A program made the translations under genes and the position numbers. The notes below the pieces were generated by a model that did not search any database, was not told the origin of the DNA, and worked only from the letters and a program-made list of their open reading frames with translations. From positions 186,001-250,000 of the forward strand of contig RAZE01000002.1 of assembly GCA_003611955.1 (NCBI GenBank): DNA of 64,000 nt, in the 5' to 3' direction. Source of the stretch: a bacterium 1XD8-76 (GTDB lineage: Bacteria > Bacillota > Clostridia > Lachnospirales > Lachnospiraceae). Positions 1-64,000 of the stretch are shown here, one piece after another; the stretch's first letter is position 1; every line of letters starts with the position of its first letter.

Positions 1-825
1 ATGGATACGACCATCACGAGAACGCCCTGCAAAAAGGGCGAGGTGGGTATCGCCGTGGACAAGGTGTCCTACACGGACAAAAACGGTGTGGACGTGCTGA
101 AAAATTTCAGCTTCAGCGTGCGGCAGGGCATGGTCTTCGGTATCGCCGGGGTACAGGGAAACGGCCAGGTGGAACTGATCGACCTGATGACCAAAAAACG
201 TCACGTAAAGAACGGAGATATCCGGCTGAGCGGGAAGTCCGTGAAGGAGATGAGTTTACAGGAGATCCGCAGAATGCAGTTCGGCTATGTGCCGGAGGAC
301 CGTATCGAACAGGGGATCGCGGGACATGAGTCCATCGAGGAGAATATGATCTCCAACCGTTACAGCACAAAGGAATTCTGTAATAAGATTCTTTTAAACT
401 ATAAAAAGATCGCGGAATTCGCAAAGAAGAATATCGAGAACTATGAGATCCGCTGTTCCGGAGGGAAGCATCTGGTGGGGATGCTCTCAGGCGGCAACAT
501 GCAGAAGGTCGTTGTGGCGAGGGAGTGCAGCCACGAGCCGAAAGTGCTGATCGCCGAACAGCCCACCAGAGGCGTGGACGTGGGTGCGGCGCATATCATA
601 CACAAAAAGATCATGGAACTGCGGGACGAGGGCTGTGCCGTCCTGCTGGTATCGGCGGACCTGAGCGAAGTGTTAAAGCTCTCCGATGTGGTCGCGGTCA
701 TGTACGAGGGAGAGATCGTCGCCTTCTTTGATCAGACAGAAGGGTTAAACGAGGAGAAGCTTGGGCTCTTTATGCTGGGGCTTGAGCGACATGACGAGGA
801 ACAGATAAGGAGGGCAGTGCAATGA
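1..825 (+). CDS. Nucleoside/simple-sugar ABC importer ATP-binding protein, C-terminal half (partial)
   Basis: This is the second nucleotide-binding domain of a double-NBD ATPase that powers import of nucleosides or simple sugars (NupA/YufO, RbsA-like). Visible motifs are a Walker A variant GVQGNGQ (about residues 50-56), the signature LSGGNMQK (about 163-170), Walker B/D-loop VLIAEQPTRGVD and a switch-region Ser-Ala-Asp. Family members are about 510 residues with two NBDs, so the first NBD lies upstream of the window and the ATG at base 1 is probably internal. The stop overlaps the start of the next permease gene (ATGA), so the genes are translationally coupled. Confidence 0.9.
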   Translation: MDTTITRTPCKKGEVGIAVDKVSYTDKNGVDVLKNFSFSVRQGMVFGIAGVQGNGQVELIDLMTKKRHVKNGDIRLSGKSVKEMSLQEIRRMQFGYVPEDRIEQGIAGHESIEENMISNRYSTKEFCNKILLNYKKIAEFAKKNIENYEIRCSGGKHLVGMLSGGNMQKVVVARECSHEPKVLIAEQPTRGVDVGAAHIIHKKIMELRDEGCAVLLVSADLSEVLKLSDVVAVMYEGEIVAFFDQTEGLNEEKLGLFMLGLERHDEEQIRRAVQ

Positions 826-1865
826 GCAGAGAGCGTTCTTTTAATATGATAAGAACTGTGGTTTCCATGCTGGTGGCGATTTTAGTCGCTTTTGTCATCA
901 TTCTTCTTGTCAGCGACCAGCCTGTGGAGTCCATCAGGATTTTTTTGGTGATGCCCTTTTCCTCGGGAAGCTATCTGGGCAATATAGTGGAGACGGCGGT
1001 GCCGCTTATCTTTTCCGGCCTCGCCATGGCGGTGATGTTTAAGGCAAACCTGTTCAATCTGGGCGGGGAGGGTATTTTCTTTATCGCGGGAGCGGTGGGG
1101 TCTTTTGTGGCGATCTGGCCGAAGTTTCCGTCCGTGCTGGCGCCCCTTGCGGCGATCGTGGTGGGCGCTCTGGTGGGTATGGTGGTGATGATGGTGCCCG
1201 GCGGCCTGAAGGCAAAATATGGCGCCAACGAGATGGTGACATCGCTGATGATGAACAATATCCTGTTGGGCGTGGGGTTATACCTTTTGAACAACGCGTT
1301 GCGCGACCCGACAGTTGCCTCTTTGGTATCCTACAAATACAGAAAGAAAGCGCTGCTTGCGACGATCGTGCCCGGGACAAGGATCCATGCCGGTTTCCTG
1401 ATCGCCATAGCATGTGCCGTACTGGTATATCTTTTTATGTACAAGAGCAAATGGGGATATGAGATCAGGATGACGGGCAACAATGCGAAGTTCGCCTCCT
1501 ACTCCGGCATAAACGTGGCGAAAGTTATTTTGGTTGTACATATGGTGGCGGGAGCCATCGCCGGCGCGGGCGGTATCATAGAGTGTATCGGCCTGCACAA
1601 ACGGTTTGAGTGGACGGCTCTTCCGGGCTACGGTTTTGACGGAGCGATGATCGCGATGCTGGCGGGCAACAATCCCCTGGGCGTGATCGGTGCGGCGTTC
1701 TTCGTCAGCTATCTGCGTGTCGGAGCTGACCTGGTGAACCGTTCGTCCGATATTCCGACGGAGATGATCGCGATCCTGCAGAGTATCATCATCCTGTTGA
1801 TCTCAGCGGAGCGTTTCCTGCACAAATATAAACAGCGTTGGATCGAGAAGGGGGAGAAGAAATGA
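822..1865 (+). CDS. Nucleoside ABC transporter permease 1
   Basis: A hydrophobic 347-residue protein of the BPD_transp_2 permease family (NupP/YufP-like), which forms half of the membrane channel of a nucleoside importer. Many membrane segments are evident, starting with residues 10-32, and the cytoplasmic loop contains the GANEMVTSLMMN segment typical of this permease class. The start ATG overlaps the ATPase stop by 4 bp with GGAGGGC upstream, and its own stop overlaps the next ATG (ATGA at 1862). The coupling supports one operon encoding ATPase, permease and permease. The BMP-type substrate-binding lipoprotein is not visible and is probably further upstream. Confidence 0.88.
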   Translation: MSRERSFNMIRTVVSMLVAILVAFVIILLVSDQPVESIRIFLVMPFSSGSYLGNIVETAVPLIFSGLAMAVMFKANLFNLGGEGIFFIAGAVGSFVAIWPKFPSVLAPLAAIVVGALVGMVVMMVPGGLKAKYGANEMVTSLMMNNILLGVGLYLLNNALRDPTVASLVSYKYRKKALLATIVPGTRIHAGFLIAIACAVLVYLFMYKSKWGYEIRMTGNNAKFASYSGINVAKVILVVHMVAGAIAGAGGIIECIGLHKRFEWTALPGYGFDGAMIAMLAGNNPLGVIGAAFFVSYLRVGADLVNRSSDIPTEMIAILQSIIILLISAERFLHKYKQRWIEKGEKK

Positions 1866-2779
1866 ATGCGTTTATGAGACTTATTTTTACAAGTGATTTC
1901 TTTTATTCTATTTTCCGTGTGACCACGCCCCTGCTCTTTGCATCCATGGGTGCCGTATTATCGGATATAGCGGGCGTGCCGAACATTGCGCTGGAAGGTA
2001 TGATGCTGATAGCGGCCTTCGCGGGCATGTATTTCAGCTATGTATTCGGCAGTGCGTTTTTGGGACTTTTGTGCGCCATTCTGTTCGCGGTGGCGGCGGC
2101 GGGCGTGATGGCGTTCTTTACACTGTACTACAAGACAAACATCATTCTGGGCGGCATCGCCATCAACAGCCTTGCCAGCGGCGGGACGGTATTTTTCCTG
2201 TATCTGGCGGCTCACGACAAGGGAACCAGCGTGTCCCTGCCGAGCAAAGTGCTGCCCAATATCAATATTCCGATCATCGGAGATATCCCGATCATCGGGC
2301 CCGTCATATCGGGACATAATGTTTTGACCTATGTGGCGGTCATAGCGGTGATCTTCACCTGGTATCTGTTGAAGAAGACGCCCCTGGGATATCACCTGCG
2401 GGCGGTAGGGGAGAAGAAGGAGGCGGCTGATTCCGTGGGAATCAGCGTGATAAAGACGCAGACGATCGCTCTGCTTTTAAGCGGGCTGATGTGCGGTTTC
2501 GGCGGGGCGTTCATGTCCATGGGGTACGTATCGTGGTTCTCCAGGGATATGGTCAGCGGGCGCGGATGGATCGCGCTTGCGGCGGAGGCCATGGGAATGC
2601 AGCATCCCCTGGGGACAGCGGCGACTTCCCTGTTATTCGGAGTGGCGGACGCTTTGTCCAACGCGGTGGCGACGTTAGGTTGGCCTTCCGATCTGGTAAA
2701 GACAATCCCTTACTGTGCTACACTGGCCGGGCTGGCGATCTTCTCAGTCAGGGCGTATAAGAAGAGCAAGAATGTTTAG
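1862..2779 (+). CDS. Nucleoside ABC transporter permease 2
   Basis: The second permease of the importer (NupQ/YufQ-like), 305 residues with repeated hydrophobic segments and the family loop SDIAGVPNIALEGMMLIAAF near the N-terminus. An ATG at 1862 was chosen over the in-frame ATG at 1838 because it has GGGGGAG just upstream and overlaps the preceding stop. The substrate class (nucleosides rather than ribose) is inferred from similarity to the YufPQ type and from the following yjjI/yjjW-like genes. The gene ends 16 bp before the glycyl-radical enzyme. Confidence 0.88.
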   Translation: MNAFMRLIFTSDFFYSIFRVTTPLLFASMGAVLSDIAGVPNIALEGMMLIAAFAGMYFSYVFGSAFLGLLCAILFAVAAAGVMAFFTLYYKTNIILGGIAINSLASGGTVFFLYLAAHDKGTSVSLPSKVLPNINIPIIGDIPIIGPVISGHNVLTYVAVIAVIFTWYLLKKTPLGYHLRAVGEKKEAADSVGISVIKTQTIALLLSGLMCGFGGAFMSMGYVSWFSRDMVSGRGWIALAAEAMGMQHPLGTAATSLLFGVADALSNAVATLGWPSDLVKTIPYCATLAGLAIFSVRAYKKSKNV

Positions 2780-2795
2780 AAAGGGGCAACATGTT

Positions 2796-4298
2796 ATGAC
2801 AAATGATATGACGCAGGATATTTTGTATACGATCAAGAACCCGAGAGTCACGTTCAGGCAGCGCCTGAAGGATATGGCGAAGATCGCGGAGAATTCGGTG
2901 GAGCTGGTGCGGTATACGGAGAAATCGAGAGAGTATTTTGAAAACGGCGCGATGATGGATATGTTTGAAGGGAAGACGCCCTATCGCACCCGCTACTGCG
3001 TGCCGGACTATGAACTCTTTCTGAGACAGGGAAGTAAATTTCTGATGTTGGAGCCGCCGAAGGACATCTGGGACGCGGTGGGGAATCTTTTGTGTCTCTA
3101 CCACAATATCCCGGCGGACGGCGGGCTGCCGGTCTATATCGGCTGTCTGGATGAACTCCTGGAACCTTTTGTCAGGGAGGAGGCGGAGGCGGAGAAAGCG
3201 ATCCGCTTCCTGCTCACCCACGTGGACCGGACGATCTCCAACGCTTTTTGTCACGCGAATTTAGGTCCCCGGGATTCAAAAGCCGGGCGGATCATCTTAA
3301 AGCTGACCGCTGAGATGCAGAGACCATGTCCGAATATGACATTGCTGTACAGAGAGGATACGCCGGACGATTACCTGCGCGCGGCTCTGGATACGGCGAT
3401 GACGGCGGCGAAACCGAGTTTCGCTAATGACGCGCTGTACCGGAAGGATATGGGAAACTACGCGGTGGTGAGTTGCTATAATGTGCTGCCCATCGGGGGC
3501 TGCGGGCTGACGCTGGTGCGGCTCAACATGCATAAGCTGCCGGAGCTGGCAGAGAGCCCGGAGGATCTTTTGAACAGGGTGATCCCCGACGCGGTGACGG
3601 CGGTCTGCGACGCGATCGACAGCCGCTGTGAGTTTATCGTGGACGACTGCAGTTACTATGAGAATACTTTCCTGTACGACGAGGGTCTGATCAAAAAGGA
3701 CAGGGATCATATGATCGGTATGTTCGGTTTTGTGGGGCTGGCTGAGTGCGTCAACGGTGTGCTGGGACTTCACAGGCCGGAGGAGCGTTTCGGGAAAGGG
3801 AAGGAGGCGGATGCCTTCGGCGAGAAGATCATGCGGCGTCTCAGAGAGGAGATCGATAAGCGGCCCTGCAGGTACGGAAAGTACGGCCTTCACGCCCAGG
3901 TCGGCGTGATGGAGGACAGCGGGGGAACGCCCGGCGGAAGGATTCCCATCGGGGAGGAGCCGGAACTGCCGTTCCAGATCATGAACTTTATCCGGATGCA
4001 CCGGGACTGCGACGCGGGGTGCGGCGAGCTGTTTCCGTTTGAGGAGACGGTGAAGAGAAATCCGCAGTATCTGGCGGATATTATGAAGGGGGCTTTCCGA
4101 TCCGGGGCAAGGTATCTCTCTTTCTATGGAAGCGATTCCGATCTGGTTCGTGTGACCGGGTATCTGGTGAAGAAGTCGGATATCGAGAAGTTCCGCAACA
4201 ACGAGGCGACGCTGAACGAGGCGACCGTAAACGGATCGGAGGTGCACAGAAATCTGCATCTGTTGGACCGAAAGGTGCGCGGGGAAGCAAAAGAGTGA
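2796..4298 (+). CDS. yjjI: YjjI-type glycyl-radical enzyme (DUF3029)
   Basis: A 500-residue protein that matches the YjjI family in length and ending. The C-terminal segment carries the glycyl-radical motif RVTGY, with the radical-bearing glycine at about residue 455 (codon at 4158). A cysteine-rich stretch SCYNVLPIGGCG could supply the thiyl residue. The family uses an oxygen-sensitive backbone radical for anaerobic chemistry; the physiological reaction of YjjI is, to my knowledge, unsettled. The ATG at 2796 has AAAGGGG about 10 bp upstream; the in-frame start at 2715 lies inside the permease gene and is unlikely. It is followed 15 bp later by its probable activase. In E. coli yjjW-yjjI lies beside the deo nucleoside-catabolism operon, so the nucleoside importer here points the same way. 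Confidence 0.87.
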   Translation: MTNDMTQDILYTIKNPRVTFRQRLKDMAKIAENSVELVRYTEKSREYFENGAMMDMFEGKTPYRTRYCVPDYELFLRQGSKFLMLEPPKDIWDAVGNLLCLYHNIPADGGLPVYIGCLDELLEPFVREEAEAEKAIRFLLTHVDRTISNAFCHANLGPRDSKAGRIILKLTAEMQRPCPNMTLLYREDTPDDYLRAALDTAMTAAKPSFANDALYRKDMGNYAVVSCYNVLPIGGCGLTLVRLNMHKLPELAESPEDLLNRVIPDAVTAVCDAIDSRCEFIVDDCSYYENTFLYDEGLIKKDRDHMIGMFGFVGLAECVNGVLGLHRPEERFGKGKEADAFGEKIMRRLREEIDKRPCRYGKYGLHAQVGVMEDSGGTPGGRIPIGEEPELPFQIMNFIRMHRDCDAGCGELFPFEETVKRNPQYLADIMKGAFRSGARYLSFYGSDSDLVRVTGYLVKKSDIEKFRNNEATLNEATVNGSEVHRNLHLLDRKVRGEAKE

Positions 4299-4313
4299 AC
4301 AGAGGTGTAAAAA

Positions 4314-5171
4314 ATGAGGAAAACAGCCGGTACGGCGCCTGTCAATAAAATCATTTCCTTCAGTGCGGTGGACGGTTTCGGGAACCGTACGGCGATCTTT
4401 TTGCAGGGGTGCAATCAGAACTGTCTCTACTGTCATAATCCGGAGACGATTCACCCCTGCAGAGCCTGTGGGGCATGCGTGGAAGCCTGTCCTGCGGGGG
4501 CGCTTCAGATGGCGGAGGAGGCAGGAGAGCGCTATGTGGTGTATGATATCTCAAAATGCTGTAACTGTGATACCTGTATCAGGACCTGCGGGAACAGTGC
4601 CTCCCCGAAAATAAGAAATATGACGGCGGAGGAAGTGATGGAGGAGATCCTGCCGTATTTTCCGTTTATCGACGGCATCACTACGTCCGGCGGGGAGTGC
4701 ACGCTGCATCTCGATTTTCTGACAGAGCTCTACGGGCTGGTGAAAAAGGAGGGGAAGACTGCCTATGCGGATACCAACGGGCAGGTCCCGCTGTGGGACA
4801 GGGAGGATTTCCTGCGTGTGACGGATAAGACGATGATCGATCTGAAGGCGGGGACGGAGAAAGATCACAGGAAACTGACCGGCATGGGGCTCCATAATCC
4901 TGTGGAAAATATAAAGCGGATGGCGGAGCTCGGGAAGCTGTATGAGATACGCACCGTGGTAGTGCCCGGGGTGGTGGACAATAGACGTACGGTGGAGCTC
5001 GGGAGCAGCCTGATCGCCGCCTGTCCGGAGGTGCGCTATAAGCTGATCAAATTCCGTCATTTCGGGGTGCGGGAGGAATATTTGACTATTCCGGAGCCCT
5101 TGGACCAGGAGATGGAAGAACTCGGTGATCTGGCGAGGAAGAACGGTGTGAGAGAGATCGTCATCACGTGA
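4314..5171 (+). CDS. yjjW: YjjW-type glycyl-radical enzyme activase (radical SAM)
   Basis: A 285-residue radical-SAM activating enzyme that would install the glycyl radical on the upstream YjjI-like protein. The SAM-cluster motif CNQNCLYC (CX3CX2C) is at residues 33-40. A ferredoxin-like insert follows with two cysteine clusters (CRACGACVEAC and CCNCDTCIRTC) for extra [4Fe-4S] centres. The SAM-binding TSGGECTLH motif follows at about 123-131. The start has GAGGTG upstream and lies 15 bp after the yjjI-like stop, so the two are co-transcribed. The stop is only 9 bp from the convergent Crp/Fnr stop, and no clear terminator separates them. Confidence 0.9.
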   Translation: MRKTAGTAPVNKIISFSAVDGFGNRTAIFLQGCNQNCLYCHNPETIHPCRACGACVEACPAGALQMAEEAGERYVVYDISKCCNCDTCIRTCGNSASPKIRNMTAEEVMEEILPYFPFIDGITTSGGECTLHLDFLTELYGLVKKEGKTAYADTNGQVPLWDREDFLRVTDKTMIDLKAGTEKDHRKLTGMGLHNPVENIKRMAELGKLYEIRTVVVPGVVDNRRTVELGSSLIAACPEVRYKLIKFRHFGVREEYLTIPEPLDQEMEELGDLARKNGVREIVIT

Positions 5172-5180
5172 CAATCGTTT

Positions 5181-5882
5181 TTAAGAGGGCAGAAGCGGCT
5201 GTATTTCAGCCATGCTTCTGGCGTGCTGGGCGGATGTGATCGTCAGTTTGCGGCGGAAGGAGGAGACTTCGTCCGCCTGTTTTAATTTTTGGACGCAGCG
5301 GACCACGGTGCGGACGCTGAGGCCGATGTTGCTGGCGAGGGTCTGATAGTCCGGTTCCACGACCAGCGTCTTTTCATCGGAGGAGTGCATGAGGTAATAT
5401 TGCACCAGATAGTAGCGCACGCGGTCGAGTCCTTTCTTGTAATATAAAAAGCCGTCGTTTCCGGAGCGCTGGTAGAGGTCGTCAGCCACGATATAGGCAC
5501 AGCGTCTGAGCATTTCGGTGTGATTCGTGATATATTCATAGGCGATGGCTGAATCCAGTTTCAGCATTTTCATATCCGTGGCGGCGATCACTGTCGCCAC
5601 GGCTCTCGGTTTGTGGGCGACAACTTCCAGAAGGCCGATGGAGCCGGTGGAGGGAGTCAGTGTAAAATAACGGTAGTTATTTCCGTCATGATAGTTTCTT
5701 GTGCCGAAAGCGATCCCCTCCATGATAAAATAGATGTACCGCGGGAAGTCTCCCTGGCTGATGATCACCTCATTGGGGCGGAATTTGACGGTGATGCCCT
5801 TCTCCTTTAACTCTTCCGGCAGTATGGAGTAATTAAACTGATTGTAGGAACTGTATTGTAACCATAATTCTTCCAGCCGCAT
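5181..5882 (-). CDS. Crp/Fnr-family transcriptional regulator
   Basis: A 233-residue regulator with an N-terminal cyclic-nucleotide-binding-like beta-barrel (about 25-130), a dimerisation helix, and a C-terminal winged helix whose recognition segment is LASNIGLSVRTVVRCVQKL. An FNR-type cysteine cluster was not seen, so iron-sulphur oxygen sensing is not supported. The start at 5882 was chosen because GGAGG lies 6 bp upstream; an upstream in-frame ATG at 5930 falls next to a terminator. It faces the yjjI/yjjW operon tail to tail, so a regulatory link to it is possible but is only inference. Confidence 0.82.
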   Translation of the reverse strand: MRLEELWLQYSSYNQFNYSILPEELKEKGITVKFRPNEVIISQGDFPRYIYFIMEGIAFGTRNYHDGNNYRYFTLTPSTGSIGLLEVVAHKPRAVATVIAATDMKMLKLDSAIAYEYITNHTEMLRRCAYIVADDLYQRSGNDGFLYYKKGLDRVRYYLVQYYLMHSSDEKTLVVEPDYQTLASNIGLSVRTVVRCVQKLKQADEVSSFRRKLTITSAQHARSMAEIQPLLPS

Positions 5883-5912
5883 GGAGAACCTCCGATAGAT
5901 TGAGAGCCTGTA

Positions 5913-5946
5913 AAAGCCGCGAGACAACAATCCCGCGGCTTTTTAT
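5913..5946 (-). terminator. Intrinsic terminator after the GH25 gene
   Basis: A GC-rich hairpin (AAGCCGCG paired with CGCGGCTT) has U-rich flanks on both sides, 14 bp beyond the lysozyme stop on the minus strand. It separates the lysozyme transcript from the Crp/Fnr gene and could act in both directions. Confidence 0.75.
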
Positions 5947-5959
5947 TACATTAACATGA

Positions 5960-7720
5960 TTACTGTGCTGCAGGCGCGGGAGGGGTTACCGGAACCGCCA
6001 CGCCGTTAGCGTCGCAGATATAGACTGCTTCGCCGATCGTGTAAGGAGCGTTGATCACCAGCTTTCCGTCTCCGCCGAAGCATCTGGCTACGCCCGCGAT
6101 GACTGCCGCCTCGTTGACCAGCTGATGTCCGTCCGCCTCGGAGGTCCCGTATACACCGTCAGGTCCCTGGATCAGGCCTTTTACCATAGAGCCGTCAGCG
6201 GGATTGAAATAGAAGTTTGCACCGCCGATATTCTGCCAGCCTACGGTCATTTTGCCGTTTCCATCGAAGCAGTAAGTCTGGCCGTTTATCGTCTGGACTC
6301 CCGTCACCATGCGGCCGTCCGCCGTGTTGAAGTAATAGCGGTTTGTCATATCGCCGATGAAGCCGGTCTGCTGCGCGCCCGTGTTCGGATCAAAATAGAA
6401 AGTGCCGTCCGCGATCTGAACCATACCTGTCTGCATAACGCCGTTCTCATTGAAGTAATAGTTCGCGTTCTCGATGTTCTGGTAGCCTGTCACCATGTGG
6501 CCGTCCACAGGGGAGAGGTAGTAGCGGTTCGCGATATCGCCCAGCCATCCTCTGACCATAGCGCCGTCGGCGGGGTTGTAGTAGAATTTCAGGCCATTGA
6601 CAGTCTGCCAGTCGGTCAGCATGCTGCCCTCAGCGCTGAACAGGTAATCTTTGTTGTCGATGTTGATACTGCCCTTCACAAGATGACCGTCAGCCGGGAA
6701 GAGATAGTGTCTTCCGGTCTCGTCGTTGTACCAGCCTGTCACCATGCGGCAGCCGTTGTTTCCGTCGTAGAAATACTGATTGTCCGCCACCGTGATCCAG
6801 CCGCTCTGGATGCGGCCCGCCTCGTCAAAGTAGTAGCGGTCGGGGCCTACCTGGTTTTGTCCCACGAGGGCATGCCCGTCCGCGGCGAGGTAGTAAGTGC
6901 CGGATTCGTCCGTGAACCAGTCGGTGTTCATGTGACCCTGGGCGTCCATGTGATAGCGGGCGCCGTTGAAATCCACCCAGCCGAACTGGATGCGGTAATT
7001 GTTATAGAAGTAAGTGAAGCCGTCGCGCTGAGCGAAGCCCACGGGAATGATCATGTTGTGGTAATCCTTGTACATATAGTTGATATCTACGTTGCCCGCT
7101 ATGCCGGCGATGGAACCCTGATGGGTGGACTGCCAGATGGCGTGTCCCGGAATCTCACAGGCTTTGCCGTACTGCGCGATCCAGATATCGTAGCGCAGTG
7201 CAGGCGTCATGTGGGCGCGGTAAAAGTTTGCCCCGGTGTAGACGATGGGGTGGTACCCCGCCGCGGCGATCACATCACAGAAGGCGTTACACATCGCGGT
7301 GACGGTGTTTGCGTCCAGTCCTTTCTGCACTTTGTCCTCGATATCGAAAGCCACGGGGAAGTTGATGTTGTAGCCTTCGATCCACTGTAAGAGCAGATTG
7401 GCCTCGTTGACGGCACCTTCCACGCTGGTCGCGTAGGAATAGATATAGACGCCGGTCCGGATGCCAGCCGCCTGGGCGCCAGCCACGTTGGCGGCAAAAG
7501 CGGGGTCCACGCCGCTCTTGGTGCTGCCGGCCTTGATGAAAGCGTAGGTGACGCCGGAGGAGGGAACTGCCCCCCAGTTGATGCCGCCCTGATACTTGGA
7601 CACATCGATCCCCAGGGACGCCGCGTTCGCGACGACGGTGGAGGAAAGAGAGAGCGCGGCGACAAGCGACAGCGCAAGAATCGTTTTGGTGAGACGAAAC
7701 AGTTTGTTCAATTTTTTCAT
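5960..7720 (-). CDS. Secreted GH25 lysozyme with cell-wall-binding repeats
   Basis: A 586-residue exported muramidase. The signal peptide has KKLNKLFRLTK, a hydrophobic core and an ANA-A cleavage region. The GH25 catalytic domain (about 35-230) has the family acidic residues in GIDVSKYQG, VAFDIED and NVDINYMY. About 300 residues of roughly 20-residue aromatic/glycine repeats (GW...YYF type) follow, resembling choline-binding CW_binding_1 repeats that anchor proteins to wall polymers. The start at 7720 has AAGGAG 6 bp upstream; the in-frame ATG at 7771 has none. It lies outside the prophage and is probably a host autolysin or gut-fitness enzyme, not the phage endolysin. Confidence 0.9.
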   Translation of the reverse strand: MKKLNKLFRLTKTILALSLVAALSLSSTVVANAASLGIDVSKYQGGINWGAVPSSGVTYAFIKAGSTKSGVDPAFAANVAGAQAAGIRTGVYIYSYATSVEGAVNEANLLLQWIEGYNINFPVAFDIEDKVQKGLDANTVTAMCNAFCDVIAAAGYHPIVYTGANFYRAHMTPALRYDIWIAQYGKACEIPGHAIWQSTHQGSIAGIAGNVDINYMYKDYHNMIIPVGFAQRDGFTYFYNNYRIQFGWVDFNGARYHMDAQGHMNTDWFTDESGTYYLAADGHALVGQNQVGPDRYYFDEAGRIQSGWITVADNQYFYDGNNGCRMVTGWYNDETGRHYLFPADGHLVKGSINIDNKDYLFSAEGSMLTDWQTVNGLKFYYNPADGAMVRGWLGDIANRYYLSPVDGHMVTGYQNIENANYYFNENGVMQTGMVQIADGTFYFDPNTGAQQTGFIGDMTNRYYFNTADGRMVTGVQTINGQTYCFDGNGKMTVGWQNIGGANFYFNPADGSMVKGLIQGPDGVYGTSEADGHQLVNEAAVIAGVARCFGGDGKLVINAPYTIGEAVYICDANGVAVPVTPPAPAAQ

Positions 7721-7841
7721 ATAATTCTCCTTAATATGTATGGCTTGCGGGAGGTTATCCCAAAGTGACAAGCGTTCAAAACAGTTCGCAAGTCCCAGTA
7801 TAGTGCTGCTGTGTATCAGTATTGTATCGTTTGATGTTATA

Positions 7842-9152
7842 TCACTGTGTTAGAACCGCATCCAGCAATAGCCCGCAATTTCTGTCCCCTTCTAACCGAA
7901 ATGTGACAAACTGCGCGTCACTGACATCAATGTCAAGTACCGTCTCCACGGTGGAACGGCTCAATTTTTCTTTTAGGTACGGCTCGTCCGTGTTCTCATC
8001 GAGATAAATGAGCAGTGTAAATTCCGTGCCGGATTCGGTTCCCTCAGTGGGAACACTGTAGAAACCGGTGAAATGGTTGAAGTCACCGACGTTGTAACGG
8101 ACATAGGCGGAATTCCAGCCGAACAGAAGGACCGCCTTCTGATAGGTGTCGCCCATGGTGTTTGCGACGTCCTCCGCGATGCTGAAATTCTGATATTCCA
8201 CCGGTTCCTGGATAGAAACGAGCTTCAAATCTTCCGTGGGCTCTTCCTCTTCGGTCTCCTCCGCCTCGTTTTCCTCCGCTGCAGGCATTTGCATTTCTTC
8301 GGTCTCCTGCTCCTGTTCGGTCCGTGCAGAGGCTTCCGCGTCGTCCTCTTTTTTATCCCCGGAAAAGAGAACGGTTATCTTCGGGATAAAGATCAGTGCG
8401 AGGATCAGGACGATCACCGCCCCGGCTCCGCTCAGGATCAGTTTGGGGTTTACCCCGCCTTTGCGGCGGTTTGGTTTTGAGCGTTTTATTTTCGCTCCCG
8501 GTTTGTACAGGGGAGAGGAATCCTTTCCCGACAGAATAGAGACAATGGGATTCTTTCCCTTTTCATGGCATTTTTCCAGCTCCGGCGCCTCGTAGATGCG
8601 GGAATACATCTGGGTCAACGACTGGTATTTGTAGCAGTGGATCGCCTGGATCCGGCTCTGGCGCAGCTCCATGCCGCCGTTTAAGCTGACATCCTCCAGA
8701 TAGAGCAGAAGGCGCTTGGGAGCGGGATTCAGATCCCTGGCGTAGTTCATCTCGTCCTTGCAGTTTTCCGACTGCAGGTAACTGCGGCTTAAGAACGCGA
8801 AGAAGTAACGGCATTTCTGAATGGCGTCGGCGATGGACTGATCCCACTCCGTGCCGGGATCTATGCCGTCGTCGTACCAGACGCGGAATCCGTCCTCCTG
8901 CAATTTTTTGATGATAGGGTATACTTTTTTGGCGTCAGCATGAGCGTAACTGATAAATATGTAAGGCTGATCGCCCTTGTACGGTGCGAACGGGTTGATA
9001 TCCTGCTTCAACTGAAATATGGCGGGGCTTATGGTGGGTACTTTTACCCTGGGCGGTATATTGGAAACGTCCTCCGGAATCGGGGCGCCGCACAAGTCAC
9101 AAAATCTGGAACCATCCTCCAGTGTGGCATGACACTTGGGGCATTCTAACAT
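7842..9152 (-). CDS. Zinc-ribbon / TIR-domain membrane protein
   Basis: A 436-residue protein in four parts. A zinc ribbon CPKCHATLEDG...CDLCG comes first (residues 4-22). A TIR domain follows (about 60-160) with YIFISYAHAD, the DGFRVWYDDGI loop and SENCKDEMNYA, whose Glu aligns with the catalytic glutamate of NADase TIRs. Then come a basic linker and one membrane helix (about 235-255), and finally a Glu-rich low-complexity stretch and an extracytoplasmic C-terminal domain of unknown fold. The start has AGGAGGAG upstream. TIR proteins in bacteria can deplete NAD+ in defence or act as signalling adaptors; the membrane-anchored architecture suggests a sensor outside and TIR inside. It is beside the integrase but has its own promoter. 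Confidence 0.82.
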   Translation of the reverse strand: MLECPKCHATLEDGSRFCDLCGAPIPEDVSNIPPRVKVPTISPAIFQLKQDINPFAPYKGDQPYIFISYAHADAKKVYPIIKKLQEDGFRVWYDDGIDPGTEWDQSIADAIQKCRYFFAFLSRSYLQSENCKDEMNYARDLNPAPKRLLLYLEDVSLNGGMELRQSRIQAIHCYKYQSLTQMYSRIYEAPELEKCHEKGKNPIVSILSGKDSSPLYKPGAKIKRSKPNRRKGGVNPKLILSGAGAVIVLILALIFIPKITVLFSGDKKEDDAEASARTEQEQETEEMQMPAAEENEAEETEEEEPTEDLKLVSIQEPVEYQNFSIAEDVANTMGDTYQKAVLLFGWNSAYVRYNVGDFNHFTGFYSVPTEGTESGTEFTLLIYLDENTDEPYLKEKLSRSTVETVLDIDVSDAQFVTFRLEGDRNCGLLLDAVLTQ

Positions 9153-9191
9153 AATTCACATCTCCTCCTGTAAAAAATGCATTACTAAAAT

Positions 9192-9220
9192 ATCATACAA
9201 AAGGATGTCCGATTTGTCAA
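9192..9220 (-). promoter_or_regulatory. Promoter of the TIR gene
   Basis: On the minus strand TTGACA and TATGAT are separated by exactly 17 bp, 40 bp before the TIR start codon. It is a near-consensus sigma-70/SigA promoter, so the TIR gene is likely expressed constitutively and independently of the prophage. Confidence 0.75.
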
Positions 9221-9381
9221 TAAAAGCGATTCTTTGTAAATTAAGGAAATCTTAAATTTGCAAACTGTTGAAAAAAGTCCATAAAATGGAGAAATTGCCG
9301 TATATATCAGTGCCTCATGGCATTTTATGTTATGCTTAAATGGGAATAAATTTATTAAAATTCAGAACGGTTAGCAACAAG

Positions 9382-10503
9382 TTAGCGACAAATCTTATTA
9401 ATCTCTACCCTTAATTCCTCAACAGTCCGGTGCCCGTATTTCAGATCGGTAACATCGTTCCCCAAGGCATGTCCCATGAGCATTTTCTTGGACAGTGTGT
9501 CAACATGGTACTTATCACAGAGCCAGGAAAAAGTATGCCGGCAGTCATGCGGAGTGTGGCCGGTTATTCCGATCGCCGAAAGAGCATCGCTGAATTCTGC
9601 CCTGAATTTTGCTGGCGACAGGATAAAGAGCGGGTTATCTTTCCGGATAAAAGGAGTGATTTCCTTATTGAAAGGGACGATCCTGTTTTTACTGGTCTGG
9701 GTTTTCACGCCGCCGCGGAAATACTGGCTGTCAAAATTGATCTCCATTTTATGGTACGCAGATACACGGAAGCCGCTGTAAATCATAATGAGGACCGCCT
9801 GTAATATTTCATTTTCGCCAGCACATTCCCAGATTTGAGATAGTTCTTCCTCGGTAAAGGGAACTCCTTTTTCGTCGTCATCGGGCGTGTTAATCCTTAC
9901 GTGGTCCGCATAATTCCGGTCGCACAGGTCATGCGAATAGGCATAATCGTACATCTGCCTAAAAAGGTTTTTGATGTGTTCCTTTGTTGCATGCTTTTTT
10001 TCACAGTTGTCTATCACCTTCTGAAGATCCTCTGTCCTGAGTTCACGAAATGGCCTGTCATGCAATGTCTGGGAGTGTTTATATGCGGATTTGATCGCAT
10101 AGACAGAGGATTTTGAATAGTTTCTGGTCTTGTCACGCTCATATTTATAGGAAAAATATTCCTCGTATACTTCTGAAAAGGTTTTGTATGTAGCGGCCAG
10201 GCGGGTGTTGTTATTGTAGGAAGCGATAATTTTGGCTATAACATCATTCTGGCGGTCAGACGGCTTTATTTCAGTAGACAGAAAATCCTCAGCATCAAAT
10301 GTCCCATCTTTATATTTCATAAGTGCGTAGAAGCCCGTATACCAGTCTGGGACATAGCACAGGGCCTGGGGCATAATGGGCGATCCGTTTGCATTGAATT
10401 CTGTGACCGGGGGATATACGCCGTATGGGTTAGTACGTTTCCCACTCAGCTTTTTGATGCTGCCAAAACCGTTGGGGAGTTTGGGATGTTTTTTCTTTGC
10501 CAT
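9382..10503 (-). CDS. int: Phage tyrosine integrase
   Basis: A 373-residue tyrosine recombinase that would integrate and excise the prophage. The N-terminal arm-type and core-binding region precedes a catalytic domain with Arg in YSGFRVSAY, Lys in TSKNRIVPF, HDCRH, GHALG and the nucleophile in LKYGHR near the C-terminus. The start has AAGGAGG 7 bp upstream. It is transcribed outward toward the host boundary, as expected for an integrase at the left end, and a 16-bp palindrome lies upstream of it. Confidence 0.92.
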   Translation of the reverse strand: MAKKKHPKLPNGFGSIKKLSGKRTNPYGVYPPVTEFNANGSPIMPQALCYVPDWYTGFYALMKYKDGTFDAEDFLSTEIKPSDRQNDVIAKIIASYNNNTRLAATYKTFSEVYEEYFSYKYERDKTRNYSKSSVYAIKSAYKHSQTLHDRPFRELRTEDLQKVIDNCEKKHATKEHIKNLFRQMYDYAYSHDLCDRNYADHVRINTPDDDEKGVPFTEEELSQIWECAGENEILQAVLIMIYSGFRVSAYHKMEINFDSQYFRGGVKTQTSKNRIVPFNKEITPFIRKDNPLFILSPAKFRAEFSDALSAIGITGHTPHDCRHTFSWLCDKYHVDTLSKKMLMGHALGNDVTDLKYGHRTVEELRVEINKICR

Positions 10504-10547
10504 ATCGCCCTCCTTTTGGGCATAAAAATGTTCGGCACATGCTTATA

Positions 10548-10563
10548 GTTGCGACGTCGCAAC
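10548..10563. repeat. Perfect 16-bp palindrome between the integrase and a mini-ORF
   Basis: GTTGCGACGTCGCAAC is perfectly self-complementary. It overlaps the -35 element of the rightward promoter and lies 45 bp upstream of the leftward integrase gene, so it is placed to be an operator for both. The cognate protein is unknown. Confidence 0.7.
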
Positions 10564-10577
10564 AGAATTGATATAAT
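10549..10577 (+). promoter_or_regulatory. Promoter of the hydrophobic mini-ORF
   Basis: TTGCGA and TATAAT are spaced by 17 bp. The predicted start site is about 10584, giving a leader of about 40 nt before the mini-ORF. The -35 lies inside the palindrome at 10548-10563. Confidence 0.65.
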
Positions 10578-10622
10578 AGTCATGTTACCGCCCCTAGACT
10601 GGTAAAGAAAGGGGGTGTCATC

Positions 10623-10709
10623 ATGGAAATACTTATTACTTTTTTGATCGCCGTTGCGGCTGGTGTAGCTTGCCACTACATCATCAAATGGTTAGACGGC
10701 GATAATTAG
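10623..10709 (+). CDS. 28-residue hydrophobic peptide, type I toxin-like
   Basis: A small ORF beginning MEILITFLIAVAAGVACHYI and ending in a short charged tail, essentially one membrane helix. It has a strong SD (AAAGGGGGTG), its own promoter and a strong terminator about 50 bp downstream, so it is a self-contained transcription unit. In the leader, CGCCCC (10589-10594) can pair with GGGGTG (10612-10617) and mask the ribosome site, a pattern known from type I toxin mRNAs. Similar mini-ORFs are common in Clostridia prophages; toxicity is inferred, not shown. Confidence 0.6.
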   Translation: MEILITFLIAVAAGVACHYIIKWLDGDN

Positions 10710-10761
10710 CCGGTAACTAGCCTATGGCTTTAGTCCCTGCCATTCCAAAAGTGGGAATAGA

Positions 10762-10793
10762 AAAACCCGGAGCTGGTACCTCCGGGTTTTTTG
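10762..10793 (+). terminator. Intrinsic terminator of the mini-ORF transcript
   Basis: AACCCGGA and TCCGGGTT form a strong hairpin followed by six T residues. A smaller hairpin (ATTCC/GGAAT, 10742-10757) precedes it. It would also shield the leftward PIN operon end from read-through. Confidence 0.85.
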
Positions 10794-10893
10794 TTTGCCG
10801 TCACCATGGACTACTCATTACTTTTTTGCCTATCGGCATTATAGCATATGCATAATCTGATTGCAATATTCCCTGGAGATTTTATTTTCAATA

Positions 10894-11481
10894 TCATTTT
10901 GTCAATAGAGCAGCATTTGCAGTATAAAGATGGATTTGATCCATAGTTGAGAAATCACTATCATCCGAAATGACATTTAACTTATTTTCTTTTATGCAGT
11001 TTTGTAGAATTGCATAATCAAATGTATCACAACGGTGATTCTGAAGATTATTTACAAATTGTTCCAGAGTGTTATATGTAAAATTAAAATCAAGAATCGT
11101 ACATATATTTCTAACATTAGATAATGCTGTGGATAGATTCCTTTTCATTTGATTCCGTTCATGTGGTATTTTACGGAAGTCCTTAATTGACCAGTTTGCT
11201 TCAGGATGATTTAACTCATATAAAGCGAATTCATTCTTTTCAATTACATGAAGCATTTCTGTAATATTGTAAACAGAAGTATAGAGCGGGTTACCATCAG
11301 AAACTAATTTATCTACAAAATCAAAGTATGGAGTAGCCCGCTGTTTGTCATGTGGTTTTGATACATTCGTAAATCTAGGATAAGAATACCAATATAAAAC
11401 GTTGGTATCTAAAAAGAATTCTTTTTTATTATTTATGGAAGCAAATGTTGTCAGATCCGTAATAGATGCACACTGCATCAT
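10894..11481 (-). CDS. PIN-domain nuclease, last gene of the STAS/HATPase trio
   Basis: A 195-residue PIN-like protein, a fold that cuts RNA (or structured DNA) using a cluster of acidic residues. Candidate metal ligands are the Asp of FFLDTNVLYW near residue 24, Glu in YNITEMLH, Asp in CDTFDYAIL and the Asp pair in VISDDSDF. Its start overlaps the STAS-like gene's stop by 4 bp, so the two are translationally coupled. It is AT-rich compared with the phage genes around it. As the only visible effector enzyme of the trio it would be the toxic output, but no antitoxin of the usual VapB type is present. Confidence 0.78.
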   Translation of the reverse strand: MMQCASITDLTTFASINNKKEFFLDTNVLYWYSYPRFTNVSKPHDKQRATPYFDFVDKLVSDGNPLYTSVYNITEMLHVIEKNEFALYELNHPEANWSIKDFRKIPHERNQMKRNLSTALSNVRNICTILDFNFTYNTLEQFVNNLQNHRCDTFDYAILQNCIKENKLNVISDDSDFSTMDQIHLYTANAALLTK

Positions 11482-11831
11482 AAAATCACCTTCTTTGGTG
11501 TATTATCAATAATATTATTGATTTTGGTGATGTTTTCTGGATGCTGTGATACCATCTCCGCATTCTCGATTGAAGTCTGAAAAGTATCTGATCCAACTGG
11601 ACTTATGTTTTTGATTTGTATAGCACGTATAGTATCAAAACCATAAACAAGTGCCAGGGCAGCGAAGCTGTAATTAAAAAAAGGAGATGCAAAACGAGTG
11701 ATCCCATTGAAATCAACGACTATATTGTTTGCATGTGAAGACAATAATTTTTCCAGATGTTCTTTTAATACAAGCCCTTTTGTTTTGGATGCAGCTTCAT
11801 TAGTAATGTTTGAAACAATTATAGTATTCAA
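11478..11831 (-). CDS. STAS-like protein (DUF4325-type)
   Basis: A 117-residue protein with the STAS-like core NIVVDFNGITRFASPFFNYS: a beta-strand ending in Asp, then a Ser-containing helix start, the position phosphorylated in SpoIIAA-type anti-sigma antagonists. It overlaps both neighbours by 4 bp (HATPase gene upstream, PIN gene downstream). By analogy with partner switching it could be the phospho-substrate of the adjacent HATPase and could gate the PIN protein. That pathway is inference from gene order and fold. Confidence 0.7.
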   Translation of the reverse strand: MNTIIVSNITNEAASKTKGLVLKEHLEKLLSSHANNIVVDFNGITRFASPFFNYSFAALALVYGFDTIRAIQIKNISPVGSDTFQTSIENAEMVSQHPENITKINNIIDNTPKKVIL

Positions 11832-12688
11832 GATTGCTCCTCCTTTAAGATATAAATATGTTCTCTATCTGCAGTAATAATGACTGTAATCAGAGTGCCG
11901 AGTACGTCATATGGCAAACGAACTTCTTCTCTGTTTTTAGAATGATTATAGTATACATCATTAGAAAAAATAATCAAAGAGCCATTGTTTAATTCGGTAA
12001 AATCTTTTAGGTCTGCCATACCGAGCCCGCGAGGTGCTCCATCTGTCATTTGTTTTGTAGAATTTCCACGTTGTAGTGCCCATTTTATGGCGTCTATAGA
12101 AGTCATGCTGGAATTTTGCTGTTTTACTAACCGAGGGATGCCGGTTCCTGTATCACATACAGAAAAGATTAATTGATTTTTATTCGGCATCCAGTGTCCA
12201 CAAGCAAATACCCCGCAAGAAGAGTTGGAATGATCGGTTGCATTATTGAATATCTCATAAATATTCTTGAAAAGCGAATCCCTGCAGTCAGGGCTTAATG
12301 TAATCGGAGCTAAATCTAAGATGTTATCTATATAATTTATAAGATTGCAATCATCAAGGTTTACTTTTGTGAATGGTATTGAATTAGGGTTTGTATAATT
12401 ATATTTATTGCCAGAATAGTAATTATAGAAACCTGAATTTTTAAAATAGTTCATAACTTTTATATTATGCGGAGAACGAATATTGACACTTTTTCCCCAC
12501 TTTTTGGCCATAGCCATTAATGCACCAAAATATGCAGTAAAAGCAGGGGCTAAAAATTGGCAGTCTTGAAAATCCAAGACAATAAGAGGTTCTTTGCATG
12601 CATATATTTCATATTGAAGTTTAGCCAAGAATTGGTATGATCTTTCAATTATATTTAATTTATTCGGTATGGTAATTATCTTTTCCAT
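11828..12688 (-). CDS. STAS-HATPase fusion protein (GHKL ATPase, anti-sigma-kinase-like)
   Basis: A 286-residue protein. The N-terminal third is STAS-like (LIVLDFQDCQFLAPAFTAYF). The C-terminal part is a GHKL ATPase fold with an N-box (YEIFNNATDHS), G1 (VCDTGTGIP) and a G2-like GLGMADL. No histidine-kinase dimerisation domain or His box is seen, so it resembles SpoIIAB/RsbW-type kinases more than a sensor kinase. The ribosome site upstream of 12688 is weak and AT-rich. It is the first of three genes joined by ATGA overlaps. Low GC and position behind the repressor suggest an acquired lysogenic-conversion module. Confidence 0.75.
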   Translation of the reverse strand: MEKIITIPNKLNIIERSYQFLAKLQYEIYACKEPLIVLDFQDCQFLAPAFTAYFGALMAMAKKWGKSVNIRSPHNIKVMNYFKNSGFYNYYSGNKYNYTNPNSIPFTKVNLDDCNLINYIDNILDLAPITLSPDCRDSLFKNIYEIFNNATDHSNSSCGVFACGHWMPNKNQLIFSVCDTGTGIPRLVKQQNSSMTSIDAIKWALQRGNSTKQMTDGAPRGLGMADLKDFTELNNGSLIIFSNDVYYNHSKNREEVRLPYDVLGTLITVIITADREHIYILKEEQS

Positions 12689-12746
12689 ATTTTTAGATTT
12701 TATTATGTATTTTAATACTTTATCTTCAATATTACTTTAAAAATCT

Positions 12747-14084
12747 TTATTGATTTTTGCTTCCGTTCAAATTCTCGCGCATCTTCTCACTGATACGATA
12801 TTGTTCAGCATCCGGAGTATCGATAAATTCAACAGTCTTGTCAAAGTTATTTTTGGATGACGTCTTTGCTAAATACAATTTATTTGTTTTTCCAGATTTT
12901 TCTTTTTTTATTTGAAGGCTACATCTGAGAAAATGTTTTAAAACTTCCCGATCATCTTCGGTTACATGGAGGGCGTCATACATTTTATTTTGCAGACATC
13001 CAGGATTATCTTTTATATAGGAGAGAGCAAGGGTTGCAATTCTTTTATAATCAGTATAGTATGACCGTATTTCATTATCATTGTCAGGATAATAGGCATT
13101 TGCATCTGAGCAAATTTGGATAACCCTCTCGACATCATCCCATTTTCCGAGACGCATATACATTTCAGGACCAATATCACGGCAGTTAATGACAGGCGGC
13201 AATTCTCCATCATCTTCTTCCAGACAGAATCTGCAAAATTCTTTCAAAAGAGGGTATGACTCTTCACATGCCTGTATTTTAGCTTCAATATCTTTACTTG
13301 AATCAATCAAAGAAGATAGTTCATAAAACTTACCGATAAATTCATCTGGACCCACATGATAATCATAAGATTTATTATCATAAATCGTGAGAGTTTGGAC
13401 AGTATGATTTGTGGAATCTATTTGTGTGTATGTTTGAGGAACATATTTAGAAGCATAAATATCGTATTGTTCAATTAAGAAATTCTTATTTTCTGGTGGA
13501 AGAAGCATATTATTTTCGTACATCTTCCGAAAAGTATTTAAATGTTTTACTTTTAATTCATTTTTGGTAACTGAATTTATTTCATGTTCTAAATTTCTGG
13601 TTATTGCTTGATTTAATATTTCAGTTTTATTGTCTTGTAATTTACGCAAGGTACTCTGTACGGGCTGTTTTAAACGAAAACCTAAACTATTTAAATCATT
13701 TTCAGTATATGTGGAGAGTTTATTGAGTGAATCAATAGCCATATCGTATCTGCGTAATACGACACCAAGGTTATTAGAGCTATTTATGAGATTTATGCTG
13801 TCAGTTAAAATATCTATTGATCTTTTGACCTGTTCCTTTTTGATGAAAAGATTTTGCGCCTGCTCATGAGATGTTTGAATACTTTTATCCCTCTGAGAGT
13901 CTTGCATGATATTACCATCTTGAGATGCTTTATGTTTGCTATACAAATAAAGGATGCCTAAAACAAGAAGAATTGCACCGATTATTATGATTACAGTGAA
14001 ATATTCGCTTATTATTCCCAACAGTATCAGGGCCGCGATAATACCTGATATAGAGAAGCCTTTTTTCTTTTTGTTTTTTGCCAT
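12747..14084 (-). CDS. Two-TM membrane protein of unknown function in the lysogenic operon
   Basis: 445 residues: a lysine-rich N-terminus, a hydrophobic region of two membrane helices (about 10-48), then a long soluble, probably helical cytoplasmic domain. Near the C-terminus a segment NPGCLQNKMYDALHVTEDDR resembles a winged-helix. I do not recognise the family. The start has GGAG 7 bp upstream. It lies between the repressor/ImmA-like pair and the STAS-HATPase trio on the same strand, so it is probably co-expressed in lysogens. A role in superinfection exclusion or as membrane partner of the trio is possible but unproven. Confidence 0.6.
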   Translation of the reverse strand: MAKNKKKKGFSISGIIAALILLGIISEYFTVIIIIGAILLVLGILYLYSKHKASQDGNIMQDSQRDKSIQTSHEQAQNLFIKKEQVKRSIDILTDSINLINSSNNLGVVLRRYDMAIDSLNKLSTYTENDLNSLGFRLKQPVQSTLRKLQDNKTEILNQAITRNLEHEINSVTKNELKVKHLNTFRKMYENNMLLPPENKNFLIEQYDIYASKYVPQTYTQIDSTNHTVQTLTIYDNKSYDYHVGPDEFIGKFYELSSLIDSSKDIEAKIQACEESYPLLKEFCRFCLEEDDGELPPVINCRDIGPEMYMRLGKWDDVERVIQICSDANAYYPDNDNEIRSYYTDYKRIATLALSYIKDNPGCLQNKMYDALHVTEDDREVLKHFLRCSLQIKKEKSGKTNKLYLAKTSSKNNFDKTVEFIDTPDAEQYRISEKMRENLNGSKNQ

Positions 14085-14121
14085 AATTTTTCTCCAGAGT
14101 AAAATGTTGCTTTTGATATTA

Positions 14122-14538
14122 CTACATATCTTCGCTATATAGCCATTTAGACTCTATATGTCTAAAGTAAAGCTCAGGCCCATAAAGTTCCATCATGATT
14201 GCTGCTTCCTTTTCTTTTTCCCTTAGAGCCTTCTGAATCTTTTTACGCTTCTTTTTGGATTGTTTAATTCGTTCTTCGTATATGTTTACTGGTGCAGGAA
14301 TAAAGTCCTCAGGCACTTTGAGCCCGTGAGCTTGCGACTCAATGCTCTGTACATCCGATTTTTCAAAGTCCCCGCTGTCAATATGTTTTAAGGCGTGCTC
14401 GTAAGCTTCAACCTGTCCGTCTTGGGATAATTTTGCGTTGATCAAGACAGTGTAGGAGCCATCTTCATTTTGCACCACCATTTCTTTTCCCGGGGACGGA
14501 AAATTAACCAGAAAGGTATTAACATCCGGTGTCGTCAC
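14122..14538 (-). CDS. ImmA-like protein without a canonical HExxH motif
   Basis: 138 residues downstream of, and overlapping, the repressor gene, the place ImmA/IrrE metalloproteases occupy in ImmR-ImmA phage switches. The segment AYEHALKHIDSGDF resembles the ImmA helix, but the HExxH zinc motif is degraded to HALKH, so proteolysis is doubtful. A Lys-rich coiled coil follows (about 93-110). It may bind or modulate the repressor rather than cleave it. This family assignment is from memory and moderate. Confidence 0.5.
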   Translation of the reverse strand: MTTPDVNTFLVNFPSPGKEMVVQNEDGSYTVLINAKLSQDGQVEAYEHALKHIDSGDFEKSDVQSIESQAHGLKVPEDFIPAPVNIYEERIKQSKKKRKKIQKALREKEKEAAIMMELYGPELYFRHIESKWLYSEDM

Positions 14539-14953
14539 TGTTTCCGCGCTCCTTTCTCTTTAAGGCTAGAGCCATGTTATGTAATGCTTTCAGGTCTTCC
14601 GGGTCAGCATCCCTAGTAGCATCGAACAGCATCCGGAGTTCTTTGTTCTCGAAGATTTCCTGCGCCGCTTTAGCAGTTTCTTCATTAATATAATATCCAT
14701 TATCAGATTCAAGGTGACTGCTATCATTGTTTCTTGAATCATGTCCTTCCAAATCTTCTCTACCAATTAAATAATCGAGAGAAATATCAAAATAATCGCA
14801 AATCTGTTTTTTGATTTCGTCATTTGGAGTACTCTTTCCGCTTTCATATAAGGAAACAGTAGATTTTACAATTCCAAATTTTTCTCCGAATTCGGTTTGA
14901 GTCATATTTGCTGATAAGCGAAGACTTTTTATTCTGTCTGCTAGATTTGCCAT
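14519..14953 (-). CDS. Phage repressor, XRE-family HTH
   Basis: A 144-residue protein with a cI/ImmR-type helix-turn-helix (MTQTEFGEKFGIVKSTVSLY, about 19-38) and an acidic C-terminal helical domain. It has no RecA-dependent LexA-like peptidase domain. It is divergent from the Cro-like gene across a 180-bp control region with repeated GTTGAAG elements, so it is the likely lysogeny repressor. The start has GAGGGA upstream, and its 3' end overlaps the ImmA-like gene by 20 bp. Confidence 0.85.
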   Translation of the reverse strand: MANLADRIKSLRLSANMTQTEFGEKFGIVKSTVSLYESGKSTPNDEIKKQICDYFDISLDYLIGREDLEGHDSRNNDSSHLESDNGYYINEETAKAAQEIFENKELRMLFDATRDADPEDLKALHNMALALKRKERGNSDDTGC

Positions 14954-15132
14954 GTTAATCCCTCATATAAGTTGAATAATTTTAAACATATTATATATTA
15001 TATTTTATAAAAATTGAAGAAATAAAAATAAAGTTGCAAAAACTTCAACAAGCGGGTTGACAGAATAAAAAAGTTGAAGTAATATAAACATAGATGTTGA
15101 AGAAACACAAACCTCAGAAAGGGATTGAGATT
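14954..15132. promoter_or_regulatory. Divergent lysogeny control region with GTTGAAG operators
   Basis: This AT-rich region separates repressor and Cro genes. The heptamer GTTGAAG occurs at 15073-15079 and 15096-15102 and inverted (CTTCAAC) at 15043-15049, with near-matches at 14971 and 15014. The inverted pair 15043/15073 brackets the rightward -35, so binding would block the early promoter. A TATAAT on the minus strand (14997-15002) could serve the repressor promoter. Confidence 0.7.
15057..15085 (+). promoter_or_regulatory. Early rightward promoter
   Basis: TTGACA at 15057-15062 and TAATAT at 15080-15085 have 17-bp spacing. A GTTGAAG operator lies in the spacer immediately before the -10, consistent with repression by the divergent XRE protein. 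It should drive the Cro-like gene and the early operon. Confidence 0.7.
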
Positions 15133-15387
15133 ATGGATTTAACACTATTGAGAGAAGAGCGAATACGGCGCGGGGTTACTCAGGAAAAATTGGCAAAAAG
15201 TCTTGGTTTTAAGGATAAGAGCAGTTATTGTCTTATCGAAAATGGAAAGACATCAGTTTCTGTAGAAATTGCCAATAAAATAGCTGTTAATCTCGGACTA
15301 CCCAAAGATATTTTATATAAAATTTTTTTTGCACCGGAAGTTCAAGAATCTTCAACTGATAATATTATAACTCATGAAGGTGAATAA
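15133..15387 (+). CDS. Cro-like XRE-family HTH regulator
   Basis: 84 residues with a helix-turn-helix at the N-terminus (VTQEKLAKSLGF...SYCLIENG), the first gene of the rightward early operon. The start at 15133 has AGAAAGGG upstream; the in-frame ATG at 15094 lies over operator sequence. It probably competes with the divergent repressor for the GTTGAAG sites during lytic entry. Confidence 0.8.
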   Translation: MDLTLLREERIRRGVTQEKLAKSLGFKDKSSYCLIENGKTSVSVEIANKIAVNLGLPKDILYKIFFAPEVQESSTDNIITHEGE

Positions 15388-15415
15388 GAAAATTCCAATA
15401 TACCAACAAAGATAG

Positions 15416-15447
15416 CCTTCAACATACTTTATAAGATACGTTGAAGG
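15416..15447. repeat. Operator-like inverted repeat downstream of the Cro-like gene
   Basis: CCTTCAAC and GTTGAAGG form an inverted repeat with a 16-bp spacer. The half-site matches the GTTGAAG motif of the lysogeny switch. No T-run follows, so a distal operator fits better than a terminator. Another CTTCAAC copy is at 15350. Confidence 0.55.
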
Positions 15448-15490
15448 GATTCAAAATGAGAGGAGCTTAACAGAGAGGAGGTATGAGAAA

Positions 15491-15661
15491 ATGAGAATAT
15501 TTTGGAAATTGGTTTTCAGATTGATAAAAGTTTCAAAAAGAGATTATCTGAAGGCGATCCAATCGGGCAAAAATGTCTATATTGTGGATATTCATAAGTT
15601 TGTTTCTGTGAAAGAAGAAATGGCCGAATGGGAAAACGCTTTTAGAAAAGCAAAGGCGTAG
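15491..15661 (+). CDS. Small early phage protein, unknown
   Basis: 56 residues, beginning MRIFWKLVFRLIKVSKRDYL. It has a basic amphipathic N-terminal half and a helical Glu/Lys-rich C-terminus. AGAGGAGG lies 9 bp upstream of the ATG. It sits between two HTH genes of the early operon. No family recognised. Confidence 0.55.
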   Translation: MRIFWKLVFRLIKVSKRDYLKAIQSGKNVYIVDIHKFVSVKEEMAEWENAFRKAKA

Positions 15662-15699
15662 GGCTATAGATGCAAAAATTTAGTCTGGAGGATACAAAA

Positions 15700-16173
15700 A
15701 TGGCAAATATAACAGCGAAAACCAGTTCTAACGTGTTTTATAAAGCCCGTTGCGAGGCGGCAAAATATAATGAGCAGTTGAGCAGCCGGGAGGGTGCGGC
15801 GGAAATAATGGCTATCGAAAAGGGAAGGTTATACCGGATCGAGAAAGGGAATACATATCCTTACCCGGAAGAGATTCGTATGATGGCGGATCTGTACAAT
15901 GCCCCGGAGCTGGAGCATTATTACTGCAAACATATTTGTCCTCTGGGAGCGGACATGCCTGAGGTGGAAGTGACAAGTCTGGATCGGGCATCGCTGAAAA
16001 CGGTGTCAATTATCCGAAAGATTGAAGATGCCAAGAATAATCTTCTTGACATCACGGAGGATGGCGTTATCGATGAGTCGGAAAAGCCGATCTTGAATAA
16101 TATTCTCCAAACGTTGGACGAGTTTGAGAGAGCGGCACAAACCCTGAAATTATGGGCAAAGAAAAATCTGTGA
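15700..16173 (+). CDS. XRE-like HTH early regulator
   Basis: 157 residues; an HTH-like segment (SREGAAEIMAIEKGRLYRIE, about 28-47) is followed by NTYPYPEEIRMMADLY, then a Cys-containing segment and a long C-terminal helix. The start at 15700 has GGAGG 9 bp upstream; the ATG at 15670 has no SD. It is likely a DNA-binding early regulator. Confidence 0.7.
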   Translation: MANITAKTSSNVFYKARCEAAKYNEQLSSREGAAEIMAIEKGRLYRIEKGNTYPYPEEIRMMADLYNAPELEHYYCKHICPLGADMPEVEVTSLDRASLKTVSIIRKIEDAKNNLLDITEDGVIDESEKPILNNILQTLDEFERAAQTLKLWAKKNL

Positions 16174-16185
16174 GGAGGTGATCAG

Positions 16186-16371
16186 GTGAGCGAGAGAGTA
16201 CCGTTGGCGGAAGCAGCAAGAATCCTCGGGATGTCACAGCAGGGAGTAAGGGAGCACATGAAGAGAAACCTGTTCCCGGTTCCGATCGGATATGTGACAA
16301 AACAGGGGAATAAATGCCAGTATCACATTTACAGGGAAATGCTGAACAGGCATTTGGGAAAGGAGGCGTGA
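16186..16371 (+). CDS. Small excisionase/MerR-like HTH protein
   Basis: 61 residues with the sequence PLAEAARILGMSQQGVREHM, an AlpA/excisionase-type winged helix start. It starts at GTG with GAGGAGGTGAT upstream. The size and place suggest an excisionase or replication-control protein; the specific role is unknown. Confidence 0.7.
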   Translation: MSERVPLAEAARILGMSQQGVREHMKRNLFPVPIGYVTKQGNKCQYHIYREMLNRHLGKEA

Positions 16372-16372
16372 G

Positions 16373-16549
16373 ATGGCATATTACAATATCTGCCAGTATT
16401 GCGGCGGGACGCTTGATCCGGGAGAAAAATGTGACTGCAGAGAAGAACCGATGTATGGTGGCATCCAGAAACGGAGCCTGACTGAAGAAAGGAAACCCTA
16501 TGTTAAAAAAATCATTTACCAGCCTGCGTACAGCAGGAAAAGCAATTAA
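16373..16549 (+). CDS. Small zinc-ribbon protein
   Basis: 58 residues beginning MAYYNICQYCGGTLDPGEKC with two cysteine pairs (CxxC and CxC) that could hold zinc. GGAGGCG lies just upstream, and the ORF starts immediately after the previous stop. It overlaps the next gene by 50 bp in another frame. Confidence 0.6.
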   Translation: MAYYNICQYCGGTLDPGEKCDCREEPMYGGIQKRSLTEERKPYVKKIIYQPAYSRKSN

Positions 16550-16766
16550 AAAAGCGACGGGAGCAGTCCTGATTATTTTGATGGAGCTGTTTTACAGCCT
16601 AGGTATCACATATTTTGTCGCCAGATGGGCGATAGCATATGCCTATGCTGTCAGAGGATACGAAGCTTATGGCGGGGAGTACATATTGATCCTCATGACA
16701 TTCGGGTTCAGCTTCGGTAGCATACATGCTTTTTTCAGATCATTGAGGGAGGAGGGATGCCTGTGA
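16500..16766 (+). CDS. Small two-helix membrane protein
   Basis: 88 residues with a basic N-terminus and two hydrophobic segments (about 21-45 and 60-77). GAAAGG is upstream of the ATG. It lies in the early operon; no family recognised. Confidence 0.6.
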   Translation: MLKKSFTSLRTAGKAIKKATGAVLIILMELFYSLGITYFVARWAIAYAYAVRGYEAYGGEYILILMTFGFSFGSIHAFFRSLREEGCL

Positions 16767-16846
16767 AGAGCTTCACAATATGGAAAAAGAGCACTCAGCA
16801 AAAAGCCAGAGCGCCCTACAGACACCCATATTGTAGCAGTTCTTAA
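16757..16846 (+). CDS. Possible 29-residue ORF
   Basis: It begins MPVKSFTIWKKSTQQKAR and ends CSSS. GGGAGGAGG lies right before the ATG. It overlaps the end of the membrane-protein gene. Only the ribosome site and position support it. Confidence 0.3.
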   Translation: MPVKSFTIWKKSTQQKARAPYRHPYCSSS

Positions 16847-16924
16847 TTCCAAAGTCAAATATTATCTTATTTGTTTCATGGCCGGAAGGCCAATTCATCA
16901 AAAAATATAGAAAGGACAATCGAA

Positions 16925-17396
16925 ATGAAATTTATCAAGGTTTCAACAGATCTGGAATTGACATTACATGAGTTTCCGGAAGACACGTATGAACAGCAGA
17001 ATAAATTTCTGCGCAGTCTGATTGGAAACGACTGCCGTATTTATGAGCGTGTGATGCCTAAAAGGTTATATTCAGAGCTCGGTATGATGAGTCAGGTAAC
17101 AGAAATTCCGGGACGGTGTGTGCATGCTGGTGGATGAAGAGGGGCTTTTAAAACCGAACAAAATGAATCATGTTGGAAGTTATTTGTATGAAACAGATAA
17201 GCATGATTATCCGATTATGGGAAACATTCTCTTTGTTGGAGAGGAGCGGGTAGATGGCGGGATAGATTTTTGCGGTATAGAAGAGTCGGTGCTGAAAGAT
17301 CTGGAAGAAAAACTCAATAATGTGATCCGCACTATGGAGAGAGAGAAATTTAATAGAAGCGAGCAAAGGAGAAGCCATGAACAGCAAAAATATTAA
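16925..17396 (+). pseudogene. Frameshifted DUF3846-type gene
   Basis: Two overlapping ORFs (16925-17137 and 17118-17396) read as the halves of one DUF3846 protein. The first begins MKFIKVSTDLELTLHEF and runs to EIPGRCV. The second continues CMLVDEEGLLKPN, then PIMGNILFVGEE, all in family order. The break is at a GTGTGTG tract near 17116; adding one GT unit would rejoin the frames as RCVCMLVDEEG. This looks like a dinucleotide-slippage deletion. The DUF3846 assignment is from memory of phage proteins. The product is probably inactive unless slippage restores it. Confidence 0.65.
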
Positions 17397-18279
17397 AAAG
17401 CATTTGAATGCAAAGCTGAAGGACTGGGCTAAGCATATTGACAACGAAGAAGTGAAGGAAATCGTGGAGGAAAATACGATCATAACCGGCGGAGCAATGG
17501 TTTCTCTGCTGACCGGGGAGCGGCCACATGATTATGATGTGTATTTCCGCACAAAAGAAGCGTGTATTAAGGTAGCAAAATATTATGTTGACAAATGGAA
17601 CGCAACCCATCAGGACAAGCCGGTTTCGCTGAAAGTGGGAGAGGACGGCTCCGTAAAATGTTTTATACAGTCAAAGGGTATTGCAGATGAGGATGAGAAA
17701 AGTGAAAGTGTCATTGCCTATAACTTTGAAAGTACAGAACAGGAAGATGAAGAGATGGGGATTGTTTCTGACAGAGATCCGGCGGAGGATGACGGGAAGG
17801 ATAAATACCGGCCGCGCTTCCTTACAAGCAACGCCATTACCCTCTCTGACAAGATCCAGATCGTCACACGTTTTTATGGAGAGGTGGTAGACATACATAA
17901 GAATTATGATTTTGTCCACTGCACCTGCGCATGGAGCTCGTGGGATAACGAAGTGTTTCTTCCGCAGAAAGCACTGGAATGCATCATCAACAAGGAATTG
18001 TATTATGTCGGATCAAAATACCCGCTGTGCTCCATTATCCGTACAAGGAAGTATATTGAGCGCGGCTACCACATCAACGCTGGCCAGTATGTGAAGATGT
18101 GTATGCAATTGAACGAGCTGGATTTGAAGGATGTGAAAGTACTGGAAGAACAGCTTACAGGCGTTGACACGACATATTTCCAGATGATGATTGATGAATT
18201 GCAGAAATATGAACAGGAGAACGGCAGTGACAAGGTTGATACTACCTATGTTATGAAAGTAATCAATAAGCTGTTTTGA
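17377..18279 (+). CDS. Nucleotidyltransferase-like phage protein
   Basis: 300 residues. The N-terminal region has ITGGAMVSLLTGERPHDYDV, which resembles the nucleotidyltransferase signature (Gly-Gly... then Asp-x-Asp). The middle is acidic and variable, the C-terminus helical. GGAGAAG precedes the ATG. The function is not known; it may modify a nucleic acid or protein or be a degenerate NTase. Confidence 0.55.
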   Translation: MNSKNIKKHLNAKLKDWAKHIDNEEVKEIVEENTIITGGAMVSLLTGERPHDYDVYFRTKEACIKVAKYYVDKWNATHQDKPVSLKVGEDGSVKCFIQSKGIADEDEKSESVIAYNFESTEQEDEEMGIVSDRDPAEDDGKDKYRPRFLTSNAITLSDKIQIVTRFYGEVVDIHKNYDFVHCTCAWSSWDNEVFLPQKALECIINKELYYVGSKYPLCSIIRTRKYIERGYHINAGQYVKMCMQLNELDLKDVKVLEEQLTGVDTTYFQMMIDELQKYEQENGSDKVDTTYVMKVINKLF

Positions 18280-18289
18280 GGATAAGAGC

Positions 18290-18481
18290 ATGATCTGTGA
18301 TATTGAAAACCGTATGGTAGTAGATTCCGAGTGGGATGAGATCGAATATGGCGTCCCTGATAAAAGACGGATGAGAAGAGAAAGACAGGCCTATGAGGAG
18401 GCAGAAAGAGAGGACTATGACGATGAAAGAGATTACAGCGGTTATTACGCAGGAAAAAGCGAAAATATCCTGCAATTTTGA
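18290..18481 (+). CDS. Small acidic/basic hypothetical protein
   Basis: 63 residues rich in Arg, Glu and Asp (middle RRMRRERQAYEEAEREDYDD), probably disordered or helical. It overlaps the DUF1351 gene start by 65 bp in a different frame. Confidence 0.5.
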   Translation: MICDIENRMVVDSEWDEIEYGVPDKRRMRRERQAYEEAEREDYDDERDYSGYYAGKSENILQF

Positions 18482-19358
18482 ACAGGTAAAACAGGCGATT
18501 CAGGAGACGCTCGCAGAGTACAGGGGAGCCGTATTTACAGAAGACAGCAAAACTTATGCAAAGAAGCACGTTGCGAGCCTGCGGGCAAAGAAAAAGGACT
18601 TACAGGATAACCTGCGGGAAGCAAAAAAAGAATACATGAAGCCGTGGGACGAGTTTGAGGGACAGGCTAAGGAGCTGATATCCATGTACGATGAGCCGAT
18701 CGATCTGATCAATGGGCAGGTGCAGGCATTTGAAGAGAATCGGATCGCCAAAAAGAAGGAGCTTATACATGGTTTATATGAGGCGCTGGTGCCGGAAGAA
18801 TTAAGAAGTTACATACCTTTAGACCGGATATATAACAAAAAATGGGAAAACGCTACCGTGAAAGAAAAAGATATCCGTGGCGAAATGTCCGGTATTGCCG
18901 CCAAGACAGAAAAGGATATCGGAACGATTAAAGACACAGAATCTGATGCAGTAGACGGCGCATTATCTGTATATCGCGTGAAACTTGACCTTACGGAAGC
19001 GTTGAGTTATCTCCACAATTACGAACGTCAGAAACAGGAGATCCTCGCAAAAGAGCAGGAGCGCCGCAGACTGGAGGAAGAGGAACGGATCCGCCGGGAA
19101 GAACGGGAAAAAGCGCTTGCAGAACAGAGAGCAATAGAGGAAAAGGAAGCTGCGGCACGCCGGGAGGAATTAGAAAAGGAGCAGGCCATCGAACAGGCCA
19201 GGAAAGAAGCAACACAGGAATTTATAGACAGTCTTATCCCGGATTCGGCGGAGGAGTCTGAACTGTATGAATATCGAATTGCTCTTTCTGCGGATGCAAA
19301 AAACAAACTGGAAATGTATATGGACAGTATTGGAATTGAATGGGAGGTGATCTCATGA
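18417..19358 (+). CDS. DUF1351-type phage recombination-associated protein
   Basis: 313 residues. An N-terminal domain of the DUF1351 type is followed by a long Glu/Arg-rich coiled coil (about 205-275) and a short C-terminal domain. The start at 18417 has AGAGAGG upstream; another ATG lies at 18423. DUF1351 genes commonly sit beside ERF-type recombinases, as here, so a role in single-strand annealing recombination or replication is likely. The start of the ERF gene overlaps its stop (ATGA). Confidence 0.75.
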   Translation: MTMKEITAVITQEKAKISCNFEQVKQAIQETLAEYRGAVFTEDSKTYAKKHVASLRAKKKDLQDNLREAKKEYMKPWDEFEGQAKELISMYDEPIDLINGQVQAFEENRIAKKKELIHGLYEALVPEELRSYIPLDRIYNKKWENATVKEKDIRGEMSGIAAKTEKDIGTIKDTESDAVDGALSVYRVKLDLTEALSYLHNYERQKQEILAKEQERRRLEEEERIRREEREKALAEQRAIEEKEAAARREELEKEQAIEQARKEATQEFIDSLIPDSAEESELYEYRIALSADAKNKLEMYMDSIGIEWEVIS

Positions 19359-20113
19359 GCGAAGAGAGGACACAGATATATTCCGCTATATGTGGGGTGA
19401 TGGAAGATATTGGCGTTGTCGGGAAGAACGATGTCAATAATCAGCAGGGATTTAAATACCGCGGCATTGATGCGGTGATGAATGCGCTCAACCCGGCGAT
19501 GATCCGGCATAAAGTCTTCTGTGTGCCGGAGGTTTTGGATCAGAACAGGGAGGAACGCACCACCAAAAACGGCTCGAATCTTATCTATTCTGTCTGTCGG
19601 ATGCGGTACAGGTTTTTTACAACGGACGGATCCCACGTAGATGCTGTCGTCGTCGGTGAGGGGATGGACAGCGGGGACAAGGCGACCAACAAGGCTATGG
19701 CCGTCGCTTTCAAATATGCGTGTTTCCAGACGTTCTGCATCCCGACGGAAGCCCTTATGGATGACCCGGATGCGGAGACGCCTGAGAAGAGCCATAAAAA
19801 GGTTCCTGGAACCAGTTCCAGAAAGACAGGGGAAGAGAGATCTGGATCCGCGAAAGAAAACAGTGAAGGAAATGAAAACAGTGAAGGAAATGAAAACAGT
19901 GAAGGAAATGAAAACAGGAAGGATGGTCAGGAATTTGATGAGGAACGGCAGGATTTGTTGGATGAATTAACCAAAGAACTTATAAGGACAGGATATGGAT
20001 GGAAGGCGGTCGAAAGGAATTATAAGGTAGGGAGCATTGATGATCTGAGCAAATTGCAAATCAAAGATTGCATCTCGAAGATGAAGAAACTTTCGGATAA
20101 GAAGGCGTCCTGA
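19355..20113 (+). CDS. erf: ERF-family single-strand annealing protein
   Basis: 252 residues. The ERF core (residues 1-130) includes GFKYRGIDAVMNALNPAM and GEGMDSGDKATNKAMAVAFK, the conserved ERF signature. The linker carries three 6-residue repeats (ENSEGN), then a C-terminal helical tail. ERF proteins anneal complementary single strands for circularisation and recombination. The start at 19355 has GGGAGGTGA upstream. Its stop overlaps the next gene start. Confidence 0.87.
   Translation: MSEERTQIYSAICGVMEDIGVVGKNDVNNQQGFKYRGIDAVMNALNPAMIRHKVFCVPEVLDQNREERTTKNGSNLIYSVCRMRYRFFTTDGSHVDAVVVGEGMDSGDKATNKAMAVAFKYACFQTFCIPTEALMDDPDAETPEKSHKKVPGTSSRKTGEERSGSAKENSEGNENSEGNENSEGNENRKDGQEFDEERQDLLDELTKELIRTGYGWKAVERNYKVGSIDDLSKLQIKDCISKMKKLSDKKAS
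19856..19917 (+). repeat. 18-bp tandem repeat in the ERF linker
   Basis: GAAAACAGTGAAGGAAAT occurs three times perfectly (19856-19909), followed by a partial fourth copy. It keeps frame and encodes ENSEGN. Perfect identity indicates recent slippage. Confidence 0.9.
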
Positions 20114-20679
20114 TGAAATTTACAGCGAAAATAAAAGATATCGGCCGGACTTTGACCGGAAGTCTTACCATCACCCTTGAAAGTGCGCGGATGGATGCTG
20201 CTGAGGCCATGAAGCTGTCGCAGATGGACAAACTGGATGTGGATATCAGGAAACACAGGAAAAGGCGGAGCTTGGACGCGAATTCCTATTATTGGCTTCT
20301 AGTTGGGAAAATTATGAATGCCACAGGCAATAGCCGGAACCATATTCATAACGTGATGTTGGGCAAATATGGAGAACTGGATCAGATGCCGGATGGTAGC
20401 CTTATTCCGTTCTGTATCCGGGATGATATTGACTATTTAGAGTTTCCGTACCCCCACCTGTTGCCAACACAAAAAACGCTTTCAAAAGGCGACAGGTTGT
20501 ATCGCTGGCATTACCAGATAAAAGGAAGCAGTGAATATGACACCAAGGAGATGTCGCATCTGATTGATGGAGTTGTGAGCGAATGCAAGGAAATGGGTAT
20601 AGAGACTCTTCCGCCAGAGGAATTGGAAAGGATGATGGAAGCATATGGGAAAAAAGTTAAAAAGTGTTCTGACGGATGA
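20113..20679 (+). CDS. NinB-like recombination protein
   Basis: 188 residues. The segment DVDIRKHRKRRSLDANSYYW is typical of NinB/Orf-type recombination mediators of phages (KKRSLDANAYYW pattern), and the position after ERF supports that. The start overlaps the ERF stop; the end overlaps the HNH gene by 35 bp. Moderately sure of the family. Confidence 0.6.
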   Translation: MKFTAKIKDIGRTLTGSLTITLESARMDAAEAMKLSQMDKLDVDIRKHRKRRSLDANSYYWLLVGKIMNATGNSRNHIHNVMLGKYGELDQMPDGSLIPFCIRDDIDYLEFPYPHLLPTQKTLSKGDRLYRWHYQIKGSSEYDTKEMSHLIDGVVSECKEMGIETLPPEELERMMEAYGKKVKKCSDG

Positions 20680-20935
20680 TCTGGAACATTGTATGTTTAC
20701 TGGTACCGCGCCGGTCGAACGCCATCATGTGTTTGGCGGGAATAACAAGAAAAATTCCGAGAAGTATGGCTTTATTGCCCCGTTACGCCCAGATCTGCAT
20801 CCCAATGGAGTATTTGCTGGGAAGTATGCAAAAGTAGTTGATATGGAGCTGAAACAGCGCTGTCAGAGATATTTTGAAGAGCATCATGGAGCGCGGAAAG
20901 AGTTTATATCTATTTTCGGCAGATCATATTTGTAA
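20645..20935 (+). CDS. HNH-like (treble-clef) phage protein
   Basis: 96 residues; CMFTGTAPVERHHVFGGNNK followed by PLRPDLHPNG gives the Cys and His pattern of a minimal HNH/DUF968 fold. Such proteins occur in phage recombination cassettes. Whether it cuts DNA is uncertain. Confidence 0.6.
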   Translation: MGKKLKSVLTDDLEHCMFTGTAPVERHHVFGGNNKKNSEKYGFIAPLRPDLHPNGVFAGKYAKVVDMELKQRCQRYFEEHHGARKEFISIFGRSYL

Positions 20936-21017
20936 CTATTAACTTTTCATATTTTGTCATGTATATCACGGACCCGTGGCGGCAGGGGTAATTGCCGCCA
21001 GGAAGGAGGCAGGGGTT

Positions 21018-21299
21018 ATGACGGAAGAACAGCTGAAGAAAGAGTATGAAGATAAATTGGCGGCTCTGAGGGCGGAGCAGAGTAACTGTGACCATGAATG
21101 GGGCGTGGTTAAATATGACCCTAAGATCAAAAAGGAGCCATATGGATACTGTCAGGTCGTTCAGGGGAGCGATGTTTGGGGAGAACCGGCCGGATATCAG
21201 GATGTAGAGTACAAAAGATGGAGCAGGACATGTCAGAAATGCGGGAAAGTAGAATATACCAGCAGACTGGTCCCTTTTAAATATGTGCCTGAATTTTAG
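21018..21299 (+). CDS. Small zinc-binding phage protein
   Basis: 93 residues. A helical N-terminus (TEEQLKKEYEDKLAALRAEQ) precedes CDHEWG and CQKCGKVEYTSR, which form a His/Cys zinc site. The start at 21018 has AAGGAGG upstream; the ATG at 20976 does not. Confidence 0.65.
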   Translation: MTEEQLKKEYEDKLAALRAEQSNCDHEWGVVKYDPKIKKEPYGYCQVVQGSDVWGEPAGYQDVEYKRWSRTCQKCGKVEYTSRLVPFKYVPEF

Positions 21300-21336
21300 A
21301 TGGATGTTTTATATGTAGGTTGTGGAGGAAAAATAA

Positions 21337-22251
21337 ATGGCACGTCCCAGACAGGACGGATTGCTCTATTTTTCTTTTGATACGGATTTCTTTTATGCAG
21401 ATAAGAGGATAAAACGGTTTCATTCAAAGTATGGAAATGACGGCCTGATTTTATATATATATCTGTTGGCAGAAATCTACAGGAATGGATATTACATAGA
21501 TTGGGATGAGGAAACAGCAGATGATATTGCGTCGGACCTTCATCTCAAGGATGGGTTTATAGAGCAGGTTTTGACATACTTGGTCAGTCGGTCACTTCTC
21601 ACAATGAGAACACTTGCTGGTTCGGTCACTGTCATTACTTCCCCAGGAATACAGAAACGTTATCAGGAGGCGAAGAAAGGTTGCAAAAGACAGATCGAGG
21701 TTGATCCAGATATTTGGCTTTTGAACGAAAACGAAACCGAATCCTGTATTAAAGTTATGAATAACGACAGTAATTCCGAGAAAAACCAGAGTAATTCCGA
21801 GAAAAACCAGAGTAATTCCGAGAAAAACCATATAAAAGAAAATAAAGAAAAGAAAAGTAAAGTAAATAATAAAAATATGTGCAAAGCTGACGCTGATGCA
21901 CTGTTTGAACGTCTGTGGCAGATGTATCCGGTCAAGAAAGGCAAAGGGCAGATCTCGGATGCCAAAAAGCGGAGACTGTTGGAAACAGGTTTTGATGAGA
22001 TGAGCCGTGCAATAGGGCGGTATCTGGAAGGGCTTAAAAAAGACGAATGGCGGAAACCACAGAACGGCAGTACGTTTTTCAACAGCGGCTATATCGATTA
22101 TCTGGACTCCAATTATGGAGATGCACAGTCCGATATCAGCCCGGTGCCGGAAATTCAGGCGTCAGCGCCGGAACTGGATATGGAACCGGAAGAATCGGTT
22201 GGTGACGATGAGGAGTGGTGGAAGTATGGTATGAATGCCTGGGAGGATTAG
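21337..22251 (+). CDS. Replisome organiser with Lin1244/DUF4373-type N-terminus
   Basis: 304 residues. The N-terminal winged-helix domain starts MARPRQDGLLYFSFDTDFFY, the DUF4373 start seen in phage replication initiators. A low-complexity linker with three SNSEKNQ repeats follows, then a C-terminal domain with LFERLWQMYPVKKGKGQISD, seen in DnaD-like and helicase-loader proteins. GGAGG lies upstream. It probably binds the phage origin and recruits the next gene's primase-helicase. Confidence 0.75.
   Translation: MARPRQDGLLYFSFDTDFFYADKRIKRFHSKYGNDGLILYIYLLAEIYRNGYYIDWDEETADDIASDLHLKDGFIEQVLTYLVSRSLLTMRTLAGSVTVITSPGIQKRYQEAKKGCKRQIEVDPDIWLLNENETESCIKVMNNDSNSEKNQSNSEKNQSNSEKNHIKENKEKKSKVNNKNMCKADADALFERLWQMYPVKKGKGQISDAKKRRLLETGFDEMSRAIGRYLEGLKKDEWRKPQNGSTFFNSGYIDYLDSNYGDAQSDISPVPEIQASAPELDMEPEESVGDDEEWWKYGMNAWED
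21769..21830 (+). repeat. 21-bp tandem repeat in the replisome-organiser linker
   Basis: Three in-frame copies of AGTAATTCCGAGAAAAACCA plus one base encode the NSEKNQS linker. The copies are identical apart from the final base of the third. Confidence 0.88.
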
Positions 22252-22253
22252 GG

Positions 22254-24065
22254 ATGTATGAATTCAAAGCGGATGATGCATATGCCTTTGCGATGCACGT
22301 CCATGCAAGGACGCGTGAGCGTAATGGGGAGTTATTCTTCCAGTTATGTCCATATTGCCGCCCAGCAGCGAAGAGGGACAACTTAAATTCGTTTTCGATC
22401 AACCTCACGACTGGGCAGTTCAAATGCCTCCGTGCTTCCTGCGGGGTAAGCGGGAATATGATCACACTGTCCAAAGACTTTGATTTTTCCCTCGGGCGGG
22501 AAATTGATGAGTATTACCGCCCGAGGATCCGGTTCAGGAAAATGAAGACGCCGACAAAGCCGATCGAACCCAAAGCGGAGGCGGTAAGATACCTTACCGG
22601 CCGCGGGATATCGGAAGACGTCATCAGGAAGTATCAGATCACGGTGCAGACAAAATATCCTAACATACTCGTTTTTCCTTTTCTGGATGATGCCGGCAGG
22701 ATGAAATATGTGAAATACCGGAAGACGGATTATGACAAGGAAAAGGACGAAAACAAGGAATGGTGTGAGGAAAATTGCAAGCCGATCCTTTTCGGGATGT
22801 TCCAGTGTGATGATGGATCTGACAGGCTGGTTGTCACTGAGGGGCAGATAGACAGTTTATCTGTCGCGACGGCCGGGATCAGGAATGCTGTATCGGTCCC
22901 GAATGGAGCCAACGGGTTTACATGGATACCATACTGCTGGGACTGGATCAATCGATTTCAGGAGGTTATCGTTTTTGGGGATTACGAAAATGGGAAGATC
23001 TCTTTGCTGGAAGAGCTGAGATCGCGGCTGAAATGCACGATAAAACATGTTCGGGAGGAAGATTATAAAGACTGTAAGGATGCGAATGAGATCCTGCAGA
23101 GATATGGGGCGGAGCAGTTAAGGGAATGCATTGAAAATGCCGTGGCGGCACCGATAGGGAGGGTCGTAGAGCTGTCGGATGTTGAAAATGTCGACATCTA
23201 TAAGCTGTCCAAACTGCAGACAGGGATAAGGGATCTTGACAGATTGTTGTACGGTGGGCTGCCTTTCGGCGGCGTGGTACTGGTCACTGGCAAATCTGGC
23301 GGCGGGAAGTCTACGCTTGCGAGCCAGATCCTGGTAAATGCGATCTTCCAGGAGCACAAATGTTTTGCCTATAGCGGAGAACTCCCTAATTATCTTTTCC
23401 GTTCATGGATCGATTTCCAGATCGCAGGTGGAAGTCATATAACTGAGTACCAGAATAAGTGGGGGGACAGGAACTACACCATCTCCAACACGAACAGACA
23501 GATCATCGCTGACTGGTACCGCGGGAAGTGTTTTTTGTTTGATAATCAGGTTGTGGACGGAGAAGAAACAGAGAGCCTCCTCAGTATCACTGAAAACGTG
23601 ATGATGCAGTACGGGGTTGATGTCGTGCTCCTCGATAACCTGATGACGGCGCTGGATCTGGAACCGGGGAAGGCATTTGACAAATATGATAAGCAGAGTT
23701 TTTTTGTGAAAAAACTGTCGCGGCTGGCGTTGAAATATAATGCGTTGATCCTTCTGGTCGCACATAAAAGGAAGAATAATTATTCCTCGAATGAGAATGA
23801 TGAGATAAGCGGGAGCGCTGATATATCGAATCTTGCCACTCTCACTATCTCTTATGAGCGGGATAATGATGATCCAAGACAGAGGCTGTTAAAAGTTTCA
23901 AAAAACCGTCTGTTCGGAAAAGTCGAAATGGATGGATTCAGTCTCAGTTATGATGAAAAATCTAAAAGGATATATGGTATCAACGATGATCCGCATGTGG
24001 ATTACGGTTGGGACAGGAGCAATGACGGGTGGATCAATTGGGAGTCAGATACGCCGTTTAAATGA
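22254..24065 (+). CDS. Phage primase-helicase fusion
   Basis: 603 residues, T7 gp4-like layout. An N-terminal zinc-ribbon (CPYC...CLRASC) is followed by a TOPRIM primase core (LVVTEGQIDSLSV; VIVFGDYENGK) and a RecA/DnaB-like helicase with Walker A TGKSGGGKST and Walker B VDVVLLDN. It would unwind DNA and lay primers at the phage fork. The start at 22254 has GGGAGG upstream and directly follows the organiser stop. The DUF-containing organiser gene upstream is its likely loader. Confidence 0.88.
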   Translation: MYEFKADDAYAFAMHVHARTRERNGELFFQLCPYCRPAAKRDNLNSFSINLTTGQFKCLRASCGVSGNMITLSKDFDFSLGREIDEYYRPRIRFRKMKTPTKPIEPKAEAVRYLTGRGISEDVIRKYQITVQTKYPNILVFPFLDDAGRMKYVKYRKTDYDKEKDENKEWCEENCKPILFGMFQCDDGSDRLVVTEGQIDSLSVATAGIRNAVSVPNGANGFTWIPYCWDWINRFQEVIVFGDYENGKISLLEELRSRLKCTIKHVREEDYKDCKDANEILQRYGAEQLRECIENAVAAPIGRVVELSDVENVDIYKLSKLQTGIRDLDRLLYGGLPFGGVVLVTGKSGGGKSTLASQILVNAIFQEHKCFAYSGELPNYLFRSWIDFQIAGGSHITEYQNKWGDRNYTISNTNRQIIADWYRGKCFLFDNQVVDGEETESLLSITENVMMQYGVDVVLLDNLMTALDLEPGKAFDKYDKQSFFVKKLSRLALKYNALILLVAHKRKNNYSSNENDEISGSADISNLATLTISYERDNDDPRQRLLKVSKNRLFGKVEMDGFSLSYDEKSKRIYGINDDPHVDYGWDRSNDGWINWESDTPFK

Positions 24066-24079
24066 TGGAGGTAACTGAG

Positions 24080-24343
24080 ATGTTAAACAGAGAAGAAGAG
24101 ATCCAACATATCCAGAATGCAGTATGGGCGATGTATAAATCATATTTGAAGGATCATGACATGAAATCTTATAACCGTAAAATGGGGGAGCTTTCGGCGG
24201 AGTATTCAAAGAAAGGTGATTGGCAGCTTTTGCATTTTTGCAACAGCCTGTTTGTAGTCTGGGCGCCGATAATAAGGGAATTTGCAATAGAATTCAAGTC
24301 TAAATCCAATACAGAGGCCGAAGGGAGGGATGAAAATGTTTAA
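24080..24343 (+). CDS. Small helical phage protein, unknown
   Basis: 87 residues, mostly helical (begins MLNREEEIQHIQNAVWAMY). The start has GGAGG 9 bp upstream. No family recognised; it overlaps the next gene by 14 bp. Confidence 0.55.
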   Translation: MLNREEEIQHIQNAVWAMYKSYLKDHDMKSYNRKMGELSAEYSKKGDWQLLHFCNSLFVVWAPIIREFAIEFKSKSNTEAEGRDENV

Positions 24344-24596
24344 AGGAAAAGCACGGCGACCGGTATCAAAAACTGAAACATATTTAAAATATGGTTTCGT
24401 CATAACTGAGATCAAAAGCTACTACTGTCCCAGATGCGGGAGCATCCTGAGTGCAGGACCCAATTACCAGCCTAAATACTGCCCTGAGTGTGGGCAGAAA
24501 GTCAGCTTCAAAGGGATCGAGTGGAAGGAAGAGAAGACACTGGGGTATGAGAGGAGGAGGGTTGATCTTGAGAAAATCGAAAATAGAGTGGTGTGA
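24330..24596 (+). CDS. Zinc-ribbon phage protein
   Basis: 88 residues with two CxxC knuckles (CPRCGS and CPECGQ) separated by about 18 residues, a rubredoxin-like zinc ribbon. GGGAGGG precedes the ATG. Its 3' end overlaps the DUF5131 gene start. Confidence 0.65.
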   Translation: MKMFKGKARRPVSKTETYLKYGFVITEIKSYYCPRCGSILSAGPNYQPKYCPECGQKVSFKGIEWKEEKTLGYERRRVDLEKIENRVV

Positions 24597-25665
24597 CTAT
24601 ACTTGGAACCCGATCACCGGGTGCCGGCATAACTGCGGATACTGTTATGCTCGGAGGATGGTGGGACGGTTCGAGGGAGACATCAGGCTCAATAAGATGG
24701 CGAGGGAAGATTATTTATTGATTCCGGCTGCAGATGGCAGCGAAGATATATATGTTTTGGATGCGCCGATGTTAAATGAAGCAGGAAGCCCGCTTCTGTA
24801 CCCGTTTGGATTCGAGCCTACTTATCACAGGTATCGGATGGATGAAACCTCAGTTCCCGCAAAAGTGAAGATTGGTAACAATATATTTATTGGTGCCATG
24901 TCTGATATATTTGGGGACTGGGTTCCGCATAAGTGGATCGATGATATCTTTTCGGTTTGCATGAAGTATCCGATACATAACTATTTGTTTCTCACAAAAA
25001 ATCCTGAAAGGTATGTAGATTTCGGGGTGCCAATGGGACAAGCCAATCTATGGTATGGGACAACGGTGACCGGCGATGGTGATATTTACAGGGTAGCTTC
25101 TCTTCTCATGATGAATGCAAAAACATTTGTGAGCATAGAACCGTTAAAGGAACGGATTGGGAAAGACAATATTGAGAGTATATGTGGGGCCGCAGATTGG
25201 ATCATCATTGGAGCAGAGACCGGCAGGAATAAATATAAAGTTGTCCCCGATGCAGACTGGATAGAGGACATCGTTGTGGTGGCTGACAGGGCAGGAAAAC
25301 CGGTATTCATGAAAAATAGCCTGATTCCCATTATTGGAGAGGATAATATGCGCAGGGACTTTCCTGAACAGCTTCGCTATTCGAGAGTGAGCCCGAAGAT
25401 GGAAAAGAAACTGTATGATTTCTGCGCCAGGTGCAAAGGGCGTGAGAAGAAGAGTGACATGATAACTCTTCTGGCAAAATCCCGGCGCGGAGAGCAGCCG
25501 AAACAGTTTGGATTTATGTGCCCTGAGTGCTTCATGAGATTTTGCGTGGAGATGGGATTAGATATACCTCGTCTGAAAGAGCTGGAGGATAGCTTTACGG
25601 AAGATCTTGATGATAGGGAGAGCATCAAGAGAGGAAATAATGCTGTTAAATTGGAGGAAATATGA
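24568..25665 (+). CDS. DUF5131 (phage Gp37/Gp68) radical-SAM-like protein
   Basis: 365 residues. KIEWCDYTWNPITGC begins the DUF5131 signature, and CRHNCGYCYARR gives CX3CX2C, the radical-SAM cluster pattern. A second cluster of cysteines near the C-terminus (CARCKG, CPEC) could bind zinc. The start TTG at 24568 is chosen because GGAGGAGG is 8 bp upstream; the next TTG at 24562 is too close to it. DUF5131 proteins are common in phages but their reaction is not known to me. Confidence 0.78.
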   Translation: MRKSKIEWCDYTWNPITGCRHNCGYCYARRMVGRFEGDIRLNKMAREDYLLIPAADGSEDIYVLDAPMLNEAGSPLLYPFGFEPTYHRYRMDETSVPAKVKIGNNIFIGAMSDIFGDWVPHKWIDDIFSVCMKYPIHNYLFLTKNPERYVDFGVPMGQANLWYGTTVTGDGDIYRVASLLMMNAKTFVSIEPLKERIGKDNIESICGAADWIIIGAETGRNKYKVVPDADWIEDIVVVADRAGKPVFMKNSLIPIIGEDNMRRDFPEQLRYSRVSPKMEKKLYDFCARCKGREKKSDMITLLAKSRRGEQPKQFGFMCPECFMRFCVEMGLDIPRLKELEDSFTEDLDDRESIKRGNNAVKLEEI

Positions 25666-25973
25666 AAAGTAAAGAAAGAAGAATGCGGAGTTTTGTGGCT
25701 CGTGGAAACAAGCTGATAAATGAAGGGAAAACGCCAGAAGGAATGAAGATGATTGAAAGAGGACTGCAGTATTATTCTGATCGTGTTTTGAACGCTATCA
25801 ACCCACATGCGAAAGAGGATACAGTATTAATGGTATTAGTCCTACATCACCTGATAAATGAGATGGATAAATGCCAACCAGGGGTAAAAGAACTGGCAGA
25901 TAAAATGAGCAAATGTATTGTTTTTCCTGCTCTTGATATGATAGTAAAGATCAAAAAGATGAATGAAGAATGA
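25662..25973 (+). CDS. Small helical hypothetical protein
   Basis: 103 residues, Lys/Met-rich helices (begins MKSKERRMRSFVARGNKL). It overlaps the DUF5131 stop by 4 bp, with TTGGAGG upstream. Unknown function. Confidence 0.6.
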   Translation: MKSKERRMRSFVARGNKLINEGKTPEGMKMIERGLQYYSDRVLNAINPHAKEDTVLMVLVLHHLINEMDKCQPGVKELADKMSKCIVFPALDMIVKIKKMNEE

Positions 25974-25985
25974 TGAGAGGTAAAT

Positions 25986-26168
25986 ATGATTTTATTTTTG
26001 AGAGATAACAGGGCGGTGTGTCCTGAGTGTAGCGGTCTGATAGTGGGAAGAGGAAACTATTATTTTTGTTCAGACTGTGGATCTTCTTTTCTCGGTGTGG
26101 ATCAGGGAAGAATAGATGGTGAAATCATTATTGAGCCATTGCATGAAGAAATGATTTGTAATTTATAA
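25986..26168 (+). CDS. Small zinc-ribbon protein
   Basis: 60 residues with CPECSGLIVG and CSDCGSSF, a two-knuckle zinc ribbon. GAGAGG lies upstream. Similar small metal-binding proteins recur in this operon. Confidence 0.6.
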   Translation: MILFLRDNRAVCPECSGLIVGRGNYYFCSDCGSSFLGVDQGRIDGEIIIEPLHEEMICNL

Positions 26169-26228
26169 AAAATCAGAAAGGAGCCAGCCTCCGGCCGGGG
26201 CAACGTGTACACAGGCTTCTTTTGAGAA

Positions 26229-27653
26229 ATGAAAGGACAGTTAAATTTATTTAAGCCGGAGTTTATCAAAGATTCAAAATGCTCCGTGCTTACACCGGTC
26301 AAGCTCGGTAAGCCGGATGTGCCTGTCTATGGACAGGGAAAACATATCAAACCGAGGGTTGCCGGAAGGACCGGGAGCAGCCATTTTGAGAACATCTATC
26401 TTGAGAGCCTCCTTCCATTGGAGGAATATGATTTGATAATCATCCTGTTTTCAGGTGGAAAGGACAGCACGGCATGCTACTATAAGCTGCTGGAGATGGG
26501 GGTGCCGAAGGAAAAAATCGAACTGTGGCACCATGATATCGACGGCGGGCACCCGTCAAGGCGTATGGACTGGCGGTGCACGCAGAATTATGTGAAAAGC
26601 TTCGCGGATGTAGAAGAGGTACCATTGAGGGTATCCTATCGAGTGAACGGATTTTTTGGCGAATTGTACCGGATAGGGGCATCCGAACCCATTGAATGGA
26701 TTGACCCAGAGACTGGGGACATCATGCAGTGTAGGCTCTCCCCCAATTATCTAAAGTGCCGAGAGCTGAAAGAAAAATGTGTGGAGGATATGGAGACCGC
26801 TCTGAAGCAGTATGGATACCGCATGAAATTCCCCGCGAAGAGTGGAGATCTGAGCCGCCGGTGGTGCTCCGCGTACCTGAAGATCATGGTGGCGGATTCA
26901 GTCATTTCCAATCTGGACAGGTTGGAGCAACTTGAGGAATTAGGAGGGAAATGCCAGAAGTTTCCTGCAAAGGGTAGCATTGGCAACGGTCGGTGGTGTA
27001 GCGCACAGCTTAAGCGGGAAGTGGCGGACTCCGTTATCAGGAATCTTGACCAATTAGAAGAAATCGGTGGAAAGCGCCAGAAGTTTCCGGTAGTTCAGGA
27101 CAATGTAACGCCAAACCTTGAAAAAACAAAAAAGGATGTAAAGGTGCTTGTGGTATCCGGGGAGCGCCGCGGGGAGAGTGCTGGGAGGGCGACGTACAAC
27201 GAGATGGAGGTGCATCGGACGAATGCGGAGAAGAGATCCCACAGGACCGTCCATCAGTGGCGCCCGGTGATCGATTATTCGGAGAAGGATATCTGGGAGG
27301 TTCTGAAGCGGCACAAGGCAAATCCACATCCGTGCTACCGGGCGGGATGGAACCGTTGCTCTTGTGCGCAGTGCATCTTTTCTACGCCGAAACTGTTTGC
27401 CGGGATCCGGGAGCTGTACCCGGAGGAATATGCGGCGCTGCGGCAGGATGAGATTATTCTTGGATTTACTCTGGATAATAAGTGTGATCTGGATACTTTT
27501 GTCGGAGACGCGCAGTCATGTGTCTATCGTGGGGATAACAGAGCCATACATAGCTTAGTCACCGGGGAATTCGCTCCTGATGATGTCTATGTCAAAGGGA
27601 AATGGATGTATCCTGCCGGTGCCTTTCACGGAGCGGAAGGGGGACCATGCTGA
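26229..27653 (+). CDS. PAPS-reductase-like PP-loop protein with an internal duplication
   Basis: 474 residues. The PP-loop ATP-pyrophosphatase motif is LFSGGKDST at about residues 74-82, followed by WHHDIDGG. The C-terminal half has RRGESAGRA, VHQWRPVIDYSEKDIWEVLK and the Cys pattern CSCAQC of phage PAPS-reductase/DndC-like proteins. Around 200-285 a 41-44-residue block is repeated twice (see repeat feature). The family adenylates or thiolates a substrate or adds sulphur to nucleic acid; the phage substrate is unknown. Next to cytosine and adenine methylases, a DNA-modification role is plausible. Confidence 0.72.
   Translation: MKGQLNLFKPEFIKDSKCSVLTPVKLGKPDVPVYGQGKHIKPRVAGRTGSSHFENIYLESLLPLEEYDLIIILFSGGKDSTACYYKLLEMGVPKEKIELWHHDIDGGHPSRRMDWRCTQNYVKSFADVEEVPLRVSYRVNGFFGELYRIGASEPIEWIDPETGDIMQCRLSPNYLKCRELKEKCVEDMETALKQYGYRMKFPAKSGDLSRRWCSAYLKIMVADSVISNLDRLEQLEELGGKCQKFPAKGSIGNGRWCSAQLKREVADSVIRNLDQLEEIGGKRQKFPVVQDNVTPNLEKTKKDVKVLVVSGERRGESAGRATYNEMEVHRTNAEKRSHRTVHQWRPVIDYSEKDIWEVLKRHKANPHPCYRAGWNRCSCAQCIFSTPKLFAGIRELYPEEYAALRQDEIILGFTLDNKCDLDTFVGDAQSCVYRGDNRAIHSLVTGEFAPDDVYVKGKWMYPAGAFHGAEGGPC
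26826..27080 (+). repeat. Diverged internal tandem duplication in the PAPS-reductase-like gene
   Basis: The block starting KFPAK and running through RRWCSAYLK...DLRLEQ-type helices to GGKCQ (26826-26957, 132 nt) recurs as 26958-27080 (123 nt) with GRWCSAQLK, DSVIRNLDQLEEIGGK. The duplication includes the family motif RWC(T/S)xxLK. DNA identity is low, so the duplication is old or has diversified. Confidence 0.8.
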
Positions 27654-28153
27654 TGACAAAAATGAATAATATGGAAGGGCAATTAAGCTTATTCCCGGAG
27701 GAGAAAAATCCTCCTGAGAAGAAAAGGAAAGAAAATATTGATCCATCTAAAACATTTGATGAGAGGATGAAGCGGTTTTTGCACTATATGGAGACTAAGG
27801 GGATGAATGAGCAGTGGATTGAAATGGCGTTCGGGGAGATCAGGATTGTTATCGAGGCACTGGCAGATTATTACGATTTTATGAGTGAACAAGTCAGGGA
27901 GATGGAAATTGGATATCCAAAAGCTGTATGGGGAGACCGGCTTGAAAGGATAAAACAGATTCAGGCAAAACTGGAGGAATCAACCGGATATAACAGGGAC
28001 AGACAGCTTGAGACCTGCAATAAGCGAAGAGGTTCAAGGGATGATGGAGTCTGGGAGGATGCACTGGTGCTTGCGACACAAAAAAGAAAAAATAATGCCA
28101 AGCGTACTCCGGAGAAGGCTCCTATAGAGCAGGGGGAGGATATGACTGAATGA
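27647..28153 (+). CDS. Hypothetical phage protein
   Basis: 168 residues. It shares the opening MEGQLSLF (after MNN) with the preceding protein's MKGQLNLF, a short motif common near such phage genes. The middle is helical and the C-terminus basic. GGGGGA is upstream of the ATG, which overlaps the previous stop. The next gene's start overlaps its stop. Confidence 0.55.
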   Translation: MLMTKMNNMEGQLSLFPEEKNPPEKKRKENIDPSKTFDERMKRFLHYMETKGMNEQWIEMAFGEIRIVIEALADYYDFMSEQVREMEIGYPKAVWGDRLERIKQIQAKLEESTGYNRDRQLETCNKRRGSRDDGVWEDALVLATQKRKNNAKRTPEKAPIEQGEDMTE

Positions 28154-29799
28154 AAGAATCATGCGAAGTGAAAGAACCTTTGATTATAGATTGCTTCGCC
28201 GGCGGGGGCGGGGCAAGCGTCGGGATAGAGATGGCACTGGGAAGACCTGTGGATATCGCCGTGAATCATGATCCGGAAGCGATCAGAATGCACACCGTAA
28301 ATCATCCGAACACACTGCACCTGACAGAAGATATCTTTAAAGTCGACTTGCAGAAATATGTGAAGGGGGACAGGGTGGCTCTGATGTGGGCAAGCCCGGA
28401 CTGCACGAGCCACAGCAAGGCAAAGGGCGGAAAACCGCGAAAACACGGCCTGCGGATCCTGCCGTGGGCAGTATATAAGCACGCAAAGGCTATTCTTCCA
28501 GATGTGATCATCATGGAAAATGTGGAGGAGATCCAGCAGTGGGGGCCTCTGGATCCCGCGGGGCATCCGATCCCGGAGAGAAAAGGTGAGGACTATCGGA
28601 AATTCATCACTGCCATGAAGTCACTGGGATACATATTTGACAGCAGGGAGCTGGTGGCAGCGGACTACGGTGCGCCGACTACAAGAAAGCGCTGGTATGC
28701 CATATTCCGGCGGGACGGTCGGGCTATAGCCTGGCCGGAGCCAACACACAGCAAAGGCGGTGTGAATGGTCTGAAATCATGGGAACCGATTTACAAATAT
28801 CTGGATCTCTGGGACATGGGAAAATCGATTTTCGGGCGGAAAAAGCCATTAGCAGACAATACGATGCGGCGGATAGCAAGAGGACTGGAGAAGTTTGTAT
28901 TCCAAAATCCAGAGCCGTTCATTGTGCAGGTGAATCATGGAGGGGATAACTTCCGCGGCCAGAGCATCCATGAGCCGATGCCTACTATAACATCAAAACA
29001 TGGTTTCGGCGTGGGGACAGTGGAAACAGTACCATTCATAGAAAAATCCTATGGCGGGAATTATAGGGGATCCGGGAGTGGCGTGGATGAACCTATCCAT
29101 ACAATAACCACTGTTGATCATAACCATCTGATATCGCCACTGTTAATCCAATACCATTCAGAGACAACAAAAAAAGAAGTCCGCGGGCAGGCAGTAACAA
29201 AACCGATCCAGACGATAGACACCAGCAACCGCTACGGGCTTGTTACAGCATTTCTATCAAAATTTTACAAGAGCGGGTGCGGGCAGGCGTTGACAGAACC
29301 TATACATACCATTACTACATCACCCGGACATTTCGGGACAATATCTGTCTTTGCAACTGAATGGGAAAAACTGCAGGATTCTGGAATTGATGAGGAAACG
29401 GCGCAGAAATGCACATGGGTAAGTCAGTTTATCATGGAATATTACGGGTGCGGCGTTGGACAAAGCATGGATGTCCCCCTGCACACCATAGTGACTAAAG
29501 ACCGGTTTGCGCTGATCACGATCCTTGGAAACAAATATGTGATACTGGATATCTTCCTGAGAATGCTGAAACCGGAGGAATTGAAACTGGGACAGGGATT
29601 CCCAGCGGATTACATTATCGACCGGGATATCAACTATAGACCGTATCCCATAAAGGAGCAGGTAGCCCGGATTGGGAACAGCGTGGTACCGATCATGGCA
29701 CAGAAACTGGTGGAGGCAAACTGCGGATATCTGAAAATGGGGAACCGGCCGCCGTCACTCAGATTGGATACGAGAGATCCACAGATTAAATTTGCATAG
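28150..29799 (+). CDS. dcm: C5-cytosine DNA methyltransferase
   Basis: 549 residues. Motif I is DCFAGGGGAS, motif IV is SPDCTSHSKAKGG (PDC in place of the usual PCQ context), motif VI is MENVEE, motif VIII is TTRKRWYAIF, and the C-terminal motif X has VARIGNSVVPIMAQKL. The variable (target-recognition) region has about five repeats of a GxxxxEPxxTIT...F segment between 28930 and 29530. It would transfer methyl from SAM to cytosine in the phage genome, probably to evade host restriction. No endonuclease partner is seen. The start overlaps the previous stop (ATGA). Confidence 0.85.
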   Translation: MKESCEVKEPLIIDCFAGGGGASVGIEMALGRPVDIAVNHDPEAIRMHTVNHPNTLHLTEDIFKVDLQKYVKGDRVALMWASPDCTSHSKAKGGKPRKHGLRILPWAVYKHAKAILPDVIIMENVEEIQQWGPLDPAGHPIPERKGEDYRKFITAMKSLGYIFDSRELVAADYGAPTTRKRWYAIFRRDGRAIAWPEPTHSKGGVNGLKSWEPIYKYLDLWDMGKSIFGRKKPLADNTMRRIARGLEKFVFQNPEPFIVQVNHGGDNFRGQSIHEPMPTITSKHGFGVGTVETVPFIEKSYGGNYRGSGSGVDEPIHTITTVDHNHLISPLLIQYHSETTKKEVRGQAVTKPIQTIDTSNRYGLVTAFLSKFYKSGCGQALTEPIHTITTSPGHFGTISVFATEWEKLQDSGIDEETAQKCTWVSQFIMEYYGCGVGQSMDVPLHTIVTKDRFALITILGNKYVILDIFLRMLKPEELKLGQGFPADYIIDRDINYRPYPIKEQVARIGNSVVPIMAQKLVEANCGYLKMGNRPPSLRLDTRDPQIKFA

Positions 29800-29813
29800 G
29801 GAGAATATATGAA

Positions 29814-30737
29814 ATGGGAATGATGAGAAACAGTTATACTTTATACGATACTTGCATCTCGTATAGAAATAATAACATAAAAAGTCCACAGGGCGCTTGG
29901 AGTCGGAATTTTAAATGCTCACATTTTGGGACACTCCACCATATTTTTAATATGCTCCGGGACGAAGGTTTTACCATTGAAAATGATGAGGAAGTCGCAA
30001 AATGTATCAGACGTGATTATTATACAGGCCGCCGCGGTGATCTGGAATTTTATGCCAGTCGTTATCCGGCAGGCTTTGAAATTGAGTTTTTCCAGAATGT
30101 TGTTGTTAATAATCCATGCGGTGGAAGATATGACTTTGATAAGTTCCAGAAAATGCCGTACCTGATACAGCTTCAATTTAAAAAATACCAAAATAAAATA
30201 ATTCGTCTTCTGACTTCTTTGGAAGATGTGGAAGATCGTACAAAGGTGAGACCCAGGTTTGCGGAGGACAAGATAAAAGCCAATTATATGGAATCTTGGC
30301 ACCACGAACAGAATGATATGAATTTCTCCCTGAGCGATCTGGACGGGCAGACACAAGAAGTATATAACGGGCGGGACAGGAATAATTTGGTGTTGCACAA
30401 TGGCGATATAAAGTATTTCAGGAACCATAAAGGGTACTTATGCCGCGGCCGCATTTACCACAATATCAACAATATGTGGTGGGTTATCGTTGACCGGTTT
30501 ACCGTCCAGAATGTGGCATGTTTTGAACTGTTCGATTTGAGGCCGGAGGATAACAGGCATCGTCGGGTCAGACCGAGGATCCCGGAAGAATATCAGAAAC
30601 GCCGGGAGGCAATCAAAAATACCAAAACGAAGGAACTGGTCAATGAGCTTCGCCGGCGAGGCATAAAGACTGCAGGGGGATACAGGCAGCGGAGAATAGG
30701 GGGAAGTGATGAGCAGAGTATTACCGATTCTTTTTAA
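29814..30737 (+). CDS. Hypothetical phage protein
   Basis: 307 residues. The N-terminal domain contains aromatic and basic patches (SYTLYDTCISYRNNN). A middle basic/aromatic region precedes a C-terminal Arg-rich tail. GGGAG lies about 10 bp upstream; in-frame ATGs at 29820 and 29823 are alternatives. Family unrecognised. Confidence 0.5.
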   Translation: MGMMRNSYTLYDTCISYRNNNIKSPQGAWSRNFKCSHFGTLHHIFNMLRDEGFTIENDEEVAKCIRRDYYTGRRGDLEFYASRYPAGFEIEFFQNVVVNNPCGGRYDFDKFQKMPYLIQLQFKKYQNKIIRLLTSLEDVEDRTKVRPRFAEDKIKANYMESWHHEQNDMNFSLSDLDGQTQEVYNGRDRNNLVLHNGDIKYFRNHKGYLCRGRIYHNINNMWWVIVDRFTVQNVACFELFDLRPEDNRHRRVRPRIPEEYQKRREAIKNTKTKELVNELRRRGIKTAGGYRQRRIGGSDEQSITDSF

Positions 30738-31419
30738 TACAGAGATGGTCCGGGCGATACTGGATGGGCGGAAGACAGTGACAAGGCGGTTGATTATCCC
30801 TCATAACCGGAAAAGGGCAAGAGAACAGGGATATTTTCAGAGGAATGGATTATGGATAGATCCCAGTACAGATAACGGGGATGCAGAGGGGCATATCAAA
30901 GATTACAGCTTATCTCCTTTGTGGATGAGCTATGGATGGTATATCAAAAACTATGCGCCATATAAGCCTGGAGATATCCTGTATGTCCGGGAAACATGGG
31001 CATTCATTCCGTGTATCGGCTGCAACGGGGATTATGCGCGGGAATCTCAACCTTGCTACGATTTTCAGGCAGTCGAATACGATGACGGTGACAGTATTTC
31101 AGACGGATGTTTCTTGTACAGGGCAGACTGCAAGACGCCGGAACGCATTACTTGGAGTCCATCAATCCACATGCCGAAAGAAGCGGCACGCATATGGCTC
31201 AAGGTGACGAATGTGCGAGTAGAGCGACTACAAGATATTGATACGCATGGTTGCCAGCGTGAGGGAATAGATGTAACCAGAAATGCAGTTTTTAAGCGAT
31301 TTTCGACATTATGGGAGGCCACTCTCAAAAAGAAAGACCTTGATATCTACGGATGGAAAGCAAATCCCTGGGTATGGGTAATAGAATTTGAACGGTGTGA
31401 AAAGCCGGAAGATAAATAG
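30709..31419 (+). CDS. ASCH-domain-like phage protein
   Basis: 236 residues. PILFNTEMVRAILDGRKTVT followed by RR begins an ASCH-like (PUA-fold) domain; later PYKPGDILYVRETW, RIWLKVTNVRVERLQDI and WVWVIEF are typical. ASCH domains bind RNA or nucleotide ligands. The start at 30709 has AGGGGGAAG upstream and overlaps the previous gene. Confidence 0.75.
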   Translation: MSRVLPILFNTEMVRAILDGRKTVTRRLIIPHNRKRAREQGYFQRNGLWIDPSTDNGDAEGHIKDYSLSPLWMSYGWYIKNYAPYKPGDILYVRETWAFIPCIGCNGDYARESQPCYDFQAVEYDDGDSISDGCFLYRADCKTPERITWSPSIHMPKEAARIWLKVTNVRVERLQDIDTHGCQREGIDVTRNAVFKRFSTLWEATLKKKDLDIYGWKANPWVWVIEFERCEKPEDK

Positions 31420-31430
31420 GGGGATTAGAT

Positions 31431-31846
31431 ATGGCTTATGCAGAAAAAACATCCGTATCAGTAAGCCGTACGAAAGCGGATATAAAGATGATATTGCAGT
31501 GATCGGTTTTTCCATGGCAGGGCGTCAGATCCGGTTCCTTCTCCCATTGCCGGACAAGCAGGAGCGCGAATACTGGTATACGCCTGGGCGCGGGCAACGT
31601 CGAACCGAGGATGCTGCACGCGCGGCATGGGAACAGGCTTGCCGGAGCCGCTGGCGGGCACTGTACCTGATCGTAAATGCAAAGCTGGAGGCGGTGGAGG
31701 CAGGAATCAGCACGGTGGAGCGGGAGTTTCTCTATGACATTGTTCTTCCGGACGGTCGTACCGCCGGCGAATGTATGGCACCGCAGATTGAAAATGCTTA
31801 TCAGAGCGGTCAGATGCCGGCTATGCTGCCAATGTTTAATAGTTGA
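31431..31846 (+). pseudogene. Frameshifted phage gene (MAYAEKTSVSV family)
   Basis: A good start (GGGGGA then ATG at 31431) encodes MAYAEKTSVSVSRTKAD but hits a stop at 31500-31502. The rest of a well-known phage protein continues in another frame from about 31480 (SGYKDDIAVIGFSMAGRQIR through WEQACRSRWRALYLIVNAKL to PAMLPMFNS). Family members have about 15-20 residues between these parts, missing here. Deletion between two copies of a short AGCGGATAT-like sequence would explain both loss and frameshift. The family resemblance is from memory; the reading-frame break is directly visible. Confidence 0.65.
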
Positions 31847-31865
31847 GTAAGGGAGATTTATTGAT

Positions 31866-32039
31866 ATGGCAAAGAGAACGCAGGATAATTGTGGGATTAT
31901 TAAAAAGATAGGCGAACCGGACAGAGATGGAGACGGTAAGTGTATGGGTTTTGGCAGGGCAGAGAAAGACGACGAACCGTGCGAAGCTTGTAAAAAGTGT
32001 AAATACTGTACAAGTTATGAGGAGGAAGACTATGGCTAA
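31866..32039 (+). CDS. Small Cys-rich protein
   Basis: 57 residues beginning MAKRTQDNCGIIKKIGEPD with a C-terminal CEACKKCKYC cluster. The stop overlaps the next gene's start. A metal-binding role is likely; the family is unknown. Confidence 0.55.
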   Translation: MAKRTQDNCGIIKKIGEPDRDGDGKCMGFGRAEKDDEPCEACKKCKYCTSYEEEDYG

Positions 32040-32217
32040 ATGTCACGATTGTGGGGCGGAGACGAAAAACACATTCTGGGAACCAACTATATGCGAACAC
32101 ATCCCTCTGTGCAATTACTGCAAAGATGCATTTTATCAAAGGTGTAAAATATGCGGGCAATATTATCCGCTTGGAAAGATTAATCAGGTGACGTCGATTT
32201 GCGATTGTTGTAAATAA
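32032..32217 (+). CDS. Small zinc-finger protein
   Basis: 61 residues: CHDCG, CNYCKD, CKICGQYYPLG and CDCC form several CxxC pairs, probably two zinc sites. GGAGGAAG precedes the ATG. Confidence 0.6.
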   Translation: MAKCHDCGAETKNTFWEPTICEHIPLCNYCKDAFYQRCKICGQYYPLGKINQVTSICDCCK

Positions 32218-32245
32218 AAATTTTGAGAAAATATGAGGTATATTT

Positions 32246-32575
32246 ATGGATTATAAAAATAGTGATCTGCCGTGGTGCGCAAATTGTATATTTGGGAAAA
32301 CAGAAGAAGAAAACGGGGAGAGAAACATTCATTGCATTAGAATAGGAATTCCTCGCTTGGAGAACGATTTCTGCGGATTGCACGATTGGAAACCAACAGA
32401 ACAGGAGGTTTCGGAGAAGCAGATTCCGTTGGAGGTAACGGAAGTACATGTGGATGAATATCGCTGTCCTGCCTGTGGATCAAAAAATAATTGCAATGAC
32501 AGAATAGTGGAAGATAACTATTGCCCCGAATGTGGGCAGAGGATTTTTCAAAAAGAAATAAGATCAGAGGTGTAA
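32246..32575 (+). CDS. Zinc-ribbon phage protein
   Basis: 109 residues, CANCIF near the N-terminus and CPACGSKNN...CPECGQR in a C-terminal rubredoxin-like knuckle pair. GAGGTA-like sequence lies upstream. Its stop is 4 bp before the adenine methylase reading frame. Confidence 0.6.
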   Translation: MDYKNSDLPWCANCIFGKTEEENGERNIHCIRIGIPRLENDFCGLHDWKPTEQEVSEKQIPLEVTEVHVDEYRCPACGSKNNCNDRIVEDNYCPECGQRIFQKEIRSEV

Positions 32576-32579
32576 AGAT

Positions 32580-33386
32580 ACGAATGCAGTTATAAAATAC
32601 CCAGGAAGCAAATGGGCAATAGCTAACTGGATTATAGGATTTTTCCCAGAGCATCACAGTTATTTGGAGCCGTTTTTTGGATCTGGTGCAGTCCTGTTTA
32701 ATAAACCACGGAGTAATATTGAAACAGTCAATGATCTGGATGGTAATGTGGTCAATCTGTTTGAGTGGATAAGGAAGGATCCGGAAAGGTTGGCGCACGA
32801 GATATATTATACTCCGTATGCGAGACAAGTATATGAGGATGTATTTGCATCAGTACCGGAAGACAGTCTGCAGAGAGCAGTAAATTTTTATATCAGGCTT
32901 AATATGGGACATGGTTTCCGCACGAATGGGGAGAAGGTCGGTTGGAAAATGGATATACAGGGCCGGGAACGTGCCTATGCATTAAAGGACTGGTGCAATC
33001 TACCTGAAAAAATAATGCAGGCGGCAGAACGGCTCCGAGGCGTACAGATCGAAAACAGGCCGGCAGTGGAATTGATACAGAAGTTTAATTTTCGGAATGT
33101 ACTGATCTACGCGGATCCACCGTATGTACTGTCTACCAGACATGGGAAACAATATAAATGCGAGATGGACGATGCTGACCATAATGATTTGATAGATGTG
33201 CTTTTAGATCATAAAGGTCCAGTAATACTGTCAGGATATGATAATGATCTGTATAATGACAGACTAAAAAGCTGGCAACGGAAAGAGACCACAAGTTATT
33301 CGCAGGTAAATTATAAGAAAAAAGAAATTTTATGGATGAATTTTGAAGCGAATAGACAAATCAACATATTTGATATCTTAAATTAA
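32580..33386 (+). CDS. dam: DNA adenine methyltransferase (Dam/D12 class) with apparent ACG start
   Basis: 268 residues if read from ACG at 32580. The frame opens NAVIKYPGSKW, the normal N-terminus of this family, then HHSYLEPFFGSGAVLF (SAM-binding FxGxG) and the catalytic motif YADPPYVLSTR. A stop in frame lies at about 32559, and no ATG, GTG or TTG lies between it and 32580. GAGGTG is 8 bp upstream of ACG, at the place where relatives have ATG. An internal ATG at 32664 would remove the PGSKW motif. Either ACG is used at low efficiency or the gene has lost its start. It probably methylates adenine in phage DNA. Confidence 0.75.
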   Translation, partial: TNAVIKYPGSKWAIANWIIGFFPEHHSYLEPFFGSGAVLFNKPRSNIETVNDLDGNVVNLFEWIRKDPERLAHEIYYTPYARQVYEDVFASVPEDSLQRAVNFYIRLNMGHGFRTNGEKVGWKMDIQGRERAYALKDWCNLPEKIMQAAERLRGVQIENRPAVELIQKFNFRNVLIYADPPYVLSTRHGKQYKCEMDDADHNDLIDVLLDHKGPVILSGYDNDLYNDRLKSWQRKETTSYSQVNYKKKEILWMNFEANRQINIFDILN

Positions 33387-33403
33387 AAACTTTGGAGGAA
33401 AGT

Positions 33404-33703
33404 ATGATAACAGGATTATTTGACAAAAATGGAACGCCTATTAATATTGGCGACAAAACAAGACTTGTTTTAGATGACGGGGAAGTAAGAGAGTTTGATG
33501 TTTGTTTTAAGACCGTAAACCGGGCAACGGTAAAGACACTCCCGGGATTTGAGCCAGAAACGACGAAAGTATCTATAACAGGTATTTTCTTTTGTTGGGA
33601 AGGATACGACTTACTTCCTTGTGTAGATGAAAACGGCGTTTCTGATGTATCGAAAATGGAAGTGGTGAGGAAAGAAAATGAGAATGGTACAAGATGGCAT
33701 TGA
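33404..33703 (+). CDS. Hypothetical phage protein
   Basis: 99 residues of predicted beta structure (begins MITGLFDKNGTPINIGDKTR), reminiscent of small YopX-like phage proteins, but not confidently assigned. TTGGAGG precedes the start; an upstream in-frame start at 33392 is less likely. Confidence 0.55.
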   Translation: MITGLFDKNGTPINIGDKTRLVLDDGEVREFDVCFKTVNRATVKTLPGFEPETTKVSITGIFFCWEGYDLLPCVDENGVSDVSKMEVVRKENENGTRWH

Positions 33704-33833
33704 TGTGTATTGTCTGCCTGATAATGCGTATTGCGCAGCAGATGATAAAAAGAAAAGTCCGCTTGACATTGATGATTGTCCCAATGGTTGCGAAATATGC
33801 GAGGGCGATTGTTATTATTATCACGAGGACTAA
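33678..33833 (+). CDS. Small Cys/Asp-rich protein
   Basis: 51 residues ending in CPNGCEICEGDCYYYHED, a likely metal-binding tail. It overlaps the previous gene and starts with GAGGAAAG upstream. This frame was preferred over an alternative hydrophobic frame because it has both an SD and a coherent Cys pattern. Confidence 0.55.
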   Translation: MRMVQDGIDVYCLPDNAYCAADDKKKSPLDIDDCPNGCEICEGDCYYYHED

Positions 33834-33858
33834 GGATTTATATGGGCGGTGGTTGAAA

Positions 33859-34071
33859 ATGAAAACTCCTTTACAGATGTTTGAAGAAAAAGAACAAAAA
33901 CAATGTTGCTTGCAATGTTCAAAGCTGATCGAAAAGCAGTGGAAAACACAAAAGATATATTTCTGTGGGCACAATGGAAAGATTATTCTTCCTATGTTTC
34001 TTGACAGCGGGAATTTTAAATATTGCAATTTTGAAAGAAAAGGAGATGATAGCGATGGAAAGGATGAATAG
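33859..34071 (+). CDS. Small Cys-containing protein
   Basis: 70 residues beginning MKTPLQMFEEKEQKQCCLQC. It has a weak purine-rich ribosome site within a 17-bp repeated intergenic sequence (33841-33857). Confidence 0.5.
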   Translation: MKTPLQMFEEKEQKQCCLQCSKLIEKQWKTQKIYFCGHNGKIILPMFLDSGNFKYCNFERKGDDSDGKDE

Positions 34072-34074
34072 AAG

Positions 34075-34320
34075 ATGAGTTTTGGAGAATACCAGATGTT
34101 GTGCAGATATTGTTATCCAGGATATAAAGATGGAGGCGGATTTGAACTTACATGCCGTAAACCGGACAGAAGACCAGAGGGGCTTAGCTGGGAGAAGTGC
34201 GAAAAAGAATATTGCCCATATTTTGGAACAGAAGGTAAAGATGCCAAACTTATTATTGACGGGGAAGTAATCGCTACGGCAGAAAGTATAAAATTTGTTA
34301 TGAGTAGCGAAGGAGAATAA
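34075..34320 (+). CDS. Small Cys-rich protein
   Basis: 81 residues; Cys residues in MLCRYCYPG and CEKEYCPYFG suggest a zinc site, followed by a short beta hairpin (KLIIDGEVIAT). It begins 3 bp after the previous stop. Confidence 0.5.
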   Translation: MSFGEYQMLCRYCYPGYKDGGGFELTCRKPDRRPEGLSWEKCEKEYCPYFGTEGKDAKLIIDGEVIATAESIKFVMSSEGE

Positions 34321-34412
34321 ATTGGCAAAGGAATTTCATAAATGAAAACTATACTGAGAGCAGTCACGCTCCCTCGAGAGAGATTAAGTTGGAAGAAAGA
34401 GAGGTACTTATT

Positions 34413-34808
34413 TTGATAGAGTTGTACCCTACAAAATGTAATCTTTGTGGTGGTGTGGTGGTCTACATAAGCAATTCTAAGATATATGGTAAAGAATACG
34501 GTAGCGGAAAATGCTATTACTGTACGGAATGTGGTGCTTATGTCGGAACACACAAGCCACGACCAAAAGAGGCGTTAGGGATTTTGGGAAACGCTGAAAT
34601 GCGTGAAATGAAAATGCGGTGCCATGATATGTTTGATAAGAAATGGAAGAATGAGCAGACATCTAAGAAAAGGCATAGCGCAAGGAAGAAAGCATACAGA
34701 GAATTGGCAAACAATTTGAATATTCCTATTGAAGAATGTCATTTTGGTTATTTTGATATGATTATGCTGAATAAGGCATATGAAATTTTGAAAGCTGAAA
34801 ATGCATGA
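34413..34808 (+). CDS. DUF3268-type zinc-finger protein
   Basis: About 131 residues. CNLCGG near the start and CYYCTECGAYVGTHKPRP match the DUF3268 zinc-finger of phages, followed by a helical C-terminus. The TTG at 34413 is supported by AGAGAGG upstream; a TTG at 34389 is an alternative. Confidence 0.65.
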   Translation: MIELYPTKCNLCGGVVVYISNSKIYGKEYGSGKCYYCTECGAYVGTHKPRPKEALGILGNAEMREMKMRCHDMFDKKWKNEQTSKKRHSARKKAYRELANNLNIPIEECHFGYFDMIMLNKAYEILKAENA

Positions 34809-34832
34809 TTTAGGGGGATTGTGGAGGGAAAT

Positions 34833-35024
34833 ATGAAAAGTATAGTACATCCGAAATGCCCATACTGTCATAAGGAGTTTAAGTTGGATAGTCCGTTTAA
34901 CAATCCTTTGAGCGGTTTGTATGGAGAATATTGCAGTGATACGGTGAGAATAAAATGCAAAAGCTGTGGAGAGGAATATTTTGTCAGTAAGCAGACGAGA
35001 TTTCTTGCGAGAAAAAATAAATGA
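34833..35024 (+). CDS. Small zinc-ribbon protein
   Basis: 63 residues with CPYCHKEF and CKSCGEEYFV. GGAGGG lies upstream of the ATG at 34833. Its stop overlaps the next start (ATGA). Confidence 0.6.
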   Translation: MKSIVHPKCPYCHKEFKLDSPFNNPLSGLYGEYCSDTVRIKCKSCGEEYFVSKQTRFLARKNK

Positions 35025-35146
35025 ACATCCGAGCAACAATAAACAAACTGCAATCCGCTTTGATTGCAAAAGGCTATATCTATAAAATAAACACTTTCAA
35101 ATTCTACAGCGATCAGCAGAAAGGAAGCGAAAATGAAGTGCTCTGA
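35021..35146 (+). CDS. Truncated phage protein remnant
   Basis: 41 residues, MNIRATINKLQSALIAKGYI then FKFYSDQQKGSENEVL. Relatives I recall continue for about 40 more residues after FYSDQQ. Here the frame ends over the next gene's ribosome site, so the C-terminal half appears deleted. Confidence 0.4.
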   Translation: MNIRATINKLQSALIAKGYIYKINTFKFYSDQQKGSENEVL

Positions 35147-35399
35147 ATTAAAAAAAGGAGATACAGTAGTATTTAATGTTACGGTTTATTCCGGAGGTAA
35201 AGAAGAAGTATATGACGGAAATGTAATTTATGTTGATAATGAGAGGAAAGCTGTTTGTGTCTGCTATTTGGAGGGATATAAGTCAAGAAGTGACATTATC
35301 CCATTTGAAAAGATGATTGCAAAGGCAGATGAAAACGGGGAAGAAATGCTTTTTGGTGGATGGATTAGAGGGAAAAGTGTTCTGTTAGAAGCTGAATAG
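35133..35399 (+). CDS. Hypothetical phage protein
   Basis: 88 residues, beta-rich (begins MKCSELKKGDTVVFNVTVYS). AAAGGAAG precedes the start. Function unknown. Confidence 0.55.
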   Translation: MKCSELKKGDTVVFNVTVYSGGKEEVYDGNVIYVDNERKAVCVCYLEGYKSRSDIIPFEKMIAKADENGEEMLFGGWIRGKSVLLEAE

Positions 35400-35458
35400 C
35401 TGTTCGCAGGCAGAAGTGTTGAAGTGGTTTGCGGGGAAGTGGAATGAGGTGAAAGAAA

Positions 35459-35827
35459 ATGAGTGATAAAGAGAGAATAGAACAGCTTGAAAAAGAACTT
35501 GAAGAGTTAAAAAATGCAAGCGAGTATTATAGAGATGAATGTAACAGCTTTTGGGCTGATTTAAGGAAAAGGCAGAAATTTAACTTAGAGATTGCACAGA
35601 AGATTGTCAAAACAGACAGCAAGGCGATAGCAAATATTATTCTGAATATGTATTTTGGGAAAATGCCGAGCGACAGTTGCGGATTTTGTGAGATTTTTGG
35701 CTTGAAAGGAATAGGCTGCTGCAAAGAGAATTTGCGTTGTACTGACTGCATAGATAACTTCCTGCGACAGCATTATTCTGGAGAAAGTCAAGTGGTTTGT
35801 GAAAGAATGGGAGAAAAGGAAGAATGA
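35459..35827 (+). CDS. Hypothetical protein with coiled coil and Cys cluster
   Basis: 122 residues. A coiled-coil N-terminus (RIEQLEKELEELKN) is followed by a Cys-rich domain (CGFCEIFGLKGIGCC...CTDC). AGGTGAAAG precedes the start. The 3' end overlaps the next gene by 4 bp. Confidence 0.55.
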   Translation: MSDKERIEQLEKELEELKNASEYYRDECNSFWADLRKRQKFNLEIAQKIVKTDSKAIANIILNMYFGKMPSDSCGFCEIFGLKGIGCCKENLRCTDCIDNFLRQHYSGESQVVCERMGEKEE

Positions 35828-36114
35828 GTAATGATTTGATTAGCAGAAATGCGTTGCTTAAAAAAATGACTGACAGAACATTTAGCTCTTATTTGCATGA
35901 ATATCGACATTATCAAAATACGGTCAAAGATATGCCTACCGCCTATGACGTGGATAAGGTTGTGGAGCGGCTGGAAGAAAATGCAGAATATTTCCAGAGC
36001 GAAGCGGACGGACTTGCACAAGTGGGAAACTGGGGAACAGCGGCAGATTTAGAGGGAAGAGCAAAAGCATACAGAGATGCAGTTGAAATCGTAAAATCTG
36101 GCGGCATTGAGTGA
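35824..36114 (+). CDS. Hypothetical phage protein
   Basis: 96 residues with MSNDLISRNALLKKM and PTAYDVDKVVERLEE, motifs found in many Clostridia phage proteins of unknown role. It is translationally coupled to the gene upstream. Confidence 0.6.
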   Translation: MSNDLISRNALLKKMTDRTFSSYLHEYRHYQNTVKDMPTAYDVDKVVERLEENAEYFQSEADGLAQVGNWGTAADLEGRAKAYRDAVEIVKSGGIE

Positions 36115-36360
36115 AATCGGTGAGGTTAGAAAATGAAAAGAAAACATCATAGAGGGCAACGGCATTACAGCGGAAAAGAATTGTTGGAGTTATGTAAAGC
36201 CGAAAGACAGGAACGTGAAAAAAGATTGGCAGAATCAAAGTGGGGAGAAGAGGATTGTTTTGGACGTCCGATTGTATGTTATCCGTATTCTTTATTTTGC
36301 GGATTTAATGGAATATCTGTATCTTGAATGAAATCGGTGAGTATATGGGCGGTGGTTGAA
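36112..36360 (+). repeat. Duplicated intergenic ribosome-site modules
   Basis: TGAAATCGGTGAG is present at 36112-36124 and 36329-36341. TATGGGCGGTGGTTGAA at 36344-36360 is an exact copy of 33841-33857. These short repeats flank small genes and suggest cassette shuffling or duplication. Between 36328 and 36449 no convincing gene is seen, apart from a possible 23-codon ORF at 36375. Confidence 0.7.
36133..36327 (+). CDS. Small basic hypothetical protein
   Basis: 64 residues, N-terminal MKRKHHRGQRHYSGKELLEL. A weak GGTGAGG ribosome site precedes it. No function assigned. Confidence 0.45.
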   Translation: MKRKHHRGQRHYSGKELLELCKAERQEREKRLAESKWGEEDCFGRPIVCYPYSLFCGFNGISVS

Positions 36361-36449
36361 TGAACGGAGGATAATGGTGGAATCGCTCATTGGAAGGCCA
36401 AGAGGTCAAATGGTAATTATATTAAATACAATTTTGCGGAGGTAACAGA

Positions 36450-36812
36450 ATGAAGGAAAGCAGAGCATTGGAAAATATTATATCGATAAAGTCAGAGATT
36501 CAATACGGGTCAAATGATATAAAACAAATGAAGAGAATTAAATGCGATAGTTTAAATATTGCAATTAAAGCTCTTGAAGAAATTCAGCAGTACAGAGCAA
36601 TCGGCACAGTCGAGGAATGTCGGGAGGCAAGGGAAAGGCAGATACCGAAGAAAATTATCTTAAATTCAGAAGATGATATGGAATACGAGGACTATATCTG
36701 CCCGAATTGCAAAGATATTTTGCAACAGAGAAGAAAAGGAGCAACGAGAATTACGATTTACAAATTCAAATTTTGCCATAATTGCGGTCAAAGCTTGGAT
36801 TGGTCTGAATAG
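36450..36812 (+). CDS. Phage protein with C-terminal zinc ribbon
   Basis: 120 residues. The N-terminal half is helical (ALENIISIKSEIQYGS), the C-terminal half has CPNCKDILQQR and CHNCGQSLDW, a zinc ribbon. GCGGAGG precedes the start. Confidence 0.6.
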   Translation: MKESRALENIISIKSEIQYGSNDIKQMKRIKCDSLNIAIKALEEIQQYRAIGTVEECREARERQIPKKIILNSEDDMEYEDYICPNCKDILQQRRKGATRITIYKFKFCHNCGQSLDWSE

Positions 36813-36844
36813 GTGCGGTTGTTTTGATAGAAAGGAGTGAGGGA

Positions 36845-37033
36845 ATGAAAATGTTACCTTGTCCGTTATGCGGAAAGAAACCAATTATAGAGCATTGGAG
36901 TAGCGGAGGAATTATGTATATGGTTAAGTGTAATAATACTGATTGCCCCGTACCCGATAATAGTTATCCGACTGGGAGTAAATTAGAAAATGTTATAGAG
37001 GAATGGAATGGGAGGATTTTGAAATGTCTATGA
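36845..37033 (+). CDS. Lar-like restriction-alleviation family protein
   Basis: 62 residues: LPCPLCGKKP, then VKCNNTDCP and IEEWNGR, the Lar-family zinc-finger pattern (CPxCG ... C..C ... WN). Lar of the Rac prophage moderates type I restriction; here the small size and Cys spacing support only family membership. GAAAGGAG precedes the ATG at 36845. Confidence 0.6.
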   Translation: MKMLPCPLCGKKPIIEHWSSGGIMYMVKCNNTDCPVPDNSYPTGSKLENVIEEWNGRILKCL

Positions 37034-37422
37034 TCAGTGAACAGGTAAATGAATTGAGGAAAGCAGCAAAATGGTTTGAGGGTGCGTGTTTTCCAGAGGC
37101 CGTTAAACTTTTGGATGAAGCCGCCGACACTATAGAATCCTTATCCGCAAAGCTGGCGACAGCAAATATGGAGTGCTCATCGGCGTATTATGGCAATGGG
37201 TGGATTCCATGCAGTGAGCGGTTGCCGGTAACAGCGGAATATATGGAATTTGAGCCAACTCCCTATATGAAGCGGTTGGAGATTGCCTATATGACTGATA
37301 CGGTTGAATATCTAATTGGATTTTATGATGGGTGTAAATGGATGGATAAGCACCACAATATTATCAAAAATGTGATTGCGTGGAAACCATTCTTGAAATT
37401 GCCAGAGGAGTATCATGGATAA
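37024..37422 (+). CDS. DUF551-type phage protein
   Basis: 132 residues. The middle carries NGWIPCSERLPVTAEY and the end AWKPFLKLPEEYHG, the DUF551 signature. The N-terminus is helical. GGGAGG lies upstream of the ATG at 37024. Confidence 0.65.
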   Translation: MSMISEQVNELRKAAKWFEGACFPEAVKLLDEAADTIESLSAKLATANMECSSAYYGNGWIPCSERLPVTAEYMEFEPTPYMKRLEIAYMTDTVEYLIGFYDGCKWMDKHHNIIKNVIAWKPFLKLPEEYHG

Positions 37423-37536
37423 TAGATAAAGAAAATTAAAAAGGAGAGCGCTTTCGCAACCCTCCCAACCGAACATATGTATCATAACATAATTATGACA
37501 AAAATTCAAATAGTTTTTTTAAGGAGGCGGTGCGGA

Positions 37537-38283
37537 ATGCAAAAAATTGATACCAACAAGATCATGGCTCTTAAGGATGCAGGATGGACGGCGGAAGCGA
37601 TTGCTGAGGACATGGGCTTGGGATTGGAGGCTGTGGAGAATGCGATTGCTGAATGTGAGGATCAGAAGGGACAGGCACTGGCGGAAGAGGGGGATGACAG
37701 GATAGAGGACCAAGAAACAGAATATGTCATGGTATCAACTGATTTTTTTAAAGAAATGTATGAGAAGGCAGCGGAAATCGGTGCCAAGGAAGCCCTGAAA
37801 ACTTTTGAGCAGGAGCGGAAGAGGGAAAACAATAGCCGGGTAGACCGCCGGCTCCGTAACACGAAGCTGCTCCTTCGGAACTATCATGCCCTGAAGGAAC
37901 ATGCAGAGCATTCTGTATTCGGCAGGACACAGATGGAAGAATCAGCGGCGAACATACTGGAATCAATGATGTCCATTTATGATGATGAGGTTGTCATAGA
38001 GAGTATCAAACGCAGCGCCACTAGGACCGCGGTCATCGTGTCACATATCGATACGATGTTTGGGCTTTATGCGGCATATTGTGAGCGAGCAAGAAATCCT
38101 GATGTCGAAAAACGACGCTATGAGATCCTGTGGGACATGTATATGGCGCGGGAAGTCCTGTCCATAGAAGAGATAGCGGAGAAGCAGCATATCTCTGCCA
38201 GGAAGGTATATTTCGATCTGAAAGATGCCACTGAAAGGCTGTCTGCCCTTATTTTCGGTGTAGACGGTTTGAATATTCAGTAG
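37537..38283 (+). CDS. Late-gene regulator (sigma-70 region 4-like / ArpU/RinA type)
   Basis: 248 residues. An N-terminal HTH-like segment (LKDAGWTAEAIAEDMGLG) and a C-terminal sigma-region-4-like helix-turn-helix (REVLSIEEIAEKQHISARKV). It sits immediately before the late promoter and the terminase small subunit, the usual place for ArpU/RinA-like late activators. GGAGGCGG precedes the ATG at 37537; the in-frame ATG at 37477 has no SD. It probably switches on the structural operon. Confidence 0.7.
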   Translation: MQKIDTNKIMALKDAGWTAEAIAEDMGLGLEAVENAIAECEDQKGQALAEEGDDRIEDQETEYVMVSTDFFKEMYEKAAEIGAKEALKTFEQERKRENNSRVDRRLRNTKLLLRNYHALKEHAEHSVFGRTQMEESAANILESMMSIYDDEVVIESIKRSATRTAVIVSHIDTMFGLYAAYCERARNPDVEKRRYEILWDMYMAREVLSIEEIAEKQHISARKVYFDLKDATERLSALIFGVDGLNIQ

Positions 38284-38342
38284 ATCCAGAGAAAATATCC
38301 ATAAATGATAGGGGGATTCCATGAACGTTCGGTCAGTATCCC

Positions 38343-38360
38343 ATGTTCAAAAAATGTTCA
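38343..38360 (+). promoter_or_regulatory. Direct repeat upstream of the late promoter
   Basis: ATGTTCA occurs at 38343-38349 and 38354-38360, 11 bp apart (one helical turn), directly abutting the -35 at 38361. This looks like an activator site, possibly for the product of the adjacent regulator gene. Confidence 0.55.
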
Positions 38361-38389
38361 TTGACTATGCAATTCAAAAGTGAGATAAT
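38361..38389 (+). promoter_or_regulatory. Late promoter
   Basis: TTGACT and GATAAT with 17-bp spacing. The predicted start is about 38396, just upstream of a terminator hairpin. Confidence 0.65.
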
Positions 38390-38417
38390 CGTATTGTAAA
38401 ATTTTATCAATATGAAT

Positions 38418-38451
38418 GGGGCAGATGCTGAGTGGTATCTGCTCCTTTTTT
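38418..38451 (+). terminator. Leader terminator downstream of the late promoter
   Basis: GGGGCAGAT pairs with ATCTGCTCC around a 10-nt loop, followed by six T residues. It lies about 25 nt after the predicted start site and 50 nt before the terminase gene, so full late expression needs read-through or antitermination; alternatively it ends the upstream operon. Confidence 0.7.
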
Positions 38452-38501
38452 GTTTCGCTCAGGCAAATGCAAATCAAAAAACAGCAGTGAGGTGGTGATA
38501 A

Positions 38502-39407
38502 ATGGCAAGACCAAGAAGCCCTGACAGAGACAAAGCAAGGCAGCTCTGGCTGGAAAGCGGAAAAAGCCGCCTGCTGAAAAGTATCGCGGAGGAGTTGCAG
38601 GTATCAGAGGAACAGGTAAGGAAGTGGAAGAGTCAGGATAAATGGGATAAAGTAACGTTACTAAAAGGGAATAGTAACGTTACTAAAAACAACCATAAAG
38701 AAAATGATAAAGAAAAAGCCATTGCGGATGAAGTTGCCCAAGTGATAGAAAATCCAGAATTAACAGATAAGCAGAGGCTTTTTTGTTGTTTATATGTTAA
38801 ATGCTTCAATGCGACTAAAGCATACCAGAAAGCATATGGAGTGGATTATGCTACGGCACTGGCTGCAGGACCAAGATTATTAGGAAATGTTAGGGTAAAA
38901 GCGGAAATCCGCCGCTTAAAACAGAACCGCCTTAATCGCGAAATGTTATCCGAAGAGGATATATTTCAGAAGTATATGGATATAGCCTTTGCAGATATCA
39001 CTGACTATGTGGAGTTCGGGCGAGAGACAATTCCTGTCATGGGTCCGTTTGGTCCCATCGTTATGAAAGATGAAGAAACCGGTGAAAAAATAGAGGTCAA
39101 AAAAGAAGTGAATGTTGTCCGTTTCAAGGAATCATGTAATATTGATGGGACACTGATCAGTGAGGTTAAGCAGGGGAAAGATGGGGCGAGTATAAAACTT
39201 GCCGATCGTATGAAAGCGCTTGACTGGATCTCTGGACATATGGATTTGGCGACAGCGGAGCAAAAAGCGAGAATAGAAGTCCTGAGATCAAAAGTGGTTC
39301 AAAAAGATATAAACAAAGAAATGACACAGGATTGGAAAACGGCGATCATCGAGATATCGAAGCGGAGGAAAGAAAAAGTAGATGGAAGACCTGATGAATG
39401 CCCTTGA
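38502..39407 (+). CDS. terS: Terminase small subunit
   Basis: 301 residues. The N-terminal HTH starts MARPRSPDRDKARQLWLESG, then LTDKQRLFCCLYVKCFNATK begins the PBSX XtmA/Terminase_2-type core. It recognises pac/cos and recruits TerL. GTGAGGTGGTG lies upstream. Its end overlaps the large subunit start. Confidence 0.82.
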   Translation: MARPRSPDRDKARQLWLESGKSRLLKSIAEELQVSEEQVRKWKSQDKWDKVTLLKGNSNVTKNNHKENDKEKAIADEVAQVIENPELTDKQRLFCCLYVKCFNATKAYQKAYGVDYATALAAGPRLLGNVRVKAEIRRLKQNRLNREMLSEEDIFQKYMDIAFADITDYVEFGRETIPVMGPFGPIVMKDEETGEKIEVKKEVNVVRFKESCNIDGTLISEVKQGKDGASIKLADRMKALDWISGHMDLATAEQKARIEVLRSKVVQKDINKEMTQDWKTAIIEISKRRKEKVDGRPDECP

Positions 39408-40830
39408 GATTTATTACGATGATCCGGCGGCCTTCCTGGAAGATCTTCTAGGTATGAAATGTGACAGCTGGCAGGAGGAAGTCGCGGCGGATGTCGCAGC
39501 TTATCCTAAAGTTACAGTGAAATCCGGTCAGGGTGTTGGTAAGACAGCGCTGGAAGCCGGTCTTATCATATGGTTTCTTGTATGTAGACCCTATTCTAAA
39601 GTGATTGCCACGGCGCCGACCATGCAACAGCTTTATGATGTTCTTTGGGCAGAAATAGCGAAATGGCTAAGCTCTTCACTGATAAAGAACCTGCTTACTT
39701 GGACAAAAACAAAAATTTATATGGCGGGGGATTCGGAGCGCTGGTTCGCAGTCGCAAAGACGGCGACAAAACCAGAGAATATGCAGGGATTCCACGAAGA
39801 TCATATGTTGATAGTAGTGGATGAGGCATCCGGCGTCGCGGATCCGATCATGGAGGCAATATTGGGAACACTGACGGGTTGGGATAATAAATTACTCCTG
39901 ATGAGCAATCCAACCAAGACCAGTGGCGCATTTTATGACAGCCATATGGCAAACCGGGCGCTGTATCGGTGCCATACGGTAAACTCTGAGAATAGCCGAC
40001 GCACTGACAAGGACAATATCGCGGCTATGAAGCGGAAGTACGGAGAAAACAGCAATGTGGTTCGTGTCCGTGTATATGGAGAGTTTCCAGAACAGGAAGA
40101 TGATGTTTTTATTTCTCTTATCGATATTGAACAATGTAGCAATAAAAGATACGAGTTGCCGGAAGAAAAATATTCGTCTTTTATTATTTTTGGCGTTGAC
40201 GTTGCAAGATTTGGGGATGATGAAACTGTTATATACAGAAACGCCAAAGGAAGAATCAGACTGGCTAAAAGTTATCGTGGTCAGGATTTGATGCGAACTG
40301 TTGGAGAGATAGTGGCATTATACAAGCAAACTATTAAAGATTTTCCAGAATATAAGGGAGGAATTTATGTGAATATCGATGATACTGGTCTTGGTGGAGG
40401 AGTAACAGATCGATTAAATGAGGTGAAAAGAGAACAATCTCTAAATAGATTATTTGTAATCCCTATCAATGCAGCAGAAAAAATTGAAACAGATACCAAA
40501 GATGGTAAAGATGCTGCAGATCATTATAATAATCTGACTACGCATATGTGGGCGGTTCTTCGAGATCTTCTTAGGAACAGAGAGATAGAAATTGCAGATG
40601 ATTCAGATAGTATTGCGCAACTTGCTTCAAGAAAATATTTCATGGCTTCAAACGGAAAGCTTGAGCTTGAAAGCAAGAAAGAAATGAAGAAAAGAAATCT
40701 TCCATCTCCAGACAGGGGGGATGCAATGGCTCTGTCAGTATATCTTGGAAAAATTAAAAAATATACAGGAAGTGTGCCAAGCAGTGATGCTATTAACGGT
40801 CTTAATAAATCAAGCTATTGGAGAAGGTGA
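39382..40830 (+). CDS. terL: Terminase large subunit
   Basis: 482 residues. The ATPase has Walker A KSGQGVGKTALEA and Walker B MLIVVDEASG; the nuclease domain has GVDVARFGDDETVI and a late acidic DRGDAMAL. It packages and cuts phage DNA. GGAGG is about 14 bp upstream of the ATG; a second ATG at 39394 is possible. Length is normal. Confidence 0.85.
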   Translation: MEDLMNALEIYYDDPAAFLEDLLGMKCDSWQEEVAADVAAYPKVTVKSGQGVGKTALEAGLIIWFLVCRPYSKVIATAPTMQQLYDVLWAEIAKWLSSSLIKNLLTWTKTKIYMAGDSERWFAVAKTATKPENMQGFHEDHMLIVVDEASGVADPIMEAILGTLTGWDNKLLLMSNPTKTSGAFYDSHMANRALYRCHTVNSENSRRTDKDNIAAMKRKYGENSNVVRVRVYGEFPEQEDDVFISLIDIEQCSNKRYELPEEKYSSFIIFGVDVARFGDDETVIYRNAKGRIRLAKSYRGQDLMRTVGEIVALYKQTIKDFPEYKGGIYVNIDDTGLGGGVTDRLNEVKREQSLNRLFVIPINAAEKIETDTKDGKDAADHYNNLTTHMWAVLRDLLRNREIEIADDSDSIAQLASRKYFMASNGKLELESKKEMKKRNLPSPDRGDAMALSVYLGKIKKYTGSVPSSDAINGLNKSSYWRR

Positions 40831-40841
40831 GGTGAGGACAG

Positions 40842-42254
40842 ATGGCTGAAAACAAAGAGATTGGACGTATAGGACAGCGACGATATGGAGGAACCATATA
40901 CGAAGAGTTTTTGCCGGAGTTGAGAGGGCACAGAGGGATAGCGGCCTACACGGAAATGTCTGAGAATGATGATATAGTGGGAGCTATTCTTTTTGCTATA
41001 GAGATGCTGGTTAGGCAGTGTGACTGGAACGTGGAACCTGGTGGGGATACGGCAAAGGATAAAGAAGCTGCTGAGTTTGTGGAAACCTGTATGAACGATA
41101 TGCAGGATACCTGGATAGACACCATTTCTGAAATATTGTCTTTCCTCACATACGGATGGAGCTACCATGAGATTGTGTATAAGCGACGGATGGGGAACAC
41201 CAAGGATCCACGGACAAAGAGCAAATATAGTGATGGGCTGATCGGTTGGAGGAAACTGCCTATTAGAGCGCAGGAAACACTTTATCAGTGGGAGTACGAC
41301 AATGAGGATAATCTGTTGGGAATGACGCAGATGCCGCCTCCTGATTTTGGTACTTTCACGATACCCATTGAGAAGGCCCTGCTATTTCGCACAAAGTCAA
41401 GAAAGAATAATCCGGAAGGCAGGAGTATCCTGAGGAACGCATACCGTCCATGGTATTTCAAACGGCGCATACAGGAGATTGAAGGGATTGGCATTGAAAG
41501 AGACCTGGCTGGTTTGCCAGTCATACACACTCCAGATGGAGTTGATCCGTGGGATGAAAACATACCGGATAATGTTAAAAGATACGCAAAATTGCAGGGT
41601 ATGGTGAGAGGCATCAGAAGGGATGAAATGGAGGGGCTTGTTCTTCCGGCAGGATATGAATTTGAACTTTTAAGCACTGGAGGCACCAGACAATTTGATA
41701 CAAATGCGATCATTAACCGCTATGATACCCGAATTGCAATGACGGTACTGGCGGATTTTATTTTTCTGGGGCACGATAAAACCGGTAGCTGGGCATTGAG
41801 TTCCGATAAGACGGAGCTGTTTGCTGTTGCCATAGGGGCGTTTCTGGATATTATCTGTCAGACGTTCAACAGTCAGGGTATACCAGCGTTGATTGATATT
41901 AACGGCCAACATTTCGCTGGTATCACAGAGTATCCTAAAATGACACACGGAGATATTGAGGATGCTGACATCACAAAGGTGGCAGCGTTCATCAGAGACA
42001 TGACTGGTATAGGCGTCCTGATACCAGATGATGGCTTAGAGGATTACATTCGGCAGGTGGGGCATCTCCCAGAAAGGACCTCTGACACCAGGGAGCTTGA
42101 TCGGACGAGGCAGGATCAGCAGGAGCAGAACCAGCCGCCAGAGCCGGAGACAGCAGCAGGTGTTGAACCAGACAAAGATGAAGTTCCGGACAAGAAAGTT
42201 GAGGAGGCCAAGAAACGGCTGGGGAGGAAAATTGACGTATGGGATTCCGGATGA
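40842..42254 (+). CDS. Portal protein (DUF935 / Mu gp29-like)
   Basis: 470 residues. The DUF935 core includes ELRGHRGIAAYTEMSENDDI, ERDLAGLPVIHTPDGV and FIFLGHDKTGSWALSSDKT, recognisable from Mu-like portals. It forms the dodecameric packaging ring. AGGTGAGGA precedes the start. The C-terminus is Gln/Glu rich. Its stop overlaps the MuF gene. Confidence 0.83.
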   Translation: MAENKEIGRIGQRRYGGTIYEEFLPELRGHRGIAAYTEMSENDDIVGAILFAIEMLVRQCDWNVEPGGDTAKDKEAAEFVETCMNDMQDTWIDTISEILSFLTYGWSYHEIVYKRRMGNTKDPRTKSKYSDGLIGWRKLPIRAQETLYQWEYDNEDNLLGMTQMPPPDFGTFTIPIEKALLFRTKSRKNNPEGRSILRNAYRPWYFKRRIQEIEGIGIERDLAGLPVIHTPDGVDPWDENIPDNVKRYAKLQGMVRGIRRDEMEGLVLPAGYEFELLSTGGTRQFDTNAIINRYDTRIAMTVLADFIFLGHDKTGSWALSSDKTELFAVAIGAFLDIICQTFNSQGIPALIDINGQHFAGITEYPKMTHGDIEDADITKVAAFIRDMTGIGVLIPDDGLEDYIRQVGHLPERTSDTRELDRTRQDQQEQNQPPEPETAAGVEPDKDEVPDKKVEEAKKRLGRKIDVWDSG

Positions 42255-43714
42255 TTCCACCAAAAAGGGTGAGAAAAGTAAAAACAAAGAATGGTCAGGA
42301 AGTTCTTCGACGACTGGAAGAGTACCTGGAAAGTGCCGCTGTTACTGGGGAGCCTATAGAAATCTTGTGTGGTTTTTGGAAGGATCAGCAGGATGCCATT
42401 ACATATCAGGAATTAAGACAGGCCGTTAAAGAGGGATCTGTAAGCCAAGAATTATTGAGGCTATGGCAACAGGATTATTCTATTCTGGTGGAGGGAACTC
42501 TCAGCAAATTGTGGACGGATGCAATCACAGCCGGGCCAGCGGGACAACCTATTCTTGATGGCATTGCTTTTGAACTCAACATGCAGACGTCAGGAATATT
42601 GAACTGGATCCGAGAACGTGGTGCAGAGTTTGTCACGGCGAGTACAAAGGATCAGAAAGATGCCATTGCGGCACTTCTGACGAAGAAAATGCGCGATGGC
42701 CACACGGTAGATGAACTCTCCAGACTGATCCGTCCCTGTATCGGACTGACAGAAGGTGATGCAAAGGCAGCTGTGAAGTTTTATGATAGCATTGTGGCGA
42801 CACTGAAAAAAGATCATCCACGGATGAAACCGGAAAGTATACGGAGAAAAGCGCTTGATGCTACACAGAAGTATGCGGAGAGGAAACACAGGGCGCGGGC
42901 AATGACGATTGCTCAGACCGAAAGCGCCTTTGCATATAACCGCGGTGCAGACGAGGGAATCAGGCAGGCACAGGAACAGAATTTGCTTGGAAAGTGTAAA
43001 AAACGCTGGAATACATCGGGAGATGATCAGGTCTGCAAATTGTGTGCATCCTTGGATGGCGTGGAAATTGATATGGACTCTGATTTTGAAATCGGAGGAA
43101 AGCTTTTGTTCAATGGACAGCATTTATTACCGCCGGCACATCCCCGGTGCGCATGTGCAGTGGAATACATTGAGGTTTCACCGCCTGCATTCCTAGGCGC
43201 GGGAGGTGCAGATGATTTCCAGACGGGGGAAAATGCTGGCACTAATATGCAGAAACTTGGGGAGATCGATCCGGAAAAGACGGAGGAGGCTTTGGAGTAT
43301 TATGGGGATTTGTTCCGGGAGGATATGGTGGAAAATGTGGTTGTCATTGATAAAGCCGGGAATTTGTACCATGCGGCAGGCAGTTCGACAAGCGTAAGTA
43401 TTAGCGGCATTGACATGGCAGGCGCATCTATAACCCATAACCATCCGCTTACTAATGGGATTGTATCTTTTGGGGAAGAAGATTTTCAGTTTATGAAAGA
43501 GAACCCCAACATAGCAAAACTGCAGGCAGTGAATAAATATTATACATATAGTGCGGTTCCACTGGATAAAATCAAGGAAATATCTTATAATGAGATATAC
43601 CGTGAGGCACTTATACATGGCATGGAAGCAGTTGGGGAAGATCTACAGCACCTGGCTATGGAAGCGCTTGCGGAAAAGGGGGGTGTTATCTATGCCAGGA
43701 AAGCAGTTAAGTGA
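42239..43714 (+). CDS. MuF minor head protein fused to a JAB/JAMM-like domain
   Basis: 491 residues. The N-terminal two-thirds is the phage head morphogenesis (Mu gpF) module, with the conserved zinc-like tail CKLCASLDGVEID and HPRCACAVEYIE near 265-315. The last 150 residues form an extra domain with VIDKAGNLYHAAG and THNHPLTNGIVSFGEEDF, close to the JAMM motif (HxHP then Ser and an acid). MuF proteins carrying such extra domains have been described as polymorphic toxins delivered with the phage head. A small overlapping gene follows and could be the immunity partner. Whether the domain is a protease or a toxin is inference. Confidence 0.75.
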   Translation: MGFRMIPPKRVRKVKTKNGQEVLRRLEEYLESAAVTGEPIEILCGFWKDQQDAITYQELRQAVKEGSVSQELLRLWQQDYSILVEGTLSKLWTDAITAGPAGQPILDGIAFELNMQTSGILNWIRERGAEFVTASTKDQKDAIAALLTKKMRDGHTVDELSRLIRPCIGLTEGDAKAAVKFYDSIVATLKKDHPRMKPESIRRKALDATQKYAERKHRARAMTIAQTESAFAYNRGADEGIRQAQEQNLLGKCKKRWNTSGDDQVCKLCASLDGVEIDMDSDFEIGGKLLFNGQHLLPPAHPRCACAVEYIEVSPPAFLGAGGADDFQTGENAGTNMQKLGEIDPEKTEEALEYYGDLFREDMVENVVVIDKAGNLYHAAGSSTSVSISGIDMAGASITHNHPLTNGIVSFGEEDFQFMKENPNIAKLQAVNKYYTYSAVPLDKIKEISYNEIYREALIHGMEAVGEDLQHLAMEALAEKGGVIYARKAVK

Positions 43715-43994
43715 GCAGGAGAAAAAGGAATATGATGCAATACTTAATGAATGGATGGGAAAAATAGATGAAATACCATCTTATGAGGAACGTAAGGGTG
43801 GAAATTGCTTGGATAATGGATATAACGGGATTTATACGGAACTCGAGAGAATTTATAGGCCTAAGCTGGATAAGATTCTTGGAAGGGATGGCCAAGTGGA
43901 AAAGGAGACTCAGTCAACCTCAAAAATAAAGAAATTTTCTGACATGATAGTGCGGAATACGAATGGGTTCCCGGAATTGCCCAAAACGAAATAA
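43692..43994 (+). CDS. Small protein after the MuF-JAMM gene, possible immunity partner
   Basis: 100 residues (begins MPGKQLSEQEKKEYDAILNE), helical and charged, overlapping the MuF gene by 23 bp. Its position matches that of immunity genes after MuF-type toxins. It may also be a small head accessory protein. No family recognised. Confidence 0.5.
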   Translation: MPGKQLSEQEKKEYDAILNEWMGKIDEIPSYEERKGGNCLDNGYNGIYTELERIYRPKLDKILGRDGQVEKETQSTSKIKKFSDMIVRNTNGFPELPKTK

Positions 43995-44007
43995 TGGAAA
44001 AATTTAT

Positions 44008-44031
44008 AAGCTGTCGTCCGGCAGCTTTTTT
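44008..44031 (+). terminator. Weak intrinsic terminator
   Basis: AAGCTG and CAGCTT form a hairpin followed by T residues between the possible immunity gene and the protease gene. It may tune rather than stop late transcription. Confidence 0.5.
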
Positions 44032-44052
44032 GGTAGGAAGAAGGTGGTAAAT

Positions 44053-44511
44053 GTGAAAAAATTTTCTGACCTGATCCAGAAATCGGCTGATATCCAGAAG
44101 GTGGATGACATCATCAAAGGGCGCTTAAAAATCATGAAATCTGATGATGAAAAGATGCTGGCCTTTGGATGGGCGAGTGTTTCCATGCGTGTAGATGGAG
44201 AACTAATCGAAGACTGGCAGAAAGACATCGTAGAACCGGAAGAACTGGAAAGGGCAGCATATGAGTATGTTCTGCTGTACCGGGAAGGTGGAGAGATGCA
44301 TGAGAGAGGAGGCGCTGCTGTTCTGATAGAGAGTGTAGTGTTCACGGAAGAGAAGATGCAGGCTATGGGCATTCCGCCCGGTACCCTTCCGATCGGCTGG
44401 TGGATCGGCTTCAAAGTCCTGGATGAAGATGTCTGGGAAAAGGTAAAAGATGGGACATATTCGATGTTTTCGATCGAAGGAACAGCTGAAAGGGTAGAAG
44501 TTACAGAATAA
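44053..44511 (+). CDS. XkdF-like prohead protease
   Basis: 152 residues, smaller than typical proteases but with the XkdF-type sequence LAFGWASVSMRVDGELIEDW and IPPGTLPIGWWIGFKV (phage-type serine protease core with His in EMHERGG and Ser in YSMFSIEG). It begins at GTG with AAGGTGG upstream. It should cleave the scaffold during head maturation. Confidence 0.7.
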   Translation: MKKFSDLIQKSADIQKVDDIIKGRLKIMKSDDEKMLAFGWASVSMRVDGELIEDWQKDIVEPEELERAAYEYVLLYREGGEMHERGGAAVLIESVVFTEEKMQAMGIPPGTLPIGWWIGFKVLDEDVWEKVKDGTYSMFSIEGTAERVEVTE

Positions 44512-44536
44512 CAGTATATATTTTGATAAATCAAGA

Positions 44537-44561
44537 GGCATCCGAAAACGGGTGCTTTTTT
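44537..44561 (+). terminator. Intrinsic terminator
   Basis: GCATCC and GGGTGC pair around GAAAAC and are followed by six T residues, between the protease and scaffold genes. The stem is short, so termination may be partial. Confidence 0.55.
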
Positions 44562-44594
44562 GTTTTATAAAAATCTATGGAAAGGAGGAGTAAA

Positions 44595-45866
44595 GTGGCT
44601 GCAAAATTGAAAAACCTCAAAATCAGTAAGGTTGATTTTGTGGATGAAGGTGCCAATCCTGATGCGGACATCAAAATGACAAAACGGAAGGATGGTGAAA
44701 AGCCGTCTGCGGAGGCGGATGGCAGGAAGGATGCCAGAAGCGTGCTGAAAAAGCTGTTTGATTTTATCGGAAAAGCAGCGGGCATGGGTGAGGATGAGAT
44801 TGACAGTGCAGTGGATGAAATACAGAAAGGCGATTTTGTGAGTTTTCACGAAAAAGTCAATGAAATGAATAATCGGAAGATCGCTGATGAAATGTGGGAT
44901 ATCTGTTATGCACTGCAGTCTGCCCTCTGCTCGATCCTGAATGATGAGGAAATAGACAGTACCAGTACGGCAACGGCGATGCAGGAGAGCCTTGATGAAT
45001 TTTACGAGGTCGTAAAAGAGTCCATCTCGAAATGGTCCAGCGGCAAAGAAACAGGCATTGTCAGAAAGAGTGAGGAGGTATCTGAGACCGAGCTGAGTAT
45101 CATGGAATCTGCAGTAAAAAGACTGAATGCCTCCATTGACAAGGCGAAAGATGCAGGAAAGAAATCAAAGGAGGATGAAAATAACATTGAAGACCCGAAA
45201 GGAGAGGAAAAAGAAATGGGAATGAAGATCGACAAGAGCAAACTGACAGAGGCAGAAAAAGCTTTTCTGGAAAGTATCGAAAAGCGTTATGGCACAGAGG
45301 AGGGAGCTGATCCGAATAACGGAGGTACAGGTACGCCCGGATCTGCAGACCAGGTCCAGACCGGAGCAGCGCCGGCGGTGACAAAATCTGCACCGACAGG
45401 CACAGGTGCGGAACCTGCACAGCAGGAAGAGGGACCGAACGATATCTACAAAGGACTGCACCCGGCAGTAAAAGCAGAACTGGAAGGATTAAAGAAATTC
45501 CGGGAAGAGTCGGAGGAGAGGGAACTGAAAGAAGTCGCAAAGAGATATGCAATCATCGGGAAGAAAGAGGAGGAGCTGGTTCCTTTGTTTAAGAGCCTCA
45601 GAGCGGCCGGAGGCACTGCTTACAATGATATGATAGCCGTGCTGGATCAGGCAGTAGCCATGGTCGAAAAGTCCGGGGCATTTTCCGAGATCGGCAAGTC
45701 TGGTCATAGCTCCGGCACAATGGGATCCGCGGAGGCAAAGGTTGAGGCCATCGCGAAAGGGTATATGGAGAAGGATTCTTCCCTGGATTATGCTTCGGCA
45801 ATAGCAAAAGCATGGGAGGATAACCCGGATTTGATGAGTGAATATGAGGAAGAGGCAGGATTCTGA
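44595..45866 (+). CDS. Phage scaffold-like protein
   Basis: 423 residues. KVDFVDEGANPDADIKMTKR begins a motif (VDFVDEGANP) common near the start of phage structural genes. The body is highly charged and helical with a Gly/Ala/Pro linker near 240-280, consistent with a scaffold cut by the protease. It starts at GTG with AAAGGAGG upstream. Mass and position fit a scaffold or a capsid-assembly protein. Confidence 0.6.
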   Translation: MAAKLKNLKISKVDFVDEGANPDADIKMTKRKDGEKPSAEADGRKDARSVLKKLFDFIGKAAGMGEDEIDSAVDEIQKGDFVSFHEKVNEMNNRKIADEMWDICYALQSALCSILNDEEIDSTSTATAMQESLDEFYEVVKESISKWSSGKETGIVRKSEEVSETELSIMESAVKRLNASIDKAKDAGKKSKEDENNIEDPKGEEKEMGMKIDKSKLTEAEKAFLESIEKRYGTEEGADPNNGGTGTPGSADQVQTGAAPAVTKSAPTGTGAEPAQQEEGPNDIYKGLHPAVKAELEGLKKFREESEERELKEVAKRYAIIGKKEEELVPLFKSLRAAGGTAYNDMIAVLDQAVAMVEKSGAFSEIGKSGHSSGTMGSAEAKVEAIAKGYMEKDSSLDYASAIAKAWEDNPDLMSEYEEEAGF

Positions 45867-45883
45867 GGAAGGAGGTTAGAAAA

Positions 45884-46339
45884 GTGGCAAACAGAAATTT
45901 CAACGGAGTACAGATTAACCAGAGTGTGACTATCGTGGAGCAGGCCGGAGCGGAGATCAAGGATGTGAGGAACCGGATCGTGGCATACGATAAGGACGGC
46001 AATGTTGTCCTTGCGGCGGATGGTTCCGCAGTTTTAGTAGGGATCGCGCTGATCGAGGCAGGAGCCAATGATATCACTGGTGTAGAATCCGGCAAGGTGA
46101 ATGCCGGTGATGATGTTGACATCCAGATCAAGGACATCGGCTACATTCTTGCCGGTGGCGATATTGCCAAAGGAGATGAGGTCACGGCATCCGGCGGTCT
46201 GGCCGTCAAGGCAGAGTCCGGCAACTATGTGGTTGGCATCGCACTTTCGGCGGTTGAAAAAGACGAATACTGCAGAGTGCAGATCATGAAATATCAGAAG
46301 AGCCAGGAGGCTCAGGAGGAGGTAAAGAATAATGGCTAA
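45884..46339 (+). CDS. Head decoration / capsid-stabilising protein (DUF2190-like)
   Basis: 151 residues, Gly/Ala/Val rich beta protein (VAYDKDGNVVLAADGS pattern, GGDIAKGDEVTASGGLAVKA). The DUF2190-like sequence and place just before the major capsid gene fit a cementing protein. It starts at GTG with GGAGG upstream. Confidence 0.65.
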   Translation: MANRNFNGVQINQSVTIVEQAGAEIKDVRNRIVAYDKDGNVVLAADGSAVLVGIALIEAGANDITGVESGKVNAGDDVDIQIKDIGYILAGGDIAKGDEVTASGGLAVKAESGNYVVGIALSAVEKDEYCRVQIMKYQKSQEAQEEVKNNG

Positions 46340-47360
46340 AAGAACAGCAGCAAGCATCCAGGCAGATATAGCGAAGGGTGCTTTCAGACCACATACGGTT
46401 CTTTCTAACATGGCGCTGGCATATTACCAGAGTGACGCAAATAGCTTCGCAAAGACGATTTTCCCGATCTGTCCTGTTTCGCTGTCCTCTGACAATTATT
46501 ATATATTCAACAAAGAGGATCTGTTGCGCGACAACTGGCACAGAAAACCGGCATACGGCAAAGTTGATCCGGCAGTGCTTTCCGAGGATACGGATACTTA
46601 CGCCTGCGTGGTGGACCAGATGATTATGGGTATCGACCAGATCAGGCAGACGGATCTCAACAGGAGGATGGGGCCGAGGATAGCAGACCCGAAAATGCAG
46701 AGGACAAAGACACTGGCCAGTCAGGCGAATATCCATCAGGATGCTTGGTTTGCACGTACATTTTTTAAAAAGGGTGTATGGAGTCAGGAATTTACCGGCG
46801 TCGATTCCACTACGCCTACATCCGGACAGTTTATCAAGTTCAGCAATGGTAATTCTGACCCTTTGTCTTTTGTGGACGAGAAAAAGACAGCGATGAACGA
46901 GTCTACTGGTCGCATGCCGAACAGGATGGCACTGGGCGTCAATGTGTTTAATGCATTGAAGAAACACCCGGCGATCTTGGAGAGGGTAAAATACGGCGGC
47001 TCTACGGTGAATCCTGCATCTGTTACGCTGAATGTGCTGGCACAGCTTTTTGAGATTGACAGGATCACGGTGCAGAGATCCATCATGAATAAGGCAGAGA
47101 TGGGGCAGGCGGCAAGGATGGAGTACATCGGCGATCCGAATGCGTTCCTGCTGGCCTATGCGACAGACGCTCCGTCTATCGACGAGCCTTCCGCAGGCTA
47201 TATCTTTACTTGGGATATGCTTGGGAACGGCAATATTATGCCGGTTCTGAACTATCCGGGAGAATCTGGAACACATTCCGAGTTTATCGAGGGCCTTATG
47301 GCTGCTGATATGAAAAAGACGGCGGACGATTTGGGTATGTTCTTTGCAGATGCCGTGTAA
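46332..47360 (+). CDS. Major capsid protein
   Basis: 342 residues. TAASIQADIAKGAFRPHTVL and YPGESGTHSEFIEGLMAADM are typical of this Mu/P22-type major capsid family in Clostridia prophages. The gene overlaps the decoration protein. Full length and intact. Confidence 0.75.
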   Translation: MAKRTAASIQADIAKGAFRPHTVLSNMALAYYQSDANSFAKTIFPICPVSLSSDNYYIFNKEDLLRDNWHRKPAYGKVDPAVLSEDTDTYACVVDQMIMGIDQIRQTDLNRRMGPRIADPKMQRTKTLASQANIHQDAWFARTFFKKGVWSQEFTGVDSTTPTSGQFIKFSNGNSDPLSFVDEKKTAMNESTGRMPNRMALGVNVFNALKKHPAILERVKYGGSTVNPASVTLNVLAQLFEIDRITVQRSIMNKAEMGQAARMEYIGDPNAFLLAYATDAPSIDEPSAGYIFTWDMLGNGNIMPVLNYPGESGTHSEFIEGLMAADMKKTADDLGMFFADAV

Positions 47361-47372
47361 GGAGGGCGTGAT

Positions 47373-47996
47373 ATGAGACTGATTGCGAAAAAGCCTTGCA
47401 GTTTTGGCGGCAGGCAGTTCTATATTGATGATGAAATACCAGAAAATCTTGTGGCAGATCCCAGGCTGCAGGAGAAGATGGGAGTCATTAGTATATTAAA
47501 AGACAGCATTGGGGAATCGGGTGGACAGCCTGATTCCCTTTTTACGCAGGAGCAGGTTGAAAAGATGGTTGCTGAGGCGGTGGAAGAGGCAGTGAATAAT
47601 ACGGTTCTGGAAATGGAACAGAAATGGAAGGAATTACAGGAGACGACAGATATTCTGCAGGGGGAAAGCTTTTTGCCTGACGCTACTGTGATTATTCCGG
47701 TAAAGGGAGGCTCTGATGGAGATAATGAACAGCAGACCGCAGTTCCGGCAACCCCGGAGGAAATTCAGCAGGTATTCAGCATTATGCAAATGAATGCCAT
47801 GGACGGGGTCACAGCGATTGCCGGTGTAAAATCTGAGAATGTCCTGATACTTCTCCATGCGACAGATACTCGTAAAACCATCAAGGATGCCGCAAAAAAA
47901 CAGGCAGATAACATATTCTCCACTTCCGTCGATTCGAACGAATCCACAGGCGGTAACGCAACCACAGGCACCAATACGGAGGAGGTTGATACCTGA
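47373..47996 (+). CDS. Hypothetical head protein
   Basis: 207 residues, with a globular beta N-terminus (MRLIAKKPCSFGGRQFYIDD), an acidic central helix and a Thr/Asn/Glu-rich tail. It is placed between the capsid and connector genes. Possibly an assembly or decoration factor. Confidence 0.5.
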   Translation: MRLIAKKPCSFGGRQFYIDDEIPENLVADPRLQEKMGVISILKDSIGESGGQPDSLFTQEQVEKMVAEAVEEAVNNTVLEMEQKWKELQETTDILQGESFLPDATVIIPVKGGSDGDNEQQTAVPATPEEIQQVFSIMQMNAMDGVTAIAGVKSENVLILLHATDTRKTIKDAAKKQADNIFSTSVDSNESTGGNATTGTNTEEVDT

Positions 47997-48298
47997 TGGC
48001 GAAAGGTGAATACACATATGATCCGGCGAATGTCAGAGAATTGGGAAAGGATCGCATGAGGTTTGAGCTGGGCGATACGATGGTGGAAGGAGGCTCCGAT
48101 ACTACGGCGCTGACAGACGAGGAAATTCAGGTAGCGATTGAGATATATCCTAAATCATGGAAAAGGGCAAAACTCATGCTCTTGGAGAGCCTGTGCCGGC
48201 GCTTTGCATATGAGATAGACACAAGAACCGGCCCCCTTACGTTGGCCATCGGTGGAGCAGTTTGCGTCGAGTGTAAATTGGAACAATGCAAAGTATAA
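47996..48298 (+). CDS. Head-tail connector protein, C-terminally truncated
   Basis: 100 residues. ELGKDRMRFELGDTMVEGGS and WKRAKLMLLESLCRRFAYEI match a phage connector family, but after DTRTGPLTL the frame diverges (IGGAVCVECKLEQ) and ends 47 bp into the tail-tube gene. Relatives I remember continue for 30-60 residues past this point. It appears to be cut by a deletion joining it to the tube-like gene. Confidence 0.55.
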   Translation: MAKGEYTYDPANVRELGKDRMRFELGDTMVEGGSDTTALTDEEIQVAIEIYPKSWKRAKLMLLESLCRRFAYEIDTRTGPLTLAIGGAVCVECKLEQCKV

Positions 48299-48617
48299 AG
48301 TGTTGGGAGATGCACAGGAGCACGAAACAGCGGATACATTCGCCGTAAATCTTACGATGTCTCAGATTGTGATAGAAGACGATGCGTTCATTGTAGAGAT
48401 GGCGGAAGCTATGGAGACTCAGGTCATGCCTATCTGGGACTTCCAGGGTTCAATTCTTGGCCGGAATGGTTCTGAGGAGCGTGTGACTTATAGGGACTGC
48501 ATTCCTTCTGGTACGGTGGATCTTCAGAATGTAACTGTCGGGGATGTCATTAAGAGAAACTGGAATTTCTTTGTGAACAGGAATCCAAAACTTCAGTCCC
48601 GGCTCAGTATCGATTAA
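48252..48617 (+). CDS. Tail-tube-like protein, N-terminally truncated
   Basis: 121 residues if started at the GTG at 48252. The sequence from NWNNAKYKVLGD through VMPIWDFQGSILGRNGSEE to NFFVNRNPKLQSRLSID resembles the C-terminal part of PBSX XkdM-type tail-tube proteins, which are about 147 residues. The start lies inside the connector gene and lacks its own ribosome site. The sheath gene that normally precedes it is absent. It is probably a deletion remnant. Confidence 0.5.
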   Translation: MEQFASSVNWNNAKYKVLGDAQEHETADTFAVNLTMSQIVIEDDAFIVEMAEAMETQVMPIWDFQGSILGRNGSEERVTYRDCIPSGTVDLQNVTVGDVIKRNWNFFVNRNPKLQSRLSID

Positions 48618-48635
48618 TAACTGAAAAATAAGCGT

Positions 48636-48662
48636 GAGGGTGGCCTAAAGCTGCCCTCTTTT
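48636..48662 (+). terminator. Intrinsic terminator after the tube-like gene
   Basis: GAGGGTGGC pairs with GCTGCCCTC (two G-U pairs) around a short loop, with a TTTT tail, 19 bp after the tube-like stop. Confidence 0.55.
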
Positions 48663-48691
48663 ATTATGTAAAAAAATTGGAGGAAAATCAG

Positions 48692-49261
48692 ATGGCAAAA
48701 GATTATGTAAAAGGCGTAAATATCGAGGAAAAGAGCGCTATGGGAGAAGAAAAAGATGCTCAGGAAGTAAAAGAATATGAATCAAATGAGGAAGAGACGA
48801 AAGAGATGATCCGCGCGAATGAGGAGGACTTCATTCAGGGGCTTATCGATGCGGCGAATTATGCTTCGGATGAAACGCAGCGCATTGATATCATCCGGGA
48901 TGGCCGCCTCTTTTTTTCGTTCCATATCCGTCCGCTTGGCTCGGAGGAATATGAGAAGTGCCGCAAAAAACATACCAAATATGTTCGAAACAAGCAGCTC
49001 GGCATGAGGGTGCCGGATGAAACAAACCGGGTCAAATACCAGTCTGCCGTTATTTATGAGGCGACGATAGAGGAGGATAAAGCCAAACTTTGGGATAACC
49101 GCAAAATTTGGGAAGCACTCAACGCGAAAAAGGACCGCATCATGAACGGCCTGGATGTGATCGAATATTCGCTGAAAGCAGGCGAAAAAGAAAGGATAAT
49201 CGAGAAAATCGATGAGATCAGCGGCTACGATAACAACTTGGAGGAGGTCGCAAAAAACTGA
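48692..49261 (+). CDS. Tail assembly chaperone (XkdN-like), zero-frame product
   Basis: 189 residues, starting MAKDYVKGVNIEEKSAM, with an acidic N-terminus and a helical body (RFIQGL-type). GGAGG lies upstream. Tail chaperones in this place bind the tape measure. It ends at TGA right after a slippery AAAAAAC, so a second, extended form is expected (next entry). Confidence 0.75.
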   Translation: MAKDYVKGVNIEEKSAMGEEKDAQEVKEYESNEEETKEMIRANEEDFIQGLIDAANYASDETQRIDIIRDGRLFFSFHIRPLGSEEYEKCRKKHTKYVRNKQLGMRVPDETNRVKYQSAVIYEATIEEDKAKLWDNRKIWEALNAKKDRIMNGLDVIEYSLKAGEKERIIEKIDEISGYDNNLEEVAKN

Positions 49262-49425
49262 TAGAAGCCGGGGGAAAAGCCTGTCTGTTGCATCACATTT
49301 TTCAGACAGCAGGCATTCCCCCGGATGAATTTTATGAGAAACCAAAAGGCGTGCAAGCGTTTATGCTCGCCTCTATGAGGATCATTTTAGAATCACGGAC
49401 GAAAGGAGGTGGAGAGGATGGCTGA
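48692..49425 (+). CDS. Frameshifted chaperone product (gpGT-like, -1)
   Basis: A -1 slip on A AAA AAC (49252-49258) bypasses the TGA at 49259 and continues in the -1 frame through LIEAGGKACLLHHIFQTAGI and LASMRIILESRT to a TGA at 49423. This adds 55 residues and ends just after the tape-measure start. The layout matches the G-GT chaperone of lambda-type and other tailed phages, in which the ratio of the two forms is critical. Confidence 0.7.
49252..49258 (+). promoter_or_regulatory. Programmed -1 frameshift slippery site A AAA AAC
   Basis: The heptamer is in the correct phase (GCA AAA AAC TGA in the zero frame) so that both tRNAs can re-pair after slipping back one base. The zero-frame stop follows immediately, which favours pausing. 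Confidence 0.75.
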
Positions 49426-52400
49426 GGCATTGCGGATCGAGATCCCGATCGAGACAATAGACAATACGGAACCTGAATTATCAAATGTCACTAAAAAGGT
49501 TGGGAAGCTTGGCGCTGAGGCGGATAAAGCTGGACAGAAAGCAAAAAAGTCATCGGAATATGTTTCCGAATTTGACAGGCGTGCCCAGAAAACGGAAAAA
49601 AGTCTGGCGAAGTGGGCGAAGGAAAAGTATGAGGTCCTGTTGGAAGCAAAGGAACGGATCACGCCGGTTCTCTCCACGATAAGAGGGGGACTGAGAAGTT
49701 TTGCGGGAAAAACCTGGAATGTGACCATGAAAGCGATCGATCTGGTCACTTCGCCTGTAAGAGGGATCCTCAATCTGTTGAAAAATCCTCTCTTTCAAGC
49801 AGGGGCGGTTCTCGGGGTCAGTATAGGATTGAAAGATACCATAGATACCTATAAAGACTTTGAGGCCGCTATGTCGCAGGTGAAAGCTATAAGCAACGCT
49901 ACAGGTTCGGAAATGGTGAAGCTTACGAACAAAGCGAAAGAGATGGGCGCTACCACAAAATTTACAGCAGAGGAATCCGCGGAGGCGTTCAATTATATGG
50001 CAATGGCCGGCTGGAAAACTGGGGATATGCTGGACGGTATTGAGGGCATACTCAGTCTTGCGGCGGCGTCTGGGGAAGAGCTGGGAGCTACTTCGGATAT
50101 TGTCACAGATGGTTTGACTGCCTTCAAAATGAATGCATCGGAGGCCGGTCATTTTTCGGATGTTTTGGCGGCAGCGGCGTCCAATGCCAATACGAATGTG
50201 TCTATGATGGGGGAAACATTTAAATATGTCGGTCCTATGGCGGGATCGCTTAGCTACTCCATCGAAGACGTTGCTTTGATGACAGGGCTCATGGCGAATT
50301 CAGGAATTAAAGCAACCATGTCAGGTACAGCACTGAACTCAATCTTTACCAGATTGTCCACCAACACCAGTGGCGCGGCGGATGCATTGCATGATCTGGG
50401 GATTGAGTTTTTTGCATCTGATGGGAATGCAAGAGATCTTTCTGATGTGATGGAAGAACTGAGAAATGCTACTGCAGGTATGACGGCAGAACAGAAATCC
50501 AGTCTGGCCAATACGGTAGCCGGAACCGAGGCACAGAAAGGACTTCTGGCTATTTTGAATGCATCGAAAGAAGATTACAATAAGCTGGCGGATGCCATTA
50601 ATAATGCAGATGGCGCGTCAGCGCGTATGGCAGATACAATGATCGATAATCTGGCAGGCTCCATTACTCTGTTACAGAGTGCCGCGGATGGGGTAAAGAT
50701 ATCTCTGGGCGAACGTCTGGAACCATATGCCAGAAAGTTTGTTGATTGGCTGACTGCTCAGATGCCGGCTATCGAGCAGGGCCTGAATGATTTTATAGAC
50801 TGGGCAGATATAAAAATCGGCCGGATACAGGAAAAATTTGATGCGATATCTGACACAAAAGAATGGCAGGAAGCAGATTTTTGGGGAAAAGTCAAAATTG
50901 CATGGGATGAATTCATCGCAGAACCGTTCGCTGAATGGTGGAATAGCACCGGTAAAGCAAGGTTTTCGGAATATGCAAAAGACATCGGTGCCGGAATCGG
51001 CACAGGACTTAAAACCGGCGTGATGATGCTCCTGGGGATCGATATCGGTGAAACGTTGGATGAAGGAGCGAGTATAGGAAAGTCTTTTGCACAAGGATTT
51101 TCAGAAGGGTTTGATTTTGACATGATCTCAGAAAAGCTGATGCAGGGATTTGGCAATATGCTTTCCAGCGCCGGTAAGCTGCTCCCGGGAGGGGAATCAG
51201 CAGGGTTTTCTTCTGTTGTGTCTGCGCTTGTGCTTGGCAGAATGGCTTCCCCGTTATTTAAAGCAGGGAAGGGGGCATTTGGTGTTGGAAAGGGATTATT
51301 TGGAACTAACGCTGCCACGGGAACATCTTTAGCAGGCTCTCTTATTGGATCAACCGGGAATGCTGTGGTGAGCGGAAGCGGTCTTCTTGGCGGGCTGGCT
51401 AATGTTGGGTATGCGGTTAATGGAGGAGCTGCCACGTCTGGCTTGTCGGGAGGCGGTGCGGCACTTGCCGGCGGTGGTGCAATAGCAGGTGGGGTGGCCG
51501 CCGGTGCAACGCTGATCAGCAGTGTGCTGGATGCATATAAGGCAGTGAAATCCGATGATTCAGCTGAAAGAGCGGCATATGGAGAATCGGCGGGATGGAA
51601 AGCAGGCGGGGTAGCAGCCGGAGCGGCTGCAGGCGCAGCAATCGGCAGTATAATCCCGGGGCTCGGGACGGCAGTCGGGGCGTTGGTCGGCGCCGGTGTC
51701 GGCGGGATATCCGGATGGATCAAAGGAAATAAGGTAAAAGATGAATACTATGACAATGTGGCAGAGATGCAAATAGAGGCGGAGAAGGCACAGAAGATCT
51801 TTGAGGCTACCGGGTTGTCAATAGAAGGGATCACTTTTAAAAACCGGGAACTGATGCGGGCCATGAAGGATACGGAAGTCTCTGCGGGGGAGTTTGCGCT
51901 GATGCTTCGGGAAGAGGTCGCAAATTCAGCGAAAAATGCATTTGGAGATATCTCCCTGTCTCTGACGGAAGTCAAGAAGCTGGCAGGTGAGATTGTCTTT
52001 GGAGATATGGCAGATGGATTGGAAGAATACTCAAAAGCAGCATCGGAGACAGAGGCGACACTTGGGAAACTGCAGTCATCCATAAGTAACCTGAAAAAAG
52101 AAAACTGGAAGATTGGACTGAAAGTCGGTACAGAATTATCTGATACAGATCAGGATGATTACAGAAATGCGATCAGCAGTCTCCTGGCCAGTGGAAGTGA
52201 GTATATCAATGCGGGACATTATGAGGCGACAGCATCACTGAAACTGCTTGCCGGTGACGATGCCAATACATACGGGATAGATAGTTACTATAAAGATCTT
52301 ACTGCTCAGATGGAGGAACTGGGCGCAAAACTGACAGATAAAGCGAACATCGCTCTGACAGACGGAGTGATCACACTGGATGAGGCGGCCGAGATTGAGA

Positions 52401-53671
52401 ACCTGCAGAATCAGATCACCAGGATAACAGATAAGCTTGCGGACGCAGAGAGTAAAGCGGATTGGCAGGCCATGAAAATCAAATACGGCGGTGCTTCGAT
52501 GGATATCGACAGTTTCCGGGTGATGCAGGAAGAATTGAAGGCGTATGCGGCATCTGCATCAGAGCAGGCAGATGGCGCGCTGAATAGTGTCCTTAAAAAT
52601 CTGAACATACAGTTGTCAGATGGCGCGATCACACAGGAAGAATTCGACGAGGCGTCTGCCAGAGCCGGGGAGGAATACCATGCGCGGATAAAGGAAGTGG
52701 CGCTGGATGTTGAATCTTTCCAGCTGGAATCTGTTGCGGAAGCCTATAAAGAACAGCTGGATGGGATTTTGCCGGAGCTGGAAGGCACAACGGCCGAGAA
52801 GATGGGAAAGGTGATGGAGAATGCCCTTTTGGTCAAGCCGAATGTGGAATCCTGGACGGCGGATGATATAAAAGAGTGGTTCGGTTTGGAGGGACTTGAT
52901 GTCGGAGAGATAGGTGCCATATCCGAATTGTTGAAAGCAACGGCGGAGACAATACCGACGGGGACCTTCAGCGAAGCAGGATCAGGATGTGGTGCGGCGC
53001 TTACAGACGGTGCTATAGAGAGTATTCTTGCAGAAACGCCCTCCTTAAGATCAGCGATCGAGGAAGCTTTGAACGGTGCATCTGCTGATCCGTTTGAGGT
53101 GGAAGCAGCGGTTAAATTAAGTGCGGACTATAGTTTGGTGACAGGGCGGGCAGCCGATTTTATGATGGAAAATGATGTGGATAAAACTAAAAAAGCATCT
53201 GGTCTCGGCATCACCGGTCTTGCATCAAAATTAATCAGCAGACATGCGGGTGGCGGATATGTAAGCGGAGGCCCCCAGCTGTCCTGGCTGGCAGAGGAGG
53301 GGTACGGCGAATTTGTCATTCCTACGAATCCGAGCAGGCGGACGAGGGCTTTGGATCTGTATGAGCAGGCGGGCGCAGCGTTAGGGGTATCTGCTCATGC
53401 AGATGGTGGTTATGTCGGTGGAGGAACCGAAAGCAGTTATGATGCAGCGCCGTATGGATCTGCCGGAAATGGTGGAGATAATGGTGGAACGATACAGGTG
53501 AGTGTACAGATGTCTCCTGAGTTTGTCATACAGGCAGGCGGAGGGCAGGATGAGGAAAAAATCATGACTGTTATCCGGAGACATATGGAAGAGATGGCGG
53601 ATGAACTGGGCGGAGAGATAGCTGGAAAACTGAAAGAGGTATTTTCCAATATGCCGTTAAAGGAGGCGTAG
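49418..53671 (+). CDS. Tape measure protein
   Basis: 1417 residues. It contains TMP-family sequence (AMSQVKAISNATGSEMVKLT), an Ala/Gly-rich membrane-like segment (about 630-720), long coiled coils, and a C-terminal region with HAGGGYVSGGPQLSWLAEEG typical of Firmicute tape measures. Its length sets tail length. Start chosen at 49418, with AAAGGAGGTGGAGAG upstream. Confidence 0.87.
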   Translation: MAEALRIEIPIETIDNTEPELSNVTKKVGKLGAEADKAGQKAKKSSEYVSEFDRRAQKTEKSLAKWAKEKYEVLLEAKERITPVLSTIRGGLRSFAGKTWNVTMKAIDLVTSPVRGILNLLKNPLFQAGAVLGVSIGLKDTIDTYKDFEAAMSQVKAISNATGSEMVKLTNKAKEMGATTKFTAEESAEAFNYMAMAGWKTGDMLDGIEGILSLAAASGEELGATSDIVTDGLTAFKMNASEAGHFSDVLAAAASNANTNVSMMGETFKYVGPMAGSLSYSIEDVALMTGLMANSGIKATMSGTALNSIFTRLSTNTSGAADALHDLGIEFFASDGNARDLSDVMEELRNATAGMTAEQKSSLANTVAGTEAQKGLLAILNASKEDYNKLADAINNADGASARMADTMIDNLAGSITLLQSAADGVKISLGERLEPYARKFVDWLTAQMPAIEQGLNDFIDWADIKIGRIQEKFDAISDTKEWQEADFWGKVKIAWDEFIAEPFAEWWNSTGKARFSEYAKDIGAGIGTGLKTGVMMLLGIDIGETLDEGASIGKSFAQGFSEGFDFDMISEKLMQGFGNMLSSAGKLLPGGESAGFSSVVSALVLGRMASPLFKAGKGAFGVGKGLFGTNAATGTSLAGSLIGSTGNAVVSGSGLLGGLANVGYAVNGGAATSGLSGGGAALAGGGAIAGGVAAGATLISSVLDAYKAVKSDDSAERAAYGESAGWKAGGVAAGAAAGAAIGSIIPGLGTAVGALVGAGVGGISGWIKGNKVKDEYYDNVAEMQIEAEKAQKIFEATGLSIEGITFKNRELMRAMKDTEVSAGEFALMLREEVANSAKNAFGDISLSLTEVKKLAGEIVFGDMADGLEEYSKAASETEATLGKLQSSISNLKKENWKIGLKVGTELSDTDQDDYRNAISSLLASGSEYINAGHYEATASLKLLAGDDANTYGIDSYYKDLTAQMEELGAKLTDKANIALTDGVITLDEAAEIENLQNQITRITDKLADAESKADWQAMKIKYGGASMDIDSFRVMQEELKAYAASASEQADGALNSVLKNLNIQLSDGAITQEEFDEASARAGEEYHARIKEVALDVESFQLESVAEAYKEQLDGILPELEGTTAEKMGKVMENALLVKPNVESWTADDIKEWFGLEGLDVGEIGAISELLKATAETIPTGTFSEAGSGCGAALTDGAIESILAETPSLRSAIEEALNGASADPFEVEAAVKLSADYSLVTGRAADFMMENDVDKTKKASGLGITGLASKLISRHAGGGYVSGGPQLSWLAEEGYGEFVIPTNPSRRTRALDLYEQAGAALGVSAHADGGYVGGGTESSYDAAPYGSAGNGGDNGGTIQVSVQMSPEFVIQAGGGQDEEKIMTVIRRHMEEMADELGGEIAGKLKEVFSNMPLKEA

Positions 53672-53674
53672 ATA

Positions 53675-54361
53675 ATGGATATAAGGTTGATTCCGGTGGG
53701 GAATGGGTCAAAATTCACGTTTCCGTCCCTGCCGGAGAGTATACAGGGAAAGTATGGGGCGAAATACCAGAGCTTCGATATCATATCGCAGGGGACTGTC
53801 AAAATACCAAAGGGAATGGATGTGGCAGAATTCACCTGGAACGGCGTCTTTTTTGGGGAATCCAAAAAGAATGAAGCGATCGTGAAAAGCTGGCGGGAAC
53901 CGAATGAATGCGTTAAGATCCTGACCGATTTTATGGCGGGAGAAACCATTCTGAATCTGATCGTAACGGAAACATGGATCAATGTGGATGTTACGATCTC
54001 CTCTTTCCAGCCGAAACCAATAGGAGCATATGGCAACATCGAATACGCCATTGCCTTTGTTGAAAAAAAGCCACTGAGGATCTACACGACGAATGAGATG
54101 AATATTGCACAGTTTGTCAAAAAGACAAAGCCGCGGAATGATTTTGGAGCGGAAGCAAACAGTTCGGGTGGTGCGTATACGGTGAAGAGCGGCGATACCT
54201 TACAAGGGATCGCCAAACAGATAGGTGGATTCGATAAATGGACGCAGATCTACGAAGCCAATGCAGCCACGATAGAAGCAGAGGCAAAAAAGCGCGGGAA
54301 ATCGAGCTCTGATCATGGCCATTGGATATGGCCAGGAATGACCCTGACACTGCCTGGATAG
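53675..54361 (+). CDS. LysM-containing tail/baseplate hub protein (XkdP-like)
   Basis: 228 residues. The N-terminal domain is beta-rich; the C-terminus is a LysM fold, with YTVKSGDTLQGIAKQIGG then HWIWPGMTLTLPG. LysM binds peptidoglycan, so the protein probably helps the tail tip interact with the wall. AAAGGAGG precedes the start. Position after the tape measure matches PBSX xkdP. Confidence 0.85.
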   Translation: MDIRLIPVGNGSKFTFPSLPESIQGKYGAKYQSFDIISQGTVKIPKGMDVAEFTWNGVFFGESKKNEAIVKSWREPNECVKILTDFMAGETILNLIVTETWINVDVTISSFQPKPIGAYGNIEYAIAFVEKKPLRIYTTNEMNIAQFVKKTKPRNDFGAEANSSGGAYTVKSGDTLQGIAKQIGGFDKWTQIYEANAATIEAEAKKRGKSSSDHGHWIWPGMTLTLPG

Positions 54362-54370
54362 GAGGGAACC

Positions 54371-55597
54371 ATGATTGATCTGTCCAAAATTAAGTATCGT
54401 GTTGTGGTGATGGACGAAAACGGCAATCAGTACAATATTAAGGATTACATACAGAATTTGGGCTGGGAGGAGAATGAAAAGGAACTCTCTATGCGTTCTT
54501 CTTTTACCGCCAGAAATGACAATACCTCAAAAGGATATCTCATGAATATCATCAAGCCTGGGTGTCTGATAGGCATTTTTGCGTCGGATGGATCTTCGGT
54601 TGATGAAGAAGTGGCGAGAGGGTATGTGGAAACATGGAACCCAGTGGAAAGAAATGGAGGAAATGATCTGAAGTGTACCTGCTATGACGAACTCTATAAG
54701 TTACAGAAGAGTCAGGACAACAGGTATTTTCCTTCTGGAACCGGAACGAAGGCAGCCCTGCAGAGCATTATGGACGATTGGGAAATCCCACAGGGAGAAT
54801 ATGCAGGTCCTAATGCTTCGCATGGTAAAACGGTATGCAACAACAAATATCTGTCAGATATTATGTTGGAGCTGCTGGATGACGCGGCGAAAAAAGGCGA
54901 AAAAAAGTGTATGATAAGGGCATCCAAAGGATATACGAGCATTATCCCGTGGGGAGGCAATACCGATGTGTATGTATTCCAGGTGGACAACACGCAGTCG
55001 GTTAGCCAGACGATAAGCCTGGAAAACCTTATTACCAGAGTAAAAGTGGTTGGAAAGGCGAACGATAAGGGGAGCAGCAGTATAGATGCAACTTTGAATG
55101 GCCAGACAGCATATGGCATACGCCAGAGGATATATACCAGAGGATCTGATGAAAGTTTGAGTGATGCAAATTCAGCGGCACAGGAGATCATCAATGGAGA
55201 AGGAAAAATTGAGAAAAAAATGGTAGTACAGGGGCCGGATGTTCCTTTTGTGAGGAAAGGTGATCTGGTCTATATCATGAGTGGCTTTGTGGCGGATTAT
55301 TACTATGTAAAAAGTGTCCAGCACAATGCAGATATGTACAGCATGACGATGGATCTGGAATATGCAGAACAGCCGTCAAACGAGCAGAAAGGGTACAAAG
55401 TGGGTGATATTGTAAATTTCCACGGCGGAACCCATTATGTCAGCAGTTACGCGGACTCAAAAGGATATAATGCGAGAGCCGGCAAAGCAAAGATCACGAT
55501 CAAGGATGGAAGAGGTAAATCCCATCCATGGCATCTTATCCATACAGACAGCGAAAGTAATGTATATGGATGGGTAGACGATGGAACATTCGATTGA
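54371..55597 (+). CDS. Baseplate hub / XkdQ-like late control D protein
   Basis: 408 residues. The N-terminal and middle parts match the phage late control D/XkdQ fold (YRVVVMDENGNQYNIKDYIQ; DDAAKKGEKKCMIRASKGYT). The C-terminal 60 residues (VGDIVNFHGGTHYVSSYAD) resemble an SH3-type domain. GGAGGG precedes the start. Confidence 0.8.
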   Translation: MIDLSKIKYRVVVMDENGNQYNIKDYIQNLGWEENEKELSMRSSFTARNDNTSKGYLMNIIKPGCLIGIFASDGSSVDEEVARGYVETWNPVERNGGNDLKCTCYDELYKLQKSQDNRYFPSGTGTKAALQSIMDDWEIPQGEYAGPNASHGKTVCNNKYLSDIMLELLDDAAKKGEKKCMIRASKGYTSIIPWGGNTDVYVFQVDNTQSVSQTISLENLITRVKVVGKANDKGSSSIDATLNGQTAYGIRQRIYTRGSDESLSDANSAAQEIINGEGKIEKKMVVQGPDVPFVRKGDLVYIMSGFVADYYYVKSVQHNADMYSMTMDLEYAEQPSNEQKGYKVGDIVNFHGGTHYVSSYADSKGYNARAGKAKITIKDGRGKSHPWHLIHTDSESNVYGWVDDGTFD

Positions 55598-55610
55598 AAG
55601 GTAATGGAGA

Positions 55611-55997
55611 ATGAAAGGAAATAATGGAAATCCAGGTATAAATCAATTGGCGGGTGTTTTGAGCCAGAGGATGAAGAGCGAAAATGAGTCTCCGCTGGTG
55701 TTGGATTTTGGAGAAATACAGGCAAATGGGAGCCTTGTGACGAATACTTTTCCCAAACCGATACCAAAAGGAGAATATTCGATCTGCAGGCAGCTTACTC
55801 TTGGTGCAGCGGGAGAAGAATTTGCGGAAACAAAACAGGATGGCAGTCATGCGCATCCGGAGATAGAAGAGGGGGGAGAGCATTCCCACATGGTTGTTCT
55901 CCCGGAGAAGATGAGGAGCGTAGGCGTCGGTGATCGTGTACTTGTGGCATGGGTGCAGAATGAGGCGGTAGTTGTGGATATTATTGAAAGATCGTAG
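55611..55997 (+). CDS. DUF2577 baseplate protein (XkdR-like)
   Basis: 128 residues, starting MKGNNGNPGINQLAGVLSQR, followed by IPKGEYSICRQLTLG and VGVGDRVLVAWVQNEAVVVD. The DUF2577 signature and order between xkdQ-like and xkdS-like genes fit. Confidence 0.8.
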   Translation: MKGNNGNPGINQLAGVLSQRMKSENESPLVLDFGEIQANGSLVTNTFPKPIPKGEYSICRQLTLGAAGEEFAETKQDGSHAHPEIEEGGEHSHMVVLPEKMRSVGVGDRVLVAWVQNEAVVVDIIERS

Positions 55998-56011
55998 GGA
56001 GGTAAGGAAGG

Positions 56012-56446
56012 ATGTCCGAAGCATTATTTCCGGTGGTGGATATACCGGAGTTTATTCCGGAAAACTCCGGATATGATACAGAATACCGGAGGAGTGTCCG
56101 GTGGGATCCTGTAGAAGGAGATTTTGTCCGGGATGGCGCGAACCGGATGGTGGAATGTGACGGCAGGGAAGCTTTTGCGATATGGTGTTTTAAGATTGCC
56201 CAGACAGAGAGATATCGCTGCCTTGCTTACCCGGATTCCATAGGCACTGAAATGGAACGTGCCATGGATAATGATGACGAAAAAACGATCGAGTCCATGG
56301 TGCAAAGAACGATAACAGAAGCGCTTAAAGTCAATCCCAGAACAGAAGATGTCTGGGATTTTACATTTTCGTGGGACGGGGATAATATGCATTTCCGGTT
56401 TCGGGTGAAAGGAATTGGTTTAGATGAGATCACAGTGACAATTTAA
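56012..56446 (+). CDS. DUF2634 baseplate protein (XkdS-like)
   Basis: 144 residues, a gp25-like wedge protein start (LFPVVDIPEF) with VECDGREAFAIWCFKIAQTE and a C-terminal DFTFSWDGDNMHFRFRVKG. GGGAGG precedes the start. Confidence 0.8.
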   Translation: MSEALFPVVDIPEFIPENSGYDTEYRRSVRWDPVEGDFVRDGANRMVECDGREAFAIWCFKIAQTERYRCLAYPDSIGTEMERAMDNDDEKTIESMVQRTITEALKVNPRTEDVWDFTFSWDGDNMHFRFRVKGIGLDEITVTI

Positions 56447-56459
56447 GGAGGTGGGAATC

Positions 56460-57578
56460 ATGCAGCCGAAATTTGCAATACCAGATTTTATGAAAAACAG
56501 CACCGCGGAGGAGATTCATCAGCGGATGATGAACAATCTGCCGGCAGATATCGATGATATGCCTGGCGGGTTCCCCTATGACTTTACCATGCCTGCGGCG
56601 TTAGAAATAGATGAGTTTATCAATTATCACATGACAAGGGCATTGATGATCTGTTTTCCACAGTATGCGTGGGATGAATGGCTGGATATCCATGGTCGGC
56701 AGGTGCATCTGGAAAGGCATCCTCCTGAGAGTGCATCCGGAAAAGTGAAAGTTATAGGGAAACCAAAAACAGTGATTGAGATGGGGACTGTATTTTGTAC
56801 GCCGGCAACAGACACAGGGCCTTCCATTGGATTTGCTACGACAGAGACAGCTGAGATTGATGAAAGCGGGATGGCCATCATCCCTGTGTCGGCAGTAGAA
56901 AAGGGAATCAGCTCCAATGTGCCGGCAAACGTTATTACCCTCATGGCGAAACCGGATAGATATATTACAGAAATTAGTAATCCGGATCCGATAAAAGGGG
57001 GGACAGAGCGTGAGAGCAATGATGACTATTATAATCGGATCGCTGAAGAGTATGCGAACAGCTTAACCTATCTGGGAAATGACAGTAATTTTATCCGTTG
57101 GGCAAAAGAAGCAGGTGCTGGGGATTGTATTGTGATTCAGGCAGCTGAAGGCCCCGGTACAGTGAAACTTGTCCTGGTGGACAGGAATGGACAGCCGGCG
57201 AATGAAGAACTGGTAGAGAAAGTGTATGACCATATCGTATCGCCGAAAGACAGGAGCAGGAGATTGTTGCCGACGGGTTCTGCAAAGTTAATATGTGTGC
57301 CAGCAACGACAGTGTTGATCGATTATACGATCACAGGACTCATATACGATGAAACAACATCTATAGAGCAGATAAAGGAGGACTTTACAAACACTGTAAA
57401 AACAGTATATGAATCTACGAAACAAAAGGATATAGTGCGATATAACGATGTCAGGCATATTATTTCGGACATTGTAGGTGTTATAGATTTTGAAGAGTTT
57501 TTTATAAATGGAGAAACAGAGAATATAAGTCTGAACAGAGAAGAGTACCCGGAAACAGGTACTCTTGATTTTAGTTAG
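56460..57578 (+). CDS. Baseplate J protein (XkdT-like)
   Basis: 372 residues. A gp47/J-type sequence: YAWDEWLDIHGRQVHLERHP, GTVFCTPATDTGPSIGF, then NDDYYNRIAEEYANSLTYLG. Baseplate J links tube to the fibre; it is a hallmark of contractile-tail phages. Start at 56460 has AAGGAGGTGG upstream. Confidence 0.87.
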   Translation: MQPKFAIPDFMKNSTAEEIHQRMMNNLPADIDDMPGGFPYDFTMPAALEIDEFINYHMTRALMICFPQYAWDEWLDIHGRQVHLERHPPESASGKVKVIGKPKTVIEMGTVFCTPATDTGPSIGFATTETAEIDESGMAIIPVSAVEKGISSNVPANVITLMAKPDRYITEISNPDPIKGGTERESNDDYYNRIAEEYANSLTYLGNDSNFIRWAKEAGAGDCIVIQAAEGPGTVKLVLVDRNGQPANEELVEKVYDHIVSPKDRSRRLLPTGSAKLICVPATTVLIDYTITGLIYDETTSIEQIKEDFTNTVKTVYESTKQKDIVRYNDVRHIISDIVGVIDFEEFFINGETENISLNREEYPETGTLDFS

Positions 57579-57587
57579 GGGGCGGCT

Positions 57588-58316
57588 ATGGAAAAGGAAA
57601 AGTTCAGCTTGGAAAACTTTCCCACAAGTGAAAGCGCTAGGAAAATGCTGAGTTATGTGTCAGACAGGTTTTATGATACATCTTATGTCGGGAAATGGAT
57701 ATATCAGGTTATGGGGCTCGAATACGATAAGGCGTTAGAGATGGCCGAAGACATGCCGGCACAGTTTTTCCCGGAAACTGCCACATGGGGATTGAAATAC
57801 CATGAAATTAAATGGGGATTACCAGTGCGTGAAAACCTGTCTTATGAAGAACGCCGCAGGCTTATATATCAGAAAAGAGATTGCCGGGCACCGATTATAC
57901 CATATCGTATGGAGCAAATGCTCCAGAATCAGATAGGAATGGCTGCAGAGGTGTCAGACGCGAATGATCCGGGACAGTTTGGGTATGTACCGGAACATCC
58001 GAACATGTTCCAGGTATGTGTGCGGGAGAAGGGGAATAGCGATTTGGACTATGACAGGGTTGAAAAGCTGATCCAGAATATAATGCAATCCCATACTATG
58101 TTTTCGGTGCTCCATAGACAGGAGTATGAAAAGAATACAGAAGTATATGTGGGAACTTTGGTAAGTGAGTATGTAGAATATGATATTGGACTTGGCCAAG
58201 TCAATCGAGACATAGAAAAATCCGCAGACATATATGTATCAGCGGTATTAGATGAAATGGTGATGGAAGAAATAGGAGTATCAGAAAGGAGCAGGGAACA
58301 ATTAAATGGCGGATAA
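57588..58316 (+). CDS. DUF2313 baseplate protein (XkdU/YmfQ-like)
   Basis: 242 residues, with YHEIKWGLPVRENLSYEERR and the helical C-terminus. DUF2313 follows baseplate J in PBSX-type phages. GGGGGCGG precedes the start. The end overlaps the fibre gene by 11 bp. Confidence 0.83.
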   Translation: MEKEKFSLENFPTSESARKMLSYVSDRFYDTSYVGKWIYQVMGLEYDKALEMAEDMPAQFFPETATWGLKYHEIKWGLPVRENLSYEERRRLIYQKRDCRAPIIPYRMEQMLQNQIGMAAEVSDANDPGQFGYVPEHPNMFQVCVREKGNSDLDYDRVEKLIQNIMQSHTMFSVLHRQEYEKNTEVYVGTLVSEYVEYDIGLGQVNRDIEKSADIYVSAVLDEMVMEEIGVSERSREQLNGG

Positions 58317-59559
58317 AGAGGGTGTTATTTTAACAAAGAAGGGATTTCAGTTGATCGCAAAGCTTTCAGCAAATGCTGGAGATTTGCAGTTTTTGTCGGT
58401 TAAAGTAGGAACTGGAATACTACCGGAAGGGACAGATATATTAACTATGACAGATATTGTCTCATATAAAATGGATGGTATTATTGCAGACTGCGGGTAT
58501 AATCCGAATGGAGAAGATGGATATGTGGTGATGCAACTGGATAATGCCGAGGTGGAAAGCGGGTTTGTTATGACTGAGATCGGTTTGTATGCAACGGATC
58601 CGGATCTCGGAGAAATACTGTATGCATATGTAGATATGTCGGACGATCCTAATTATATAATGCCGGCAGCGTATGTCTCTGCAGCTGAGTCGGATAATGT
58701 ACCGACGGGACCTATTCGGCATAAATTGGTGCAAATGAAACTGAATGTGATTGTAGGAGGCGCAAAAAGTATAACAGCTGTTATAAATCCGGCGGCTCAG
58801 ATCACAAGAGAGGTTTTTGACCGAGAGATTAATAAAATAGTAGCGCCGGACTGGGATGATTCAGGAGAAGTAGAAGGCATTACATCCTTTACGGATTTTT
58901 TAGAAAGCTTTGTAAAGGGGACAAATATATACCAGCTGTTTTCGAACTTGAAGGCAGGATTGAAATTTGTGCTTCATGCCGGGCAGATCGTGAATAATTG
59001 CGTTACAGATAACGCGGGACTTCCGCTGGCGGCCGCACAGGGCAAAGCTCTGCAGGATCAGATTACTGGGTTATATAGTGAGATAGAGGGACTTAACAAT
59101 AGCTTATTAGCCCTCGATACCAGAGTTACCAACGCTATTACTGGAGGATCACTGGCGGCACCATACTCATACAATGTCCTTAATTATCCCTACTCTGAGG
59201 GAGGCGTTGACGGCCAGGGATATCCACCTACTATCTCAGGGAGTTCCGCAAATTCGGTGAATGTATTCGGCGCAGTAGGCAGTGGGATATATCAAACCTA
59301 TTACAGGCTGTGGAACCAGTCATTCAAAGTTATAGGAAAGCCTACCGTTTCATGGAATACAGGCGGTAACCGTGACATAACTACAAAAACGCTGCAAGTA
59401 TTGGATGCTTCAACAGGGGCTATTTTACTGCATACTACTGGAGCAAGTTTAGATTTATCCTCACTCCAGGGAAAAACTGTTAAATTTAAGCAAATATTTA
59501 CGCTAGGTTGGTCTTCTGTTACACTTACTTTTAATTCTCTTTTGCTGGTTAATAAGTAA
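58306..59559 (+). CDS. Tail fibre protein, expressed C-terminal cassette A
   Basis: 417 residues. The N-terminal 150 are the phage tail-fibre attachment domain (GVILTKKGFQLIAKLSANAG, FVMTEIGLYATDPDLGEILY). A central region carries a coiled coil at LYSEIEGLNNSLLALDTRV. The final 160 residues are cassette A, ending VTLTFNSLLLVNK. Recombination site S1 (59073-59084) lies in frame at Y-S-E in the coiled coil, so inversion replaces everything after it and keeps the attachment domain. This fibre is likely the receptor-binding protein. Confidence 0.85.
   Translation: MADKEGVILTKKGFQLIAKLSANAGDLQFLSVKVGTGILPEGTDILTMTDIVSYKMDGIIADCGYNPNGEDGYVVMQLDNAEVESGFVMTEIGLYATDPDLGEILYAYVDMSDDPNYIMPAAYVSAAESDNVPTGPIRHKLVQMKLNVIVGGAKSITAVINPAAQITREVFDREINKIVAPDWDDSGEVEGITSFTDFLESFVKGTNIYQLFSNLKAGLKFVLHAGQIVNNCVTDNAGLPLAAAQGKALQDQITGLYSEIEGLNNSLLALDTRVTNAITGGSLAAPYSYNVLNYPYSEGGVDGQGYPPTISGSSANSVNVFGAVGSGIYQTYYRLWNQSFKVIGKPTVSWNTGGNRDITTKTLQVLDASTGAILLHTTGASLDLSSLQGKTVKFKQIFTLGWSSVTLTFNSLLLVNK
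59073..59084 (+). repeat. Shufflon site S1 in the expressed fibre
   Basis: ATATAGTGAGAT, an 11/12 match to the core, preceded by GGGTT. Its codons encode L-Y-S-E. Confidence 0.7.
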
Positions 59560-59562
59560 TTA

Positions 59563-60115
59563 TTATTTGTTGGATATCAAAAGTTTTGATATTATGAAAC
59601 CTCTGGGCCTCAAAGGATATCCATCACTCATCATACTGACTCTTAACTTGACAGTCTGTCCCTTGAGGGATGCCAAAGATAACTGTACTGTATTATTGGC
59701 GGTGCTGTTGATAGCAGAGGTTTCCGCCAGTTTTGCACCCGCAGAATTTAACACTTCGACCTTGAGGTTGTTGTCAACATGCTCAGCATAACCTGATCGG
59801 ACTAAGCATGCCCCGGAAAAGGTTAGTATACACTTGTTATCAGGTATTTTTACCGCGGTGCTATATGTTCTGGTGATTTTGGCATCATAATCGCCTGTCT
59901 CATTATTATAGGTAGCATATGCAGTGTACTGCAATTTATTGGCTGTGTTTGCATCCAATGTTGCCGAATTTTCGACATTTGAGATACTATTTGAGTATGG
60001 CGTTATAAGGAAGTTCATTTCAAACGGAGCAGAAAGATCTCCACCATTGATGGCATTAGTAACCCGAGTATCCAGAGCTGACAGATCGTTCTGCAGATTC
60101 TGAATATCACTATAT
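59563..60115 (-). CDS. Silent tail-fibre C-terminal cassette B
   Basis: About 184 residues from S2 to the stop, starting L-Y-S-D-I-Q-N. It parallels cassette A: LSALDTRVTNAINGGDLSAP against LLALDTRVTNAITGGSLAAP. The rest diverges and ends KLLISNK. No start codon or ribosome site lies next to S2, so it is silent unless joined to the fibre gene. Its stop converges to 3 bp from the fibre stop. Any upstream N-terminal extension of this frame is not fibre-like and is not included. Confidence 0.8.
60104..60115 (-). repeat. Shufflon site S2
   Basis: ATATAGTGATAT on the minus strand, preceded by CCGGGTT, which S1 also largely shares (GGGTT). S1 x S2 inversion would flip about 1.04 kb. Confidence 0.72.
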
Positions 60116-60256
60116 AACCCGGTGTTTGACAGGAAAGGGATTGTGGGATAAAATGAAATTGCTTCTGTAAGCGAGTGGCTTCTCGCCAAAAGGAGTAGCG
60201 TGATATATACGAAAAGAGCAGTTATTTTGACTGCTCTTTTTCGGGCAAAAAAGAAG

Positions 60257-60285
60257 TTGTAGAAAGTATAAGGGCATGCTATAAT
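60257..60285 (+). promoter_or_regulatory. Promoter of the structured mini-ORF RNA
   Basis: TTGTAG and TATAAT with 17-bp spacing, giving a start near 60292. It lies between silent cassette B and the recombinase gene. Confidence 0.7.
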
Positions 60286-60293
60286 CCCGTTAT

Positions 60294-60560
60294 GGGAAAA
60301 CCAGAGAGCCAAAGGCGGCTTACCCTCTGTTTACGGAGGGGCTACCCTCCAGACGAAAGAAAGGAGGGCGATGCCAATGTATGTTACATATCCGGAGCTG
60401 ATCCAGGTTGGAATATTCATTGTCGCCCTTGTTGGTCTGATCTATCAGATTTTCAGGGGAAGAAAATAGCCGCCACTATCGGAAGTAGTGACGGCGAACC
60501 GCTTTTAGCGGTAAAGTCATAAGCTATTGAGGGTAGCCGCTTCTCTGGCTTTCCCTTTTT
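60294..60560 (+). ncRNA. Highly structured mRNA of a hydrophobic mini-ORF
   Basis: The 5' end (60294-60327) can pair with the 3' end (60529-60555), leaving a terminal U-run at 60556-60560. This enclosing stem is interrupted by a few bulges. Inside, CCCTCC (60345-60350) can pair with the SD GGAGGG (60363-60368), while an upstream GGAGGG (60335-60340) can compete for the same strand. A strong hairpin around 60470-60495 (GCCGCCACTA/TAGTGACGGC) and ACCGCTTTTAGCGGT add structure. This resembles type I toxin mRNAs whose translation is held off by structure. Confidence 0.6.
60377..60469 (+). CDS. 30-residue hydrophobic peptide (holin-like toxin type)
   Basis: MYVTYPELIQVGIFIVALVG followed by LIYQIFRGRK, one membrane helix with a basic tail. 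It is similar in size to Hol-Tox/Fst-like peptides. An in-frame ATG at 60371 is 3 bp from the SD; the ATG at 60377 is better spaced. It sits inside the structured RNA, within the shufflon, and may be an addiction-like element that disfavours loss of the recombinase region. Confidence 0.55.
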   Translation: MYVTYPELIQVGIFIVALVGLIYQIFRGRK

Positions 60561-60658
60561 ATGTACCTCAAATATAACATAAGATGGAATAAGATTCAAT
60601 ATTTTTCTGTATTGCATGATGACTTTGCCTTAAAATAAAGGAGAAGGAGGATGTCATC

Positions 60659-61678
60659 ATGATAGAAAAAATATTGGAAAAGGTGCTGGATTCAATGACG
60701 CCATATCTGAAGGAGGATCAAATCGAAAAACTGAATAATGTGCTTTACCTAAATTTTCACGGGGTGGAGGTGAAGCAGGAATGTTATGAGCTGAAACCAA
60801 CCGGGTTGAGTGGGAATGCCGCAAAACTGGATCTGTTTATTAAGAGCAAACTGGCCGTGAATAGGCAGGATGGAACCATGCGGCAGTATGGGCGTGAGAT
60901 TTGGAAAGCGCTGAATTTTATGGGGAAAGATATTAATGATATCAAAGCGACAGATATAAGGTATTATTTTGGGTATCTGCGAGAGGTGAAAAAACTGAAA
61001 ATGTCTACTATTCAAACCAGAATGCATTACCTGAGCAGCTTCTGGGACTTTCTGACAGCGGAAGATCTCACACAGGGAAATCCTATGAAAAAAATAGGAA
61101 AGATAAAGGTTGAAAAGATCATAAAAAAACCTTTTAGCGTGAGGGACATGGAGGCTCTGAGAAGCAGCTGCAAAAGGGTAAGGGACAGGGCTTTGATCGA
61201 GTTTTTATATTCAACCGGAGTTAGAATATCAGAAGCAGTTGCCCTTAATGTAGGAGACATAGATATGGCGCATCTGGAAATGGTAGTGTACGGAAAAGGG
61301 AGTAAGGAAAGGAAAACATACCTTACAGAGAACGCAAAATTCTATTTGGACAGATATTTGAAAGAACGGTGCATGTGCGAGCAGATTACATATGAGGAGT
61401 TAAAAAGGAGGCCGCTATTTGTCAGTTCGGATAAAAATCACAGAAGAATAACAGACAACGGGGTGCAGGACATGTTGCGGACACTCGGCAGAAAGGCAGG
61501 CGTGGAGATGGTGCACCCGCATCGGTTTAGGAGGACAATCGCAACGGATCTTCTCAGCCGGGGGATGCCGATCGAACAAGTTCGTGATTTTTTAGGTCAC
61601 GAGAAGCTGGACACGACACTGATCTATTGCACGGTCCAGGCTGAAGAGGTTAAAGCATCGCACCGTAAGTGCGCATAA
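60659..61678 (+). CDS. Tyrosine site-specific recombinase, probable shufflon invertase
   Basis: 339 residues. A SAM-like core-binding N-terminus (about 65-155) precedes the catalytic domain: YSTGVRISEAV, KGSKERK, HPHRFRRT, FLGHEKLD and TTLIY with the nucleophile. It is XerC/D-like and distinct from the integrase at 9382. AAGGAGG precedes the ATG. Located inside the four-site locus, it is the natural candidate for cutting ATATAGTGATAT sites, as Rci does in plasmid shufflons. S2 x S3 or S1 x S4 events would also flip its own orientation. Confidence 0.85.
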   Translation: MIEKILEKVLDSMTPYLKEDQIEKLNNVLYLNFHGVEVKQECYELKPTGLSGNAAKLDLFIKSKLAVNRQDGTMRQYGREIWKALNFMGKDINDIKATDIRYYFGYLREVKKLKMSTIQTRMHYLSSFWDFLTAEDLTQGNPMKKIGKIKVEKIIKKPFSVRDMEALRSSCKRVRDRALIEFLYSTGVRISEAVALNVGDIDMAHLEMVVYGKGSKERKTYLTENAKFYLDRYLKERCMCEQITYEELKRRPLFVSSDKNHRRITDNGVQDMLRTLGRKAGVEMVHPHRFRRTIATDLLSRGMPIEQVRDFLGHEKLDTTLIYCTVQAEEVKASHRKCA

Positions 61679-61824
61679 CGAACTATTTGAAAAATTCCAA
61701 TAGTTAAAATTATACTAAATGAATAATTTTTTGCCGGGCATTTTGCCAGGTTTATTAATTTTATGCATTTTTTGAAACATTGGCGAAAAATGAATCGGGT
61801 GTAGGAGCATAAAAATTGCCGATA

Positions 61825-61836
61825 ATATAGTGATAT
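61825..61836 (+). repeat. Shufflon site S3
   Basis: ATATAGTGATAT on the + strand, followed by GAAG. It is in direct orientation with S1 and inverted relative to S2 and S4. Confidence 0.65.
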
Positions 61837-62209
61837 GAAGCCCACCCTGTTGTGGGAGAATCCGAATCTAACAAGTGTTTTTTTAGAACAAGAGGTCATA
61901 ATAGCCAGCGATGACTATGATATCCTAGAAATTTTTTATATCTATTCCATTAATAATGAAACGTCACGAGTTCGCACTTATAGCGAACGAATTTTTAAAA
62001 GGAATGCCACGTTAGGTACTACTCTACATGTTATAACGTCAGATCCCCAGAATCGTATAAATTTATTTGAGCGAAGAATAAGTTATATAAACAATACGAC
62101 CTTCCATGTTCAATCTTGTGTGCAGTTTGTTAATCAAACTTCCGTGGAACGGAATGACGCCTGTATACCTTGCAATATATATGGTTACAATATCAGCAGA
62201 ATGGAATAG
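61826..62209 (+). CDS. Silent fibre cassette C
   Basis: Read from S3 the frame is Y-S-D-M-K-P-T-L-L-W-E-N-P-N and continues for about 124 more residues with RISYINNTTFHVQSCVQF and ACIPCNIYGYNIS, resembling small tail-spike/fibre-tip proteins of Clostridia phages. An in-frame TAA lies just before Y, and there is no nearby SD (an AGGAG is 28 bp away), so the cassette is not expressed here. An ATG at 61835 could start a stand-alone protein of 124 residues. Confidence 0.65.
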   Translation, partial: YSDMKPTLLWENPNLTSVFLEQEVIIASDDYDILEIFYIYSINNETSRVRTYSERIFKRNATLGTTLHVITSDPQNRINLFERRISYINNTTFHVQSCVQFVNQTSVERNDACIPCNIYGYNISRME

Positions 62210-62324
62210 TTTGTGGCTAATAACGACAAGATGTGCTTCACCAGCTGATACATTACATTTAACTTTAATTTTTACAGCTTTTTCGACGAGCGAGACCAAA
62301 TACGTCTCACCCGTCATGCGAAAA

Positions 62325-62621
62325 TTACGGTGCAACACTTTTTGCACATAAAAAATATCCAGTAACTCCAGAATCTCCAGTAATTGTTGTATTATTATAT
62401 AAAGAAAAACTCCAACGATTAGGATCATCTATATCTGGATAGCTACCATACAGGTGAGGATAGCCTGAGCTTATAAAAAAGCCAATTGCACAAATTAATC
62501 TATACCCTTCCGGCGGGATATCAAAAAAGGTTACTTGTACGTATCCCTGGCTGGACATAACCGGGACAGTTACATGCTTTTTTTGGGATACTATAATAAA
62601 CATACCCTGTATATCACTATA
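62325..62621 (-). CDS. Silent fibre cassette D
   Basis: About 98 residues read from S4 as Y-S-D-I-Q-G-M, with VTFFDIPPEGYRLICAIGFF and WSFSLYNNTTITGDSGVTGY, a fibre-tip-like fold, ending CAKSVAP. The reading frame is also open upstream across S4 for about 30 codons, so the boundary is less clear than for cassette B. The ATG at 62603 has no good SD. The 115 bp between cassettes C and D hold no convincing gene. Confidence 0.6.
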   Translation of the reverse strand, partial: YSDIQGMFIIVSQKKHVTVPVMSSQGYVQVTFFDIPPEGYRLICAIGFFISSGYPHLYGSYPDIDDPNRWSFSLYNNTTITGDSGVTGYFLCAKSVAP

Positions 62622-62622
62622 T
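62611..62622 (-). repeat. Shufflon site S4
   Basis: ATATAGTGATAT on the minus strand, followed by ACAGGG, as S2 is followed by TCAG. S1 x S4 inversion would join cassette D to the fibre. Confidence 0.65.
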
Positions 62623-62709
62623 TCAGGAGAATTTTTAATAAAATTGAAAGAAATAAGGCCATTTTGGTCTTTTTTTAATATATAAATATACTTTTAAAGG
62701 AGGTTACTT

Positions 62710-63462
62710 ATGGAAAAAATCAAAATCAGCGGATCCGAAAAGATGTACGAGATCTGCAGTATCATGCCGGAATCACGGACAGTTCTGAAAATCGTGTTTC
62801 CGGAAAAAGAAGATGTACCAGAAACATGGGACGGAGACATATTGTTGCACACGGCCGGTGGGATCCAATGCTCAACGATCACCGGGTACAATACGGTATA
62901 TCTGCAGGAGGGGCAGACGGTGTACCTGTCCAATGACGGTAGCATATATGTCCCGCCGGTGCCACCCGAACCGGCTCCGGAGCCGATTCCACCGACACTG
63001 GAAGAAATCAAAGCAGCGAAAAAGTCAGAGATATCCGCAGTATGTGAGCAGGTGATCTATTCAGGGTGTGATGTGACTTTGTCGGATGGCGAGATGCATC
63101 ATTTTTCATTGACAATAAGGGATCAGATCAACCTCTTTGGCAAACAGGCTCAGATGGCAGCAGGCGCAGAAGAGATAGAGTATCATGCCGACGGGGATCC
63201 GTGTCGGTATTACAGTAGGGAGGATATGGAAAATATCATAGGATCCGCGACGTGGTATGTATCGTACCATACAACATACTGTAACGCGCTCAATATGTGG
63301 ATTGAAGGGGGACAGACGGCGGAGGAAGTGCAGGAGATATTCTACGGATCCGACGTTCCGGATGAGTACAGATCTGAAGTCTTGCAGGCATATCTTATAC
63401 AGATAGCCGAGATGGCAGGAGGAGGCGAAACGAGAAATGAGAGTGAAGAAACTGGTGGGTAA
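62710..63462 (+). CDS. Phage tail-associated protein (DUF4376-like C-terminus)
   Basis: 250 residues. A beta-rich N-terminal domain, a Pro-rich linker (PPVPPEPAPEPIPPTLEEIK), then a DUF4376-like helical domain with LTIRDQINLFGKQAQMAAGA and YHTTYCNALNMWIEGG. Similar proteins follow fibre genes and may assist assembly. AAAGGAGG precedes the ATG. Confidence 0.65.
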   Translation: MEKIKISGSEKMYEICSIMPESRTVLKIVFPEKEDVPETWDGDILLHTAGGIQCSTITGYNTVYLQEGQTVYLSNDGSIYVPPVPPEPAPEPIPPTLEEIKAAKKSEISAVCEQVIYSGCDVTLSDGEMHHFSLTIRDQINLFGKQAQMAAGAEEIEYHADGDPCRYYSREDMENIIGSATWYVSYHTTYCNALNMWIEGGQTAEEVQEIFYGSDVPDEYRSEVLQAYLIQIAEMAGGGETRNESEETGG

Positions 63463-63862
63463 GTATATGGCGCTGTTGCTGATCGGCGGCGCAGCGTATG
63501 TTCTACTGGAGCTGGTATGGCGTCAGAGGAGTCATTGGACGATGTTCATTCTCGGCGGGATGTGTTTTGTCTGCTTGGGACTGATCAACGAGCTGATATC
63601 GTGGGATATGTCGCTGTGGCAGCAGATCCTGATTGGATCCTGCATCGTTACTGGTTTGGAATTTCTGACCGGCTGCATAGTCAATTTGTGGCTCGGATGG
63701 GACGTCTGGGATTACAGCGTGATGCCTGGCAATGTACTTGGCCAGATATGCCCGCAGTTTTTTGTACTGTGGATGCCGGTGGCACTGGCGGCGATCGTGC
63801 TAGATGATTGGCTGCGGTATTGGTGGTGGGGTGAGGATAGGCCACATTATAAAATATTGTAA
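63437..63862 (+). CDS. Membrane protein of the lysis region (CmpB/DUF1113-type)
   Basis: 141 residues with about four membrane helices. It resembles the ABC_trans_CmpB-type small membrane proteins seen beside Clostridia phage holins. GGAGGAGG lies upstream. It may assist lysis or be a holin-like accessory. Confidence 0.6.
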   Translation: MRVKKLVGKYMALLLIGGAAYVLLELVWRQRSHWTMFILGGMCFVCLGLINELISWDMSLWQQILIGSCIVTGLEFLTGCIVNLWLGWDVWDYSVMPGNVLGQICPQFFVLWMPVALAAIVLDDWLRYWWWGEDRPHYKIL

Positions 63863-63868
63863 AAATGG

Positions 63869-63898
63869 GTCAGATGCAGAAATGCACCTGGCTTTTTT
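63869..63898 (+). terminator. Intrinsic terminator before the holin
   Basis: GTCAGATGCA pairs with TGCACCTGGC (one mismatch) around a GAAA loop and is followed by TTTTTT. It separates the membrane-protein gene from the holin gene. Confidence 0.65.
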
Positions 63899-63927
63899 AA
63901 TAGCATAACGAAAGGAGGTGAGACAGA

Positions 63928-64000
63928 TTGAGCCTGAATGAACTTATTATGGGCGGAGGCGGCGTGTTGCTTGCTTTGCTGACAATCATCCAGATCGTCC
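63928..64000 (+). CDS. Phage holin, 5' end only
   Basis: The TTG at 63928, with AAAGGAGGTG upstream, starts MSLNELIMGGGGVLLALLTI, a membrane helix typical of small Clostridia phage holins. The gene runs off the window; an endolysin is expected further right. Confidence 0.6.
   Translation, partial: MSLNELIMGGGGVLLALLTIIQIV

Follow-up and report, generated by a model that had tools for sequence, protein, structure and literature searches.

The window, the whole 64,000-nucleotide stretch of DNA analysed here, carries on its minus strand three intact reading frames that encode a STAS-GHKL kinase, a STAS protein and a PIN nuclease (Table 1). This kinase-STAS-PIN order (K-S-C) is the one required of a VapKSC system. 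The genes overlap by 4 bp at both junctions (vapK/vapS at 11828-11831, vapS/vapC at 11478-11481), as the original prediction had it, and the TTG start codon of vapS is preceded by AGGAGG. The overlaps, direction and spacing suggest that the three genes form one operon. The trio may also be co-transcribed with the repressor upstream; promoter and terminator scans returned sites no more numerous than in shuffled sequence. The AT-richness first noticed by inspection was borne out, the GC content of the trio being 32.8% against a mean of 44.9% and a minimum of 37.1% in 237 overlapping windows of the same size (15000-64000).

Table 1. Features of the vapKSC locus and its surroundings (window coordinates)
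Feature	Coordinates	Strand	Description
vapK	11828..12688	minus	286 aa, STAS (residues 1-92) and GHKL/SpoIIAB-like kinase (about 100-280)
vapS	11478..11831	minus	117 aa, stand-alone STAS-like (DUF4325), putative antitoxin
vapC	10894..11481	minus	195 aa, PIN domain, predicted RNase toxin
Phage tyrosine integrase	9382..10503	minus	next gene downstream of vapC, 390 bp off; outside module
Phage HTH repressor	14519..14953	minus	heads leftward gene run containing vapKSC; outside module
445-aa protein gene	12747..14084	minus	upstream of vapK, N-terminus hydrophobic, no family above cut-off
Candidate attachment-site core	9369..9393	.	25-bp repeat, 92% copy at window coordinate 67684-67708 (G000:C22:253684-253708)

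In Pfam searches, VapS scored over the family cut-off (DUF4325, E=8e-8), the PIN match of VapC fell slightly under it (E=1.6e-4) and the HATPase_c match of VapK lay under it as well (E=7.1e-5). VapK contains an N-box (E145/N149) and the G1 (D179-x-G181-x-G183) and G2 (G221-x-G223) motifs, together with F45, a putative ssDNA-stacking residue. Its AlphaFold model, built on 57 aligned sequences from the window and the loci, has a mean pLDDT of 93.4 and consists of a STAS domain and a SpoIIAB-like kinase. Residues 1-92 of the model resemble STAS proteins (1vc1, Z 12.3, rmsd 1.6 over 90; RsbV 6m36, Z 11.4) whereas residues 100-276 come closest to SpoIIAB, an anti-sigma kinase (1til, Z 12.9, rmsd 2.8 over 134). 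PADLOC gave VapK a weak match to DrmA (E=1.6e-6) that spans about 180 of 1750 positions and that we attribute to an ATPase-like region common to both. In VapS, S49 is the putative phospho-acceptor (S48 in Escherichia) and the C-terminal tail comprises about 23 aa. The acidic residues of VapC are D25, E75, D152, D155, D174 and D176. The model of this protein (pLDDT 94.1) has the PIN fold and matches VapC and FitB structures in a fold search; PDB 9z7o was absent among the 50 matches listed, from a structure library reaching up to April 2026.

The trio had been placed behind the repressor of a prophage, and it does lie between the repressor and the integrase. The 25-bp repeat pair suggests the ends of a prophage of about 58 kb enclosing the trio, and IMG/VR holds a 57,464-bp virus beginning at the integrase stop codon (a position derived from the IMG/VR range). 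These candidate ends would therefore put vapKSC inside the lysogeny region. Two genes in the same direction, encoding proteins of 138 aa and 445 aa, separate the repressor from vapK. We weighed whether the 445-aa gene might belong to the module as its fourth gene and set this aside, since short parts of its product also occur in L124 and L125, two viral contigs retrieved independently of vapK. A counterpart of its C-terminal part is encoded upstream of vapK in L035, another vapKSC prophage (38% over 161 aa). Just beyond the candidate prophage end, the minus strand encodes a zinc-ribbon and TIR-domain protein (7842-9152; TIR_2 E=1.1e-22); TIR proteins are frequent in defence. To the right of the prophage (G000:C22:253844-259782; window coordinates 67844-73782), genes recognised by eye resemble those for a sensor kinase and a response regulator, a membrane racemase and a D-Ala-type ligase; together they recall vanG-type clusters.

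The original statement that no system of this make-up had been described was overtaken in June 2026, when Chambers et al. named the trio vapKSC (EMBO J, 9 June 2026; PMC13373217). According to the main text of that paper, the kinase VapK of Escherichia phosphorylates VapS, which then frees the RNase VapC (PMC13373217). VapC is toxic and is neutralised by VapS; VapS no longer neutralises it when mutated to S48E or deprived of its tail, and VapC D28A, VapS S48A or VapK F54A each abolish phage protection (PMC13373217). The crystal structure of VapSC is PDB 9z7o (PMC13373217). The ssDNA trigger was shown for CapK; for VapK, which was insoluble in that study, activation by ssDNA is a prediction drawn from the analogy with CapK and an AlphaFold model (PMC13373217).

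The window proteins match this system. With phmmer against PDB sequences, the best match of the PIN protein was 9z7o_C, 'Escherichia VapC' (E=1.3e-16), and that of the STAS protein was 9z7o_A, 'Escherichia VapS' (E=1.9e-7). Identity to the E. coli trio is 31% for VapK (87/279), 24% for VapS (27/114) and 23% for VapC (43/189). In these alignments, D25 of window VapC falls on D28, S49 of VapS on S48, and F45 of VapK on F49 of the E. coli protein as annotated. Residue F49 becomes F54 when E. coli VapK is started at an in-frame ATG five codons upstream, and the match of F45 to F54 depends on that start; the correspondence of F54 to CapK W68 is that given in the source paper (PMC13373217). The trio was present in two of 5426 E. 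coli genomes (found with Rahnella DNA), and one of the two strains encodes a VapC and a VapS that are nearly the same as those crystallised (E=3.8e-122 and 3.7e-68). The window trio thus shares genes, order, domains and key residues with VapKSC, as well as homology in VapS and VapC; it differs by an identity of only 23-31% and by its lysogeny-region site in a gut Lachnospiraceae-type prophage. Judged by homology, it is a divergent VapKSC member, and the activity of this copy is predicted.

In a VapK tree of 80 rows, from which the short VapK rows L095 and L107 were excluded, the window sits in a seven-member clade of Lachnospiraceae and viral contigs with a support of 100/100. In five of the seven members, an integrase lies about 0.5 kb or less downstream of vapC, the gap being 390 bp in the window, 45 in L035, 399 in L036, about 481 in L033 and 227 in L117. 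Upstream lies a phage-type regulator in the window, L035 and L036; in L117 the upstream side shows a phage metallo-protease and a weak match to HTH. L033 has an HTH reading frame between vapC and the integrase domain. Of the two remaining members, L037 lacks an integrase in its flanks, and the sequence of L038 breaks off within vapC.

Carriage of the trio extends to other phage sequences. Of the ten distinct IMG/VR contigs that VapK or VapC brought up, nine contain it (the window's own, L033, L117, the twin of Streptococcus phage Javan172, L118, L120, L031, L028 and L034), and the tenth, L030, stops after vapK. L118 is identical to a Paraliobacillus genome locus, L031 carries a terminase and a tape measure gene, L028 a serine integrase and L034 a Zot-like protein; Zot-like proteins are a filamentous-phage feature. 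In Javan172 itself, the order is regulator, hypothetical gene, vapK, vapS, vapC and integrase, with a VapK 26% identical to that of the window and a VapC detected solely by profile. GenBank marks only a 120-bp hypothetical gene inside Javan172 vapC (L002 5248-5778), which lies between vapS and the integrase. The trio also occurs in the human faecal phage contig L003 and on a Deinococcus gobiensis plasmid. E. coli JNE25-001 carries a near-identical VapSC relative at the end of a P2-like prophage, adjoining mntR (L121/L122, record 952357-984054), so that the experimentally studied Escherichia type of vapKSC is found in a phage too. Several unrelated temperate phages thus carry vapKSC, one clade right at the integrase. 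Given its carriage by several separate phages and prophages, vapKSC seems to have filled the slot between regulator and integrase more than once.

Phage carriage is one habitat of vapKSC and not the rule, because home-made profiles detect no recombinase at 70 of the 81 trio loci, in flanks of at most 7 kb that are often ended by a contig edge. The complementary count of 11/81 is a rough one without a control and includes a weak match (L055) and a resolvase-size protein (L003). The clustering in prophages that the original prediction envisaged therefore holds for the window's clade and fails for most trio loci. As to defence islands, 103 of 289 vapKSC loci (36%) are reported to lie within 10 kb of another immune gene (PMC13373217). 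The main text of that paper uses 'prophage' once (for CarolAnn) and 'integrase' never, a count that excludes its 289-locus dataset (PMC13373217). No report of phage carriage of vapKSC was found in the literature searched, which included this main text. Among the anti-phage literature matches listed, CapK occurred only in PMC13373217. The part of the DefensePredictor paper (PMC13092281) describing the PIN-nuclease defence systems DS-3 and DS-5 names no STAS protein. The available text of a Paenibacillus larvae prophage paper lists a STAS-like protein, the terms PIN domain and ATP-binding protein being absent from it, and none of the available passages of the eLife 2020 conflict-systems paper concerns this trio.

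The system is scarce among relatives and in deposited phages. In the family, 299 genomes yielded three VapK matches, one in the window's own genome and two weak ones elsewhere; one of the latter (L007) has an adjoining STAS-like gene and no PIN gene within 3.4 kb. VapC was found in none of 40 relatives besides the window's own genome, eight of the 40 belonging to the same genus, and DUF4325 in 12 of 246 genomes of the order. In tblastn searches, window VapS and VapC had no match in deposited phages, nor had VapC any in plasmids. Javan172 VapC as query retrieved no second phage record and E. coli VapC no deposited phage; E. coli VapK retrieved the same phages as window VapK.

We consider it likely that the trio is a prophage-borne vapKSC, in which an ssDNA-triggered kinase frees the VapC RNase and so blocks an incoming phage. 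In the lysogen, VapS would keep the PIN RNase inactive in a complex. ssDNA that accumulates when another phage infects, or after DNA damage of another kind, would bind between the STAS and kinase domains of VapK, a trigger proposed by analogy with CapK and from modelling. VapK would then phosphorylate VapS at S49, VapS would release VapC, and VapC would cut RNA, so that growth stops and the incoming phage does not spread. The RNA target, every activity of the window copy and the benefit in this phage are predictions. Partner switching with an RNase as output, located in a moron slot, had been proposed at the outset; this idea has gained a homologue in Escherichia that works in this way (PMC13373217), and the residues kept in the window copy are consistent with it. 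The benefit to the prophage is most likely the protection of its lysogen from other phages. A difficulty lies in self-induction, as DNA damage that induces the prophage should also trigger VapC.

Any toxin with a co-encoded antitoxin can stabilise its carrier by addiction. The trio could accordingly serve prophage maintenance by killing cells that lose the prophage, with phage protection as a side effect; its site in the lysogeny region beside the integrase, the same slot that is used in Javan172, is in keeping with this. However, a kinase that actively breaks the complex would be superfluous to passive addiction, and phage protection by the Escherichia system depends on residue F54 of its kinase (PMC13373217). 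We regard maintenance as an unlikely primary function. A putative valve directed at the prophage itself is quite improbable too: ssDNA from its own induction would fire VapK and VapC, halting host translation for the phage or aborting an ill-timed induction. The proposed trigger of VapK, ssDNA or DNA damage, does also induce prophages, and the trio is read in the direction of the repressor, but growth arrest before lysis would normally hurt the phage's own burst.

Several known switches resemble the trio in part. CapK and CapS are a related pair that responds to DNA damage, and they share with the window a STAS-GHKL kinase and a STAS substrate with a conserved serine (PMC13373217). By that model, kinase and STAS protein would switch transcription, and the PIN gene would be no more than a neighbour under their control. 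However, CapK bears an N-terminal HTH, and CapS represses transcription and bears a C-terminal winged helix (PMC13373217). Neither domain was found on the window proteins with Pfam or, for VapK, with the model and fold search; window VapK begins with STAS at residue 1, and in VapS only about 39 aa remain beyond the DUF4325 match. Control of the CapKS type is thus very doubtful, and release of VapC by phosphorylated VapS is the reading we retain. SpoIIAB/SpoIIAA and RsbW/RsbV are alike in the kinase fold and, through RsbV, in the N-terminal STAS domain. In partner switches, a serine of the STAS partner is phosphorylated (PMC13373217). The SpoIIAB and RsbW switches act on a sigma factor, whereas there is no sigma factor within the trio and its predicted output is a PIN RNase. 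The window kinase, unlike SpoIIAB and RsbW, has a STAS domain of its own, in which Ala47 replaces the acceptor serine (aligned by eye). With VapBC, the trio has the PIN-domain toxin in common, in line with the fold matches to VapC and FitB. The antitoxin of VapBC is the DNA-binding VapB, whereas that of the window is a DUF4325/STAS protein under kinase control, on which Pfam and NCBIfam searches found no VapB-type family.

STAS-GHKL kinase and DUF4325 pairs also occur in phage LYGO9 (L004 3902-5091), in Marinitoga phage MPV1 (L005 3908-5261) and in a Pasteurella plasmid record with phage genes (L026 3503-5149). No PIN gene or VapC was found behind any of the three, and a kinase-STAS pair alone therefore does not imply a PIN output. 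In the Pasteurella record, a third, overlapping gene encodes a 130-aa protein with a hydrophobic N-terminus. Francisella phage KIRK has a DUF4325 gene followed by one for a 125-aa membrane protein, and no PIN gene, in the portion of its description consulted (PMC7924643). Of these four, the kinase was seen in the LYGO9, MPV1 and Pasteurella records only. It is possible that such non-PIN third genes are swapped outputs of the same switch. The window's own genome encodes a second DUF4325 protein (L013 1465-2487, G000:C6), a single chain in which a clear DUF4325 at the C-terminus is combined with weak matches to a winged helix and to HATPase. Nostoc (L024) has a one-chain fusion of kinase and STAS as well, and profiles indicate others in L015 and L019.

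A scan of a species-genome collection with the VapK alignment confirmed 102 relatives, of which the best 80 were examined as loci. The K-S-C order was found in 76 of these 80, which had been fetched with VapK alone; this proportion tilts to close relatives, and the S and C profiles were derived from the same loci. Of the four misses, three lie at contig ends (L039, L044, L088) and one locus is damaged (L098). Residues were compared in an alignment of 82 rows, the window plus 81 loci of genomic, viral-contig, phage and plasmid origin, in which L052, equal to L118, is entered twice. Ten duplicate loci had been removed beforehand: L001, L006, L022, L027, L032 and L115 (each equal to the window), L025 (L004), L029 (L002), L116 (L033) and L119 (L034). 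Five loci with all three genes, whose mechanical starts give overlaps of more than 120 bp (L057, L093, L101, L106, L110), stand outside this alignment and inside the count of 76/80.

The acidic residues of the PIN protein, proposed from the start as a check, are conserved: VapC D25 is present in 82/82 rows, E75 in 81/82 (one gap), and D152, D155 and D174 in all 79 non-gap rows each. At D176, 76 of 78 rows keep the aspartate and two have glutamate. The S49 column of VapS holds serine in 70 rows and threonine in 12, that is, one or the other in 82/82. In VapK, N149 is kept in 81/81 non-gap rows, and column 45 is aromatic in 79/82 (F 65, W 13, Y 1, I 1, gap 2). AT-rich islands in phages often carry short-lived cargo, and the AT-rich trio might on this ground be taken for unrelated neighbours or a decayed remnant, but with intact frames, key residues kept and genes that travel together in 76/80 loci (best 80 of 102), this explanation is extremely improbable.

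Beyond the protection of the lysogen by a prophage-borne vapKSC, a broader reading can be offered, tentatively and with more doubt than belief. Here vapKSC would be a recurrent, repeatedly acquired lysogeny-region moron that gives the resident phage an ssDNA alarm, one that fires on a replicating intruder and is disarmed, or deliberately used, at the phage's own induction. Because vapKSC is read in the direction of the repressor, the supply of antitoxin and kinase would track the lysogenic state. If this is true, how a prophage carries a toxin triggered by DNA damage without aborting its own induction would become a new question of phage immunity.

With these results, the window trio, hitherto an unknown, can be assigned to a system whose crystal structure is available and whose mechanism has been tested in Escherichia. 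The window copy provides a distant test case in Bacillota, with 23-31% identity and the key residues kept. Of these results, it is the distribution in phages that may be new to a specialist. It makes testable whether a toxin triggered by DNA damage serves a prophage against its rivals, and how such a prophage survives its own induction.
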